A stretch of 44,424 nt of DNA. Origin: an uncultured Oscillospiraceae bacterium (lineage in GTDB: Bacteria; Bacillota; Clostridia; Oscillospirales; Oscillospiraceae). Positions 1 through 44,424 of this stretch are shown here, piece by piece. Below the pieces are notes generated by a model. That model had not been told where the DNA came from. It made no database searches and was given only the letters and a program-made list of their open reading frames with translations. Positions within the stretch are counted from its first letter, which is position 1. The number at the start of each line of letters is the position of its first letter. The translations under genes and the position numbers were made by a program. The DNA is taken from assembly GCA_949494735.1 (NCBI GenBank), contig CATABD010000013.1, forward strand, positions 1 through 44,424, in the 5' to 3' direction.

Positions 1-421
1 CCGCCCCGCCCCCGCAGCCCAGGCCGCGCCGGAGCCCGTCCCCACACGCCCGGAGGAGCCCGTCCCCCAGGGGGCCGCGGGCGGCTGGCCGGGCTGGCCC
101 GCCTTCCGGGACCGGCTTAAAGCAAAGCTGGCGGTGAGCGACTACAGCTTCATCAGCAACCCGGCCATGGCGGAGGGACGCTTCGACGGGCGGCAGCTCA
201 CCCTGTGGGCAGCCAACGATTTCCTGCGGGACATGCTGGACCGCCCCGCTATCACCCGGCCCATGGCGGAGCTGTGCCAGGCCCTCACCGGCGCGGCCCA
301 CACGGTGGCGGTGAGGGTGGGCCAGGCCCCGCCGGAGGCCGCCCCCGCGGCCCAGGGCGCCCCGGTGGACGCGCTGGACGCGTTTCTGGCCCGGGGCGGA
401 CCGAATATTACAGTGGAGTAA
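1..421 (+). CDS. dnaX: DNA polymerase III subunit gamma/tau, C-terminal fragment
   Basis: This is the 3' part of a gene cut by the window edge; it is open in frame from base 2 and stops with TAA at 419-421. The visible 139 residues begin with a Pro/Ala/Glu-rich linker. They continue into a compact domain with FRDRLKAKL, a [14 protein letters not shown] helix and a final Ala/Pro-rich stretch. This is typical of the C-terminal part of clostridial gamma/tau, the clamp-loader subunit of the replisome. The AAA+ ATPase region lies outside the window. The identification rests on this tail and on the next gene being ybaB, since dnaX-ybaB is one of the most conserved bacterial gene pairs. The usual third member, recR, is not next here. 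Confidence 0.8.
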
Positions 422-425
422 AAAC

Positions 426-536
426 GGGGCCCCCGCAAAGCCGCCCTTGGGCTTTGTGGGGAGAGGAGAAGCAAGGGAGCAAACACAGTTTTCGCCGCAG
501 GCGGAAAAGTCATGGCGCGGACTTTGCGCCGACGAA
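426..536 (+). repeat. Structured intergenic repeat, copy 1 (dnaX-ybaB gap)
   Basis: The first 51 bases (426-476) are identical to 936-986, and similarity continues to about 536. It can fold into three successive hairpins. The first is a 12-bp stem (431-442 with 450-461, one G-U pair). The second is a weaker stem around TTTTCGCC/GGCGGAAAA (489-508). The third is GGCGC/GCGCC (514-518/526-530) around the loop GGACTTT. No T-run follows the hairpins, so it is not a plain terminator. It ends just before the ybaB ribosome binding site. Confidence 0.75.
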
Positions 537-548
537 GGAGGCAGACAT

Positions 549-896
549 ATGGCAAAGGGATTCAACAGCCGCGGTATGGGCGGCATGGGGGGCGGGAACA
601 TGAACAACATGATCCGCCAGGCCCAAAAGATGCAGCAGGACATGCTCAAGGCCCAGGAGGAGCTGGAGGCCAAGACCTATGAGGCCGGGGCGGGGGGCGG
701 CGTGGTCACCGCCACCGTGTCCGGCAAAAAGGAGCTGGTGAGCGTGGCCATCGACCCCGAGGCGGTGGACCCGGAGGACGTGGAGATGCTCCAGGACCTG
801 ATCGTGGCCGCCGTCAACGAGGCGCTGCGCAAGGCCGCGGAGGACGCCGCCGGGCAGATGTCCAAGCTCACCGGCGGGCTGAACCTGCCGTTCTAG
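549..896 (+). CDS. ybaB: YbaB/EbfC family nucleoid-associated protein
   Basis: It encodes a 115-residue DNA-binding protein of the YbaB/EbfC family, which form dimers that bind and organise the nucleoid and are linked to recombinational repair. The N-terminus is Gly/Met/Asn-rich ([16 protein letters not shown]), as in many clostridial members. It is followed by the family helix [20 protein letters not shown] and the sheet region with [19 protein letters not shown]. It ends with a helix and LTGGLNLPF. The ATG at 549 was chosen because an AAGGAGG lies 6 bases upstream; the reading frame is open further upstream but that part lies inside the intergenic repeat. The position directly after dnaX supports the call. 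Confidence 0.93.
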
Positions 897-935
897 CGTC
901 CGAGCCGCCGTGAGCAGCGCGGGCAGCTCTAAATG

Positions 936-1041
936 GGGGCCCCCGCAAAGCCGCCCTTGGGCTTTGTGGGGAGAGGAGAAGCAAGGAAGCGAGCGCAGTT
1001 TTCGCCAAAAGCGGAAACAGAGCGGACTTTGCTTCGACGAA
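936..1041 (+). repeat. Structured intergenic repeat, copy 2 (ybaB-Nudix gap)
   Basis: This is the second copy of the element at 426-536. The 12-bp stem region is identical. The second and third hairpins have changed in sequence but can still fold: the third stem becomes GAGC/GCTT (1020-1023/1031-1034) while the loop GGACTTT is unchanged. Stem change with loop conservation suggests selection on RNA or palindrome structure. The copy is followed by a GC-rich stretch without homology and then the Nudix gene. Confidence 0.75.
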
Positions 1042-1096
1042 AGCCGCGCGCCGCGAACAGGCGAGGCGCGACGGCAATGGAAGGATATGGTAAACC

Positions 1097-1579
1097 GTGT
1101 ATAACTCCACCCTGTGCTACCTGGAAAACCCCCGGGGGGAATACCTGATGCTCCACCGGGTGAAGAAGCGGGCGGACATCAACAAGGGCAAGTGGATCGG
1201 CGTGGGCGGCAAGTTCGAGGAGGGGGAGAGCCCTGACGAGTGCCTGCGCCGGGAGGTGCTGGAGGAGACCGGCCTCACCCTCACCCGGTTCCGCTTCCGG
1301 GGGGTGGTCACCTTCCTGTGCGGCGACAGCGGTTCCGACCAGTTCATGTACCTGTTCACCGCCACGGGCTGGACGGGGGAACTGGCCATGGACTGCGCCG
1401 AGGGCGAGCTGGCCTGGGTGCCCAAGGATGAGGTGACCCGGCTGCCCATCTGGGAGGGGGACGAGATCTTCCTCAAGCTGCTGGCGGAAAACCGGCCGCC
1501 CTTCCTGCTCACCCTGGACTACAGGAGCCCGGGGGACCGGCTGGTCCGGGCGGTTTTGGACGGCGAGGCCATCATTTGA
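1097..1579 (+). CDS. Nudix hydrolase, MutT-like
   Basis: It encodes a 160-residue Nudix pyrophosphohydrolase, expected to hydrolyse a nucleoside diphosphate-X substrate in the cytosol; an 8-oxo-dGTP-type sanitising role is the usual family guess. The full Nudix box is visible at about residues 37-59: GKFEEGE, then seven residues, then REVLEETGL. This fits GX5EX7REUXEEXGU. The start is a GTG at 1097, because an in-frame TAA at 1091 excludes any earlier start; GGAAGGA lies about 11 bases upstream. The gene follows the second intergenic repeat, takes the place usually held by recR after ybaB, and precedes the parS-like site. The substrate cannot be read from sequence. Confidence 0.88.
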   Translation: MYNSTLCYLENPRGEYLMLHRVKKRADINKGKWIGVGGKFEEGESPDECLRREVLEETGLTLTRFRFRGVVTFLCGDSGSDQFMYLFTATGWTGELAMDCAEGELAWVPKDEVTRLPIWEGDEIFLKLLAENRPPFLLTLDYRSPGDRLVRAVLDGEAII

Positions 1580-1581
1580 TC

Positions 1582-1597
1582 CGTTTCACGTGAAACG
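1582..1597. other. parS-like ParB-binding centromere site
   Basis: The sequence CGTTTCACGTGAAACG is a perfect 16-bp palindrome. Its inner 14 bases are identical to the core of the bacterial parS consensus TGTTTCACGTGAAACA, to which ParB/Spo0J binds with CTP to load chromosome-segregation complexes. Only the outermost pair differs (C/G instead of T/A), and symmetrically. It lies between the Nudix and oligopeptidase genes. parS sites cluster near the replication origin, where dnaX-ybaB often sits as well. The site also fills a 17-base gap between weak -35 (TTGATC) and -10 (TAGTTC) hexamers, but that may be chance. Confidence 0.85.
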
Positions 1598-1630
1598 TTA
1601 GTTCTAATTCAATTGAGGAGGAATTGCGCT

Positions 1631-3334
1631 ATGAAATTTTCCGAAATGCCCTATCAGCGCCCCGACCTGGAGGAGCTGAAGCAGCGCCTGTCCGGTCTGG
1701 TGGAGCGGCTGAAGGGCGCGGCTTCCTATGCGGAGGCCAAGGCCGTGTTCCTGGAGAAGGATCAGGAGCTAAGGCACCTGAGCACCCTGGCCTGCCTGGC
1801 CAACGTCCGCCACTCCATCGACACCCGGGACCAGTTCTACGACGGGGAGGAGACCTTCTGGAACGGCGCCATGCCCCAGCTCCAGGAGTACTTGCAGGCG
1901 TGGACCATGGCCATGCTGGCCTCCCCCTTCCGCCCCGACTTCGAGGCGGAGTACGGCGACCTGATGTTTGTCAACGCCGAGATCCAGCTCAAGACCTTCT
2001 CCCCGGAGATCATCCCCCAGCTCCAGCAGGAAAACGACCTGACCACCGAGTATGAGAAGCTGCTGGCCTCCGCCCAGATCCCCTTCGAGGGCAAGACCTA
2101 TACCCTGTCCCAGCTCACCCCCTTCAAGACGGACGCGGACGACGAGCGCCGCCTGGCGGCCTGGAAGGCGGAGGGCCAGTGGTACAAGGACCACCAGGAT
2201 GACCTGGACCGCATCTACGACCAGCTCACCCACCTGCGGGACGCCATGGGCAGGAAGCTGGGCTACGAGGGGTACACCACCCTGGGCTACTACCGCATGG
2301 GCCGCAACTGCTACACCAGGGAGGACGTGGAGAAGTTCCGCGCCGCCGTGGTGAAGTACCTGGTGCCGGTGGCCGACCGCATCTACAAGGAGCAGGCCAA
2401 GCGGCTGGGCAAGCAGTACCCCATGAGCTTTGCCGACAACGCCCTGGAGTTCCGTTCCGGCAACCCCCGGCCCCAGGGCAGCCCCGACGATATCCTGGCC
2501 CAGGGCAAGAAATTTTACGACGAGCTGTCCCCCGAGACGTCCGAGTTCTTCCAGACCATGCTGGACAACGAGCTGTTGGACGTGCTGTCCACCGAGGGCA
2601 AGCGGTCCGGGGGCTACTGCACCGACATTCCCGACTACAACGTGCCCTTCATCTTCGCCAACTTCAACGGCACCCAGGGGGATGTGGAGGTGGTGACCCA
2701 CGAGGCGGGCCACGCCTTCGCCGACTGGATGAACCGGGATCGGGTGCCCATGGAGTACGTCTGGCCCAGTATGGAGGCCTGCGAGGTCCACTCCATGTCC
2801 ATGGAGTTCATGGCCTGGCCCTGGGCGGAGGGCTTCTTCGGCAAGGACACCAGGAAGTTCCTGTACAGCCACCTGTCCGGCGCGCTGACCTTCATCCCCT
2901 ACGGCGCCATGGTGGACCACTTCCAGCACGAGGTGTACGCCAACCCGGACATGACCCCCGCCCAGCGCCACGCGGTCTGGAAGGAGCTGCTGGGGGTGTA
3001 TATGCCCTGGATGAAGCTGGACGGGGACATCCCCTTCTACGCCGAAGGGGAGGGCTGGCAGCGCCAGTCCCACATCTATTCCAGCCCGTTCTACTATATC
3101 GATTACTGCCTGGCCCAGACCGTGGCCCTCCAGTTCTGGGCGCTGCTCCAGACCGACCGCAAGGCCGCCTGGGAGAAGTACATGGCCTACACCCGCCAGG
3201 GCGGCAGCCGCACCTTCACCGAGCTGCTGGAAAACGCGGGGCTGGAGAGCCCCTTCGAGGAGGCGTGCCTGCGGGGCGTGTGCCAGACCGCCAGCGCCTG
3301 GCTGGACAGCTTCGACCTCACCGGCATCGAGTAA
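1631..3334 (+). CDS. M3 family oligoendopeptidase (PepF-like)
   Basis: It encodes a 567-residue zinc metallopeptidase of the M3 (thimet/PepF) family that cleaves short peptides in the cytosol. The zinc site HEAGH is at residues 357-361, within VVTHEAGHAFADWM. The expected downstream glutamate region follows as SMEACEVHSMSMEF. The YAEGEGWQRQSHIYSSPFYYIDYCLAQ stretch is the conserved C-terminal substrate-binding region of M3_like PepF enzymes. There is no signal peptide. The start is the ATG at 1631, with GAGGAGG about 9 bases upstream; the open frame extends 18 bases further without a better site. It is a single gene closed by a strong terminator. The length fits the family. Confidence 0.93.
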   Translation: MKFSEMPYQRPDLEELKQRLSGLVERLKGAASYAEAKAVFLEKDQELRHLSTLACLANVRHSIDTRDQFYDGEETFWNGAMPQLQEYLQAWTMAMLASPFRPDFEAEYGDLMFVNAEIQLKTFSPEIIPQLQQENDLTTEYEKLLASAQIPFEGKTYTLSQLTPFKTDADDERRLAAWKAEGQWYKDHQDDLDRIYDQLTHLRDAMGRKLGYEGYTTLGYYRMGRNCYTREDVEKFRAAVVKYLVPVADRIYKEQAKRLGKQYPMSFADNALEFRSGNPRPQGSPDDILAQGKKFYDELSPETSEFFQTMLDNELLDVLSTEGKRSGGYCTDIPDYNVPFIFANFNGTQGDVEVVTHEAGHAFADWMNRDRVPMEYVWPSMEACEVHSMSMEFMAWPWAEGFFGKDTRKFLYSHLSGALTFIPYGAMVDHFQHEVYANPDMTPAQRHAVWKELLGVYMPWMKLDGDIPFYAEGEGWQRQSHIYSSPFYYIDYCLAQTVALQFWALLQTDRKAAWEKYMAYTRQGGSRTFTELLENAGLESPFEEACLRGVCQTASAWLDSFDLTGIE

Positions 3335-3341
3335 AACGCAA

Positions 3342-3379
3342 AGCGCCCCTCCCCCGCGCGGGGAGGGGCGCTCTTTATT
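3342..3379. terminator. Intrinsic terminator between convergent pepF-like and sdpI genes
   Basis: A 13-bp GC-rich stem (3342-3354 with 3360-3372) is followed by CTTTATT on the plus strand. It overlaps the last codons of sdpI, which comes in from the other side, so it probably serves both transcripts. Confidence 0.8.
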
Positions 3380-4037
3380 CCTCCGGCGTGGTTTTGGCGG
3401 CGTACCGGGAGTAGACCGCCCCGGCGATGCCGGCGGCGGTGAGGGCCAGAACCGTCCATACCCAGCACCACGCCCCCTCCGCCAGCAGGGCGGCGGCAAG
3501 GGAGGCTGCCCCCGCCGCAGCCACGGCCCAGCCGCCGAACCGCTGGCACTTGCGCCAGACCGCCGTGCTTTTCATGCTCCAGGGGGTGCGCAGGCCCACA
3601 GGGCCCGGCTCCTTCAGCTTGGGGATCCAGTTGCCCATGGCGATGAGCCCCAGGCCGGTGGCGCCGCACAGCAGCCGGTTGAGGTCCAGCGGGACCAGGG
3701 CCAGGTTCTCCACCTGCCGGAAGTCAATGTACAGGAAATACGCGGTCATCAGGTCGAACACAGCGAACATGGCAATCCCCGACAGGAGCACGATCCGCTC
3801 CGACGCCGCCCCGAACTCCCGGCACAGGCGGCAGGTGCCCAGTATGAGCGGCCCAAAAAACAGCATGAAGCCGGGAAAGACCAGCGTCTCATATTTGCTC
3901 CCCCAGCGGTCCAGCTCCCCGGCGGAATTAAAGTGGGCGGGGATGGTATCAGGGAGAAAGGGCAGCGCCGCCAGCACCAGAATCAGGCTCAGCAGCATCG
4001 TCAGCGCCGCCGCGGCGTAAAGGCGCTTCAGCTTCAT
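3375..4037 (-). CDS. sdpI: SdpI-family membrane protein (DUF1648 + SdpI domain)
   Basis: It encodes a 220-residue multi-pass membrane protein. An N-terminal helix is followed by the DUF1648 signature IPAHFNSAGELDRWGSK (about residues 32-48). Further hydrophobic segments and the SdpI-type block NWIPKLKEPGPVGLRTPWSM (about residues 137-156) come next, then two C-terminal helices. In Bacillus, SdpI gives immunity to the SdpC cannibalism toxin and sequesters the repressor SdpR at the membrane. Here it is paired with an SdpR-like regulator but no toxin gene is visible nearby, so a general envelope-stress or bacteriocin-resistance role is inferred. The ATG at 4037 has GAGAGGAGG upstream and lies inside the end of the regulator ORF. 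Confidence 0.85.
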   Translation of the reverse strand: MKLKRLYAAAALTMLLSLILVLAALPFLPDTIPAHFNSAGELDRWGSKYETLVFPGFMLFFGPLILGTCRLCREFGAASERIVLLSGIAMFAVFDLMTAYFLYIDFRQVENLALVPLDLNRLLCGATGLGLIAMGNWIPKLKEPGPVGLRTPWSMKSTAVWRKCQRFGGWAVAAAGAASLAAALLAEGAWCWVWTVLALTAAGIAGAVYSRYAAKTTPEE

Positions 4038-4305
4038 GGAATTCGCCTCCTCTCAACTCGTCCAGCCACAAAATGGCCTCGTCCAGCACCGTCAGGTCCA
4101 ACTCGTAGAAGATGAAGTTCTTCTGCCGGGTCTCGTAGATCAGCTCCGCCTCTTTCAGCTTTTTCAGGTGGTAGGACAGGGCGGGAGGGGTCATGCCCAC
4201 CGCCCGGGCCAGTTCGCCGGAGGAGATGCGGCCCTGCTTCAGCACGGCCAGGATTTCGCGGCGGTTTTCATCGGCCAGCGCCGACAGGATAGCGGACATG
4301 GGCAT
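3949..4305 (-). CDS. sdpR: SdpR/ArsR-family autorepressor
   Basis: It encodes a 118-residue winged-helix regulator. The core at residues 1-88 is a standard ArsR/SdpR fold, with LADENRREILAVLKQGR, recognition helix MTPPALSYHLKKLKEAELI, wing TRQKNFIFYELD and a final helix ILWLDELRGG. It should repress its own promoter and sdpI. The first ATG (4305) has GGAGGG 6 bases upstream. The last 30 residues are Ala/Gly-rich, do not resemble the family and overlap sdpI by 89 bp. A one-base shift would end the protein at a TGA that overlaps the sdpI ATG, the usual coupled arrangement. The tail may therefore be a recent frameshift extension, or simple read-on. Confidence 0.85.
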   Translation of the reverse strand: MPMSAILSALADENRREILAVLKQGRISSGELARAVGMTPPALSYHLKKLKEAELIYETRQKNFIFYELDLTVLDEAILWLDELRGGEFHEAEAPLRRGGADDAAEPDSGAGGAALSP

Positions 4306-4321
4306 TGGGCTCCCTCCAAAC

Positions 4322-4400
4322 TATTTCAAATTTTCTTGAATTATACTTTATCAGACTGGGGGCGCGCCGTCAAGAGGTATTTCAAAATAATTTTAAATAG
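4322..4400 (-). promoter_or_regulatory. sdpRI promoter region with two inverted-repeat operator candidates
   Basis: On the minus strand a -35 TTGACG is followed after 17 bases by a weak -10 TAAAGT, with TATAAT a few bases further on. Two AT-rich inverted repeats that both begin TATTTCAAA on the plus strand flank this promoter: about 4322-4340 and 4379-4400. The second is a near-perfect palindrome of about 21 bases. They are good candidates for SdpR operators, because ArsR-type dimers bind such sites. Confidence 0.6.
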
Positions 4401-4401
4401 C

Positions 4402-4748
4402 GGCCGGCCACAGAATGATGGGCAGCCCTCCGGGGCTCGACAGGAATACACACATAAAGACATATACAAAAAATTACAGCACAAGAAAATTTAGGAATCC
4501 TCAATATATCGAATTAAGTCATGTGATTATGCACAAAAATATCCAACTAAATATGGCTAAAGAGACGAAAACGTCAAAATTATATCTTTATGTCGTGCAA
4601 CATGCATCTAAAGTGTTTAAAGCAACATTTGGGTATATTTTTGAAAACACCGTCCATTTACAGCGCCGGGTTCCAAGCGGTATCATCTGCTTACAAACGC
4701 TGCCCTTGAGCGGCAGCGGGGAGAAAACGAAGCAGAGGAGTGGTGTTT
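4402..4748. other. AT-rich non-coding region before the sugar-transport operon
   Basis: This gap of about 350 bases has no credible gene. Positions 4441-4660 are strikingly AT-rich, estimated by eye at about one third GC against roughly two thirds in the neighbouring genes. A small GC hairpin (AGCCC/GGGCT) lies near 4425-4440. TATATT at 4634-4639 could be a -10, but no good -35 is seen at the right distance, as expected for an activator-dependent promoter. An AraC-type regulator is encoded in the same locus. The open frames here have no family resemblance. Confidence 0.6.
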
Positions 4749-6047
4749 ATGAAAAAATTCCCCCGCATCATGGCGCTGGTCTTGGCCTTGACGCTGCTGC
4801 TGTCCCTGTTCGGCTGCGGCGCGGCGGACGGCAAGACCCACCTGAAGTTCCAGATATGGGACGTGGCCCAGCGCGAGAGCATGCAGGCCATCTGCGACGC
4901 CTACACCGCAAAAAACCCCGATGTGGTCATCGAGGTCCAGGTCACCAGCTGGAACGAGTACTGGACCAAGCTGGAGGCCGCCGCCGAGTCCAATACCATG
5001 CCGGACATCTTCTGGATGCACACCAACCAGATTTTGTACTACTCCGATTTCGGCATCCTGGCGGACGTCACCGACCTCTATGACGACGTGGAGGCCAATT
5101 ATTACCAGAACCATTTCTCCGAGATCTCCATCGGCAACGCCAGCGGCTCCAACGGGCGGCTGTACGGCGTGCCCAAGGACAAGGACAACCTGGTGCTGGT
5201 TTATAACAAGGAGATGTTCGATGCGGCTGGGGTGTCCTATCCCGATGAGAACTGGACCTGGGACGACATGACCGCCGCTTCCGAGAAGATTTACGGCAGC
5301 ACCGGCAAATACGGCTTCATGGCCTACGCCGAGGACCACCTGGGCTACTGGAGCTTTGTGTACCAGGCGGGCGGGTATATCCTGAACGACGACAAGACCC
5401 GCGCGGGCTTCGACCAGCCCGGCACCCAGAAGGCCATGAAGTTCTATATCGGGATGCAGCAGAACGACTGGTGCCCCAACCAGACCTACTTTGCCGAGAC
5501 CCAGCCCGGCACCGCCTTCTTCTCCGAGGTGGGCTCCATGTACATCGAGGGCAACTGGGAGCTGATGAACAAGGCCACCAGCTACCCCAATATGAAGGAC
5601 AAGTGGGACATCGCCCCCCTGCCCAAATGCCCCGACCCGGTGAGCGGCGACGGCCGGGCCACCATGTCCAACGGCCTGTGCTACGCCACCGCCGCCAAGG
5701 GCAGGAACCTGGAGGCCGTCAAGGATGTGCTGAAGTTCTTCGGCTCCGAGGAGGCCCAGAATATTGCCAGCTCCTACGGCGCGGCCATCTCCGCCTACAA
5801 CGGCACCGAGCAGCCCTATTTCGACGCCTTCGAGAAGGCGGGCTATGACCTGAACCTCCAGGTCATAGAGGACCAGTTCGCCTACAGCATCCAGTGCGTC
5901 AACAACTCCGCCCGGCCCAAGTGGAAGAGCCCCGTGGGCGACGAGCTCATCCGCATCTACAGCGGCCAGGTGGACATCGACACCGGCCTTGCCAACATGC
6001 AGAACATTGTGGACACCGAGACCGCCAAAAAGCTGGCGGGCGACTGA
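4749..6047 (+). CDS. ABC sugar transporter, substrate-binding lipoprotein
   Basis: It encodes a 432-residue extracellular solute-binding protein of family 1 (COG1653 type). The N-terminus is a lipoprotein signal: a charged start, a hydrophobic core and the lipobox LFGC (Cys at about residue 22). The mature protein has the usual layout: KTHLKFQIWDV, then VVIEVQVTSWNEYWTKLEAA, then MPDIFWMHTNQ and the hinge AYAEDHLGYWSFVYQAGG. It captures a sugar or oligosaccharide outside the cell for the two permeases that follow. The ATG at 4749 has AGAGGAG 8 bases upstream. Neighbouring alpha-galactosidase, amylosucrase-like and fructokinase genes suggest raffinose-family sugars as ligands; that is an inference. 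Confidence 0.9.
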   Translation: MKKFPRIMALVLALTLLLSLFGCGAADGKTHLKFQIWDVAQRESMQAICDAYTAKNPDVVIEVQVTSWNEYWTKLEAAAESNTMPDIFWMHTNQILYYSDFGILADVTDLYDDVEANYYQNHFSEISIGNASGSNGRLYGVPKDKDNLVLVYNKEMFDAAGVSYPDENWTWDDMTAASEKIYGSTGKYGFMAYAEDHLGYWSFVYQAGGYILNDDKTRAGFDQPGTQKAMKFYIGMQQNDWCPNQTYFAETQPGTAFFSEVGSMYIEGNWELMNKATSYPNMKDKWDIAPLPKCPDPVSGDGRATMSNGLCYATAAKGRNLEAVKDVLKFFGSEEAQNIASSYGAAISAYNGTEQPYFDAFEKAGYDLNLQVIEDQFAYSIQCVNNSARPKWKSPVGDELIRIYSGQVDIDTGLANMQNIVDTETAKKLAGD

Positions 6048-6061
6048 GAGGAGGGTCAACT

Positions 6062-6952
6062 GTGAAAAAGAACAAGCTGTCCCCGGCGGCCCGCCGGGAG
6101 CAAAACTGGGCCTACCTCATGGTGGCCCCCACCATCATCGGCCTGGTCGTGCTCAACCTGTGGCCCTTTGTGCAGACCATCTACACCAGCTTCTGCGAGC
6201 ACCTGGGCTTCGGCCACTACAAGTTTGTGGGCCTGGCCAATTACATTGAGATGTTCCAGAACGGCGAGTTCTGGCGGGCCACCTGGAACACCATCCTGTT
6301 TTGTATCCTCACCGTCCCCGTGGGGCTGTTCCTGTCCCTGCTGGTGGCCATGCTGCTGAACGCAAAGATCAAGTTCAAGGGCGGCTTCCGCACCATCTTC
6401 TTCCTGCCCATGGTGTGCGCCCCCGCCGCCGTCACCATGGTGTGGCGCTGGATTTTCAACGGCGAGTACGGCATCCTCAACCAGGTGCTGGGCGCCAAGA
6501 TCGGCTGGATCACCGACCCCAACTTTGTCATGGTCTCCTGCGCCATCGTGGCCATCTGGAGCAATATTGGCTATGATGCCGTCCTCCTGCTGGCGGGGCT
6601 CCAGAACATCCCCAAAACCCTCTATGAGGCCAACAGCATCGACGGCGCGGGCAAGGTGAAGCAGTTCTTCACCATTACCCTGCCCATGGTGTCCCCTACC
6701 CTGTTCGTGGTGATGATTATGCGCCTGATGGCCTCCGTCAAGGTGTACGACCTGATCTACATGATGGTGGAGGAGACCAACCCCGCCGTCACCAGCGTGC
6801 AGAGCCTGATGTACCTGTTCTACCGGGAGTCCTTCGTGGCGGGCAGCCGCGGCATGGGCTCGGCCATCGTCATCTGGACCGTCCTGCTTATCGGCCTGGT
6901 CACCGTGATCCAGTTCTATGGCCAGAAGAAGTGGGTCAACTACGACGTCTAA
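6062..6952 (+). CDS. ABC sugar transporter permease (MalF/UgpA type)
   Basis: It encodes a 296-residue inner-membrane permease with six predicted helices and the binding-protein-dependent transport signature EANSIDGAGKVKQFFTITLPM at roughly residues 191-211. This is the EAA loop that docks the ATPase. It begins with GTG at 6062, 14 bases after the binding-protein stop, with a GAGGAGGG site in the gap. The tight spacing shows an operon. It pairs with the next permease to form the channel of a CUT1-type sugar importer. No ATPase gene is present in the locus, so a shared MsmK/MsiK-like ATPase encoded elsewhere must energise it. Confidence 0.92.
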   Translation: MKKNKLSPAARREQNWAYLMVAPTIIGLVVLNLWPFVQTIYTSFCEHLGFGHYKFVGLANYIEMFQNGEFWRATWNTILFCILTVPVGLFLSLLVAMLLNAKIKFKGGFRTIFFLPMVCAPAAVTMVWRWIFNGEYGILNQVLGAKIGWITDPNFVMVSCAIVAIWSNIGYDAVLLLAGLQNIPKTLYEANSIDGAGKVKQFFTITLPMVSPTLFVVMIMRLMASVKVYDLIYMMVEETNPAVTSVQSLMYLFYRESFVAGSRGMGSAIVIWTVLLIGLVTVIQFYGQKKWVNYDV

Positions 6953-6967
6953 GGGAGGGCTGAGAAG

Positions 6968-7807
6968 ATGAAACGCAGTTCGATGGAATCCTCCAAAGCC
7001 CTGAACACCGTGCTCACCTATGTGTTCCTCATCCTGGGCGCCCTCATCATGATCTTCCCCTTCGTGTGGATGATCCTCACCAGCTCCAAGACCGTGCCGG
7101 AGAGTATGGCGGTTCCCCCCACCTTCTTCCCCAAGCAGATCATGTGGGACAACTTCGTCGAGGCCATCAAGAGCCTTCCCTTCCTCAACCTGTACGTGAA
7201 CACCGGCCTGATGATCCTGTTCCGGGTGATCTGCGCGGTGCTGTTCAGCTCCATGGCGGGCTACGCCTTCGCCAAGCTGGAGTTCCGCGGCAAGGGGCTG
7301 CTGTTCGGCATCGTGCTGGTGCAGATGTCGCTGCCCAGCCAGATCTTCATCATTCCCCAGTACCAGATGGTGGCCAAGATGGGCCTCGCCAACACCATCT
7401 TCGCCCTGGTGTTCCCCGGCCTGGTCAGCGCCTTCGGCGTGTTCTTCCTGCGCCAGACCTATATGGGCATCCCCAAGGAGATCGGCGAGGCCGCCTACCT
7501 GGACGGCTGCAACCAGTGGCAGACCTTCTATAAGGTCATGTTCCCCCTCACCGGCACCTCCGTGGCCGCCCTGACCATCTTCACCGCCGTGTTCGCCTAC
7601 TCCGACCTGATGTGGCCGCTGGTGGTGAACAGCGACCTGAACATGATGACCCTCAGCTCCGGCCTTGCCACCCTGCGGGGCCAGTTTACCACCAACTTCC
7701 CGGTGCTGATGGCCGGTTCCCTGCTGGCCATGCTGCCCATGGTCATCCTGTACCTCATTTTCCAGAAGCAGTTCATCGAGGGCATCGCCTCTACCGGCGG
7801 AAAGTAA
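6968..7807 (+). CDS. ABC sugar transporter permease (MalG/UgpE type)
   Basis: It encodes a 279-residue partner permease of the CUT1 importer. The first helix is at about residues 16-37, and an extracellular segment with PPTFFPKQIMWDNFVEA follows. The EAA loop EIGEAAYLDGCNQWQTFYKV is at about residues 174-193, and the protein ends with the typical QKQFIEGIASTGGK. The ATG at 6968 has GGGAGGG just upstream and starts 15 bases after the first permease, so the three genes form one transcription unit. The family and its position next to the binding protein make the role clear. Substrate specificity is inferred from the downstream enzymes only. Confidence 0.93.
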   Translation: MKRSSMESSKALNTVLTYVFLILGALIMIFPFVWMILTSSKTVPESMAVPPTFFPKQIMWDNFVEAIKSLPFLNLYVNTGLMILFRVICAVLFSSMAGYAFAKLEFRGKGLLFGIVLVQMSLPSQIFIIPQYQMVAKMGLANTIFALVFPGLVSAFGVFFLRQTYMGIPKEIGEAAYLDGCNQWQTFYKVMFPLTGTSVAALTIFTAVFAYSDLMWPLVVNSDLNMMTLSSGLATLRGQFTTNFPVLMAGSLLAMLPMVILYLIFQKQFIEGIASTGGK

Positions 7808-7824
7808 TCCTGTACCTCCCTCTT

Positions 7825-7864
7825 ACAGACAGCCCCGGCCGTTCCAACGTCCGGGGCTGTCTGT
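7825..7864 (+). terminator. Hairpin after the sugar-transport operon
   Basis: A 14-bp perfect stem (7825-7838 with 7851-7864) follows the second permease. No T-run follows, so it may end transcription weakly or stabilise the transporter mRNA relative to the enzyme gene downstream. Confidence 0.55.
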
Positions 7865-7931
7865 CTAACCAACCTCTAATTTTCCCGCCGGGACTGGGTG
7901 CGGATTTGTGCGATATTTTTCCGATTCCCCC

Positions 7932-7960
7932 TTGCCTCCCAGTGAAAAATCCCGTACAAT
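7932..7960 (+). promoter_or_regulatory. Promoter of the alpha-galactosidase gene
   Basis: A -35 TTGCCT and a -10 TACAAT are separated by exactly 17 bases and lie 33 bases before the start codon. This suggests that the alpha-galactosidase has its own promoter behind the transport-operon hairpin. Confidence 0.7.
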
Positions 7961-7992
7961 TACTGCGAAATACTTTACTAGGGGGTATCCCT

Positions 7993-10173
7993 ATGATCGT
8001 ACTCGATCAGGAAAACAAACTCTTCACCCTGCACACCCAGAACACCACCTACCAGATGAAGGCGGACCAGTACCGGGTGCTGCTCCACACCTACTACGGC
8101 CCCAGGCTCCGGGGCGGAGACCTGTCCCGGCTCATCCAGTTCGCGGACCGGGGCACGTCCCCAAATCCCAACGAGGCGGGCCACCGGCGTGACTATTCCC
8201 TGGACACCCTGCCCCAGGAGTATTCCACCTGTGGCGTGGGCGATTTCCGCCTGCCCTCCATCGAGTTTGAGCCGGCGGACGGCAGCCGGCTGGCCGACCT
8301 GCGCTACACCGGCTTTGAGCTGAAAAAGGGGAAACACGCCCTGCCCGGCCTGCCCGCCTTTTTCGGCGGGGACGAATGGGAGACCCTGGTGATCCACCTC
8401 ACCGACTCCACCTGCAAAATGTCGGTAAAGCTGTACTACGGCGTACTGGAGCGCTGCGACCTCATCACCCGGGCGGTGCAGGTGGTCAACGAGGGGGGGC
8501 AGGCCGTCCAGCTGCGCCGGTGCGCCTCCCTGTGCCTGGACCTCCAGGGGGGGGATCTGGACTTCATCACCTTCGATGGCTGCCACGCCCAGGAGCGGAG
8601 CCTGAGCCGCTCCCCCCTGCGCCAGGGCGTGCAGAGCGTGGAGAGCGTGCGGGGCACCTCCAGCCACCACCACAACCCCTTCGTCATCCTGTGCGACCAC
8701 AACGCCAATGAGGACTGCGGGACCTGCTACGGGGCTATGCTGGTATACAGCGGGAACTTCCTGGCCGCGGCGGAGCGCACCCACCTGGAAAACAACCGGC
8801 TGCTGCTGGGGATCAACCCCTACCACTTCTGCTATACCCTGGCCCCCGGGGAGTGCTTCACCGCGCCGGAGGCGGCGCTGGTATGCTCCCCCTGCGGCTT
8901 CGGGCAGATGAGCCGCAGCTTCCACCGGGCCATCCGGGAAAACCTGATCCACGACCCCCTGGAGGGGAAGCGCCGCCCGGTGCTCATCAACAACTGGGAG
9001 GCCACCGAGTTCGGCTTCGACGCGGAGAAGCTGGTGAGCATCGCGGCGGCCGCCGCCCCCCTGGGCATTGAGCTGTTTGTCATGGACGACGGCTGGTTCG
9101 GCACCCGGGACAGCGACTTCGGCGGCCTGGGGGACTGGACGGTGAACGAGAGCAAGCTGCCCGGCGGCCTGGGGGCCCTGGTGCCCCGCATCCACGATCT
9201 GGGCATGTCCTTCGGCATCTGGATCGAGCCGGAGATGGTCAGCGAGGACAGTGCCCTCTACAATGCCCACCCGGACTGGGTGCTGGAGGCCCCTAACCGC
9301 CCCTTTGCCCGGGGCCGGAGCCAGCTGGTGCTGGACTTCTCCCGCAAGGAAGTGCGGGATCATGTGTACGGCGCCATCAAGCAGGTGCTGGAAAGCGCTG
9401 AAATTACCTATGTGAAGTGGGACATGAACCGCAGCCTCACCGATGTGTGGTCCTCCGCCCTGCCTGCGGGCCGCCAGGGCGAGCTGTTCCACCGCTTTGT
9501 GCTGGGGGTGTACGATATCCTGGCGCGGATGCGCCGGGACTTCCCTGGCATACTCATTGAGGGCTGCACCGGCGGCGGCGGGCGGTTTGACGCCGGTATG
9601 CTCTATTACGTTCCCCAGTTCTGGTGCAGCGACAACACCGACGCCATCGACCGCCTGGCCATCCAGTACGGCACCTCCTTCTGCTACCCCGTCTCCACCA
9701 TGGGGGCCCATGTATCCGCCGTCCCCAACGCCCAGACGGGCCGCAGCGTATCCATGGAAACCCGCGGCGTGGTGGCCATGGCGGGCACCTTCGGCTATGA
9801 GATGGATCTGAACCACACCACGGCGGAGGAAAAGCAGACCATCAAGCGGCAGGTGGCCTTCTTCAAGGAGCACTACGAGCTCATCCAGCGGGGGGACTAT
9901 TACCGGCTCAGCGACCCCTTCCATGACCCCTTCACCGCCTGGCAGCAGGTATCCCCCGACCGGCGGGAGGCGCTGGTGTCCCTGGTGACCCACGCCAACC
10001 GCGCCGCCTCCCCCTTCCGCACCGTCCGGCTCAGGGGGCTGGACCCGGACGCCCAATACCGGGTGGACGGCGGGGAGACGTGGCCCGGCGACGTGCTGAT
10101 GGCCGCGGGCTTCCCCCTGCCCATGCCCACGGGGGACTACCAGTCCATGCAGCTCTACCTGCAGGCGGAATGA
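7993..10173 (+). CDS. Alpha-galactosidase, GH36
   Basis: It encodes a 726-residue GH36 alpha-galactosidase that removes terminal alpha-1,6-galactose from melibiose, raffinose and stachyose. The N-terminal beta-supersandwich is followed by the (beta/alpha)8 barrel, which starts at about MDDGWFGTRDSDFGGLGDW. The nucleophile is Asp477 in YVKWDMNRSLTD and the acid/base is Asp547 in WCSDNTDAID, the same spacing as in characterised bacterial AgaA enzymes. Between them lies EGCTGGGGRFD. There is no signal peptide, so the enzyme acts on imported sugar in the cytosol. The ATG at 7993 has AGGGGG 7 bases upstream; the frame is open upstream but the promoter at 7932-7960 excludes those starts. Confidence 0.95.
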   Translation: MIVLDQENKLFTLHTQNTTYQMKADQYRVLLHTYYGPRLRGGDLSRLIQFADRGTSPNPNEAGHRRDYSLDTLPQEYSTCGVGDFRLPSIEFEPADGSRLADLRYTGFELKKGKHALPGLPAFFGGDEWETLVIHLTDSTCKMSVKLYYGVLERCDLITRAVQVVNEGGQAVQLRRCASLCLDLQGGDLDFITFDGCHAQERSLSRSPLRQGVQSVESVRGTSSHHHNPFVILCDHNANEDCGTCYGAMLVYSGNFLAAAERTHLENNRLLLGINPYHFCYTLAPGECFTAPEAALVCSPCGFGQMSRSFHRAIRENLIHDPLEGKRRPVLINNWEATEFGFDAEKLVSIAAAAAPLGIELFVMDDGWFGTRDSDFGGLGDWTVNESKLPGGLGALVPRIHDLGMSFGIWIEPEMVSEDSALYNAHPDWVLEAPNRPFARGRSQLVLDFSRKEVRDHVYGAIKQVLESAEITYVKWDMNRSLTDVWSSALPAGRQGELFHRFVLGVYDILARMRRDFPGILIEGCTGGGGRFDAGMLYYVPQFWCSDNTDAIDRLAIQYGTSFCYPVSTMGAHVSAVPNAQTGRSVSMETRGVVAMAGTFGYEMDLNHTTAEEKQTIKRQVAFFKEHYELIQRGDYYRLSDPFHDPFTAWQQVSPDRREALVSLVTHANRAASPFRTVRLRGLDPDAQYRVDGGETWPGDVLMAAGFPLPMPTGDYQSMQLYLQAE

Positions 10174-10174
10174 C

Positions 10175-10205
10175 AAAAAAGGGCTTCCCCCTGTGGGGGA
10201 AGCCC
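10175..10205 (-). terminator. Intrinsic terminator of the AraC gene
   Basis: A GGGCTTCCCCC/GGGGGAAGCCC hairpin (10181-10191 with 10195-10205) lies between two convergent genes. On the minus strand it is followed by six T (plus-strand A-run at 10175-10180), so it ends the AraC-family transcript cleanly. It lacks a T-run for the plus strand. Confidence 0.85.
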
Positions 10206-10209
10206 TGGC

Positions 10210-11088
10210 TTAAAGCGGGCCGCCGGGCCGGCCGCCCTTGCTCTGCATCCGCCACTCCCGGGGGGACACGCCGTACCGCTTTTTGAACGCCCGGGAGAAG
10301 TGGAGCTGGTTTGGGTAGCCGCAGGCGGCGGAGATGTCCCCAATGGAGGCGCGGGTGCCTTTGAGCCGTTCCGCCGCCTTGGACAGCCGCAGCCGGATGA
10401 GAAACTCCTGGGGCGGGCAGCCCATGCTCTCCTTGAACAGCTTGCTGAAATAGCTGCGGTTGAGCTTGCACACGTCGGCAATCTCCTCCACCGTCAGCTC
10501 CCGCCGGTAGTTGTGCTCCATGAAGGTCACCGCCTCCTGGATGTAGAAGTCCTGAAGCCGGGGGGAGGACGTCCCCCGCCGTGCGGAGGAGGATTGGATC
10601 AGCCCGTCCAGGAACAGGCACAGGTGGCCGATGAGGTGGAGGGTGGACGCCTGGGAGTGGTCGGCGATGTACAGCATGGTATCCCGCACCGGCCTGCCCT
10701 GCTCCGGCGCCCGGGGCTGGTAGATGGGCCGGAGGGGGCCCAGGCCCGCCGCGCCCAGATACTCCTCCGCCCGCAGGCCCCCGAACTCCAGCCAAACGTA
10801 TTTCCAGGGGTCGTGCTTGTCGGCGAAGTAGGTGTTCACCAAGCCGGGGCAGATGAGGAACCCCTGGTCGGGGCCCAACTCATAGCGCCGGGTGGCGCCG
10901 TCGGGGCCGGTGGCGTCCAGCTGGCCATGGCCCGAGATGACGTAGTGGAACAGGAAATTGTTGCGCACAAACGGCCCGAAGGAGTGCAGGGGGGCGCACT
11001 GCTCCCAGCCGTATTGGAACAGCCGCAGGTCCAGAAAGTTTTCATTGGGGAAAACGGAAAAAGAGAACTCTTTCATATCCGGACACAT
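10210..11088 (-). CDS. AraC-family transcriptional regulator
   Basis: It encodes a 292-residue regulator. Residues 1-150 form an AraC-type cupin sensor domain (FHYVISGHGQLDA, LICPGLVNTYFADKHDPWKYVWLEF). The C-terminal 100 residues are two helix-turn-helix motifs: LTVEEIADVCKLNRSYFSKLFKESMG and IGDISAACGYPNQLHFSRAFKKRYGVSPREWR. It probably senses a sugar and activates the surrounding oligosaccharide genes. It lies between the alpha-galactosidase (convergent) and the fructokinase gene (divergent). The ATG at 11088 is preceded by GAGG 9 bases upstream; an internal ATG at 11076 is an alternative. Its 5' leader contains a solo end of the MITE family described elsewhere in the window. Confidence 0.92.
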   Translation of the reverse strand: MCPDMKEFSFSVFPNENFLDLRLFQYGWEQCAPLHSFGPFVRNNFLFHYVISGHGQLDATGPDGATRRYELGPDQGFLICPGLVNTYFADKHDPWKYVWLEFGGLRAEEYLGAAGLGPLRPIYQPRAPEQGRPVRDTMLYIADHSQASTLHLIGHLCLFLDGLIQSSSARRGTSSPRLQDFYIQEAVTFMEHNYRRELTVEEIADVCKLNRSYFSKLFKESMGCPPQEFLIRLRLSKAAERLKGTRASIGDISAACGYPNQLHFSRAFKKRYGVSPREWRMQSKGGRPGGPL

Positions 11089-11101
11089 CCTTTCTTACCT
11101 C

Positions 11102-11122
11102 AGAAGCTGTACCAACAGCCTC
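11102..11122. repeat. Solo terminal inverted repeat of the MITE family
   Basis: AGAAGCTGTACCAACAGCC followed by TC matches the terminal repeat of the elements at 25660-25836 and 30974-31033 with one mismatch. No matching right end is recognisable, so it is a decayed or partial copy. It lies in the 5' leader of the AraC gene. Confidence 0.6.
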
Positions 11123-11142
11123 TCAAAGGATCCGATGGCTCT

Positions 11143-11171
11143 ATCATAGCACAGGTTTTCGCAAAAACCAA
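11143..11171 (-). promoter_or_regulatory. AraC-gene promoter overlapped by a 16-bp palindrome
   Basis: On the minus strand the -35 TTGGTT (11166-11171) and -10 TATGAT (11143-11148) are 17 bases apart. The near-perfect palindrome GGTTTTCGCAAAAACC (11154-11169) fills the spacer and overlaps the -35. It looks like a LacI-type or AraC operator that could control both divergent genes. No clear -35/-10 pair is visible for the plus-strand fructokinase gene. Confidence 0.6.
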
Positions 11172-11194
11172 CCGGGAATAAGGAGGAATGAGCG

Positions 11195-12172
11195 ATGTTT
11201 GACGTGATTGCCCTGGGCGAACTGCTGGTGGACTTTACCGGCAGCGGCGCCAGCGCCCAGGGAAACCCCATGTTCGAGGCCAATCCGGGGGGCGCGCCCT
11301 GCAACGTGCTGGCCATGCTGAAAAAGCTGGGCCGCTCCTGCGCCTTTGTGGGCAAGGTGGGGGACGACCTGTTCGGCCGGATGCTGCATGACGCGGCGGA
11401 GGTGGCCGGTATCTGCATGGACTACCTGGTGTTTGACCGGGAGGCGCGCACCACCCTGGCCTTTGTCAAAACCTTCGGCAACGGGGACCGGGACTTCTCC
11501 TTCTACCGCAATCCCGGCGCGGATATGATGCTCCGGGAGGAGGAACTCCCCCTGGACGGGATCGCCGGAAGCCGGATCTTCCACTTCGGCACCCTGTCCA
11601 TGACCCACGAGGGGGTGCGCCAAGCCACCGTCAAGGCCGTGGAGCGTGCCAGGGCGGGGGGCGCGGTCATCTCCTTCGACCCCAACCTGCGCCCGCCCCT
11701 GTGGGACAGCCTGGACAACGCCAAACGGCAGATCGCCTACGGCCTGTCCCAGTGCGACGTGCTGAAAATCGCCGACAACGAGCTGGAGTTCATGACCGGG
11801 GAGCGGGACTTCGACAGGGGCGCGGCCATCCTGCGGGAGAGGTTCCCAAATATCCGGCTGTGCAACGTCACCGCCGGGGCGGAGGGCAGCTACTCCTATT
11901 ATGAGGACAAGCGGGTGTTTGTCCCCGCCTGCAAGCTGGGCGGCGTCATTGAGACCACCGGGGCGGGGGATACCTTCTGCGCGTGCGTGCTGGACTTTGT
12001 TCTGGAACACGGCCTGGACGGGCTCAGCCGGGACGGCCTGGCCGCCATGCTCCGCTTTGCCAACACGGCGGCCTATCTGGTCACCACACGGAAGGGCGCC
12101 CTGCGCAGCATGCCGGAGGCCGACGAGGTGCGCCGCCTCATGGCCCGGAGGACAGAGGAGGCTGAGGAATGA
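11195..12172 (+). CDS. PfkB-family fructokinase
   Basis: It encodes a 325-residue ribokinase/PfkB-family sugar kinase, most like bacterial fructokinases that convert fructose to fructose 6-phosphate with ATP. The N-terminus is DVIALGELLVDFT, and the first signature is NPGGAPCNVLAMLKKLG. The second signature is TTGAGDTFCACVLDF, with the catalytic base Asp259. There is no signal peptide. AGGAGG lies 9 bases before the ATG. Its stop overlaps the start of the next gene by ATGA, so kinase and amylosucrase-like enzyme are translationally coupled. This supports fructose released from sucrose as the substrate; other ketoses or sugars are possible within the family. Confidence 0.9.
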   Translation: MFDVIALGELLVDFTGSGASAQGNPMFEANPGGAPCNVLAMLKKLGRSCAFVGKVGDDLFGRMLHDAAEVAGICMDYLVFDREARTTLAFVKTFGNGDRDFSFYRNPGADMMLREEELPLDGIAGSRIFHFGTLSMTHEGVRQATVKAVERARAGGAVISFDPNLRPPLWDSLDNAKRQIAYGLSQCDVLKIADNELEFMTGERDFDRGAAILRERFPNIRLCNVTAGAEGSYSYYEDKRVFVPACKLGGVIETTGAGDTFCACVLDFVLEHGLDGLSRDGLAAMLRFANTAAYLVTTRKGALRSMPEADEVRRLMARRTEEAEE

Positions 12173-14007
12173 ACGCATTTGAGCGCCGCCTTGCCCAGCG
12201 GCAGGACGAGCTGGACTGGCTGTACATGGAGCTGTATCATGACCGGGACAGGCTGGACGGGCTGAAGGCCATGATGGCCCGGGCCTATGGCGGGCGCGGC
12301 GAGGGCCTGCGCCGGCTGGACAAAAAGCGGGAGGCAGGCCCGGAGTGGTTCCGGGCCTGCAAAATGCTGGGGGTCACCATGTACCCGGGGCTGTTCGCCG
12401 GCAGCCTCAAGGGCGTGGAGGAAAAGCTGGGCTACCTCAAGGAGCAGGGGATCACCTATGTGCACCTGATGCCCCTGCTGAAAATGCCCCACCCGGACAA
12501 CGACGGCGGCTACGCCGTGGAGGACTTCAACCAGGTGGACCCCACTTTGGGTTCCAACGGGGATCTGGCCCGGCTGGCCGCCGCCATGCGCCGCCGGGGG
12601 ATGAGCCTGTGCCTGGATTTTGTCATCAACCACACCGCCGACACCCACGACTGGGCCATGCGGGCCAAGGCGGGGGAGCGGGAGTATCAGGACCGCTATA
12701 TCTGCTTTGACAGCCCGGATATACCCCGGGAGATGGAAAAGACCATCCCCGACGTGTTCCCCGAGACCGCCCCGGGCAGCTTCATCTTTGTCCCGGAGAT
12801 GGGGAAATATGTGTGCTCCTCCTTCCACCCCTACCAGTGGGACCTCAACTACCGCAACCCGGCGGTGTTCCACGACATGGCGGACAGTATGCTCCGCCTG
12901 GCCAACCTGGGGGTGGAGGTGCTGCGCATCGACGCGGTGCCCTACCTGTGGAAGCAGATGGGCACCACCTGCCGTAACCTGCCCCAGGTACATACCATCA
13001 TGCGCCTGATCCGCCTCATCACGGAGTGCGTGTGCCCCGGCGTCATCCTCAAGGGGGAGGTGGTGATGGCCCCCCGGGAACTGGCCCCCTACTTCGGCAC
13101 GGCGGACAAGCCGGAGTGCCACCTGCTCTACAACGCCTCCACCATGGCCACCCAGTGGAGCGCCCTGGCCTCGGGGGACGTGCGGCAGCTGAAGCGCCAG
13201 CTGGACGACCTCCACTCCCTGCCCGCCCACTGCTGCTTTGTCAACTACCTGCGCTGCCACGACGATATCGGCTGGGGGCTCAACGAGGACTACGGCCGGG
13301 CCCTCGGCATAGACCCTGTGGCCCACAAGAAATACCTCTATGAATTCTTCGAGGGCAGCTTCCCCGGCAGCTTCGCCCGTGGGGAGCGGTATAACTATAA
13401 CCCCGCCACCCAGGACGCCCGCACCTGCGGCACCACCGCCAGCCTGTGCGGCATTGAAAAGGGGCTGTACGAGGGGGACGAGGGGCAGGTCGCGCTGGGC
13501 GTCCGGCGGGATCTGATGATGCACGCCGCCGTCATGTGCATGGCGGGCTTCCCCATGCTGTCCAGCGGGGACGAGATCGGCCAGCTCAACGGCTACGGCT
13601 ACCACGACGACCCCATCCTCCGGGAGGACAGCCGCAACCTCCACCGCACCCCCTTCAGCTGGGACAACGCCGCCCGGCGCACCACGCCGGGGACTGTGCA
13701 GCAGAGGCTCTGGGACGGGCTGCGGCAACTGGAAAAGCTGCGCGCGGGACAGCCCTGCTTCGGGCCCGGGGCCTGGGTGACCACCTGGGACACCCACAAC
13801 AACAGCGTGCTGGCCATCGTCCGCCGGACGGGGGACGAGACCATGGCGTGCCTGTTCAATTTCTCCGGCCTGGCCCAGACGGTATGGCTGGACGGGCTGG
13901 AGGGGGAGTTTTCCGACCTGATTTCCGGTGAAAGGGCGTGCTGCCCGTCGGGGACGCTGGGGCCCTACCAGTACCAGCTGTGCCTGGGAGGAAAGTCCGG
14001 GCGCTAA
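12169..14007 (+). CDS. Amylosucrase-like GH13 enzyme (sucrose glucosyltransferase/hydrolase)
   Basis: It encodes a 612-residue GH13 enzyme that closely follows the amylosucrase (GH13_4) layout from memory of the Neisseria enzyme. It has an all-helical N-terminal domain, then HLMPLLKMPHPDNDGGYAV, DFVINHT, and the nucleophile Asp255 in VLRIDAVPYLWKQMGT. The acid/base is Glu297 in LKGEVVM and the stabiliser is Asp365 in RCHDDIGW. The matching FEGSFPGSFARG and SLCGIEKGL stretches follow. Amylosucrases cut sucrose, release fructose and extend an alpha-1,4-glucan; a close relative only hydrolyses sucrose, and sequence alone does not separate the two with certainty. The gene is coupled to the fructokinase by ATGA. 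It is cytosolic, without a signal peptide. Confidence 0.88.
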   Translation: MNAFERRLAQRQDELDWLYMELYHDRDRLDGLKAMMARAYGGRGEGLRRLDKKREAGPEWFRACKMLGVTMYPGLFAGSLKGVEEKLGYLKEQGITYVHLMPLLKMPHPDNDGGYAVEDFNQVDPTLGSNGDLARLAAAMRRRGMSLCLDFVINHTADTHDWAMRAKAGEREYQDRYICFDSPDIPREMEKTIPDVFPETAPGSFIFVPEMGKYVCSSFHPYQWDLNYRNPAVFHDMADSMLRLANLGVEVLRIDAVPYLWKQMGTTCRNLPQVHTIMRLIRLITECVCPGVILKGEVVMAPRELAPYFGTADKPECHLLYNASTMATQWSALASGDVRQLKRQLDDLHSLPAHCCFVNYLRCHDDIGWGLNEDYGRALGIDPVAHKKYLYEFFEGSFPGSFARGERYNYNPATQDARTCGTTASLCGIEKGLYEGDEGQVALGVRRDLMMHAAVMCMAGFPMLSSGDEIGQLNGYGYHDDPILREDSRNLHRTPFSWDNAARRTTPGTVQQRLWDGLRQLEKLRAGQPCFGPGAWVTTWDTHNNSVLAIVRRTGDETMACLFNFSGLAQTVWLDGLEGEFSDLISGERACCPSGTLGPYQYQLCLGGKSGR

Positions 14008-14066
14008 CATGAAACCGCCCTCCGGCGCATAAGGTGTAGGGACACTTGAGCAACGGAGGGGTCGGT

Positions 14067-14849
14067 ATGAAGCAGACCAAGATTTTTTACCTGCGGCGGA
14101 AGGTGATTGCCGGGGCGGCCTTCGCCCTGGCCGCCGTGATGATGTTTTGGGTGGTGAACCACCCGGCGGTGGTGGGGGCGTCCGCCTCCACCCGGCAGCT
14201 GCCCATCTACTGCGTACAGAAGGACTATAAGGTGCTGTCCATCAGCTTTGACGCCGCCTGGGGCAACGAGGACACCCAGCAGCTCATCGACATCCTGGAT
14301 AAGTACGGCGTCAAGGCCACCTTCTTTGTGGTGGGGGAGTGGGTGGACAAATACCCCGAGTCCGTCAAGGCCCTGTTTGACGCGGGCCACGAGGTGATGA
14401 GCCACTCCAACACCCACGCCCACTTCAACAGCCTGTCCGCCGATGAGATCGTGGCCGACCTCACCGCCTGCGGGGACAAGATCGAGGGGGTGACGGGGGT
14501 GCGGCCCACCCTGTTCCGCTGTCCCTACGGGGAGTACGACGACCATGTGATTAACGCCGTGCGCTCCATGGACATCGAGCCCATCCAGTGGGACGTGGAC
14601 AGCCTGGACTGGAAGGACCTGTCCGCCGCCGACATCACCAAGCGGGTCACCTCCAAGGTGCAGCCGGGGTCCATTGTGCTCTTCCACAACGCCGCCCTCC
14701 ACACCCCGGAGGCCCTGCCCGGTATCATCGAAGCCCTTTTGCAGCAGGGGTATACCTTTGTGCCCATCTCCCAGCTTATCCTGCCCGGGGAGTGCGGCCA
14801 GGACTACTCCATCGACCACACCGGGCGGCAGTGCCCCGGCGGCGCGTGA
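14067..14849 (+). CDS. pdaB: PdaB-like polysaccharide deacetylase
   Basis: It encodes a 260-residue NodB-type deacetylase anchored or secreted by an N-terminal hydrophobic segment (residues 13-30). The first catalytic motif is SISFDAAWGNED (Asp62 and the usual Asp69 position), a PdaB-like variant of TFDDGP. Then come TFFVVGEWVDKYPE, the metal-binding SHSNTHAHF and RCPYGEYD. The later motifs are QWDVDSLDWK and SIVLFHN. PdaB proteins act on peptidoglycan or a related polymer in sporulation and are needed for stable spores. The ATG at 14067 has CGGAGGGG 6 bases upstream; the frame opens at a TTG 21 bases earlier, which is not used here. No clear sporulation sigma site was found. Confidence 0.85.
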   Translation: MKQTKIFYLRRKVIAGAAFALAAVMMFWVVNHPAVVGASASTRQLPIYCVQKDYKVLSISFDAAWGNEDTQQLIDILDKYGVKATFFVVGEWVDKYPESVKALFDAGHEVMSHSNTHAHFNSLSADEIVADLTACGDKIEGVTGVRPTLFRCPYGEYDDHVINAVRSMDIEPIQWDVDSLDWKDLSAADITKRVTSKVQPGSIVLFHNAALHTPEALPGIIEALLQQGYTFVPISQLILPGECGQDYSIDHTGRQCPGGA

Positions 14850-14871
14850 GGCCATGCGCCCAGACAAGGCT

Positions 14872-14920
14872 AAAACCGCCCGCCTGTCCAATTTTGGGCA
14901 GGCGGGCGGTTTTCTTTTTT
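14872..14920 (+). terminator. Intrinsic terminator after pdaB
   Basis: A 15-bp stem AAAACCGCCCGCCTG/CAGGCGGGCGGTTTT is followed by CTTTTTT. The A-run on its left side means it can also stop the convergent alcohol dehydrogenase transcript. Confidence 0.9.
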
Positions 14921-14929
14921 CAGGAGGCC

Positions 14930-16126
14930 TCAAAGCAGCCGGCGGTAGATCCCCTCCAGCTCCCCGGCGTCCATGAGCACGGGGACGGGGTACAGGGGGT
15001 TGGCCTCCCGGTCGGCATGGCGGGCCAGGTCGGGGATGTCCTCCTGCCTCAGCTCCGGGATGGTATCCCCGATGCCGCACCGGGCCTTGAGGCCGTCCAG
15101 GCCGTCCAGGAAGGCCAGCGCCGCCGTCCGGCTGTCCAAGCCCGGCCCGGCCAGCCCCGCCGCCTGGGCCAGCCGGGCCAGCCGCGGGTAGACAGCCGGG
15201 CCGTAGGCGCGCAGCACCACCGGGAGGATGACGGCGTTGGCATAGCCGTGGGCCACGTTATACGCCCCGCCCAGGGAGTGGGCCACGGCGTGGACATAGC
15301 CCACATAGGACTTGGTGAAGGCGCACCCCGCCCGGAAGGAGGCGGTGAGCAGGGCCCGCCGGGCCCCCAGGTCGGAGCCGTTTTGATATGCCCGCTCCAG
15401 GTTGGCAAAGATCAGCCCCACCGCCGCCAGGGCGTCCTCCCTGGTGTCCGGGGTGGTGGAACGGCCGACGAACGCCTCCACCGCGTGGGTGAGGGCGTCC
15501 ATACCCGTGGAGGCGGTGAGATGGGGAGGCAGGGAGAGGGTCATCTCCGGGTCCAGCACGGCGTAGTCGGGGATGAGGGGGAAATCGCTGACGGCGTACT
15601 TGTCCCGGGTTTTGGCGTCGGTGATGACGGCGGCGATGGTGGTCTCGCTCCCCGTCCCGGCGGTGGTGGGGACGGCGGCCAGCGGGGGCAGCGGGCGGCG
15701 CACCTTCAGCACGCCCCCCAGCTTGGACAGCGGCTTGTGGGGCAGCGCCGCCCGCACCCCCACCGCCTTGGCGCAGTCCAGGCTGGAGCCGCCGCCGATG
15801 CCGATGATGCCCTGGCACGTTTCGCGGAGGTAGAGCTCCAGGGCCTCCTCCACCGTGTCGGTGGTGGGGTTGGGGACGGTCCTATCATAGAGCGTCCAGC
15901 CTATGCCCTCCTGCGCCAACGCGTCCAGCAGCCGCCGGGTACCCGGCATTCCGGCCACGCTGGGGCTGGTGACCACCAGCACGCGCCCGCAGCCCCGCCG
16001 GGCCAGCTTGGCGGGCAGTCCAGCCACGTCGGCCAGCTGCTCCGGCCTGCGGTAGGGCAGCAGGGGGATGGCCAGCCGGAAGGCCCCCTGGAACGCCCGG
16101 CACCAGCACCGCCTGAATATGTTCAT
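14930..16126 (-). CDS. Iron-containing alcohol dehydrogenase
   Basis: It encodes a 398-residue member of the group III Fe-ADH family (NAD(P)H-dependent reduction of aldehydes or ketones in fermentation). The nucleotide-binding region has GIGGGSSLDCAKAVG, and the second signature is AAVPTTAGTGSETT. The metal site is built from Asp and three His in STGMDALTHAVEAFV, VHAVAHSLGG and AHGYANAVILP. The first 30 residues (FRRCWCRAFQGAFRLAIPLLPYRRPEQL) are more basic and Cys/Phe-rich than usual. The ATG at 16126 is preceded by GGGAGGCGG; the frame is open 39 bases further, but the promoter at 16154-16182 excludes that. The substrate cannot be assigned. Confidence 0.92.
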   Translation of the reverse strand: MNIFRRCWCRAFQGAFRLAIPLLPYRRPEQLADVAGLPAKLARRGCGRVLVVTSPSVAGMPGTRRLLDALAQEGIGWTLYDRTVPNPTTDTVEEALELYLRETCQGIIGIGGGSSLDCAKAVGVRAALPHKPLSKLGGVLKVRRPLPPLAAVPTTAGTGSETTIAAVITDAKTRDKYAVSDFPLIPDYAVLDPEMTLSLPPHLTASTGMDALTHAVEAFVGRSTTPDTREDALAAVGLIFANLERAYQNGSDLGARRALLTASFRAGCAFTKSYVGYVHAVAHSLGGAYNVAHGYANAVILPVVLRAYGPAVYPRLARLAQAAGLAGPGLDSRTAALAFLDGLDGLKARCGIGDTIPELRQEDIPDLARHADREANPLYPVPVLMDAGELEGIYRRLL

Positions 16127-16153
16127 GTCTCCGCCTCCCTTGCGTTTTGGTAC

Positions 16154-16182
16154 AGTATATCCCATTCCGCCCCCCTGCGCAA
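16154..16182 (-). promoter_or_regulatory. Promoter of the alcohol dehydrogenase gene
   Basis: On the minus strand a -35 TTGCGC (16177-16182) and -10 TATACT (16154-16159) are 17 bases apart, 28 bases before the start codon. Confidence 0.75.
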
Positions 16183-16212
16183 GGCGGAGGAGGGAAAAAA
16201 GCGCTTCCCCCG

Positions 16213-16241
16213 TTGCCTCTTGGGGAGAAGGGTGTTATAAT
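16213..16241 (+). promoter_or_regulatory. Promoter of the MalY/PatB gene
   Basis: A -35 TTGCCT and a perfect -10 TATAAT lie 17 bases apart. The promoter is divergent from that of the alcohol dehydrogenase gene. Confidence 0.8.
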
Positions 16242-16242
16242 G

Positions 16243-16298
16243 TGTCATACTTGCACCCTCCCTCTCCGTGTGGGGAGGCGGGAGCTGCCACTATGACA
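16243..16298 (+). promoter_or_regulatory. Hairpin in the MalY/PatB 5' leader
   Basis: TGTCATA (16243-16249) and TATGACA (16292-16298) are perfect inverted repeats. They enclose a GC-rich inner hairpin (CCTCCC with GGAGG). They lie at the start of the predicted transcript, just before the ribosome binding site. The structure could be a small RNA switch or a protein operator; it fits no riboswitch class I can name. Confidence 0.4.
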
Positions 16299-16319
16299 TA
16301 AGATAAAAGGAGCCGCGCT

Positions 16320-17501
16320 ATGGAAAGCCAGTTTGACCGGCCCGTCCCCGCCCGGGTGGGCGTGGAGGCGGAGAAGTGGGATCTGATGAAGCCGGGCCTC
16401 AGCCCCGATATTGTGCCGCTGTCGGTGGCGGACATGGAGTTTGCCTCCCCTCCCGCCATTATCAAAGCGCTGGAGGACACCGCCCGCTCCGGCCTGTGGG
16501 GGTACACCGGCTGGGGTGAGCGCTATTTCAGCGCCCTGCGCGGCTGGATGGCGTCCCGCCACGGCTGGGACATCCGGCGGGAGTGGGTTGTCCGGGTGAA
16601 CGGGGTGGTGCAGGGGCTGAACGCCGCCGTCCGGGCGCTGACCAGGCCGGGGGACGGCATCGTCATCCAGCCCCCGGTGTACCCGCCCTTTTTCCGGGCG
16701 GTGCGGGACAACGGCCGCACCCTGGTGGAGAGCCCCCTCAAGCTGGAAAACGGCCGCTACGAGATGGACTTCGACGACCTGGCGGAAAAGCTGGCCCGGC
16801 CGGAGGTGGCCGCGCTCATCCTGTGCTCCCCCCACAACCCGGTGGGCCGGGTGTGGAGCGAAGCGGAGCTGCGCCGGCTGGGGGAGCTGTGCCTGCAAAA
16901 CCATGTGCTGGTCATCAGCGACGAGATCCACTGCGACCTCATCCAGCCCCCCTTCCGCCACATCCCCTTCCCTTCCCTGGGCGAGGCCTTTGCCCAAAAC
17001 TCCGTGGTGGGCTCCGCGTGCAGCAAGACCTTCTCCCTGGCGGGGCTGTGCTGCGCCAACATGCTGGTCCCCGACCCCGAGAAAAAAGCGGCGCTGGAGC
17101 GGGAGGTGGGGAGATCCGGCTGCGGCACCTACAGCATTTTCGGCGTCCGGGCGCTGGAGGCGGGCTATGAGCAGTGCGGCCCCTGGCTGGACGAGCTCAT
17201 CGCCTATGTGGGGGACAATTACCGCTGCCTCCGGGACTTTATGCAGGCCCGCTTCCCCACCGCCTTTGTGGCCCCCATGGAGGGCACCTATCTGGCCTGG
17301 GTGGATTTGAGCTGCCTGGGAATGGGCGCGGAAGAGCGGGCCCGCTTTTTGGAGGACGAGGCCCAGCTGTACCTCAGCCACGGCGCCCCCTTCGGCGCGC
17401 CCGGCTTTGAGCGCTTCAACCTGGCCTGTCCCCGCTCCGTGCTGTCCGCCGCCCTGGACCGGCTGCTGTCCGCCGCCCAAAGGCGGGGGCTGGCCCGCTG
17501 A
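16320..17501 (+). CDS. MalY/PatB-family C-S lyase (cystathionine beta-lyase)
   Basis: It encodes a 393-residue fold-type I PLP enzyme of the MalY/PatB group, which releases thiol, ammonia and pyruvate from cystathionine, cysteine and related S-conjugates. Typical blocks are VPLSVADMEFASPPAI, GYTGWG, the substrate region QPPVYPPFF, CSPHNPVGRVW and SDEIHCDL. The PLP lysine is Lys236 in ACSKTFSLAGL. The ATG has AAAGGAG 9 bases upstream. It is monocistronic as far as can be seen, and the next gene has no independent clear promoter. The role is most likely methionine biosynthesis or cysteine breakdown; aminotransferase activity is a less likely alternative. Confidence 0.92.
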   Translation: MESQFDRPVPARVGVEAEKWDLMKPGLSPDIVPLSVADMEFASPPAIIKALEDTARSGLWGYTGWGERYFSALRGWMASRHGWDIRREWVVRVNGVVQGLNAAVRALTRPGDGIVIQPPVYPPFFRAVRDNGRTLVESPLKLENGRYEMDFDDLAEKLARPEVAALILCSPHNPVGRVWSEAELRRLGELCLQNHVLVISDEIHCDLIQPPFRHIPFPSLGEAFAQNSVVGSACSKTFSLAGLCCANMLVPDPEKKAALEREVGRSGCGTYSIFGVRALEAGYEQCGPWLDELIAYVGDNYRCLRDFMQARFPTAFVAPMEGTYLAWVDLSCLGMGAEERARFLEDEAQLYLSHGAPFGAPGFERFNLACPRSVLSAALDRLLSAAQRRGLAR

Positions 17502-17538
17502 ACTACCCTATATAGATCATGAAACGAGTTGATTTGAC

Positions 17539-18909
17539 TTGACCATCATTATCGCGGGCGCCGGAAAGGTGGGCGCCACCCTGGCCGAGCATCTGGCCGG
17601 CGAGGGGCACAGCGTCACCATTGTGGACGTGTCCGGCGACACCCTGGACCGCCTGTCCAACCAGCTGGACGTGATGTGCCTGAAGGGCAACTGCGTGTCC
17701 CGGGAGGCGCTGCTGGAGGCGGGGTGCAAGGAGACCGACGTGCTCATCGCCGCCACCGGCTCAGACGAGATCAACCTGCTGTGCTGCCACATCGCCCACC
17801 GCCTGGGGGTGCCTTACACGGTGGCCCGCGTGCGGGGCACGGAATACGTCAGCGACCTGGACACCCTGAAAAGCGACTTCGGCATCACCATGCTCATAAA
17901 CCCCGAGCTCACCGCCGCGGTGGAGATCTCCCGGCTGCTGCGCTTCCCCTCCGCGGCCAACATCGACTCCTTTGCACGGGGGCGGGTGGAGCTGGTGTCC
18001 TTCACCGTACAGGAGGGGGACTTCCTGGCGGGGCGCACCCTGGCCTCCCTGTCCTCCAAAATCCAGGGCCTGCCCATGCTGCTGTGCGCCGTGGAGCGGG
18101 GGGACGAGGTGTTCATCCCCAACGGCGCGTCCCTCATCCGCGCCGGGGACCGGGTGTCCATTGCGGGCACGCCCAGCGGCATCAACCAGTTCTTCAAGCT
18201 GCTGGGCCGCCAGACCCACCGTATCCGGGATGTGTTTATCATCGGCGGCGGGCGCATCGCCTTCTACCTGCTGGTCCAGCTGGAGCGGCTGGGCATGAGC
18301 TGCAAGGTGGTGGAAAAGGGCGAGGAACGGTGCCGGGAGCTGGCGGAGGAATTCCCCCACTCCCTGGTCATCCACGGGGACGGCACCGACCCGGAGCTGC
18401 TCACCGAGGAGCGCATGGCGTCCAGCGACGCCTTTGTGGCCCTTACAGACCGGGATGAGGACAACCTCATCATCTCCCTCTACGCCCACCAGGCTGGGGT
18501 GCCCAAGGTGGTGGCCAAGTCCAGCCGCCAGAACTACACCGCCATCGCCCGGTCCGCCGGGGTGGAGTCGGTGGTGTCCCCCAAGCTGGCCACGGCGGGG
18601 CTCATTCTCCGGTTTATCCGGGGCCTCCAAAACTCCAAGGGCACGGTGATGAACGCCTTGTACCGCATCGCCGGGGGGAAGGCGGAGGCCATGGAGTTCA
18701 TCGTGTCTTCCGCCACCCGGAATTTGGGGGTGCCGCTGAAGGAGCTGCGGCTGCGCAAGGGCATCTTGATTGCCGTCATTGTCCGGGGGAACCACGTCAT
18801 CATCCCGGAGGGCTCCACCTGTCTGGAGCAGGGGGACGACGTGATTGTCATCGCCCGGGACAGCGGCATTCTGGATCTGAACGACATCTACGAGGGTGGC
18901 GGCGTATGA
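17539..18909 (+). CDS. trkA: Trk potassium uptake regulator TrkA
   Basis: It encodes a 456-residue cytosolic gating subunit of the Trk potassium channel. It contains two complete RCK modules. The first begins with the NAD-binding TIIIAGAGKVGATLAEHL at the N-terminus and has its TrkA-C domain near residues 140-220. The second begins at about residue 230 (RDVFIIGGGRIAFYLL) and ends with a second TrkA-C domain (KELRLRKGILIAVIVRGNHVIIPEG). The start is a TTG at 17539; no ATG or GTG fits and only a weak GAG is seen 9 bases upstream. The stop overlaps the trkH start by ATGA. Weak initiation may set the TrkA:TrkH ratio. Confidence 0.93.
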   Translation: MTIIIAGAGKVGATLAEHLAGEGHSVTIVDVSGDTLDRLSNQLDVMCLKGNCVSREALLEAGCKETDVLIAATGSDEINLLCCHIAHRLGVPYTVARVRGTEYVSDLDTLKSDFGITMLINPELTAAVEISRLLRFPSAANIDSFARGRVELVSFTVQEGDFLAGRTLASLSSKIQGLPMLLCAVERGDEVFIPNGASLIRAGDRVSIAGTPSGINQFFKLLGRQTHRIRDVFIIGGGRIAFYLLVQLERLGMSCKVVEKGEERCRELAEEFPHSLVIHGDGTDPELLTEERMASSDAFVALTDRDEDNLIISLYAHQAGVPKVVAKSSRQNYTAIARSAGVESVVSPKLATAGLILRFIRGLQNSKGTVMNALYRIAGGKAEAMEFIVSSATRNLGVPLKELRLRKGILIAVIVRGNHVIIPEGSTCLEQGDDVIVIARDSGILDLNDIYEGGGV

Positions 18910-20345
18910 ATTTCAAATTGGTGCTGCGCATCACCGGCCTCACCCTGATCATTGAGGCGGCGGCCATGCTGCTGCCCATGGGGGTGGCCCTGCTCTATGG
19001 GGAAAGCCCCATTCCGTTTTTGAGCGCCATCCTCATCATCCTGGCGGCGGCGGCCGTACCGGTGTTCCTGTTCAAGCCCAAGCCGGACTTTTTCGCCCGG
19101 GAGGGCTTCTTCACCGTGGGCCTGATCTGGGTGCTGTTCGGGGTGTTCGGGGCGCTGCCCTTCTGGTTCTCCGGCCGGTTCGGGCCGTTTATCGACTGCT
19201 TTTTCGAGACCATTTCCGGCTTCACCACCACCGGGGCCACCATCCTCACCGCCATTGAGGGGCTGCCCATGGGGCTGCTGTTCTGGCGGTCCTTTACCCA
19301 CTGGCTGGGGGGGATGGGGGTGCTCATCCTCACCGCCGCCCTGCTGCCCTTCCTGGGGATCAGCTCCAACTTCCTCATCCGGGCGGAGAGTCCCGGCCCC
19401 GTGAAGAGCAAGCTGGTGCCCCGGGCTTCCCAGTCGTCCAAGATTTTGTACGCCATCTATCTGGCGCTCACCGCACTGGAGGCGCTGCTGCTGCGCCTGG
19501 CGGGGATGAACTGGTACGACGCCGTCACCCACGCCATGTCCACGGCGGGCACAGGCGGCTTCTCCGACCGGAACGCCTCGGTGGGGGCGTTTGGCAGCCC
19601 CGCCATTGAAATCATTATCACGGCGTTCATGCTGCTGTTTTCCATCAACTTTTCCGTCTACTTCCTCGCCCTCACCGGCAAGCTCCGGCAGGCGCTGAAG
19701 AGCGATGAGCTGCGGTTTTTCTTTGTCATGGTGGCCGTGTCCACCCTCGCCATCGCCTGGAATATCCGGGATGTGTACGAGACGGTGGGGGATTGTCTCC
19801 GCTACGCCGCCTTCCAGGTGTCGTCCATCGTGTCCACCACCGGGTTCTCCTCCGACAACTACGACCTGTGGCCCGAGTTCTCCAAAATGCTGCTGGTGGT
19901 GCTCACCTTTATTGGGGCCTGCGGCGGCTCCACCGGCGGGGGCATCAAATGCGGGCGGATCTTGATTTTGATCCGCTCCGCAGCCCGGGAGGTCCGCTCC
20001 ATCGTCCATCCCCGCGCGGTGTCGGTGGTCCGGCTGGACGGGGAAGCGGTGAGCGAGGGCGCCGTACGCACCGCCCAGTGCTATTTCATCGCCAACCTGT
20101 TCCTGGTCTTCGGAATGGCAATTGTGGTGGGGCTGGACAACTTCTCCTTCGGCACCACGCTGACGGCGGTAATTACCTGCATCAGCAATGTGGGGCCCGG
20201 CCTGGAGCTGGTGGGGCCCGCGGGAAATTTCGCGGACTTCTCGGTGCTGAGCAAGCTGGTGCTGTCCTTTGCCATGATTCTGGGGCGGCTGGAGATGTTC
20301 CCGATCCTGGTGCTGTTCAGCGGCAGCGCGTGGAAGCGGTCGTGA
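18906..20345 (+). CDS. trkH: Trk potassium uptake channel TrkH
   Basis: It encodes a 479-residue membrane channel subunit that, with TrkA, imports potassium. Four pore repeats can be seen through their selectivity-filter loops: SGFTTTGATI, STAGTGGFSD, SSIVSTTGFSSDN and TCISNVGPGLE. They alternate with long helices. The GGSTGGGIKCGRI loop after the third pore is the family's gating segment. The ATG at 18906 overlaps the trkA stop, so the pair is coupled. A strong terminator follows. Length and motif order fit a full TrkH/KtrB-type protein. Confidence 0.95.
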   Translation: MNFKLVLRITGLTLIIEAAAMLLPMGVALLYGESPIPFLSAILIILAAAAVPVFLFKPKPDFFAREGFFTVGLIWVLFGVFGALPFWFSGRFGPFIDCFFETISGFTTTGATILTAIEGLPMGLLFWRSFTHWLGGMGVLILTAALLPFLGISSNFLIRAESPGPVKSKLVPRASQSSKILYAIYLALTALEALLLRLAGMNWYDAVTHAMSTAGTGGFSDRNASVGAFGSPAIEIIITAFMLLFSINFSVYFLALTGKLRQALKSDELRFFFVMVAVSTLAIAWNIRDVYETVGDCLRYAAFQVSSIVSTTGFSSDNYDLWPEFSKMLLVVLTFIGACGGSTGGGIKCGRILILIRSAAREVRSIVHPRAVSVVRLDGEAVSEGAVRTAQCYFIANLFLVFGMAIVVGLDNFSFGTTLTAVITCISNVGPGLELVGPAGNFADFSVLSKLVLSFAMILGRLEMFPILVLFSGSAWKRS

Positions 20346-20369
20346 GCGGCGGGCACAGGCGCCTTTTTC

Positions 20370-20409
20370 CTTGGCCGGCTGACGGACGGGCAGCCGGCCA
20401 AGTTTTTTT
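20370..20409 (+). terminator. Intrinsic terminator after trkH
   Basis: A 12-bp stem CTTGGCCGGCTG/CAGCCGGCCAAG with a 9-base loop is followed by seven T. Confidence 0.92.
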
Positions 20410-20430
20410 GCTTAGAAACGAAAAAAAGTG

Positions 20431-20459
20431 TTGACAAATGCCGCCCTATCTGTTATCAT
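20431..20459 (+). promoter_or_regulatory. Strong promoter for tRNA-Ala
   Basis: A consensus -35 TTGACA and -10 TATCAT are 17 bases apart, a strong stable-RNA-like promoter. Confidence 0.85.
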
Positions 20460-20465
20460 TCTCCT

Positions 20466-20575
20466 TGCGTTAGGCAAGAGCGGCACAAATATGGGGCGTA
20501 GCTTCGTTGGGAATCCAGCCCCAATCGCGCATTTCAGGGATTGCTCAAATTGAATAAATGCTCTTTTCCGCATCT
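20466..20575 (+). other. Long structured leader before tRNA-Ala
   Basis: About 110 bases separate the promoter from the tRNA, far more than a typical tRNA leader. TGGGGC and GCCCCA (about 20493-20525) form a stem with a nested TGG/CCA hairpin. AAGAGC near 20476 could pair with GCTCTT just upstream of the tRNA. No ribosome binding site or ORF of note is seen. It may be a removed 5' leader or a small RNA co-transcribed with the tRNA. Confidence 0.4.
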
Positions 20576-20651
<76 letters not shown>

Positions 20652-20672
20652 TATCAGGGAAAGGGCTTTATT

Positions 20673-20704
20673 ACCCGCCGCTTTTTTGCGGCGGGTGTTT
20701 TTTT
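20673..20704 (+). terminator. Intrinsic terminator after tRNA-Ala
   Basis: A stem ACCCGCCGC/GCGGCGGGT with a six-T loop is followed by G and seven T. Confidence 0.93.
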
Positions 20705-20710
20705 ACCGCC

Positions 20711-20739
20711 TTGCCTTTTCCCCTGGTTTCTGCTACAAT
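20711..20739 (+). promoter_or_regulatory. Promoter of the pseudouridine synthase operon
   Basis: A -35 TTGCCT and -10 TACAAT with a 17-base spacer lie between the tRNA terminator and the ribosome binding site. Confidence 0.75.
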
Positions 20740-20776
20740 GCCCGGGAATCTGAATTCCCCGGAGGAGGCGCGCGCC

Positions 20777-21739
20777 ATGAAGGAATTTACCATCGGCCCC
20801 AACGATGCGGGCCAGCGGCTGGACCGCTGGCTGGCCAAGGCCGTCCCCCTCCTCCCCGCCGCCCTGGCCCAAAAGTACATCCGGCTCAAGCGGGTGAAGG
20901 TAAACGGCAGGGGCTCCAAGCGGGACGCCCGGCTGGAGCAGGGGGATGTCCTCCAGCTGTACGTCAACGATGAATTTTTTGAAACCCCCACCCCCGACAA
21001 CGCCTTTTTGCGGGTGGAACGGCCCCAGCTGGACATTCTGTACGAGGACGGGCACCTGCTGCTGCTCAACAAGCGTCCCGGCATGGTGGTCCATCCCGAC
21101 GGCAGGGAACAGATCAATACCCTCATCACCCACATCCAGGCCTACCTGTACCAGAAACGGGAGTGGTCCCCCCGGTGGGAAAGCTCCTTCGCCCCCGCCC
21201 TGTGCAACCGCATCGACCGCAATACCGGGGGCATTGTCATCGCCGCCAAAACCGCCGAGGCCCTGCGGGTGATGAACCAGAAAATCCGGGACCGGGAGCT
21301 GCAAAAGCTGTACCTGTGCGTTATACACGGGGAGATGTCCCCCCGGGCAGGCCAGCTGAAGGGATATATTTTGAAAGATGAGGGCAGGGCCCAGGTACAG
21401 GTATTCGGCCACCCTGTCCCCGGCGGCAAGACGGCGGTGACGGTTTACCGCACGCTGGCAGCCCGCAGCGGGCTGTCCCTGGTGGAGTGCGACCTCATCA
21501 CCGGGCGCACCCACCAGATCCGGGCCCAGTTCGCCGCCGCGGGCCATCCCCTGCTGGGGGACGGCAAGTATGGCCGGGAGCGGGACGGCAAGCACTTTGA
21601 CCGCAGGTTCCAGGCGCTGTACTCCTATAAACTGAAATTCCAGTTCACCACGGACGCCGGGTGTTTGGAGCATTTGAACGGCCGGGAGTGGGCGGTGGAG
21701 GATGTGGATTTTGTCCGCGAATACTTTCCAGAGGGGTGA
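20777..21739 (+). CDS. RluA-family pseudouridine synthase
   Basis: It encodes a 320-residue rRNA pseudouridine synthase of the RluA/RluC/RluD group. An N-terminal S4 RNA-binding domain (RLDRWLAKAVP...YIRLKRVKVNG) covers residues 1-75. The catalytic domain follows, with LDILYEDGHLLLLNKRPGMVVHP. The active-site motif NRIDRNTGGIVIAAK carries the catalytic Asp; later come GRTHQIRAQFAAAGHPLLGD and the YSYKLKF strand. The expected target is one or more uridines in 23S rRNA. GGAGGAGG lies 8 bases before the ATG at 20777. The upstream open frame runs into the tRNA and is not used. The next two genes overlap, suggesting one operon. Confidence 0.93.
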   Translation: MKEFTIGPNDAGQRLDRWLAKAVPLLPAALAQKYIRLKRVKVNGRGSKRDARLEQGDVLQLYVNDEFFETPTPDNAFLRVERPQLDILYEDGHLLLLNKRPGMVVHPDGREQINTLITHIQAYLYQKREWSPRWESSFAPALCNRIDRNTGGIVIAAKTAEALRVMNQKIRDRELQKLYLCVIHGEMSPRAGQLKGYILKDEGRAQVQVFGHPVPGGKTAVTVYRTLAARSGLSLVECDLITGRTHQIRAQFAAAGHPLLGDGKYGRERDGKHFDRRFQALYSYKLKFQFTTDAGCLEHLNGREWAVEDVDFVREYFPEG

Positions 21740-21744
21740 GGGGT

Positions 21745-22218
21745 TTGGCCTGCGAAATTTTAAACATCAGGGAGCACCCCGGGCTGCGGGACAAAGCGGC
21801 GGCGTGGTTCCATGCCAAATGGGGCGTCCCCCTGGACGCTTATCGGGAGAGCATAGGGCAGTGCCTGGCGCACAGGGGTTCCGTACCCCAGTGGTATGTC
21901 GCCGTGGACGGGGAACAAATCACCGGCGGCCTCGGGGTGATTGAAAACGACTTTCACAACCGCAAGGACCTCGCCCCCAACGTGTGCGCCGTCTATGTGG
22001 AGGAGGCATACCGCTGCCGGGGGGTCGCCGGGGCGCTGCTGGAGCACGCCTGCGCGGACATGGCGGAGCTGGGGGTAGGCACCCTGTACCTGCTCACCGG
22101 CCACACGTCCTTTTATGAGCGGTACGGCTGGCGGTTTCTGTGCATGGCCCAGGGGGACGGGGACACCTGCCCTTCCCGGATGTACGTCCGCCGCTGGAGC
22201 AGGCCATGTGGAGCGTAA
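21745..22218 (+). CDS. GNAT-family N-acetyltransferase
   Basis: It encodes an acetyl-CoA-dependent acyltransferase of about 157 residues. The GNAT core is visible: WYVAVDGEQITGGLGVIEN (strands 2-4), NVCAVYVEEAYRCRGVAGALLEHACADM with the R-C-R-G-V-A acetyl-CoA loop, and GVGTLYLLTGHTSFYERYGWRFL at the C-terminus. The substrate is not predictable. The start is uncertain: TTG at 21745 has GAGGGG 8 bases upstream, while GTG at 21736 overlaps the previous stop as GTGA but has no proper site. It belongs to the pseudouridine synthase operon by spacing and overlaps the next gene by 13 bp. Confidence 0.8.
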   Translation: MACEILNIREHPGLRDKAAAWFHAKWGVPLDAYRESIGQCLAHRGSVPQWYVAVDGEQITGGLGVIENDFHNRKDLAPNVCAVYVEEAYRCRGVAGALLEHACADMAELGVGTLYLLTGHTSFYERYGWRFLCMAQGDGDTCPSRMYVRRWSRPCGA

Positions 22219-22661
22219 AATGTTACAGGTTCGGGTTCGACCCATGGGGGCTGGGGCTGTTCCTGCTCATCATGCTGCCCAACCTGGCGTGGTTCGCACT
22301 TCCCGCCCCCAACGATATCCTGCGGGCTGAATCCGCCGCGCCCCTGCTTGACGGCCTGGGGCAGTGCCTGCAAATTATCATGGTGGCGGCTCTGTGCCTG
22401 CTGGTCAATGTCTCCCGGGACAGGCCCATAAAGCGCGGCTTTGCCGCGGGCGCCGCCCTGTGCGCCACGCTGTACTTCGCCGGGTGGGCGGGCTATTACG
22501 CCGGGGCGGCAAGCGCCGGCGTGATCCTGACCCTCTGCCTCGCCCCCTGCGGGGCGTTCCTGCTCTTCTCCCTGGCACGCGGCAACGCCCCCGCCCTGCT
22601 GGCGGCGGCCGGCTTTACCCTGTGCCACCTGGGCTCCACCATCATCACCTTCATCCTGTAA
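22206..22661 (+). CDS. Small integral membrane protein, unknown function
   Basis: It encodes a 151-residue protein with four predicted membrane helices (about residues 17-34, 55-72, 80-106 and 115-150), separated by short loops. I do not recognise the family. The ATG at 22206 has GGAG 6 bases upstream and overlaps the acetyltransferase stop by 13 bp, so it is translated as the last gene of that operon. An alternative start at 22140 would lie deep inside the previous gene and is unlikely. A strong terminator follows. Codon use and GC are like the neighbours. Confidence 0.65.
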   Translation: MWSVKCYRFGFDPWGLGLFLLIMLPNLAWFALPAPNDILRAESAAPLLDGLGQCLQIIMVAALCLLVNVSRDRPIKRGFAAGAALCATLYFAGWAGYYAGAASAGVILTLCLAPCGAFLLFSLARGNAPALLAAAGFTLCHLGSTIITFIL

Positions 22662-22665
22662 AAAG

Positions 22666-22706
22666 GCCCCGGCCCAGTCCTTGAGACTGGGCCGGGGCTT
22701 TCCTCT
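22666..22706 (+). terminator. Intrinsic terminator shared with convergent copA
   Basis: A 14-bp stem GCCCCGGCCCAGTC/GACTGGGCCGGGGC with a five-base loop is followed by TTTCCTCTT. Its left side is preceded by AAAA(G), so it may also stop the copA transcript. Confidence 0.85.
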
Positions 22707-22714
22707 TCCCCCGC

Positions 22715-22915
22715 TCAGGAAATGCCGGCTACCTGATACCCGGCCCCCTCCACGGCGGCGCGGATGGCCTCGTCGGTCACATCTCCCGTGACCACGGCGG
22801 TCTTGCTGTCCAGGTCCACGGTGGCGGACACGCCGGGGATGGCGTTGAGCGCCTTGTCCACATGGGCGCGGCAGTGCTGGCACATCATGCCCTCAATAAC
22901 GACCTTCTTTTCCAT
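22715..22915 (-). other. Possible internal start producing a free CopZ-like chaperone
   Basis: Within copA, an in-frame ATG at 22915 begins MEKKVVIEGMMCQHC, a 66-residue stretch that on its own has the size and sequence of CopZ. The codons just before it contain AAAGGAGTT (minus strand, around 22925-22933), a good Shine-Dalgarno 9-11 bases from the ATG. The pattern suggests a formerly separate copZ gene fused to copA, or a gene still translated both ways. Confidence 0.45.
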
Positions 22916-25255
22916 GGCTTTTTGAACTCCTTTCACTTCAGCGGCGGGTTCCCCGCCGGATTTCACATGGGAATGGGGCTGGAGGCTGGGCTTGAAGAAC
23001 CGCAGCCGCAGGGCGTTGGCCACCACGCACACCGAGCTGAAGCTCATGGCGGCCCCGGCGATCATGGGGCTGAGCTGGGGCCCGCCCCAGATAGCCAGCA
23101 CCCCTGCCGCCACCGGGATACATACCGCGTTGTAGAAAAACGCCCAGAACAGGTTCTGTTTCACGTTGCGGATGGTGGCCCGGGACAGCTCCACCGCCGT
23201 CACCGCGTCTGCCAGGTCGGACTTCATCAGCACGATGTCGGCGCTCTCAATGGCCACGTCCGCCCCCGCGCCGATGGCAAGGCCCACGTCCGCCCGGGCC
23301 AGGGCGGGCGCGTCGTTGATGCCGTCCCCCACCATGGCAACCTTTTCCCCCTGTTCCTGGAGGGCGGCGATCTGCCGCTCCTTGTCGGCGGGGAGCACCT
23401 CGGAAACAACCTGGGTCAGGCCCAGCTCCCTGCCGATGGCCTCGGCGGTGCGCTTGTTGTCCCCGGTGAGCATGACCACCTTCAGCCCCAGCTTCTGGAA
23501 GCCCTGGATGGCCGCCCGGCTGGACCGCTTTACCGTGTCCGCCACGGCGATGATGCCGATGGGCCTGCCGTCTTCCACAAAGAACAGGGGCGTCTTGCCC
23601 TGCTTGGCCAGTTCGTCGGCGATCATGGCGTCCTGGCCCAGCTCCACCCCGGCGTCCTTCAGCATGGCGGCGTTGCCCGCCAGATAGTCCGCGCCCTGGA
23701 TGCTCCCCCGGACTCCCTTGCCGTGGACGGCCTCAAACCGCTCCACCGGGGCCAGGGGGATGGCCCGGCTTGCCGCCTCCTCCACAATGGCCGCGCCCAG
23801 GGGATGCTCAGAGGGCTTCTCCAGGGAGGCGGCCACGCACAAAAGCTCCTCGGCGTTGGTCCTGCCCAGGGGGTACAGGTCGGTGACACGGGGCTTTCCC
23901 TCCGTCACGGTGCCCGTCTTGTCCAGCACCACCGTGGTGACGGCGCGCAGGTGTTCCAGCCCCTCGGCGGACTTCACCAGGATACCGTGCTCCGCCCCCT
24001 TGCCGGTGCCCACCATAATGGCCACCGGGGTGGCCAGCCCCAGGGCGCAGGGGCAGGAGATCACCAGCACCGCCACGCCGGAGGTGAGCGCGCGCTCAAT
24101 GGAGCCGGTGGCCAGCATCCAGGCCACGGCGGTGACCAGGGCGACAGCCATCACCACCGGGACAAACACCCCCGCCACCTTGTCCGCCAGCTTGGCGATG
24201 GGGGCTTTGGAGGAGGCCGCCTCGTCCACCAGCCGGATCATCTGGGCCAGGGTGGTGTCCTCCCCCACCCGGGTGGCCCGGAGGGTGAGCACGCCGGACT
24301 TGTTGATGGAGGCGGATATCACCGTGTCGCCGGGGCCCTTGTCCACCGGGATGGATTCGCCGGTGAGGGCGGACTCATCCACGCTGGACGCGCCCTCCAC
24401 CACCACCCCGTCCACCGGCGCCGACGCCCCAGGGCGCACCAGCACCAGATCCCCGGCCCGCACCTGCTCCACCGGGACCTCCACCTCCCCGCCGTCCCGG
24501 AGGACGGCGGCGGTCTTGGGCGTCAGGTCAATAAGCCGGGCGATGGCCTGGCCGGTCTTGCCCTTGGACCGGGTTTCCATGTACTTGCCCAGGGTGATGA
24601 GGGTGAGGATCATCCCCGCCGACTCAAAGTACAAATCCATGGAGTAGTGCTCCACCAGGGCCGTGTCCCCATGGCCCAGCCCCCAGCCGATGCAGTACAG
24701 GGCGGCCACGCCGTACACCACGGCGGCGGCGGAACCCACGGCGATCAGGGAATCCATGTTGGGCGAGAGATGCCAGAGGGTTTTAAACCCCACCCGGTAA
24801 TACTTCTGGTTGATGACCATAATGGGCACGGTGAGCAGAAACAGGGTGAGGGCGTAGGTCATGGCGTTCTGTGTCCCGTGGAAAAAATGGGGGATGGGCC
24901 AGCCCATCATGTGGCCCATGGACAGGTAGAACAGGGGGATGAGAAAGACAAAGGACCAGACCAGCCGGGCCTTCATGTTTTTCAGGTCGTCCTCCATAGC
25001 GTTGGCGGCGGGCCTCCCTTGGGCCTGTGCCGCGCCCTGTCCCGGTGCGGCGGGTAGGGACGCGCCGTATCCCGCCTTTTCCACGGCGGACACGATCTGC
25101 TCCGGGGTGAGCCCCCCCTCCCAGTCCACCGTCATAGAGCCCCCCAGCAGGTTCACGTTTACCTCGCACACGCCGTCCAGCTTCCGCACCGCCTTGTCCA
25201 CATGGGCGGAACAGGCGGAGCAGGTCATGCCGGTGACGTTGAATTTTTGTTTCAT
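22715..25255 (-). CDS. copA: Copper-exporting P1B-type ATPase with C-terminal CopZ-like domain
   Basis: It encodes an 846-residue copper ATPase that pumps Cu(I) out of the cytosol. Domain order: an N-terminal heavy-metal domain (GMTCSACSAHVDKAV), eight membrane helices, an actuator domain with LTGESIPVDKG, the copper-binding CPC at residues 401-403, the phosphorylated Asp445 in DKTGT, the nucleotide-binding SEHPLG, and GDGINDAPAL. Unusually, a second heavy-metal domain follows the last helix (EGMMCQHCRAHVDKAL, about the last 66 residues) and looks like a complete CopZ chaperone. The gene is downstream of csoR, whose operator should control both. The ATG at 25255 has GGGGTG upstream. Confidence 0.95.
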   Translation of the reverse strand: MKQKFNVTGMTCSACSAHVDKAVRKLDGVCEVNVNLLGGSMTVDWEGGLTPEQIVSAVEKAGYGASLPAAPGQGAAQAQGRPAANAMEDDLKNMKARLVWSFVFLIPLFYLSMGHMMGWPIPHFFHGTQNAMTYALTLFLLTVPIMVINQKYYRVGFKTLWHLSPNMDSLIAVGSAAAVVYGVAALYCIGWGLGHGDTALVEHYSMDLYFESAGMILTLITLGKYMETRSKGKTGQAIARLIDLTPKTAAVLRDGGEVEVPVEQVRAGDLVLVRPGASAPVDGVVVEGASSVDESALTGESIPVDKGPGDTVISASINKSGVLTLRATRVGEDTTLAQMIRLVDEAASSKAPIAKLADKVAGVFVPVVMAVALVTAVAWMLATGSIERALTSGVAVLVISCPCALGLATPVAIMVGTGKGAEHGILVKSAEGLEHLRAVTTVVLDKTGTVTEGKPRVTDLYPLGRTNAEELLCVAASLEKPSEHPLGAAIVEEAASRAIPLAPVERFEAVHGKGVRGSIQGADYLAGNAAMLKDAGVELGQDAMIADELAKQGKTPLFFVEDGRPIGIIAVADTVKRSSRAAIQGFQKLGLKVVMLTGDNKRTAEAIGRELGLTQVVSEVLPADKERQIAALQEQGEKVAMVGDGINDAPALARADVGLAIGAGADVAIESADIVLMKSDLADAVTAVELSRATIRNVKQNLFWAFFYNAVCIPVAAGVLAIWGGPQLSPMIAGAAMSFSSVCVVANALRLRFFKPSLQPHSHVKSGGEPAAEVKGVQKAMEKKVVIEGMMCQHCRAHVDKALNAIPGVSATVDLDSKTAVVTGDVTDEAIRAAVEGAGYQVAGIS

Positions 25256-25282
25256 ATACGATTCACCCCATTGAAAACACAG

Positions 25283-25543
25283 CTATAGTATTTTTCCCAA
25301 GGCGCTTACCAATTCGTCGATCTTTTCCGCCCGTTCCCTGCCGTCCTGCGCATTTTCCACGCAGTGCTTCAGGTGGGCGGTGAGGATTTCCCGGTTGGCC
25401 CGCCTCAGCATGGCGTCGGCGGCGGTAACCTGCTGGGAGATATCCATGCAGTACCGGTCGTCCTCCACCATTTTGATAATGCCGTCGATCTGGCCCCGGG
25501 CGGTTTTCAGCAGCCGCAGCACCGCTTTCTGGTCTGCCATCAT
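25283..25543 (-). CDS. csoR: Copper-sensing repressor CsoR
   Basis: It encodes an 86-residue all-helical DUF156/CsoR repressor. The copper ligands Cys32, His57 and Cys61 have the exact C-x24-H-x3-C spacing of characterised CsoR proteins, which separates it from FrmR/RcnR relatives. It should bind the GC palindrome in its own promoter and let go when Cu(I) is bound, inducing itself and copA. GAGGAGGGG lies about 9 bases before the first of two tandem ATGs (25543 and 25540). The gap to copA is only 27 bases, so the two form one operon. Confidence 0.95.
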   Translation of the reverse strand: MMADQKAVLRLLKTARGQIDGIIKMVEDDRYCMDISQQVTAADAMLRRANREILTAHLKHCVENAQDGRERAEKIDELVSALGKIL

Positions 25544-25567
25544 GAAGCGTCCCCTCCTCGCCGTTAA

Positions 25568-25619
25568 TACCCCCCTGGGGGGTAGTGTTATCCTATCATA
25601 TACGGCGGGCTTTTGTCAA
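25568..25619 (-). promoter_or_regulatory. csoR-copA promoter and CsoR operator
   Basis: On the minus strand the -35 TTGACA (25614-25619) and -10 TAGGAT (25590-25595) are 18 bases apart. The perfect palindrome TACCCCCCTGGGGGGTA (25568-25584) lies directly downstream, at the transcription start. It matches the G-tract/C-tract style of known CsoR operators. Repressor bound here would block initiation. Confidence 0.85.
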
Positions 25620-25620
25620 C

Positions 25621-25653
25621 AAAAAAAATCCCGGCTCACGCCGGGAATTTTTC
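25621..25653 (-). terminator. Intrinsic terminator of the thioesterase gene
   Basis: The CCCGGC/GCCGGG hairpin (25630-25635 with 25640-25645) is followed on the minus strand by at least eight T. It stops transcripts from the thioesterase gene just before the csoR promoter. It is now separated from that gene by the MITE. Confidence 0.85.
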
Positions 25654-25659
25654 CGCTTC

Positions 25660-25836
25660 AGAAGCTGTACCAATAGGCGCCGTTTGAAAATTGGCAATAT
25701 GCCCAGCGGCGAGGAATTTTTTCGCCGGGCAAGGCGGTTTGGCGCAGAAATACTTTGTGTATTTCAAGATTGTTCAACGCCGCCAGCGGCGATTTTGGCC
25801 GTAAAGATGAGTGCTGAGGCTATTGGTACGGCTTCT
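25660..25836. mobile_element. MITE-like element, 177 bp
   Basis: The element is bounded by inverted repeats of about 17-19 bases: AGAAGCTGTACCAATAG at the left, and its complement with one change at the right (CTATTGGTACGGCTTCT). It has no ORF. Inside are further hairpins: GGCGA/TCGCC around an A/T loop, GAAATAC/GTATTTC and GCCGC/GCGGC. The same ends occur at 30974-31033 and, singly, at 11102. It sits exactly between the stop codon of the thioesterase gene and its terminator. No clear target duplication is visible. Confidence 0.8.
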
Positions 25837-26222
25837 CACTTCGCCTGGGCCTTGGCGAGAAACTTGTCCGCCTCAACAATAAACCGTTCATGGGCCCCGC
25901 CGCCAATCCTCCCCCTGCCGTCGCAGGCGGACACGGCAAAGGTGATTTTACGCCCCTCTATGGCGGTGACCTCCGCCCACGCCTCCACCTTCATCCCCAC
26001 CGGCGTGGCGGCGTCATGGGTCACGTCCAGCCGGGTGCCCACCGTGGTGCTCCCCGGCATCAGGGCGGACTGCACCGCGTTCACCGCGGCCTCCTCCATC
26101 AGGGCGGCCATCCGCGGGGTGGCCAGCACGGGCAGCGAGCCGGAGCCCATGGCCTGGGCGGTATCCCCGTCCGCCACCACCGCTTCCGCGCGGCCCTTCA
26201 TTCCAAGTTCAACAGACATCAT
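25836..26222 (-). CDS. FlK-like hotdog-fold thioesterase
   Basis: It encodes a 128-residue hotdog thioesterase resembling the fluoroacetyl-CoA thioesterase (FlK) family, which hydrolyses small acyl-CoA esters. Typical features are the ALMEEAAVNAVQSAL helix with Glu at the active position, followed by STTVGTRLDVTHDAATPVGMKV and the strand ERFIVEADKF. The substrate is unknown; fluoroacetate is not implied. The start is the first of two tandem ATGs (26222/26219), with GGAGGG 4-7 bases upstream. The 57-base extension of the open frame overlaps the promoter. The TGA is directly next to a MITE end, so the last residues may have been altered by the insertion. Confidence 0.85.
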   Translation of the reverse strand: MMSVELGMKGRAEAVVADGDTAQAMGSGSLPVLATPRMAALMEEAAVNAVQSALMPGSTTVGTRLDVTHDAATPVGMKVEAWAEVTAIEGRKITFAVSACDGRGRIGGGAHERFIVEADKFLAKAQAK

Positions 26223-26250
26223 TGATCCCTCCATCCTTTGGGTTATTTTC

Positions 26251-26279
26251 AGTATACGCCATTTTAAGAATTTCTTCAA
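26251..26279 (-). promoter_or_regulatory. Promoter of the thioesterase gene
   Basis: On the minus strand the -35 TTGAAG (26274-26279) and -10 TATACT (26251-26256) are 17 bases apart. It diverges from the response-regulator promoter 11 bases away. Confidence 0.75.
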
Positions 26280-26289
26280 CCCTTTTCCC

Positions 26290-26318
26290 TTGCGTCCCTC
26301 CCCCGCTGTCCGTATAAT
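26290..26318 (+). promoter_or_regulatory. Promoter of the response regulator gene
   Basis: A -35 TTGCGT and perfect -10 TATAAT are separated by 17 bases. Confidence 0.8.
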
Positions 26319-26347
26319 AGAAAAAAACAGGAAACGGAGTGCGGGAT

Positions 26348-27019
26348 ATGAGCCACATCCTGGTCGTCGACGACGACATTTACATCGGAAACCTTCTTCA
26401 GGAGGCGCTGGAATCCGAGGGCTACCGGGTGAGCCGGGCCTATTCCGGCACCGAGGCGGTGCTGGCCCTGGAGCGGGGACGGCCCGACCTCATCCTGCTG
26501 GACCTGATGCTCCCCGGCCTGTCCGGCGAGGCCGTTCTGCCCAAGCTGGCCGGCGTCCCCGTCATCGTAGTCAGCGCCAAGGCGGATGTGGACAGCAAAG
26601 CCGCCCTGCTGCTGGGGGGCGCTGCGGACTACGTGGCCAAGCCTTTCGCCCTGCGGGAGCTGCTGGCCCGGGTGGCGGTGCGGCTGCGGGAGGCCCCCGC
26701 CCGGGCGGGAAGCCCCCTCGCCTTCGGCCCCCTGCGGCTGGAGCCGGACGCCCGCTCGGTCTGCGTGGACGGCGCGGAGGTGCGCCTCACCCGGACGGAA
26801 TACGCCATTTTGAGGCTGCTCATGGCAAGCCCCGCCCAGGTGGTCACCAAATCCCGGCTGCTGGACGAGATTGGCCAGGACACCCCCGACTGCACCGAGA
26901 GCTCGCTGAAAACCCACGTCAGCAACCTGCGCCGCAAGCTCCGGGACGCCGGGGCGGGCGACCCCATCGAATCCGTATGGGGGATCGGGTTCAAAATGCG
27001 TACAGAACAGGAGAGATGA
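26348..27019 (+). CDS. OmpR/PhoB-family response regulator
   Basis: It encodes a 223-residue two-component regulator. The receiver domain (1-115) has the acidic pocket VVDDD, the phospho-acceptor Asp52 in LLDLMLPG, and the conserved VVSAKAD and YVAKPF. The winged-helix DNA-binding domain (130-223) has RLTRTEYAILRLLM, DCTESSLKTHVSNLRRKLR and VWGIGFKM. The likely partner is the sensor kinase at 30009-30899, at the other end of an ABC-transporter cluster. The ATG at 26348 has CGGAG 8 bases upstream. Its stop overlaps the next start by ATGA. Tandem repeats before the ATPase gene are likely binding sites. Confidence 0.93.
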   Translation: MSHILVVDDDIYIGNLLQEALESEGYRVSRAYSGTEAVLALERGRPDLILLDLMLPGLSGEAVLPKLAGVPVIVVSAKADVDSKAALLLGGAADYVAKPFALRELLARVAVRLREAPARAGSPLAFGPLRLEPDARSVCVDGAEVRLTRTEYAILRLLMASPAQVVTKSRLLDEIGQDTPDCTESSLKTHVSNLRRKLRDAGAGDPIESVWGIGFKMRTEQER

Positions 27020-27276
27020 ATATGGCGGCATTGACCACTATGAGGAATATTGGGTCTGAGATGGCCCGGAAGCTGGCCGCTGTGGGCATACACACCCCGG
27101 AGCAGTTGGCGGCGGAGGGGGCAGAGGGGGCGTTTTTCCGGCTGAAAGCCGTATTCCCCCAGGTCTGCCTGGTCCACCTCTACGCCCTGGAGGGGGCCAT
27201 TCGGGGCGTGGAGTTCAACAGCCTTCCCCCGGACAGGAAGCGGGAGCTGAAGGCGTTCAGCGACCAGCTGAAGTGA
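27016..27276 (+). CDS. TfoX C-terminal domain protein
   Basis: It encodes an 86-residue protein consisting only of the TfoX/Sxy C-terminal domain, a helix-hairpin-helix-like fold. The conserved stretch is LTTMRNIGSEMARKLAAVGIHTPEQLAAEGAEGAFFRLK, followed by CLVHLYALEGAIRGVEFNSLP. In proteobacteria full TfoX regulates competence. Stand-alone C-domains in Firmicutes have no settled role; nucleic-acid or protein binding is a guess. The ATG at 27016 overlaps the response-regulator stop by ATGA, so the two are made together. The 124-base gap to the ATPase gene holds that gene's putative promoter and regulator repeats. Confidence 0.85.
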   Translation: MNMAALTTMRNIGSEMARKLAAVGIHTPEQLAAEGAEGAFFRLKAVFPQVCLVHLYALEGAIRGVEFNSLPPDRKRELKAFSDQLK

Positions 27277-27313
27277 GCCCCGAACCAAAGCCCAGCCACC
27301 CCCACCACAAAAT

Positions 27314-27343
27314 CTCAACCATTTCTCAACGGTTTCCTTGACC
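27314..27343 (+). promoter_or_regulatory. Tandem repeats and -35 box before the ABC genes
   Basis: CTCAACCATTT and CTCAACGGTTT are direct repeats with an 11-base period (27314 and 27325). They are followed by TTGACC (27338-27343), a likely -35. Direct repeats at one helical turn next to the -35 are the classic binding site of OmpR/PhoB-type activators. A good -10 is not obvious. Confidence 0.6.
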
Positions 27344-27400
27344 GCTTTCTGGACGGTTCCATGCTACCATGGGCGCATCCAAGGAAACGGAGGTCTTTTT

Positions 27401-28315
27401 ATGGACTATGTACTGGTCACCCAGGGCCTGTCCAAGCGCTACAAGGATTTCAAGGCCCTGGACAGCCTCACCATGCACGTGCCCAAGGGCAGCATTTACG
27501 GCTTCGTGGGCCGCAACGGCGCGGGCAAAACCACCCTCATCCGGCTCATCTGCGGCCTGCAATCCCCCACCGGCGGCTCCTACGCCCTCTACGGCGTGGA
27601 CAGCGCCCAAAAGGACATCGCCAAGGTCCGCCGGAGGATAGGCGCGGTGGTGGAAACCCCGTCCATCTATCTCGACCTCACCGCCCAGGACAATTTGAAG
27701 GAGCAGTTCCGGGTGCTGGGGGTGCCCTCCGACGAGGGTGTCGGCGAGCTGCTCAAGCTGGTGGGCCTGGAGGACACAGGGAAGAAAAAGGCCCGCAACT
27801 TCTCCCTGGGCATGAAGCAGCGGCTGGGCATCGCCGTGGCCCTGGCGGGGGACCCGGACTTTCTGGTGCTGGACGAGCCGGTGAACGGACTGGACCCCCA
27901 GGGCATCATCGACATACGGGAGCTGATCCTCAAGCTCAACCGGGAGCGGCGCATCACCGTGCTCATCTCGTCCCACATTCTGGACGAGCTGTCCAGGCTG
28001 GCCACCCACTACGGCTTCATCGACTCGGGCCGCATGGTCAAGGAGCTGTCCGCCCGGGAGCTGGAGGCCGCCTGCCGCAAGTGCCTGCGCATTGAGGTTA
28101 CCGACACCCGGGCCCTGGCCCGTGTGCTGGACGGCATGGGCGTGGAGTACAAAATCCTGGACGACGGCAAGGCGGACGTGTTCGCCCAGGTGAACATCTC
28201 CCAGCTGTCCAAGGCGCTGGACAACCAGGGCTGCGAGCTGTTGAGCGCCCAGGAGCGGGACGAGAGCCTGGAGAGTTATTTCGTCAACCTGGTAGGAGGT
28301 GGTTCCCATGACTGA
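27401..28315 (+). CDS. ABC transporter ATPase, bacitracin/lantibiotic-resistance type
   Basis: It encodes a 304-residue ATPase of the BcrA/LanF type. The Walker A is GRNGAGKTTL (about residue 40). The signature is FSLGMKQRLGIA, unusual in having SLGMK in place of SGGQ but normal for this subfamily. The Walker B is LVLDEPVNGLDP, with the H-loop in ISSHILDEL. A C-terminal accessory region follows from about residue 215. It should power the two membrane proteins encoded next. The ATG at 27401 has GGAGGT 8 bases upstream. With the flanking regulator and kinase it forms a self-regulated peptide-antibiotic resistance module. Confidence 0.92.
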   Translation: MDYVLVTQGLSKRYKDFKALDSLTMHVPKGSIYGFVGRNGAGKTTLIRLICGLQSPTGGSYALYGVDSAQKDIAKVRRRIGAVVETPSIYLDLTAQDNLKEQFRVLGVPSDEGVGELLKLVGLEDTGKKKARNFSLGMKQRLGIAVALAGDPDFLVLDEPVNGLDPQGIIDIRELILKLNRERRITVLISSHILDELSRLATHYGFIDSGRMVKELSARELEAACRKCLRIEVTDTRALARVLDGMGVEYKILDDGKADVFAQVNISQLSKALDNQGCELLSAQERDESLESYFVNLVGGGSHD

Positions 28316-29168
28316 GCTGCTCAGCGCCAACTTTATGCGGCTGTGGAAAAACAACACCTTCTGGGGCTCCCTGGGGGTATGCGTGGGCCTGGGGGCGCTG
28401 GCGGCCCTGGGGGAGTTCCGGTTCCAGGTGGGCATGGGCGCCGACCTGAGCCTGCCGGAGGTGGCCCAGGCCAAGGCCCTGCTGGAGGGGCAGTTCTTCG
28501 AGTACGCCGCCTTTATCGGCATACTCGCGGCGGAATTCATCTCCCTGTTCATCGGCACCGAGTACAGCGACGGAGCCATCCGAAACAAGATTGTGGTGGG
28601 CCGGTCCCGGCTGTCTATCTATTTCGCCAACCTCATCACCGGCTTTGCCGCCTCCCTGCTGTGCATGGCGGGCTATATGCTGTCCTGCCTTGCGGTGGGC
28701 GCGCCCCTGCTGGGCTGGTTCACCAAACCCGCCCCCCTGCTCCTCTGGGCCATCGCCGGGTCAGTGGTAATGCTGGCGGCGTTCTGCGCCATCTTCACCT
28801 TTGCCTCCATGAACTGCTCCAAAAAGTCCACTTCGGCGGTGATCTGCCTGCTGGGGGTGTTTGTGCTGCTGTTCGCCGCCGTGTATCTCAACGCACGGCT
28901 GGAGGCCCCGGAGTTCATTAGCGGCTACGAGCTGTCTGTCGGCGGGGAAATCTCGCAGGCCGTGCCGGAGCCCAACCCCCATTATCTCACCGGGCTGGAG
29001 CGGGAGGTCTACCAGTTCCTCTACGACCTGCTGCCCACGGGGCAGTCCGTCCAGTACACCACGCTGGGCTTCACCGACCCGGCCAAGCTGATGGGGCTGT
29101 CGGCGCTGGTGGCGGCGGTATTCTCCGCCGCCGGAGCCGCGCTGTTCCGGCGGAAGGACTTGAAATAG
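28308..29168 (+). CDS. ABC-2 type permease, first of two
   Basis: It encodes a 286-residue membrane subunit with about six helices, of the type paired with BcrA-like ATPases. The N-terminus LLSANFMRLWKNNTFWGSLGV and the motif FIGTEYSDGAIRNKIVVGRSR are typical. A large external loop follows (about residues 205-250), and the end is ALFRRKDLK. It overlaps the ATPase stop by 8 bases with GTAGGAGGTGG before the ATG. It is clearly related to the next gene (both have EYSDxAIRNK and end in a KDLK motif), so the pair probably arose by duplication and forms a heterodimer. Confidence 0.88.
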   Translation: MTELLSANFMRLWKNNTFWGSLGVCVGLGALAALGEFRFQVGMGADLSLPEVAQAKALLEGQFFEYAAFIGILAAEFISLFIGTEYSDGAIRNKIVVGRSRLSIYFANLITGFAASLLCMAGYMLSCLAVGAPLLGWFTKPAPLLLWAIAGSVVMLAAFCAIFTFASMNCSKKSTSAVICLLGVFVLLFAAVYLNARLEAPEFISGYELSVGGEISQAVPEPNPHYLTGLEREVYQFLYDLLPTGQSVQYTTLGFTDPAKLMGLSALVAAVFSAAGAALFRRKDLK

Positions 29169-29177
29169 GTGGGTGGG

Positions 29178-29999
29178 ATGGGGAATCTGCTGGCGGCAAA
29201 CCTCTTCCGTCTGCGAAGGAGCGCCCTGTTTTGGGGCCTGCTGGCGGCCAGCGCGGGCTTTGGGGCCCTGGTCGCCTTCAATTACTACGAGATGAGCCAG
29301 ATAGAGCCCATCGCTCTGGACGGGGCGTTTTTCATCTATCCGCTGACGGCGGCCATTCTCACGGCGGTCTTTATTCCCCTGTTTCTCGGCCGGGAATACA
29401 GCGACAGGGCCATCCGAAACAAGGTGGCGGCAGGGCACCTGCGCCCCCATATATATGGGGCCGGCCTGATAACGGCTCTGGCGGCGTCCCTGCTGTTCTG
29501 CCTGGCCCACATAGCGGCGGTGGCTGTGGTGGGCGCGCCGCTGGTGGGGTTTATAGAAATGGCCCCCGCCGCGGCCCTGTCCCTCATACTGGGCTCGCTG
29601 GCGGCCATGGCGGCGTTCTGCGCCCTGTTCACCCTCATCGCGATGAACTGCGGCAAAAAGAGCGTGTCGGCTGTGGCGTGCGTCCTGGGCGTGTTTCTCC
29701 TGCTGCTGGCCGCCGTCTACGTCAGGAGCCGCCTGCTGGCCCCCGAATATCTGAATGGGGTCTGGAACACAAAGGGGGAATTCATCCCGGGCGGGCCCAC
29801 GTCCAATCCCCAATACCTGGGCGGCGCACAGCGGGCCGTTTTTGAGCTTCTCTATGCCCTGCTGCCCAGCAGCCAGGCCGTGGAGTACGCCAGCCGCGAG
29901 ACACAGAACCTGAACTGGTTCCCGCTGTACTCGCTGGCAGTCATTACCCTGTCCACCGGGACTGGCATCCTCCTGTTCCGCAAAAAAGACTTGAAGTGA
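29178..29999 (+). CDS. ABC-2 type permease, second of two
   Basis: It encodes a 273-residue paralogue of the preceding permease. Shared features are NLFRLRRSALFWGLLAASAGFGAL, GREYSDRAIRNKVAAGH, a similar MNCGKKSVSAVACVLGVF region and the terminal FRKKDLK. It has six predicted helices and an external loop near residues 200-240. The ATG at 29178 was preferred to the GTG at 29169 because of the GGTGGGTGGG tract directly upstream. It is followed 9 bases later by the sensor kinase gene. Likely role: export or expulsion of a membrane-active peptide together with the ATPase. Confidence 0.86.
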   Translation: MGNLLAANLFRLRRSALFWGLLAASAGFGALVAFNYYEMSQIEPIALDGAFFIYPLTAAILTAVFIPLFLGREYSDRAIRNKVAAGHLRPHIYGAGLITALAASLLFCLAHIAAVAVVGAPLVGFIEMAPAAALSLILGSLAAMAAFCALFTLIAMNCGKKSVSAVACVLGVFLLLLAAVYVRSRLLAPEYLNGVWNTKGEFIPGGPTSNPQYLGGAQRAVFELLYALLPSSQAVEYASRETQNLNWFPLYSLAVITLSTGTGILLFRKKDLK

Positions 30000-30008
30000 G
30001 GCGATTCC

Positions 30009-30899
30009 ATGCTCCCCTGGCTGCTGTGCGGCGGGTTTGCCGCTCTGGCCCTGGCCCTGTTTATCCGCGTCCGCCTGCTCCAAAAAGGCCTGGACGGCAT
30101 CACGGACCAGCTGGGGGAGCGGCTGGATTCCGACACCAACAACCCCATCTTCCTCCCCACCCGGGATACCCACGCCCGCAGGCTGGCGGCGGCGCTGAAC
30201 GTCCAGCTCAAGGAGCTGCGCCGCCAGCGCCAGCGGTATGAAAACGGCGACCGGGAGCTGAAGGAGGCGGTCACCAACGTCTCCCACGACCTGCGCACCC
30301 CGCTGACCGCCATCTGCGGTTATCTGGAGCTGCTGGACAAGGAGGACAAGACCCCCCGGCAGGCCCGTTACCTTGCCCTGATTGCCGGGCGGGCGGAGGC
30401 CATGCGGCAGCTGACCGAGGAGCTGCTGCGCTACTCCGTGGCCGCCGGGATGGATGGCGGGCTGGATTTGGAGCCGGTGGATCTAAACGGGGCGGTGGAA
30501 GAGGCGGTGGCCGCCCTCTACGGGGCGTTTGTGGAGGCGGGGATAATCCCCCGCGTCTCCCTCCCTGCGCAGCGGGTGGCGCGCAATCTGAACCGGGCGG
30601 CCCTGTCCCGCGTGCTGGGCAACCTGCTCACCAACGCGCTGAAGTACAGCGGCGGGGATCTGGACGTGGCCTTGTCCCCGGACGGCGCCATTACCCTGTC
30701 CAACGCCGCCCCGGCGCTGGACGAGGTGCAGGTCGGGCGGCTGTTCGACCGCTTTTACACCGTGGAGACGGGGCGCAGCTCCACCGGGCTGGGGCTGTCC
30801 ATCGCGCGGGCCCTCACGGAGCGCATGGGCGGGACCATCAGCGCCCGGTATGGGGCCGGGCGGCTGACGCTGGAGGTCCGCTTTCCGGGAACGTATTGA
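30009..30899 (+). CDS. Sensor histidine kinase
   Basis: It encodes a 296-residue kinase with a single N-terminal membrane helix (residues 3-20) and no extracellular sensor domain. The H-box has His93 in NVSHDLRTPLTAICGYL. The N-box is NLLTNALKYSGG and the G-boxes include SSTGLGLSIA. Kinases lacking a sensor domain in such modules usually detect their stimulus through the adjacent ABC transporter, as in BceS-type systems. The gene is the last of the cluster, and a strong terminator overlaps its stop. The cognate regulator is at 26348-27019. The ATG is preceded by GAGG. Confidence 0.92.
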   Translation: MLPWLLCGGFAALALALFIRVRLLQKGLDGITDQLGERLDSDTNNPIFLPTRDTHARRLAAALNVQLKELRRQRQRYENGDRELKEAVTNVSHDLRTPLTAICGYLELLDKEDKTPRQARYLALIAGRAEAMRQLTEELLRYSVAAGMDGGLDLEPVDLNGAVEEAVAALYGAFVEAGIIPRVSLPAQRVARNLNRAALSRVLGNLLTNALKYSGGDLDVALSPDGAITLSNAAPALDEVQVGRLFDRFYTVETGRSSTGLGLSIARALTERMGGTISARYGAGRLTLEVRFPGTY

Positions 30900-30928
30900 A
30901 AAAGTCCGCCCCCAGGCGGACTTTTTCT
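30898..30928 (+). terminator. Intrinsic terminator of the ABC/two-component module
   Basis: A 13-bp stem with GAAAAAGTCCGCC/GGCGGACTTTTTC begins inside the stop codon of the kinase gene and gives a T-rich end. Confidence 0.88.
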
Positions 30929-30973
30929 TGTTCAAAGTGCGCCTTTTCTTCCCTCCCCTTTGGTGATATAATC

Positions 30974-31033
30974 AGAAACTATACCAATGGCCTCAGCTCA
31001 CATCTGAATCCTCCGGCTATTGGTACAGCTTCT
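30974..31033. mobile_element. Short MITE-like element, 60 bp
   Basis: The right end CTATTGGTACAGCTTCT is the exact complement of the left end of the element at 25660. The left end AGAAACTATACCAATGG is a diverged version of the terminal repeat. Subterminal GCCTCAG..CATCT also matches the long copy, read from its right end. The element is thus an internally deleted relative. It lies just behind a TATAAT at 30967-30972, in the putative 5' leader of the MATE gene. Confidence 0.7.
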
Positions 31034-31071
31034 AAGGTTTATTGATTATTTTACGAAATTGAGGGACACCC

Positions 31072-32463
31072 ATGGAAGACGTGAAAAAAGCGGAGCTGTT
31101 TGAGCGCACCCCCATCCCCAAAGCGGTGCTCACCCTGTCCGTCCCCACCGTGCTCAGCTCACTGGTGATGGTGCTCTATAACCTGGCGGACACCTACTTC
31201 GTGGGCATGCTCCAGGACCCCATCCAGAACTCCGCCGTCACCCTGGCCGCGCCGGTGCTGCTGGCCTTCAATGCGGTGAACAACCTGTTCGGCGTGGGCT
31301 CCTCCAGCATGATGAGCCGCTCCCTGGGCGCAAAGGACTACGACACCGTGCGCCGCAGCTCCGCCTTCGGCTTCTACTGCGCCCTGCTTTGCGGCGTGCT
31401 GTTCTCGGTGCTCACCGCCGCGCTGCGCGCGCCCCTGCTGGCCCTGCTGGGGGCGGACGCCTCCACCGCTCAGGCCACCCTGGGCTACCTGCGCTGGACC
31501 GTCTTTTTCGGCGCGGCGCCCGCCATACTCAATGTGGTGCTGGCCTATCTGGTGCGCTCGGAGGGGGCCACCCTCCACGCCAGCATCGGCACCATGAGCG
31601 GCTGCCTGCTCAACATCGTGCTGGACCCCATCTTTATCCTCCCCTGGGGCCTTGGCATGGGGGCGGCGGGGGCCGGGCTGGCCACCTTTTTGTCCAATTG
31701 CTTTGCCTGCCTGTACTTCTTCGTGCTGCTCTTCGTCCGGCGGGGCACGACCTACGTGTGCCTTCTGCCCGCCATGGCCCGGCCCCGGCGGGAGCTGGTG
31801 CGGGGGGTGTTCGGGGTGGGCGTGCCCGCCTCCATCCAAAACCTGCTCAACGTCACGGGCATGACGGTGCTCAACAACTTCACCGCCGTGTTCGGCCCCG
31901 ACGCCATCGCGGCCATGGGCATTGCCTACAAAATCAACATGATCCCCATGTACATCGCCATGGGCGTGTCCCAGGGCCTGATGCCGCTGGTGAGCTACAA
32001 CTATGGCAGCGGAAACGCCCCCCGGCTGAAAAAGGCCGTGCTGTTCGCGGCAAAAATCTCGCTGTCCTTTATGGTTGTGGTGTCGGCAGGCTATTTCTTT
32101 GCCTCCGGCCCCCTCATCGGCCTGTTCATGAAAACGGAGGCGGTGGTGGCCTACGGAACCCGGTTCCTGCGGTACATGTGCCTGGCCCAGCCGTTTTTGT
32201 GCCTGGATTTCCTGGCGGTGGGCGTGTTCCAGGCCTGCGGCCTGGGGCAGTACTCCCTGGTGTTCGCCCTGCTGCGCAAGATCGTGCTGGAGATCCCCGC
32301 CCTGTATATCCTCAACTATTTCTCCCCCCTCTACGGCCTTGCCTGCGCCCAGACCGTGGCGGAGGTGGTGCTGGCCGCCGCCGCGGCGGTCATTCTCACC
32401 CGCCTGTTTCGCCGCATGGCGGCGGAGGGCACCCCCCTGCCCCCCCGAACTGGGAAAAAATGA
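31072..32463 (+). CDS. MATE-family efflux transporter
   Basis: It encodes a 463-residue multidrug and toxin extrusion protein with twelve predicted helices in two homologous halves. Typical features are the N-terminal PKAVLTLSVPTVLSSLVMVLYNLADTYFVG, then GVGSSSMMSRSLGAKDY and the second-half PASIQNLLN...AMGIAYKINMIPM. PLVSYNYGSGN follows in the second half. It should expel cationic drugs or toxins using a sodium or proton gradient. The ATG at 31072 has GAGGG 7 bases upstream. It stands alone and the MITE in its leader may influence expression. The substrate cannot be deduced. Confidence 0.92.
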   Translation: MEDVKKAELFERTPIPKAVLTLSVPTVLSSLVMVLYNLADTYFVGMLQDPIQNSAVTLAAPVLLAFNAVNNLFGVGSSSMMSRSLGAKDYDTVRRSSAFGFYCALLCGVLFSVLTAALRAPLLALLGADASTAQATLGYLRWTVFFGAAPAILNVVLAYLVRSEGATLHASIGTMSGCLLNIVLDPIFILPWGLGMGAAGAGLATFLSNCFACLYFFVLLFVRRGTTYVCLLPAMARPRRELVRGVFGVGVPASIQNLLNVTGMTVLNNFTAVFGPDAIAAMGIAYKINMIPMYIAMGVSQGLMPLVSYNYGSGNAPRLKKAVLFAAKISLSFMVVVSAGYFFASGPLIGLFMKTEAVVAYGTRFLRYMCLAQPFLCLDFLAVGVFQACGLGQYSLVFALLRKIVLEIPALYILNYFSPLYGLACAQTVAEVVLAAAAAVILTRLFRRMAAEGTPLPPRTGKK

Positions 32464-32535
32464 TCCCGCCCCCCTTTCCTTTTCCCCTCCCTTGGCCGAT
32501 ATAAAGGGTAGAGAAACTGGAAAGGGGGGTAATCT

Positions 32536-33261
32536 ATGGCTATCCAGCCCATCGCCGCCGTGGGGCGGGAGGACGGGGAGGAACAGCAGCAAAGCAGCCT
32601 GCTGGCCCAGTCGCTGAAAAAGCAGGAGGAGAGCCGTATCTCCCTCACCGAAATGATCCGCGACGCCAAGGAGAAGGCGGACGCTCAACGGGAAAAGTTC
32701 AAGCTGGCCAAGACCTCCCCCCGGTATGGGGACGCCCCGCTGGAGGCTTACGCCCGGCTGAGCCGCGCCCGCACCCCGGCCCAGGCCGGCTCCGCCGCCG
32801 GGTACGCCCGCCGCCGCATTGTCCAGCTGGAGGCCGCCCGGCGGTCCGACCCGGACCACGCCGACCAGATCAAAGCCGCCGTAGGGCAGCTGAGAAAGGC
32901 GGTGAGCCGGGCGGGGCGCAAAAAGCTGGAACTCACCAGGGAGCAGCTGTCCCGGGCCCGCCAGAAACGCATGGCCCAGGAGAACAAGCGCCGGGAGGAA
33001 CAGCGCATCAAGCAGGAGCTGCGCCGCAGCCAGGCCATGCGGGCCGTCCGGGAATCGGGATATTTCCGGGAGACGGACATCGCCAACCGCCATGCCGACC
33101 AGCTCACTGCCACCAAAATGGAGCTGCGCCACCAGGCCGAGCAGCTGGGCTCCATCGCTTCGGTGGACGCCGCGCTCCAGGGCTATTCCGCCGGCGTCCA
33201 GCTGGCCGCCGCGGATGTGGACGCCCCCATGGAGGCCCCCCAGGTCAACGTTCAGGCATGA
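32536..33261 (+). CDS. Coiled-coil protein of unknown function
   Basis: It encodes a 241-residue, very basic and Arg/Lys/Glu/Gln-rich protein with no signal peptide or membrane helix. A Gln/Glu-rich start (EEQQQSSLLAQSLKKQEESRIS) leads into long helices. The region from about residue 90 to 165 (KAAVGQLRKAVSRAGRKKL, REQLSRARQKRMAQENKRRE) is a strong coiled-coil candidate. A short tail with SVDAALQGYSAG and a Val/Ala-rich end follows. I do not recognise a family. It begins 72 bases after the MATE gene with AAAGGGGGG before the ATG and ends at a strong terminator. A structural or scaffold role is possible but is only a guess. Confidence 0.7.
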   Translation: MAIQPIAAVGREDGEEQQQSSLLAQSLKKQEESRISLTEMIRDAKEKADAQREKFKLAKTSPRYGDAPLEAYARLSRARTPAQAGSAAGYARRRIVQLEAARRSDPDHADQIKAAVGQLRKAVSRAGRKKLELTREQLSRARQKRMAQENKRREEQRIKQELRRSQAMRAVRESGYFRETDIANRHADQLTATKMELRHQAEQLGSIASVDAALQGYSAGVQLAAADVDAPMEAPQVNVQA

Positions 33262-33273
33262 CAGACAGGACAG

Positions 33274-33309
33274 AAAACGGCCCTGCCGGAACTCCGGCAG
33301 GGCCGTTTT
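33274..33309. terminator. Bidirectional intrinsic terminator
   Basis: A nearly perfect stem AAAACGGCCCTGCCGG/CCGGCAGGGCCGTTTT lies between the coiled-coil gene and the convergent ABC exporter gene. Its ends give T-runs in both directions. Confidence 0.88.
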
Positions 33310-33362
33310 ACGCTGTCACGAACCTCTCCGTTCCCCGATAAAACGCCGCATCCGCAGGCAGG

Positions 33363-35192
33363 TTACGCCCCCAGCACCTTGGCCGCGTTCTCCTCGGCGA
33401 ACTGCTTGCTATACAGGGCGTGATAGTAGCCGTGGGAACGCAGCAGGGACTGGTGGGTGCCCTGCTCCACGATTTTGCCGTCCCGCACCACCAGGATCAG
33501 ATCCGCCTTGCGGATGGTCGACAGGCGGTGGGCAATGAGGAAGGAGGTGCGGTCCTGGAGCAGGTGGTCGATGGCGTTTTGGATATACTGCTCCGTCTGG
33601 GTGTCGATGGAGGAGGTGGCCTCGTCCAGCACAAAGATGCGGGGATCGGCCAGCACCGCCCGGGCAAAGGAGATCAGCTGCTTCTCGCCGGTGGACAAAC
33701 GGTCGCCCTCTTCGCCCACGTTGCTGTCCCAGCCCTGCTCCAGCTTGGCCACCACCTGGTCCGCCGACACCGCCCGGGCCGCCGCCTCGATTTCAGCGTC
33801 GGTGGCGTCCAGCCGGCCGTAGCGGATGTTTTCCCGCACGGAGCCGGAGAACAGGTGGGGGCTTTGCAGCACATAGCCGATATTGGAGTGGAGCCACAGC
33901 TGGCTGCGCTCCCGGTAGTCCCGGCCGTCGATCAAAATCTGTCCCTCGGTTGGTTCAAAGAACCGGCAGGCCAGGTTGACCAGGGTGGATTTGCCCGCCC
34001 CGGTCTCCCCCACAATGGCCACGGTGGTGCCCGCGGGTATATGGAGGCTGAAGTGCTCCAGCACATTGTCCCCGCCGTCGGGATAGCGGAAGGTCACGTC
34101 CTTGAACTCAATCTCTCCCTTGAGGGGCTCCCAGTTCTCCCGCTTGGGGTTGAAGGAGTCTCCGTATTTTTCTATGACCTGGGGGGTATCGGTGATCTGG
34201 GGCTGCTCATTGAGCAGGTCGGTGACCCGCTCGATGGACGCCTGGAGGGCAATGAACTCCGCCAGGTTGGCCGCGGTGACCTGAATGGGTTCAAAGATGC
34301 CCATGGCATAGGAGATAAAGACCGCCAGGGTGGAGATATCCAGCGCCTGCTCCGCCGTCAGGTAGCCCCCCCGCAGCAGCACGATGGCCACCGCCAGGGT
34401 GGAGAAGAACAGCGTCAGCGGAATATACACCGCGTTGAGCCGGGAGGCCCGCACACCGGAACCCCGCATGGTGTCGGTGAGCTCCCGGAAGCTTTGGATG
34501 CTCTGATCCTCAATCACCAGGGTTTTGGACGTCTTGGCCCCGGTGATACCCTCGTTGAAGGCCCCGGTGATCTTGGAGTTGAGCTTGCGCACCTTGCGGT
34601 TCCAGTGGAGGATGCGGGGCTGGAACCAGCCCGTCAGCGCCGCCACCACCGGCACGATGAGGATGACCACCAGCGCCAGCCGCCAGTTCAGGGCCAGCAT
34701 GGCTGCAAAACTGCTCAGCACATACAGCATCCCCCACGCCATGTCCGTCAGGTTCCATGCGATGTTGCCGGCGATGCGGTTGGTGTCGTTCATCACCCGG
34801 GTGATGAGGTAGCCCACTGGGGTGACGTTGTAAAAGGACAGGGACAGGGTCTGCAAATGGCCGAAGAGATCCCTTCTCATGTCCCGGCCCAGGTACATCT
34901 CCACGTACATGGCCCGGCGTGCAAAGCCCACCACCATCAGCGCCTCCAGTGCAATAGCCCCCAGATAGGCCGCTGTGTAGGCAGGCAGGCCGTCCAGCGT
35001 CCCCCGCTCGATAAAGTGGCTGATGGCGTACTTCTGGAACAGGGGAAGGATCACGTCCATCAGGGCGGTTAGGCCGTTGATGGCCACCATCAGCACAATG
35101 ATTTTCTTGTAACGGGCCAGGATAGGCAGCAGCCGCTTCCAGATCTTCAGGTCAAAGGATTTGGTATACTCTTTCTCGTCAAAAGCAGCCAT
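33363..35192 (-). CDS. Heterodimeric ABC exporter subunit with the catalytic Walker B glutamate
   Basis: It encodes a 609-residue half-transporter: six membrane helices (about residues 30-330) fused to an ATPase domain. The Walker A is GETGAGKSTLVN. The signature is LSTGEKQ in place of LSGGQ, and the Walker B is IFVLDEATSSID with the normal catalytic Glu. It complements the upstream subunit, which has the opposite defects, so the two make one normal and one degenerate ATP site, as in TM287/288 and BmrCD. It shares one base with the upstream gene (TAATG), so the two are coupled. Probable role: export of drugs or antibiotics. Confidence 0.93.
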   Translation of the reverse strand: MAAFDEKEYTKSFDLKIWKRLLPILARYKKIIVLMVAINGLTALMDVILPLFQKYAISHFIERGTLDGLPAYTAAYLGAIALEALMVVGFARRAMYVEMYLGRDMRRDLFGHLQTLSLSFYNVTPVGYLITRVMNDTNRIAGNIAWNLTDMAWGMLYVLSSFAAMLALNWRLALVVILIVPVVAALTGWFQPRILHWNRKVRKLNSKITGAFNEGITGAKTSKTLVIEDQSIQSFRELTDTMRGSGVRASRLNAVYIPLTLFFSTLAVAIVLLRGGYLTAEQALDISTLAVFISYAMGIFEPIQVTAANLAEFIALQASIERVTDLLNEQPQITDTPQVIEKYGDSFNPKRENWEPLKGEIEFKDVTFRYPDGGDNVLEHFSLHIPAGTTVAIVGETGAGKSTLVNLACRFFEPTEGQILIDGRDYRERSQLWLHSNIGYVLQSPHLFSGSVRENIRYGRLDATDAEIEAAARAVSADQVVAKLEQGWDSNVGEEGDRLSTGEKQLISFARAVLADPRIFVLDEATSSIDTQTEQYIQNAIDHLLQDRTSFLIAHRLSTIRKADLILVVRDGKIVEQGTHQSLLRSHGYYHALYSKQFAEENAAKVLGA

Positions 35193-37033
35193 TACGCCCC
35201 GCCCCCCTTCTCAACCAGCGCCCGGTCGTCGCTGCTCATTTGAATGTCGTAGATTTCCTTATACATGCCGGGCCGGGAGATGAGCTGGGCATGGGAGCCC
35301 ACGTCCGCCACCCGTCCCCCATCCAGCACCAGGATGCGGTCGGCCTGCATCAATGTGGTCACCCGGTGGGAGATGAGGATGACGGTGGCGTCCGCCATGC
35401 GCTCCTTCAAGGCGGCGCGGATCTTGGCGTCCGTCTCCGCATCCACGGCGGACAGCGAGTCGTCGAACACCATCACCGGGGCGTTTTGCAGCAGCATCCG
35501 GGCGATGGCCACCCGCTGCTTCTGCCCGCCGGACAGGGTAACCCCCCGCTCGCCCACCACCGTGTCCCAGCCGTCGGCCAGCTCGGTGATGGCCTCGTCC
35601 ACGCAGGCAATCTGGGCGCAGGCGCGCAGCTCCTCCTCCGTGGCGTCCGGGCGGGTGGCCGCGATGTTCTCCCGGATGGTCTGGGAGAACAGGAAGGGCT
35701 CCTGGAGCACCAGGCCGATCTGGCGGCGCAGCTCCTCCCGGGAGATATCCCGGATGTCCGTCCCGCCGATGGTGATCCTCCCCTGGCCCTCCCCCAGGTC
35801 GTACAGGCGGTCCAGCAGGTGGACCAGGGTGGATTTGCCCGACCCCGTCCCCCCCAGGATGGCGAAGGTGGAGCCCCAGGGGATGGTGAAGGACACATCC
35901 CGCAGCACCTCCTGGCCCTCGTAGCCGAAGGTGACGTGGTCGAACACGATGTCGCCGCCCAGGCGCACGGCCTTGGCCTGGGGGCCGTCCCGCTCCTCGC
36001 CGGCCTGGAGGATGTAGCCCACCCGGTCCATGGACACCCCCGCCTTGCTCATGTCGGACAGCACCCGGCCCAGAGACCGCACCGGCCAGGCCAGCGCGGC
36101 GTTGTAGGTGACAAAGGCCAGGAAGTCGCCCAGGGACAGCCCGCCCTCCACCGCCGCCACCGTTCCGGCCACCACCACCGCCATCACCTGAAGGCAGGTG
36201 AGAAAGGCCCCGGAGGCCCAGTAAATGCTGAGCACCTTGCCCAGCTCCACCCAGAGGGCGGAAAACCGGTCGTTTTTCTCCCCGAAGCGGTCGATCTCAA
36301 ACCGCTCCCGGCCAAAGGCCCGCACCACCCGCACACCGGTGAGATTCTCCTGGGCACAGGTGGTCAGCTCCCCCTCCGCCTCATCGGCGGTCTTGAACCG
36401 GGTGGAGATCTTGCCGTAAAACACCCCGGAGGCCGCGCCGGTAATGGGGATGAACGCCAGCGAAACCAGGGCCAGCTGCCAGTTCATTTGCAGCATGATG
36501 ACGGTGTAAAGCGCGATGAGAAACACTGTGCGCACCACCTCCATCAGCTGGTTGCAGACGAAGGTGCGGATGACCTCCACGTCGGAGGTGCACCGCTGGA
36601 TGATGTCGCCGGTGGCGTGGGCGGTGTGCCATTCAAAGCTCAGGCGCTGGATGTGGCCGTACAGGCCGTCCCGCAGGCTCTTCACAAAGCCCTCGGAGCC
36701 CTTGGACAGGTTGACGCGCATGCCGTAAATACACACGCCCCGCACCGCCGCGGCCAGCACCACCGCCCCCGCCGCCAGCCACAAAAAGGGCAGGGGATCG
36801 GCCCGGAGCCGGTCCAGGGGCGCCAGCGGGCGCAGAAAGCCCGGCAAATCCGGGGCTTCGCCCCCCAGCACCGAGTCCACGGTGAAGCTGATGATCTGGG
36901 GCACCAGCGCGTTGCAGGCGGTGTTCATCCAGGCCAGCGCAATGGCCCCGGTGAAAAAGCCCCAGCAGCCCCGCAGATGGCGCATAACCATGCCGGTCTT
37001 CTCCCGCCGGGACAGTTTTGTCTGTGATTCCAT
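35192..37033 (-). CDS. Heterodimeric ABC exporter subunit with degenerate Walker B
   Basis: It encodes a 613-residue half-transporter, first gene of the exporter pair. The membrane domain covers about residues 20-330. The ATPase has Walker A GGTGSGKSTLVH and a normal signature LSGGQKQRVAIA. Its Walker B is VMVFDDSLSAVD, where Asp replaces the catalytic Glu; such sites bind but hardly hydrolyse ATP in heterodimeric exporters. The ATG at 37033 has AAGGAG 7 bases upstream. The 5' region carries a promoter, a 27-codon leader ORF and an intrinsic terminator, which suggests induction by ribosome-stalling compounds, as described for bmrCD. Confidence 0.93.
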   Translation of the reverse strand: MESQTKLSRREKTGMVMRHLRGCWGFFTGAIALAWMNTACNALVPQIISFTVDSVLGGEAPDLPGFLRPLAPLDRLRADPLPFLWLAAGAVVLAAAVRGVCIYGMRVNLSKGSEGFVKSLRDGLYGHIQRLSFEWHTAHATGDIIQRCTSDVEVIRTFVCNQLMEVVRTVFLIALYTVIMLQMNWQLALVSLAFIPITGAASGVFYGKISTRFKTADEAEGELTTCAQENLTGVRVVRAFGRERFEIDRFGEKNDRFSALWVELGKVLSIYWASGAFLTCLQVMAVVVAGTVAAVEGGLSLGDFLAFVTYNAALAWPVRSLGRVLSDMSKAGVSMDRVGYILQAGEERDGPQAKAVRLGGDIVFDHVTFGYEGQEVLRDVSFTIPWGSTFAILGGTGSGKSTLVHLLDRLYDLGEGQGRITIGGTDIRDISREELRRQIGLVLQEPFLFSQTIRENIAATRPDATEEELRACAQIACVDEAITELADGWDTVVGERGVTLSGGQKQRVAIARMLLQNAPVMVFDDSLSAVDAETDAKIRAALKERMADATVILISHRVTTLMQADRILVLDGGRVADVGSHAQLISRPGMYKEIYDIQMSSDDRALVEKGGGA

Positions 37034-37057
37034 ACTCTACTCCTTCCCAATGGACGC

Positions 37058-37088
37058 AAAAAGCGCCCCTTCTGGACAGAAGGGACGC
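37058..37088 (-). terminator. Attenuator between the leader ORF and the ABC exporter
   Basis: On the minus strand GCGTCCCTTCT pairs with AGAAGGGGCGC (37078-37088 with 37063-37073, one U-G pair) around a GTCC loop. Five T follow (37058-37062). It is a full intrinsic terminator placed 25 bases before the first exporter ATG and 35 bases after the leader stop. In this position it would end most transcripts unless an alternative fold forms. Confidence 0.85.
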
Positions 37089-37123
37089 CGCGTACCACAA
37101 AATGACCGGGAATGGAAACCCGA

Positions 37124-37207
37124 TTACTCCATCCCCCAGGCGCGCAAATATCCCAAAAGTCCCAAATTCCCCGCGTTCTTCCCACCGAAAAATAGAGTGT
37201 TCAGCAT
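37124..37207 (-). CDS. 27-residue leader peptide of the ABC exporter operon
   Basis: This short ORF reads MLNTLFFGGKNAGN followed by LGLLGYLRAWGME and stops with TAA. It has the best ribosome binding site in the area, GGAAGGAGG exactly 8 bases before the ATG (37216-37224). It begins about 35 bases after the predicted transcription start. It is not hydrophobic enough for a signal peptide and I know no family. Its place between a strong promoter and an intrinsic terminator indicates a regulatory leader peptide whose translation controls read-through into the exporter genes. The order promoter, leader, terminator and heterodimeric exporter equals that of Bacillus bmrB-bmrCD, though the peptide is shorter. 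Confidence 0.7.
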   Translation of the reverse strand: MLNTLFFGGKNAGNLGLLGYLRAWGME

Positions 37208-37248
37208 GTTGCGCGCCTCCTTCCAAAGAAATTTTTACAGCGATGCCA

Positions 37249-37277
37249 AGTATATCCCTTTTGGCCGGGATTGTCAA
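37249..37277 (-). promoter_or_regulatory. Promoter of the ABC exporter operon
   Basis: On the minus strand a consensus -35 TTGACA (37272-37277) and -10 TATACT (37249-37254) are 17 bases apart. It begins only 5 bases behind the cutC stop codon. Confidence 0.88.
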
Positions 37278-37281
37278 GCCC

Positions 37282-38034
37282 TTATTTTTTCATCTCCGCC
37301 GCCACGCCGGATACATACGCCCTGTCCACCACCTTGTAGCAGTCCTCCGGGGGGTACAGGCAGCCGCCGTAGTGGATGCCCCGGTCGTTCCGGGCGGAGG
37401 GGTCGGTCCGGACGGTGTGGCCGGACATGTGCAGCTGGGCGCACCCGGTCTGGGCGGCCACCCACTCCAGGTTCCGGGCGTTGACGCCGCCGCCGGGGAG
37501 GATCTCCATGCGCCCGGCGGCATATTCCACCATCTGCCTGATGGTGTCCGCCCCCAGGGGCACGCTGGCCTGCTGGCCGCTGGTGAGCACCCTGGCCACC
37601 CCCAGCCCCATGAGGGCGTCCAGCGCCGCGCGCCAGTCCGGGGTCACGTCGACGGCCCGGTGGAACACCGCCTCCTTCCCCCGCTCCCGGCACAGCTCCG
37701 CCAGCGCCCCGGTGCGCTCCACATCCACCGTGCCGTCCCCGTGGAGGAAGCCGAAGGCCAGCCCGTCCGCCCCGTGGTCCAGCAGGAGCTTCGCGTCCTC
37801 CACAGCGGCGGCAAACTCCGCCCGGGTGTAGCAGAAGCCCCCCTCCCGGGGGCGCACCATGGCGATGATCTTCATCCCCGTCTCCCGCTTGGCCACCAGC
37901 AGGGAGCCCAGGGTGGGAGTGAGCCCCCCGTGGAACAAATCGCAGTTCAGCTCCACCCGGTCCGCCCCGCCCCGGTGGGCCTCAATCACGTCGTCCGCGC
38001 TGCCGCAGCATACCTCAAGCAGAATGTTTCCCAT
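37282..38034 (-). CDS. cutC: CutC family protein
   Basis: It encodes a 250-residue TIM-barrel protein of the CutC family. Conserved stretches are LLEVCCGSADDVIEAHRGGADRVELN at the N-terminus, HGGLTPTLGSL, MVRPREGGFCYT and AVFHRAVD. LPGGGVNARN and LHMSGHT follow towards the C-terminus. The family was named for copper tolerance in E. coli, but its biochemical role is unsettled and it may be an enzyme of sugar or thiol metabolism. No copper operator is seen in front of it. The ATG at 38034 has AAGGGGGACGGGG upstream; the 63-base upstream extension overlaps the promoter. It is divergent from the fucosidase gene. Confidence 0.92.
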   Translation of the reverse strand: MGNILLEVCCGSADDVIEAHRGGADRVELNCDLFHGGLTPTLGSLLVAKRETGMKIIAMVRPREGGFCYTRAEFAAAVEDAKLLLDHGADGLAFGFLHGDGTVDVERTGALAELCRERGKEAVFHRAVDVTPDWRAALDALMGLGVARVLTSGQQASVPLGADTIRQMVEYAAGRMEILPGGGVNARNLEWVAAQTGCAQLHMSGHTVRTDPSARNDRGIHYGGCLYPPEDCYKVVDRAYVSGVAAEMKK

Positions 38035-38065
38035 GTCCCCGTCCCCCTTCAGTTCTTTCCCGGTT

Positions 38066-38094
38066 ATTATATATTTCTCCCCGCCCGCTGTCAA
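38066..38094 (-). promoter_or_regulatory. Promoter of cutC
   Basis: On the minus strand a consensus -35 TTGACA (38089-38094) and -10 TATAAT (38066-38071) are 17 bases apart, an ideal sigma-A promoter. Confidence 0.9.
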
Positions 38095-38101
38095 CAAGGG
38101 C

Positions 38102-38130
38102 TTGTCATCCGACCGGGAACCCGGTAAAAT
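38102..38130 (+). promoter_or_regulatory. Promoter of the fucosidase gene
   Basis: A -35 TTGTCA and -10 TAAAAT are 17 bases apart. It is back to back with the cutC promoter, 7 bases between the two -35 boxes, so shared regulation is possible. Confidence 0.8.
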
Positions 38131-38152
38131 AGCCTGGAGAGGAGGCGGTTTG

Positions 38153-39469
38153 ATGTCCTTTGTATTTGACCGGGACGCCTATGAGCGCCGGACGGCCTGG
38201 TTCGTCCAGGCCCGGTTCGGCCTGTTTCTCCACTGGGGGCTGTACGCCATCCCCGCCCGGGGGGAGTGGGTGCGCAGCGTGGAGCGAATCCCCAACGGGG
38301 AGTACGACCCCCTCATGACAGAATTTGACCCCAGGCACTGCGACATGCGGGAGTGGATGGCGGCGGCCAAGGGGGCGGGGATGCAGTACGCCGTCCTCAC
38401 CGCCAAGCACCACGACGGCTTCTGCCTGTTCGACAGCGCCTATACGGATTTTAAGTCCACCAACAGCCCCGCCGGGCGGGACTTTGTGCGGGAATTTCTG
38501 GACGCCGCCAGGGAGGCCGGGCTGAGGGCCGGGCTGTACTTCTCCCTCATCGACTGGCGCCACCCCGACTTCCCCCACTACGGCGACCGCAACCACCCCA
38601 TGCGGGACGACCCGGCCTATGGAAACGGGGGCCGGGACTTCGGCCGCTACCTGGACTACATGCACGCCCAGGTGCGGGAGCTGTGCTCCAACTACGGAAA
38701 GCTGGATCTTCTGTGGTTTGACTTCTCCTATGATGAGCTGCGGGGGGAGGCGTGGCGGGGGACCGAGCTGATGGAGCTGGTGCGCGCCCTCCAGCCCGAT
38801 GTGGTGGTGAACAACCGCCTGGAGGTGAGCGGGGAGGGCTTCGGCTCGCTGGCCGCCTGCGCCCCCACTCCCTTCCACGGGGATTTCGTCAGTCCCGAGC
38901 AGATCGTCCCGCCCGACGGCCTGCGCGACGCCCAGGGCCGCCCCCTGGTGTGGGAGAGCTGCGTCACCATGAACAACCACTGGGGCTACTGCGCCCACGA
39001 CCGCTTTTATAAAAGCGCCCCCATGCTGGTCAAAAAGCTGGTGGAGTGCGTGTCCAAGGGGGGGAACCTGCTGCTCAACGTGGGGCCCGACGCCCAGGGC
39101 CGCTTCCCGGACCAGGCCTTGGCCATCCTGGCGGAGCTGGGCCGTTGGATGGACAAAAACGGGGAAAGCATTTACGGCTGCGGCGGCGCGGGGCTGCCCA
39201 AGCCCGACTTTGGCCGCTACACCCGCCGGGGGGACACGCTGTACGCCCACATCTTTGAGAACACCGTGGGCCCCCTGCCCCTGTTCGGGGTGGATCCGGC
39301 GGACATTTTGTCCATCCGCCGCCTGGCGGACGGCAGCCAGGTGAAGCTGTCCCAGAGCTGGGTGCACAGCGACTACCCCGCCCTGGCCTTCGCCGACCTG
39401 GGGCCCGACCCGGAGCTGCCCGACCAGACCGACACGGTGCTGGAGATCCGCCTCCGGCCCGGAACATAA
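38153..39469 (+). CDS. Alpha-L-fucosidase, GH29
   Basis: It encodes a 438-residue GH29 enzyme that removes alpha-linked fucose. The barrel begins with WFVQARFGLFLHWGLYAIPARGEWV. It continues with VLTAKHHDGFCLFDS, the nucleophile Asp in LLWFDFSYDE, WESCVTMNNHWGYC and LLLNVGPDAQGRFP. A short beta-domain ends the protein. There is no signal peptide, so it acts inside the cell on imported fucosyl sugars, for instance from mucin or milk glycans. The ATG at 38153 has GGAGAGGAGG 8 bases upstream; the longer open frame overlaps cutC on the other strand and is not used. Transporter genes for its substrate are not nearby. Confidence 0.94.
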   Translation: MSFVFDRDAYERRTAWFVQARFGLFLHWGLYAIPARGEWVRSVERIPNGEYDPLMTEFDPRHCDMREWMAAAKGAGMQYAVLTAKHHDGFCLFDSAYTDFKSTNSPAGRDFVREFLDAAREAGLRAGLYFSLIDWRHPDFPHYGDRNHPMRDDPAYGNGGRDFGRYLDYMHAQVRELCSNYGKLDLLWFDFSYDELRGEAWRGTELMELVRALQPDVVVNNRLEVSGEGFGSLAACAPTPFHGDFVSPEQIVPPDGLRDAQGRPLVWESCVTMNNHWGYCAHDRFYKSAPMLVKKLVECVSKGGNLLLNVGPDAQGRFPDQALAILAELGRWMDKNGESIYGCGGAGLPKPDFGRYTRRGDTLYAHIFENTVGPLPLFGVDPADILSIRRLADGSQVKLSQSWVHSDYPALAFADLGPDPELPDQTDTVLEIRLRPGT

Positions 39470-39499
39470 CAAATTCACATGGAAAAGGAGGGTCACGCG

Positions 39500-40610
39500 A
39501 TGAAAGCAGTCAAGCGCGCCGCGGCGCAGCTTGCGAGGGCCTGTGCCCCCGCGTTCCTTCTCTTCGCCCTGCTCCTGTCCGGGTGCGGAGAGACCTCAGA
39601 ACCGAAACCGGCGCCGGACGCGTCCCCCGCGCCCACCCCTGCCGCCACCGCCTCCCCGGCGCTGCCCACCGGCGAAGAGACGCTCACCAGCATCCTGGAC
39701 CGGGACGGCAGCGACGGATACGCCGGCGAGCTGGTGCTGGTCTACCACCCTGCCCTGTGGGACAGCGGGTCCAAGCCCATGGGCTCCCTGGACGGACTTG
39801 TGGAGACCACCCAGCACCGGGTCCCCACCCGGCCCGATACCTACCTGAAAACCGCCGGGCTCTACGACGAGGCGGATCCCTATCTGACCGACGCCGCGCG
39901 GCAGGCGGACCCCTGCTACGAGCTGACTGACGGGGACCGCTGGCAGACCGGCTTCCAGTACATTTTCCATGTTGGGGACCAATGCCCGGATCCTCTTCAC
40001 GGAGTTCCTGGCCACCGCCGCCCAGGAGACCGTCTATCCCGGCGCGTACATTTCCCATTTCCTCCCCTGGTGGTATTCGGACAAGGCCGTCTGGGAGGAC
40101 CTGGCCGGGGACGGCGCAGACCTATACCTGCGGGAAAGCGGTTTCTCGCGTCAGGACGGCTTGTCCATCTTTACCTGGGGGAATATGCGGCACGACTACC
40201 CGCTGGCGCTCCTCCTGGCCTGTTTTGTGGAGAACCGGGGCGGCAGCGAGGCGTTTGCCCACCTGGAAAACGGGGAGGGCACAGAGCTGCGCCAGGTCGT
40301 GCCCCAGATATGGGAGGAGCTGGGCTATGGGGACTACGCCGCCTTTATAGAGGACTTCCTCTTGTCCATCCTCCTCCACGAGGAGGACGGGCCCTACCGT
40401 CTGCGCCCCTTCGAGGGATATGACCCCGCGCTCTGCGGCGGGGAGGAGGACCCCTTCTCCCATCTGGCGCCCATCATCACGGACAAGGGGCTCCGCATCC
40501 GGGCGGGCGGCTATACCGTGATACGGCCTGTGGGCGGGGTGTATGTTCCCCCCGCCAGCGCGTCCGAGGAGCTGTGTTATGTGGGGATCACCTGGAAAAC
40601 CGACACATAA
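39500..40610 (+). pseudogene. Lipoprotein of unknown function, interrupted by a +1 frameshift
   Basis: The N-terminal part has a clear lipoprotein signal: a basic start, a hydrophobic core, and LSGC (Cys at about residue 28). A Pro/Ala/Thr-rich linker follows (about 30-55), then a globular region with ELVLVYHPALWD and QTGFQYIF. At the G-run 39974-39977 the frame shifts. Removing one G joins HVG to TNARILFTEFLATAAQETV and the rest of the protein to 40610, giving an intact product of about 370 residues. As it stands, translation of the first frame continues with atypical Arg/Pro-rich sequence to 40423. I do not recognise the domain. The ATG at 39500 has AAAAGGAGGG 8 bases upstream. Natural pseudogene, phase variation or sequencing error are all possible. 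Confidence 0.8.
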
Positions 40611-40630
40611 TAAACAAGGAGGAGATATTG

Positions 40631-41989
40631 ATGGTCAAACCTTGGCAAAACGAAAACGCCCAGTGGCGGATCGAATTGGAGCTTGACGGGCCGGGCGGGG
40701 CCCTGTCCCTGCGCGCGGGGGCCCAGGGCCGGACGCTCATCCTCGGCCTGGGCAAGGCCCCCGGCACGGAGACCGCCCGCCGCGCCGCCGCCAAGGCGGT
40801 AAAGGTCCTGCGGGAACTGGGAGTCGAGAGCGCCGTGCTGGACGCCGCCCCGGCAGTCGAGGCGCTGGGGCCGGAGGGGGCCGCCGCCCTGGCACAGGGG
40901 GCCCAGCTGGCCTGCTACCGCCAGCCCAGCTGGAAGGAGGGGGAGGACAAGCCCTTTACCCTCCACCTCGCCGGGGCGGAGGGGCTGGAGGACGCCCTGG
41001 CCCGGGCGGACGCGGTGACCCGGGCGGTGTGCTTCGCCCGGGATCTGGTGAACTGCCCCGCCAACCTGCTCACCCCGGAGGACATGGCCCGGCGGATGGC
41101 CGAAGCCGCCGGGGAGCTGGGCATCGAGGTGGACATCCTGGACGGGGAGCGCACCCGCGCACTGGGCATGGGGGCCTACCACGCCGTGGCGGACAGCGCC
41201 GCCCACCCGCCCCGGCTCATCGTGCTGCGCTGGCGGGGCGGGAAGGAGGGCGCGCCCCCCATCGCCCTGGTGGGCAAGGGCGTGTGCTGCGACACCGGGG
41301 GCTACTGCCTCAAGACCGCCGCAGGCCTCAAGGGAACCCGGGGGGATATGGCCGGGGGCGCGGCGGTGTGCGGCGCGCTGCTGGCCCTGGCGGAAAACAA
41401 AATCCCGGTGAACGCGGTGGCGGTCATCCCGGCGGTGGAAAACCGCCTGTCGGCGGACAGCTTCCTCCCCGGCGACGTGATCCGCTCCATGTCCGGCAAG
41501 ACCATCCAGGTGAACAACACCGACGCGGAGGGCCGCCTGATCCTGGCCGACGCCATCACCTACGCCATCCGGCAGGAGGGCGCGGCGAAGATCGTGGACA
41601 TCGCCACCCTCACCGGGGCGTGCGTGGCCGCCCTGGGCTTCACCACTGCGGGGCTGCTCACCAATCACGAGGGGCTGTTCCTTGCCCTGATGAACGCCGC
41701 CAAGCGGGCCGGGGAGCAGTACTGGCGCTTCCCCGATTTCCCCGAGTACCACAAGATGATCGAAAGCCCGGTGGCCGACCTGTGCAACCAGTCCAGCGAC
41801 GGCTGCGGGGCCATCACCGCGGGGCTGTTCGTGGGCGCGTTCGCGGAAAACCGCCCCTGGGCCCACCTGGACATCGCGGGCACCGCCTGGGTGGACCGCC
41901 CCCGCTGGGAGTACCAGACCGCCGGGGCCACCGGGGCGGGCGTGTCCACCTTGTATGAGCTGTGCCGGGGGCTGGCGGATGGGGCGTGA
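40631..41989 (+). CDS. M17 leucyl aminopeptidase
   Basis: It encodes a 452-residue dimetal aminopeptidase of family M17. The N-terminal regulatory domain covers about residues 1-140 and is followed by FARDLVNCPANLLTPEDMA. The metal and catalytic residues lie in VGKGVCCDTGGYCLK (Lys and Asp), GDMAGGAAV and the signature NTDAEGRLILAD. The VGKGVCCDTGG block replaces the common VGKGITFDSGG with Cys-Cys, which is somewhat unusual. DIATLTGACVAALG and the final HLDIAGTAW confirm the family. It removes N-terminal residues from peptides in the cytosol. AAGGAGG lies 8 bases before the ATG. The next gene overlaps its stop by 11 bases. Confidence 0.93.
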   Translation: MVKPWQNENAQWRIELELDGPGGALSLRAGAQGRTLILGLGKAPGTETARRAAAKAVKVLRELGVESAVLDAAPAVEALGPEGAAALAQGAQLACYRQPSWKEGEDKPFTLHLAGAEGLEDALARADAVTRAVCFARDLVNCPANLLTPEDMARRMAEAAGELGIEVDILDGERTRALGMGAYHAVADSAAHPPRLIVLRWRGGKEGAPPIALVGKGVCCDTGGYCLKTAAGLKGTRGDMAGGAAVCGALLALAENKIPVNAVAVIPAVENRLSADSFLPGDVIRSMSGKTIQVNNTDAEGRLILADAITYAIRQEGAAKIVDIATLTGACVAALGFTTAGLLTNHEGLFLALMNAAKRAGEQYWRFPDFPEYHKMIESPVADLCNQSSDGCGAITAGLFVGAFAENRPWAHLDIAGTAWVDRPRWEYQTAGATGAGVSTLYELCRGLADGA

Positions 41990-44399
41990 CCAATACTGGG
42001 CGGAGGAGCTGGCCGCCCTGGACGGGGAGCGGCGCCGGGCCATGGAGTTCCTCCGGAACCACCTGCCATGCAGCGACCTGGACTGCTACCCCTTCTCCCT
42101 CTTCCTGCGCTTTGCCGCCCACGCCCTGGCCCTGCGGGACGAGGCCCCCTGGTGCGGGGAGCTGGAGTGGGAGCTCTTCGCCCACTACGTCCTCTTCCCC
42201 CGGGTGAATGACGAGGACCTGTCCTTCCACCGGGCGCTGTTCCACCGGGAGCTGTGGCCCCGTGTAAAGGATCTGGCCTCTGCGGAGGAGCGGGTGCTGG
42301 AGGTCAACCGCTGGTGCTGCGAGCACGCCTCCTACCAGGCCCAGGACGAGCGCACCGCCTCCCCGCTGACGGTGTACCGCTGCGGCAGCGGGCGGTGCGG
42401 GGAGGAGTCGGCCTTCCTGGTGTCCGCCCTGCGCAGCGTGGGCGTCGCCGCCCGGCAGGTATACGCCCCCCGCTGGGCCCACTGCGGCGACAACCACGCC
42501 TGGGTGGAAGCGCTGTGCGGTGGACGGTGGCGGTTTTTGGGGGCCTGTGAGCTGGAGCCGGTGCTGGACCGGGGCTGGTTCAACACCGCCGCCTCCCGGG
42601 CAGTGCTGGTGCACAGCCGCCTGTTCGGGGACGGCTCCTCCCCCCTCCACGGCGCGCCCCTGGGCCGGGACGGCGGGGTGGGCTGGTATAACCAGACCCC
42701 CCGGTACGCCAAAACCCGCCCCGTCCTCCTCCAGGCGCTGCTGGGCGGCGGGCCCGCCGCCGGGGCCCGGTTTGAGGTGCAGCTGCTCAACGACGGCTTC
42801 TTCCACACCATCGCCGTCCTCACCGCCGGGGAGGACGGCCGGGTCGAAATAGAGCTGGGTCTGGGAACCATCCACGTGCTGGCCCGCCTGGACGGCCTTA
42901 TGGCCGAGGGGGACTGCGATGGGGATTCCCTCGTGCTGGAGCTTTGCCCCCTCCCGGCGGGGGATACGGGCTGGGCGGACCTGGATGTATGCGCCCCGGA
43001 GCCGGAGCCGTCCAAGGCCCTCCCCCTCGCCCCGGAGCAAAAGCGGCGGCGGGCGGAGGAGCTCTCCCGGTGCGCCGCCCTTCGGGAGGCCCGGCTGGCG
43101 GAGCAATACGATCCCGGCCAGGCCCTCCCCGGCCGGGAGGACCTGCTCCGGGGGGCGCGGGGGAATTTCAGCCAGATCGCCGCCTTCCTCTCCCGGGACG
43201 GCGGCCCCCGCCGGGAGGCGCTGGCCCGCACCCTTTCTCCCAAGGACCTGCGGGACGCCCTCTCCGCCGTCCTGGAAGACCACCTGCAAGCCCTCCCTCC
43301 CCCGCCCCCCGGCGTGCCGGAGGAGGTCTACTGGCGGTATCTGGCCTGCCCCCGGGTGGCCCTGGAGCCGCTGACCCCCTGGCGGGGGGTATTGCAAAGG
43401 CTGCTGCCTCCCCTGGGGGACGACCCCGCCACCCTGGCCGCATGGCTGGAGGAGCGGGTGGGCTCCTGCCCTCCCAGCGCCTCCTACCGCCCCCTGTACT
43501 GGCCGCCGGAGGCGGCGCTTCGGGCGGGGCGGTGCGATGACAAAAGCCGCCGGGTGCTGCTCATCGCCGCCCTGCGCGCCCTGGGCGTCCCCGCCCGGCT
43601 GCGCCCCTTGGACGGCGCGCCGGAGTTCTGGCGGGACGGCGCCTTCCGCCCCGTCCGCCCGGAGCGGACGGGGACGCTGCGCCTCACCTGTCCCGGCGCA
43701 CCCCCCGCCTATGGGCAGGACTGGACCCTCTCCCGGTGGACGGGGAAGGGCTGGCAGGCGCTTTTCCTGCCCAGCGGGGACTGGGTAGAGGGCGCGCTCG
43801 CCGTCCGGCTCCCCGCCGGGCGTTACCGCCTTACCACCTCCACCCGCCTGCCCAACGGCAACCAGCTGGCCGCCCGGCGGGAGCTGGACGTCCCTCCCGG
43901 CGGCACGGCGGACGCCCAGCTGCGCCTGCGCCCCTTTGATCTGGCCCAGGCCCTCACCCGCCTGCCCATGCCCCCCACCCCCGCCCTCACCCCGGACGGC
44001 GGGCAGGTGGACGACATCTTCCGCCTGGACGGCCGCCCCACCCTGCTGGTGTGGGCGGAGGAGGGGGCCGAGCCCACCGAACACCTGCTGTCCGAGCTGG
44101 ACGGCCAGCGTCCCGCCCTGGACGGCCTGGGGATAAGCATGCTGTTCCTCCTGCGCCGCCGGGAGGCCCTCGCCCAGCCTACCCTGGCCGGGGTTCTGGG
44201 CCGCTGGCCCTCCGCCCGGGTTTTGCTGGACGACTGGGCCTACGACCTGGAGGACTTTGCCCGGCGGCTGGGCTGCGACCCGGACGCCCCGCCCCTGGCG
44301 GTGGTGTGCGACGGCGCGGGCCGGGCGGTCTACGCCGCCAGCGGCTACCGGGTGGGGGGCGGGGCCATGCTGGCCCAGGCCGCCGCCTGCCTGAAATGA
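41979..44399 (+). CDS. Large transglutaminase-like protein with two core-like modules
   Basis: It encodes an 806-residue protein without a signal peptide. The first module has a transglutaminase-like core: Cys140 in GSGRCGEESAFLVSALRSVG, His173 in CGDNHAWVEA, and FLGACELEPVLDRGWFN, where the usual third catalytic Asp is not at its standard place. A beta-rich region follows (about 220-340). A second Cys-containing core, AGRCDDKSRRVLLIAALRALGVPARLR, starts near residue 515 but lacks an obvious His. The last 130 residues (RPTLLVWAEEGAEPTEHLL to the end) look alpha/beta and could be thioredoxin-like. It is translated with the M17 peptidase (11-base overlap), so a peptide-processing role is plausible. 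The exact function is unknown. Confidence 0.8.
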   Translation: MGRDQYWAEELAALDGERRRAMEFLRNHLPCSDLDCYPFSLFLRFAAHALALRDEAPWCGELEWELFAHYVLFPRVNDEDLSFHRALFHRELWPRVKDLASAEERVLEVNRWCCEHASYQAQDERTASPLTVYRCGSGRCGEESAFLVSALRSVGVAARQVYAPRWAHCGDNHAWVEALCGGRWRFLGACELEPVLDRGWFNTAASRAVLVHSRLFGDGSSPLHGAPLGRDGGVGWYNQTPRYAKTRPVLLQALLGGGPAAGARFEVQLLNDGFFHTIAVLTAGEDGRVEIELGLGTIHVLARLDGLMAEGDCDGDSLVLELCPLPAGDTGWADLDVCAPEPEPSKALPLAPEQKRRRAEELSRCAALREARLAEQYDPGQALPGREDLLRGARGNFSQIAAFLSRDGGPRREALARTLSPKDLRDALSAVLEDHLQALPPPPPGVPEEVYWRYLACPRVALEPLTPWRGVLQRLLPPLGDDPATLAAWLEERVGSCPPSASYRPLYWPPEAALRAGRCDDKSRRVLLIAALRALGVPARLRPLDGAPEFWRDGAFRPVRPERTGTLRLTCPGAPPAYGQDWTLSRWTGKGWQALFLPSGDWVEGALAVRLPAGRYRLTTSTRLPNGNQLAARRELDVPPGGTADAQLRLRPFDLAQALTRLPMPPTPALTPDGGQVDDIFRLDGRPTLLVWAEEGAEPTEHLLSELDGQRPALDGLGISMLFLLRRREALAQPTLAGVLGRWPSARVLLDDWAYDLEDFARRLGCDPDAPPLAVVCDGAGRAVYAASGYRVGGGAMLAQAAACLK

Positions 44400-44409
44400 A
44401 TAGAGGGCC

Positions 44410-44424
44410 GGACGCTTTGCGTCC
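44410..44424 (+). terminator. Hairpin at the window end, probably an incomplete terminator
   Basis: GGACGC and GCGTCC form a six-base stem around TTT just behind the last stop codon. Any T-run lies outside the window. Confidence 0.45.

Follow-up and report, generated by a model that had tools for sequence, protein, structure and literature searches.

Short translated leaders that resemble the one described here are known from Bacillus and Listeria. The bmrB-bmrCD system of Bacillus subtilis is induced by lincomycin and needs leader translation; in the available text of PMC4191407, its leader encodes 53 aa, the terminator lies within the coding region, and the predicted structures cover nt 60-162. 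The vmlR leader of the same species, as described in the available text of PMC9226507, has an anti-antiterminator around a uORF of three codons, an intrinsic terminator, an antiterminator topped by an additional hairpin (SL-2), and induction by arrest at initiation. Its Shine-Dalgarno is described there as single-stranded before SL-1, its target is an ABC-F protein, not an exporter, and an extra hairpin covers the target Shine-Dalgarno. In rli80-hflXr of Listeria, a 14 aa ORF with an RLR motif lies in the anti-antiterminator region of a ribosome-dependent leader with antiterminator and terminator, and the target is HflXr (PMC6310831, available text). The tlrB (yxjB) leader of B. subtilis combines an RYR motif with NusG pausing and a hairpin that sequesters the target gene's Shine-Dalgarno and also blocks further leader peptide translation; according to the available text of PMC6851288, its authors found no overlapping antiterminator.

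The locus studied here lies in a stretch of 44,424 nt, called the window, and the leader before the exporter gene at 37033 is called the window leader. Its features are the following:

37249..37277, minus strand: promoter, with -35 TTGACA at 37277-37272, a 17-nt spacer and -10 TATACT at 37254-37249
37222-37216, minus strand: leader Shine-Dalgarno AAGGAGG
37209..37218, minus strand: arm A, AGGCGCGCAA, overlapping the leader Shine-Dalgarno and pairing with arm B
37124..37207, minus strand: leader ORF, 27 codons, MLNTLFFGGKNAGNLGLLGYLRAWGME (ATG 37207, TAA 37124)
37150..37163, minus strand: antiterminator strand AT, GGGAC at 37163-37159 and GGGAU at 37154-37150
37138..37147, minus strand: arm B, TTGCGCGCCT, near the leader ORF end, complement of arm A
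37108..37136, minus strand: hairpin P2 enclosing the leader stop codon, placed at the antiterminator apex in the computed fold
37062..37089, minus strand: intrinsic terminator of 12 bp with a 4-nt loop, GGCGTCCCTTCT-GTCC-AGAAGGGGCGCT; 5' arm T5 at 37089-37078, 3' arm T3 at 37073-37062
37062-37058, minus strand: T run of five T
35192..37033, minus strand: exporter subunit 1, 613 aa (ATG 37033), Pfam ABC_membrane + ABC_tran
33363..35192, minus strand: exporter subunit 2, 609 aa, Pfam ABC_membrane + ABC_tran

An earlier note on this DNA had claimed a consensus promoter on the minus strand, a 27-codon ORF with an optimal Shine-Dalgarno, an intrinsic terminator with five T and an exporter ATG downstream of it, and all four are present. 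The promoter, placed between cutC and the leader ORF, matches 11 of 12 consensus positions; promoter-like sites number three in 32000-38500 against 0.9 +/- 1.0 in shuffles. As in ribosome-mediated transcription attenuators, a short leader ORF with its Shine-Dalgarno sits between promoter and exporter gene, and an intrinsic terminator stands between this ORF and the exporter, 34 nt after the leader stop codon. Complementary degenerate motifs in two subunits mark a heterodimeric exporter. The two adjacent genes downstream, with such motifs, encode one, as downstream of bmrB: subunit 1 has a degenerate Walker B (FDDS) and an intact LSGGQ signature, subunit 2 a degenerate signature (LSTGE) and an intact Walker B (LDEA). 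The subunit 1 stop and the subunit 2 start share one base. PDB relatives of the subunits include YheI/YheH chains, which we take to be BmrC/BmrD.

With bmrB-bmrCD the locus shares a leader ORF, terminator, and predicted antiterminator and anti-antiterminator before a heterodimeric ABC exporter. The proposed mode of action is like that of bmrBCD, but the leader is not of the bmrB type and is set apart by length and layout, in line with the earlier claim of a different and shorter leader: it has 27 codons against 53 aa, and its hairpin starts at 37089, outside an ORF that ends at 37124, while the bmrB terminator is inside the ORF. Furthermore, the predicted anti-antiterminator of the window leader includes the leader's own Shine-Dalgarno, unlike that described in the available text of PMC4191407. 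Likenesses to vmlR are the anti-antiterminator around the ORF, the hairpin at the antiterminator apex, the intrinsic terminator and, as proposed here, induction by arrest at initiation. Rli80 is similar in its arrangement of ORF and helices, and tlrB in a hairpin that would also block further leader translation.

Exporter orthologues (E up to 1e-100) were found in 31 of the 60 genomes searched, the own genome included. The earlier note had suggested looking for conservation of ORF, Shine-Dalgarno and terminator in homologous loci. Shine-Dalgarno, start codon, short ORF and terminator are kept at corresponding places in 25/25 same-genus loci with enough upstream sequence (own included), and all 25 have an A:B score of at least 17; two further same-genus loci were not scorable (L015 without gene start, L019 with 73 nt upstream). 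Of the 25, all but L025 and L026 have, in the 400 nt before the gene, a promoter-like match (TTGAC[AG], 15-19 nt, TA[TA]A[CT]T), which makes 23. Leader ORF and terminator are also kept in other genera. Of 79 named loci, the upstream region was examined in 62; sixteen were left out as short or partial (L074, L079, L081) or as most distant (L128-L140), and L123 gave no start. An accepted leader was present in 46 of the 62 and absent from 16. Since it is missing in loci at 47-60% identity too, leader presence does not simply track exporter identity.

The 102 upstream regions, 13 of them without a leader, gave 68 distinct leaders after duplicate removal. Seven were removed as chance or wrong-start matches (L030, L089, L097, L099, L100, L103, L109), and L115, L116 and L121 because the terminator was not in the available stretch, probably through a gene start assigned too early. 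With L026 and L054 put aside for a wrong hairpin, 56 leaders remain. A set of 47 omits nine distant leaders from the range L112-L126 (L118 and eight whose arms are GGCC or GGCT), which were separated after inspection of the state-model results. L066, L073 and L101 were assigned to the window's genus by similarity, not by label. Leader ORFs are 19-39 codons long (59 leaders).

The leader's own Shine-Dalgarno, as arm A, is predicted to pair with the leader ORF end, arm B, and covariation argues for this helix. In alignment A2 (24 of 25 same-genus leaders; L024 omitted for a long insert), A:B is 95.8% paired and three of nine pairs change on both sides; A:B and terminator together have 22 cells changed on both sides against 3.7 in shuffles, with 0/500 as high. 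Pairs 4, 5 and 6 show 4, 5 and 5 different standard types, with pairing kept in 59, 59 and 58 of 59 leaders, the arms for this count being chosen as the best helix. An A:B score of at least 20 is reached in 51/75 distinct upstream regions versus 2/375 dinucleotide shuffles. The last base of arm B falls in codon position 3, 1 or 2 in 39, 12 and 8 of 59 leaders, with arm B translated as LRA, AARL, CAFLRP or HFCGR. Since all three frames are in use across arm B, the RNA is conserved and not the peptide. The earlier reading of the sequence did not include the A:B helix.

Folding of the RNA from 37242 to 37033, also suggested earlier, gives -82.2 kcal/mol with z -3.92 (0/200 shuffles as good). A scan of 61 leaders places a hairpin before a T run in 58; for L026 and L054, both among the 58, it picked another hairpin. 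P2 contains the leader stop codon in 54/55 leaders, with a mean z of -1.40 and z < 0 in 48/55. A T run after P2, as a candidate pause site, is found in 12/55 leaders against 4.4 expected, too few to claim.

For the antiterminator, the computed fold pairs GGGAU (37154-37150) with GUCCC (37086-37082), and GGAC (37162-37159) with GUCC (37077-37074) of the terminator loop. Of two candidates named in the earlier note, GGGAC with GTCCC of the 5' arm was right in region but is shifted in register, and AGAACGC, proposed for the same arm, is unpaired in the early-stall fold. AT:T5 duplex energy is -14.4 with own arms, -11.0 with swapped arms (own better in 42/47 leaders) and -10.5 with a shuffled segment (43/47). 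Own arms beat swapped and shuffled ones in 24 and 26 of the 27 leaders of or near the window's genus, and in 18 and 18 of the remaining 20. In-context folding of nascent RNA agrees: 0.63 for own arms versus 0.47 with swapped T5 (own better in 48/56) and 0.38 with shuffled AT (47/56). Examples of covarying AT:T5 arms are CCAGAGGG/CCCTCTGG, TGAGGGAC/GTCCCTCA, CTCAGAGG/CCTCTGAG and TGCAGAAG/CTTCTGCG. In the window leader itself the best ungapped helix has 5 bp and is not above shuffles (90/100 as good); support there comes from the gapped duplex and depends on a two-part helix. Pairing of AT-B with T5, assessed in a linker test, received weak support (T5 swap 25/47, p 0.09; AT-B swap 30/47, p 0.02). 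The leaders are related, so p-values overstate independence. By computation, competing antiterminator and anti-antiterminator are both present; in the nine distant leaders the antiterminator is unsupported, the swap mean being exceeded in just 4/9.

These helices suggest how the switch could work. Without a ribosome, A would pair with B and tie up AT, T5:T3 would form, and transcription would stop near 37058. Under free translation, the ribosome would reach the stop codon and mask AT and B during T5 synthesis, which again favours the terminator. An initiated ribosome stalled in about the first codons would instead cover A and free B and AT; these would form a helix with T5 and the bases on its 5' side, capped by P2, before T3 is made, and RNA polymerase would read through into the exporter operon. 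Modelled over 56 leaders, T5 pairing with AT + B in nascent RNA is 0.09 + 0.03 in naked RNA, 0 with a ribosome at the stop codon and 0.49 + 0.15 in an early stall, where the RNA upstream of the ribosome was left out and arm A thus excluded by construction. Another model lets arm A pair beyond the stalled ribosome. In the window leader, AT:T5 then reaches 0.44-0.55 only for stalls at codons 1-3; A:B re-forms for stalls at codons 8-13, and stalls at codons 4-6 and 14-27 give A:T5, about 0.9. In this model, AT/B pairing across 47 leaders drops from 0.48 with the ribosome twenty codons ahead of B to 0.19 with it eleven codons ahead. Once T3 is present, the terminator prevails in each state modelled (0.95 naked, 0.86 stalled, 0.97 at stop). 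Since the finished terminator always wins, the switch must be kinetic.

Leader layout, A:B, terminator, P2 and AT:T5 specificity are established by comparison and computation. The leader-based attenuation claimed earlier is supported, at the level of sequence, by conservation, covariation of competing helices and controls. We put a probability of roughly 0.7 on the locus being a ribosome-mediated transcription attenuator with early-stall read-through via AT/B:T5. We infer leader translation and the switch kinetics, and also that ribosome-targeting antibiotics which cause early stalls would be the signal inducing the exporter. The usual candidates are lincosamides, phenicols, pleuromutilins and macrolides.

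The A:T5 pairing raises the alternative that a ribosome at the leader end covers B and the freed Shine-Dalgarno serves as antiterminator. With a ribosome on the last codons, modelled T5:A averages about 0.7 and is 0.9 for the window leader, and A pairs T5 better than shuffled A in 44/47 leaders. However, A:T5 does not covary: own T5 beats swapped T5 in 20/47 leaders by duplex and 24/47 in the linker test, and normal translation would switch the exporter on, unless a following ribosome sat on the Shine-Dalgarno. We consider such a late-stall switch unlikely. A:T5 was rejected as a specific antiterminator on the own-versus-swapped tests; the pairing may be an artefact of a purine-rich Shine-Dalgarno meeting a pyrimidine-rich arm.

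That the terminator is favoured in all modelled states would also fit an unregulated leader, in which it simply reduces expression or terminates the transcripts of cutC, the ORF having no regulatory role. The promoter between cutC and the ORF, and the conservation and covariation of Shine-Dalgarno, start codon, A:B and AT:T5 across genera, make this quite improbable.

We give still less credence to a nascent peptide whose own sequence would arrest the ribosome, whether or not a drug is present. Many same-genus leaders share a C-terminus resembling G-Y/F/I-L-R-A-x-G, and codon position 2 changes least in close relatives (16 versus 35 and 32 at positions 1 and 3). Yet this C-terminus is the arm B RNA, read in different frames across 59 leaders, and before AT 43/65 changed codons are non-synonymous (13 pairwise comparisons of close relatives, with overlapping pairs and 4 pairs of unequal length skipped). 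The macrolide-arrest motif R/K-X-R/K occurs in 19/59 leaders and is absent from the window's peptide. An amino-acid attenuator like those of trp/his, which responds to a single charged tRNA, would share the RNA logic and has a parallel in Met-rich leaders with the same A:B helix before a MetN-type gene in two other genera, but is hardly credible here, as the exporter leaders have no dominant residue (commonest Gly, 11.7% of 1575) and the window's leader peptide has no run of control codons.

Searches beyond the orthologous loci returned few further leaders. Rfam at gathering score gave no leader match in the window, just a tRNA at 20576, and at E up to 1 a single match (E 0.47, far under its gathering score) and nothing relevant. 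A distant-mode search of a plasmid collection had no match to the leader. The strict A/B pattern matched in 53/400 family genomes, and its backwards control also matched in many; recognisable by eye among the matches were four leaders before exporters (G000, G021, G030, G350) and two Met-rich leaders (G263, G359). In the own genome, model R1 had one strong match, the next being at E 0.52, and one of three A/B pattern matches was the exporter leader; by these searches no second copy was seen.

What is new here is the leader's own ribosome-binding site as a predicted switch arm, in an unusual fold conserved in relatives. The RNA switch probably turns the pump on when protein synthesis stalls, and sublethal ribosome inhibitors are predicted to induce the efflux operon. 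The Shine-Dalgarno as switch arm would be a simple logic gate: initiated and stalled means on. The compared drug-inducible attenuators come from Bacillus and Listeria, and the present leader from many uncultured gut and rumen Clostridia. More tentatively, it may represent a chassis for attenuators in gut Clostridia whose first pairing arm is the leader Shine-Dalgarno. Only an initiated ribosome could then switch the gene on, and the codons of the leader would decide which signal is sensed: with neutral codons it would be a general sensor of translation stress before a drug exporter, and with Met runs a methionine control before a MetN-type importer. This logic of the Shine-Dalgarno arm could guide the search for further such leaders.

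The earlier note described a leader-peptide attenuator in front of a heterodimeric ABC exporter. The elements it named, from promoter to exporter, are all present and in that order in the window, which makes up contig 13 in a draft genome of 3.18 Mb (214 contigs). The series lies directly 3' of a CutC-family gene:

Minus strand: CutC-family gene, then the promoter
37222-37216, minus strand: Shine-Dalgarno sequence (SD) of the leader, strong
37218-37209, minus strand: arm A, around the SD
37207-37124, minus strand: leader open reading frame (ORF), 27 codons
37163-37150, minus strand: antiterminator strand (AT)
37147-37138, minus strand: arm B, near the ORF end
37089-37078, minus strand: 5' arm of the intrinsic terminator (T5)
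37073-37062, minus strand: 3' arm of the terminator (T3)
From ATG 37033, minus strand: two overlapping ABC exporter genes, subunits 1 and 2

The degenerate motifs read from the two subunits are complementary (LSGGQ and FDDS in subunit 1, LSTGE and LDEA in subunit 2), a pattern that usually marks heterodimeric exporters in which one ATP site is weak. In the PDB, the sequences that match them best belong to eukaryotic ABCB proteins, and the bacterial matches include SAV1866, TM_0288 and YheI/YheH (BmrC/BmrD); no relative among these matches is near enough to assign a substrate. Also on the minus strand, a perfect promoter-like site (TTGACA-17-TATAAT, 12/12) lies at 38094-38066, close to where the CutC-family ORF begins. 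On the plus strand, 27338-30899 encodes consecutively an ABC ATPase, two ABC-2 membrane proteins and a histidine kinase, followed by a MatE transporter (31072-32463). Together, these genes may be a cluster, adjacent to the exporter, for sensing and exporting peptide antibiotics. A 241-aa ORF located between the MatE and exporter genes (32536-33261, plus strand) had no Pfam or NCBIfam match at E ≤ 0.001.

Arm A, AGGCGCGCAA, is the complement of arm B, TTGCGCGCCT, and the helix covaries across loci. Examples of A/B arms are GGCGCGC/GCGCGCC, GGCGCAC/GTGCGCC, GGCGTGC/GCACGCC, GGTGCAC/GTGCACC, GGCATACAGGA/TCCTGTATGCC, GGCCGC/GCGGCC and GGCTGCGC/GCGCAGCC, some with G-U or mismatched ends. In an alignment of 24 same-genus leaders, 96.3% of the A:B and terminator cells were paired, and 22 cells had changes on both sides, compared with 3.7 in shuffles. 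Pairs 4 and 5 of A:B were paired in all 59 leaders, with four and five pair types; as these arms were chosen as the best helix, the comparison with dinucleotide shuffles is the fairer control. There, an A:B score of at least 20 was reached by 51 of 75 distinct upstream regions versus 2 of 375 shuffles, and of at least 17 by 57 versus 9.

The exporter was present (E ≤ 1e-100) in 31 of 60 genomes, including its own. Among 27 same-genus loci, 25 had enough upstream sequence, and all 25 carried an SD, a start codon, an ORF and a terminator in equivalent positions, with A:B scores of at least 17 (at least 20 in 22). A covariance model built from the 24 same-genus leaders had matches at E ≤ 1e-3 in 26 of 400 genomes of the family, spread over 14 genera. 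Its table of matches holds 27 places, six in the window's genus and 21 elsewhere, of which 18 were inspected (all except L055, L057 and L061). Ten of these precede the same kind of exporter, as judged from the start of the translated frame (loci L040, L041, L044-L049, L054, L058). At L043 the leader is present and the contig ends too soon downstream, and at L050, L051, L053, L056 and L059 inspection found no such leader. Of 62 loci examined in named genomes, 46 had an accepted leader. Some of these stand in front of exporters with no more than ~43-45% identity and have arms that differ strongly (L113-L126); the other 16 loci lacked an accepted leader, several of them at 47-60% exporter identity. 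The conservation of ORF, SD and terminator, proposed as a check in the earlier note, holds within the genus and extends to loci in other genera.

The leaders at the other two inspected places, L052 and L060 (genomes G263 and G359), precede a MetN-type gene. Their peptides are Met-rich (MRNCYGMMMDRMGMMRMPTSPRACF..., MTYGYGMMMEMMDMAMMPMPTPARAC..., ~1.5 kb into the reversed locus), with the same helix between SD and ORF end and a terminator recognized by eye. The ATPase has a NIL domain and TIGR02314 as best match (358 and 377 bits, below the 499.7 cut-off). Among 30 further loci of this ATPase, Met-rich short ORFs were seen at L173, L196, L200 and, doubtfully, L198; none was seen at the own-genome copy (L174).

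The segment immediately 5' of arm B complements the terminator 5' arm. This AT/T5 pairing is plain in other genera: CCAGAGGG/CCCTCTGG (L041), TGAGGGAC/GTCCCTCA (L043), AGAGGGGC/GCCCCTCT (L044), CTCAGAGG/CCTCTGAG (L091) and TGCAGAAG/CTTCTGCG (L127). The window leader has it in two parts, GGAC:GUCC and GGGAU:GUCCC, with arm B extending the helix against the T5 flank; the best ungapped helix alone gives no support there. The duplex energy of the extended two-part helix, -22.9 kcal/mol without loop cost, is not directly comparable with the -20.2 of the terminator hairpin, which includes the loop. By duplex energy, the own arms did better than swapped ones in 42 of 47 leaders, and better than shuffled segments in 43. 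Folding in context gave 0.63 for own versus 0.47 for swapped arms (own better in 48 of 56), and a saturating linker test was weakly positive. AT:T5 was not convincing in nine distant leaders, namely L118 and eight whose arms are GGCC or GGCT; these were set apart after the nascent-RNA pairing results had been seen, and four of the nine were above the swap mean. In 54 of 55 leaders the stop codon is enclosed by a third hairpin, P2 (mean z -1.40); it occupies the apex in the computed antiterminator, like SL-2 in the published vmlR model (PMC9226507). Directly after the T run, 11 of 25 same-genus leaders have GCGTC or GCGCC (37057-37053, minus strand, in the window), a copy of a portion of T5 that might base-pair with T3.

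Before T3 is made, mean T5 pairing over 56 leaders with AT and B was 0.09 and 0.03 for naked RNA. A ribosome on codon 6 raised these values to 0.49 and 0.15 (computed without the RNA upstream of the ribosome), whereas one at the stop codon reduced both to zero. Once T3 is present, the terminator wins in all states (0.95 naked, 0.86 stalled, 0.97 at stop). Therefore, the decision has to be kinetic, and read-through would be decided before T3 is made. Arm A could be a rival antiterminator: it pairs with T5 at 0.25 in naked RNA and, in a finer codon-by-codon scan of the window leader in which it may pair past the ribosome, at codons 4-6 and again on late codons. Since arm-swap tests saw no A:T5 covariation, this pairing is probably incidental. 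In the same scan A:B re-forms around the ribosome at codons 8-13, and stalls inducing the AT:T5 antiterminator are confined to codons 1-3.

Sensing of one amino acid is spoken against by the leader peptides, in which no residue dominates (Gly, 11.7% of 1575 residues). Read in one frame, arm B yields the LRAxG C-terminus that recurs among the leaders; the same kind of RNA is read as LRA, AARL, CAFLRP or HFCGR, depending on the clade, and the last arm-B base falls on codon position 3, 1 or 2 in 39, 12 and 8 of 59 leaders. Close relatives were compared in 13 overlapping pairs: the changes ahead of AT numbered 35, 16 and 32 at codon positions 1, 2 and 3, and 43 of 65 changed codons were non-synonymous. 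The frame is thus kept open, and any constraint on the peptide is weak.

In E. coli trpL, leader-peptide synthesis is also limited by pairing of the start region. No Rfam family reached its gathering score for the window leader, and titles and abstract openings among the matches listed in open-licence PMC papers did not reveal it. The bmrB-bmrCD leader (PMC4191407) works alike, but in the window the terminator lies outside the ORF and the anti-antiterminator includes the leader SD. The vmlR uORF is described as having a single-stranded SD before SL-1 (PMC9226507), whereas here the SD is paired in A:B. The tlrB hairpin, which also blocks leader translation (PMC6851288), is a partial precedent. 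The hflXr leader is reported to have a 14-aa ORF containing RLR (PMC6310831), and many predicted attenuators ahead of ABC transporters have been reported (PMC2965389).

Conservation, covariation and the arm-swap and shuffle controls indicate that the leader is real and that its interpretation as an attenuator is sound in outline. We consider ribosome-mediated attenuation by this leader likely, at roughly 70%; this confidence is slightly lowered because, once arm A is included in the model, inducing stalls are limited to codons 1-3. Drugs, proposed earlier as the trigger, may play that role, and the best induction would be predicted for those that stall ribosomes right at the leader's beginning.
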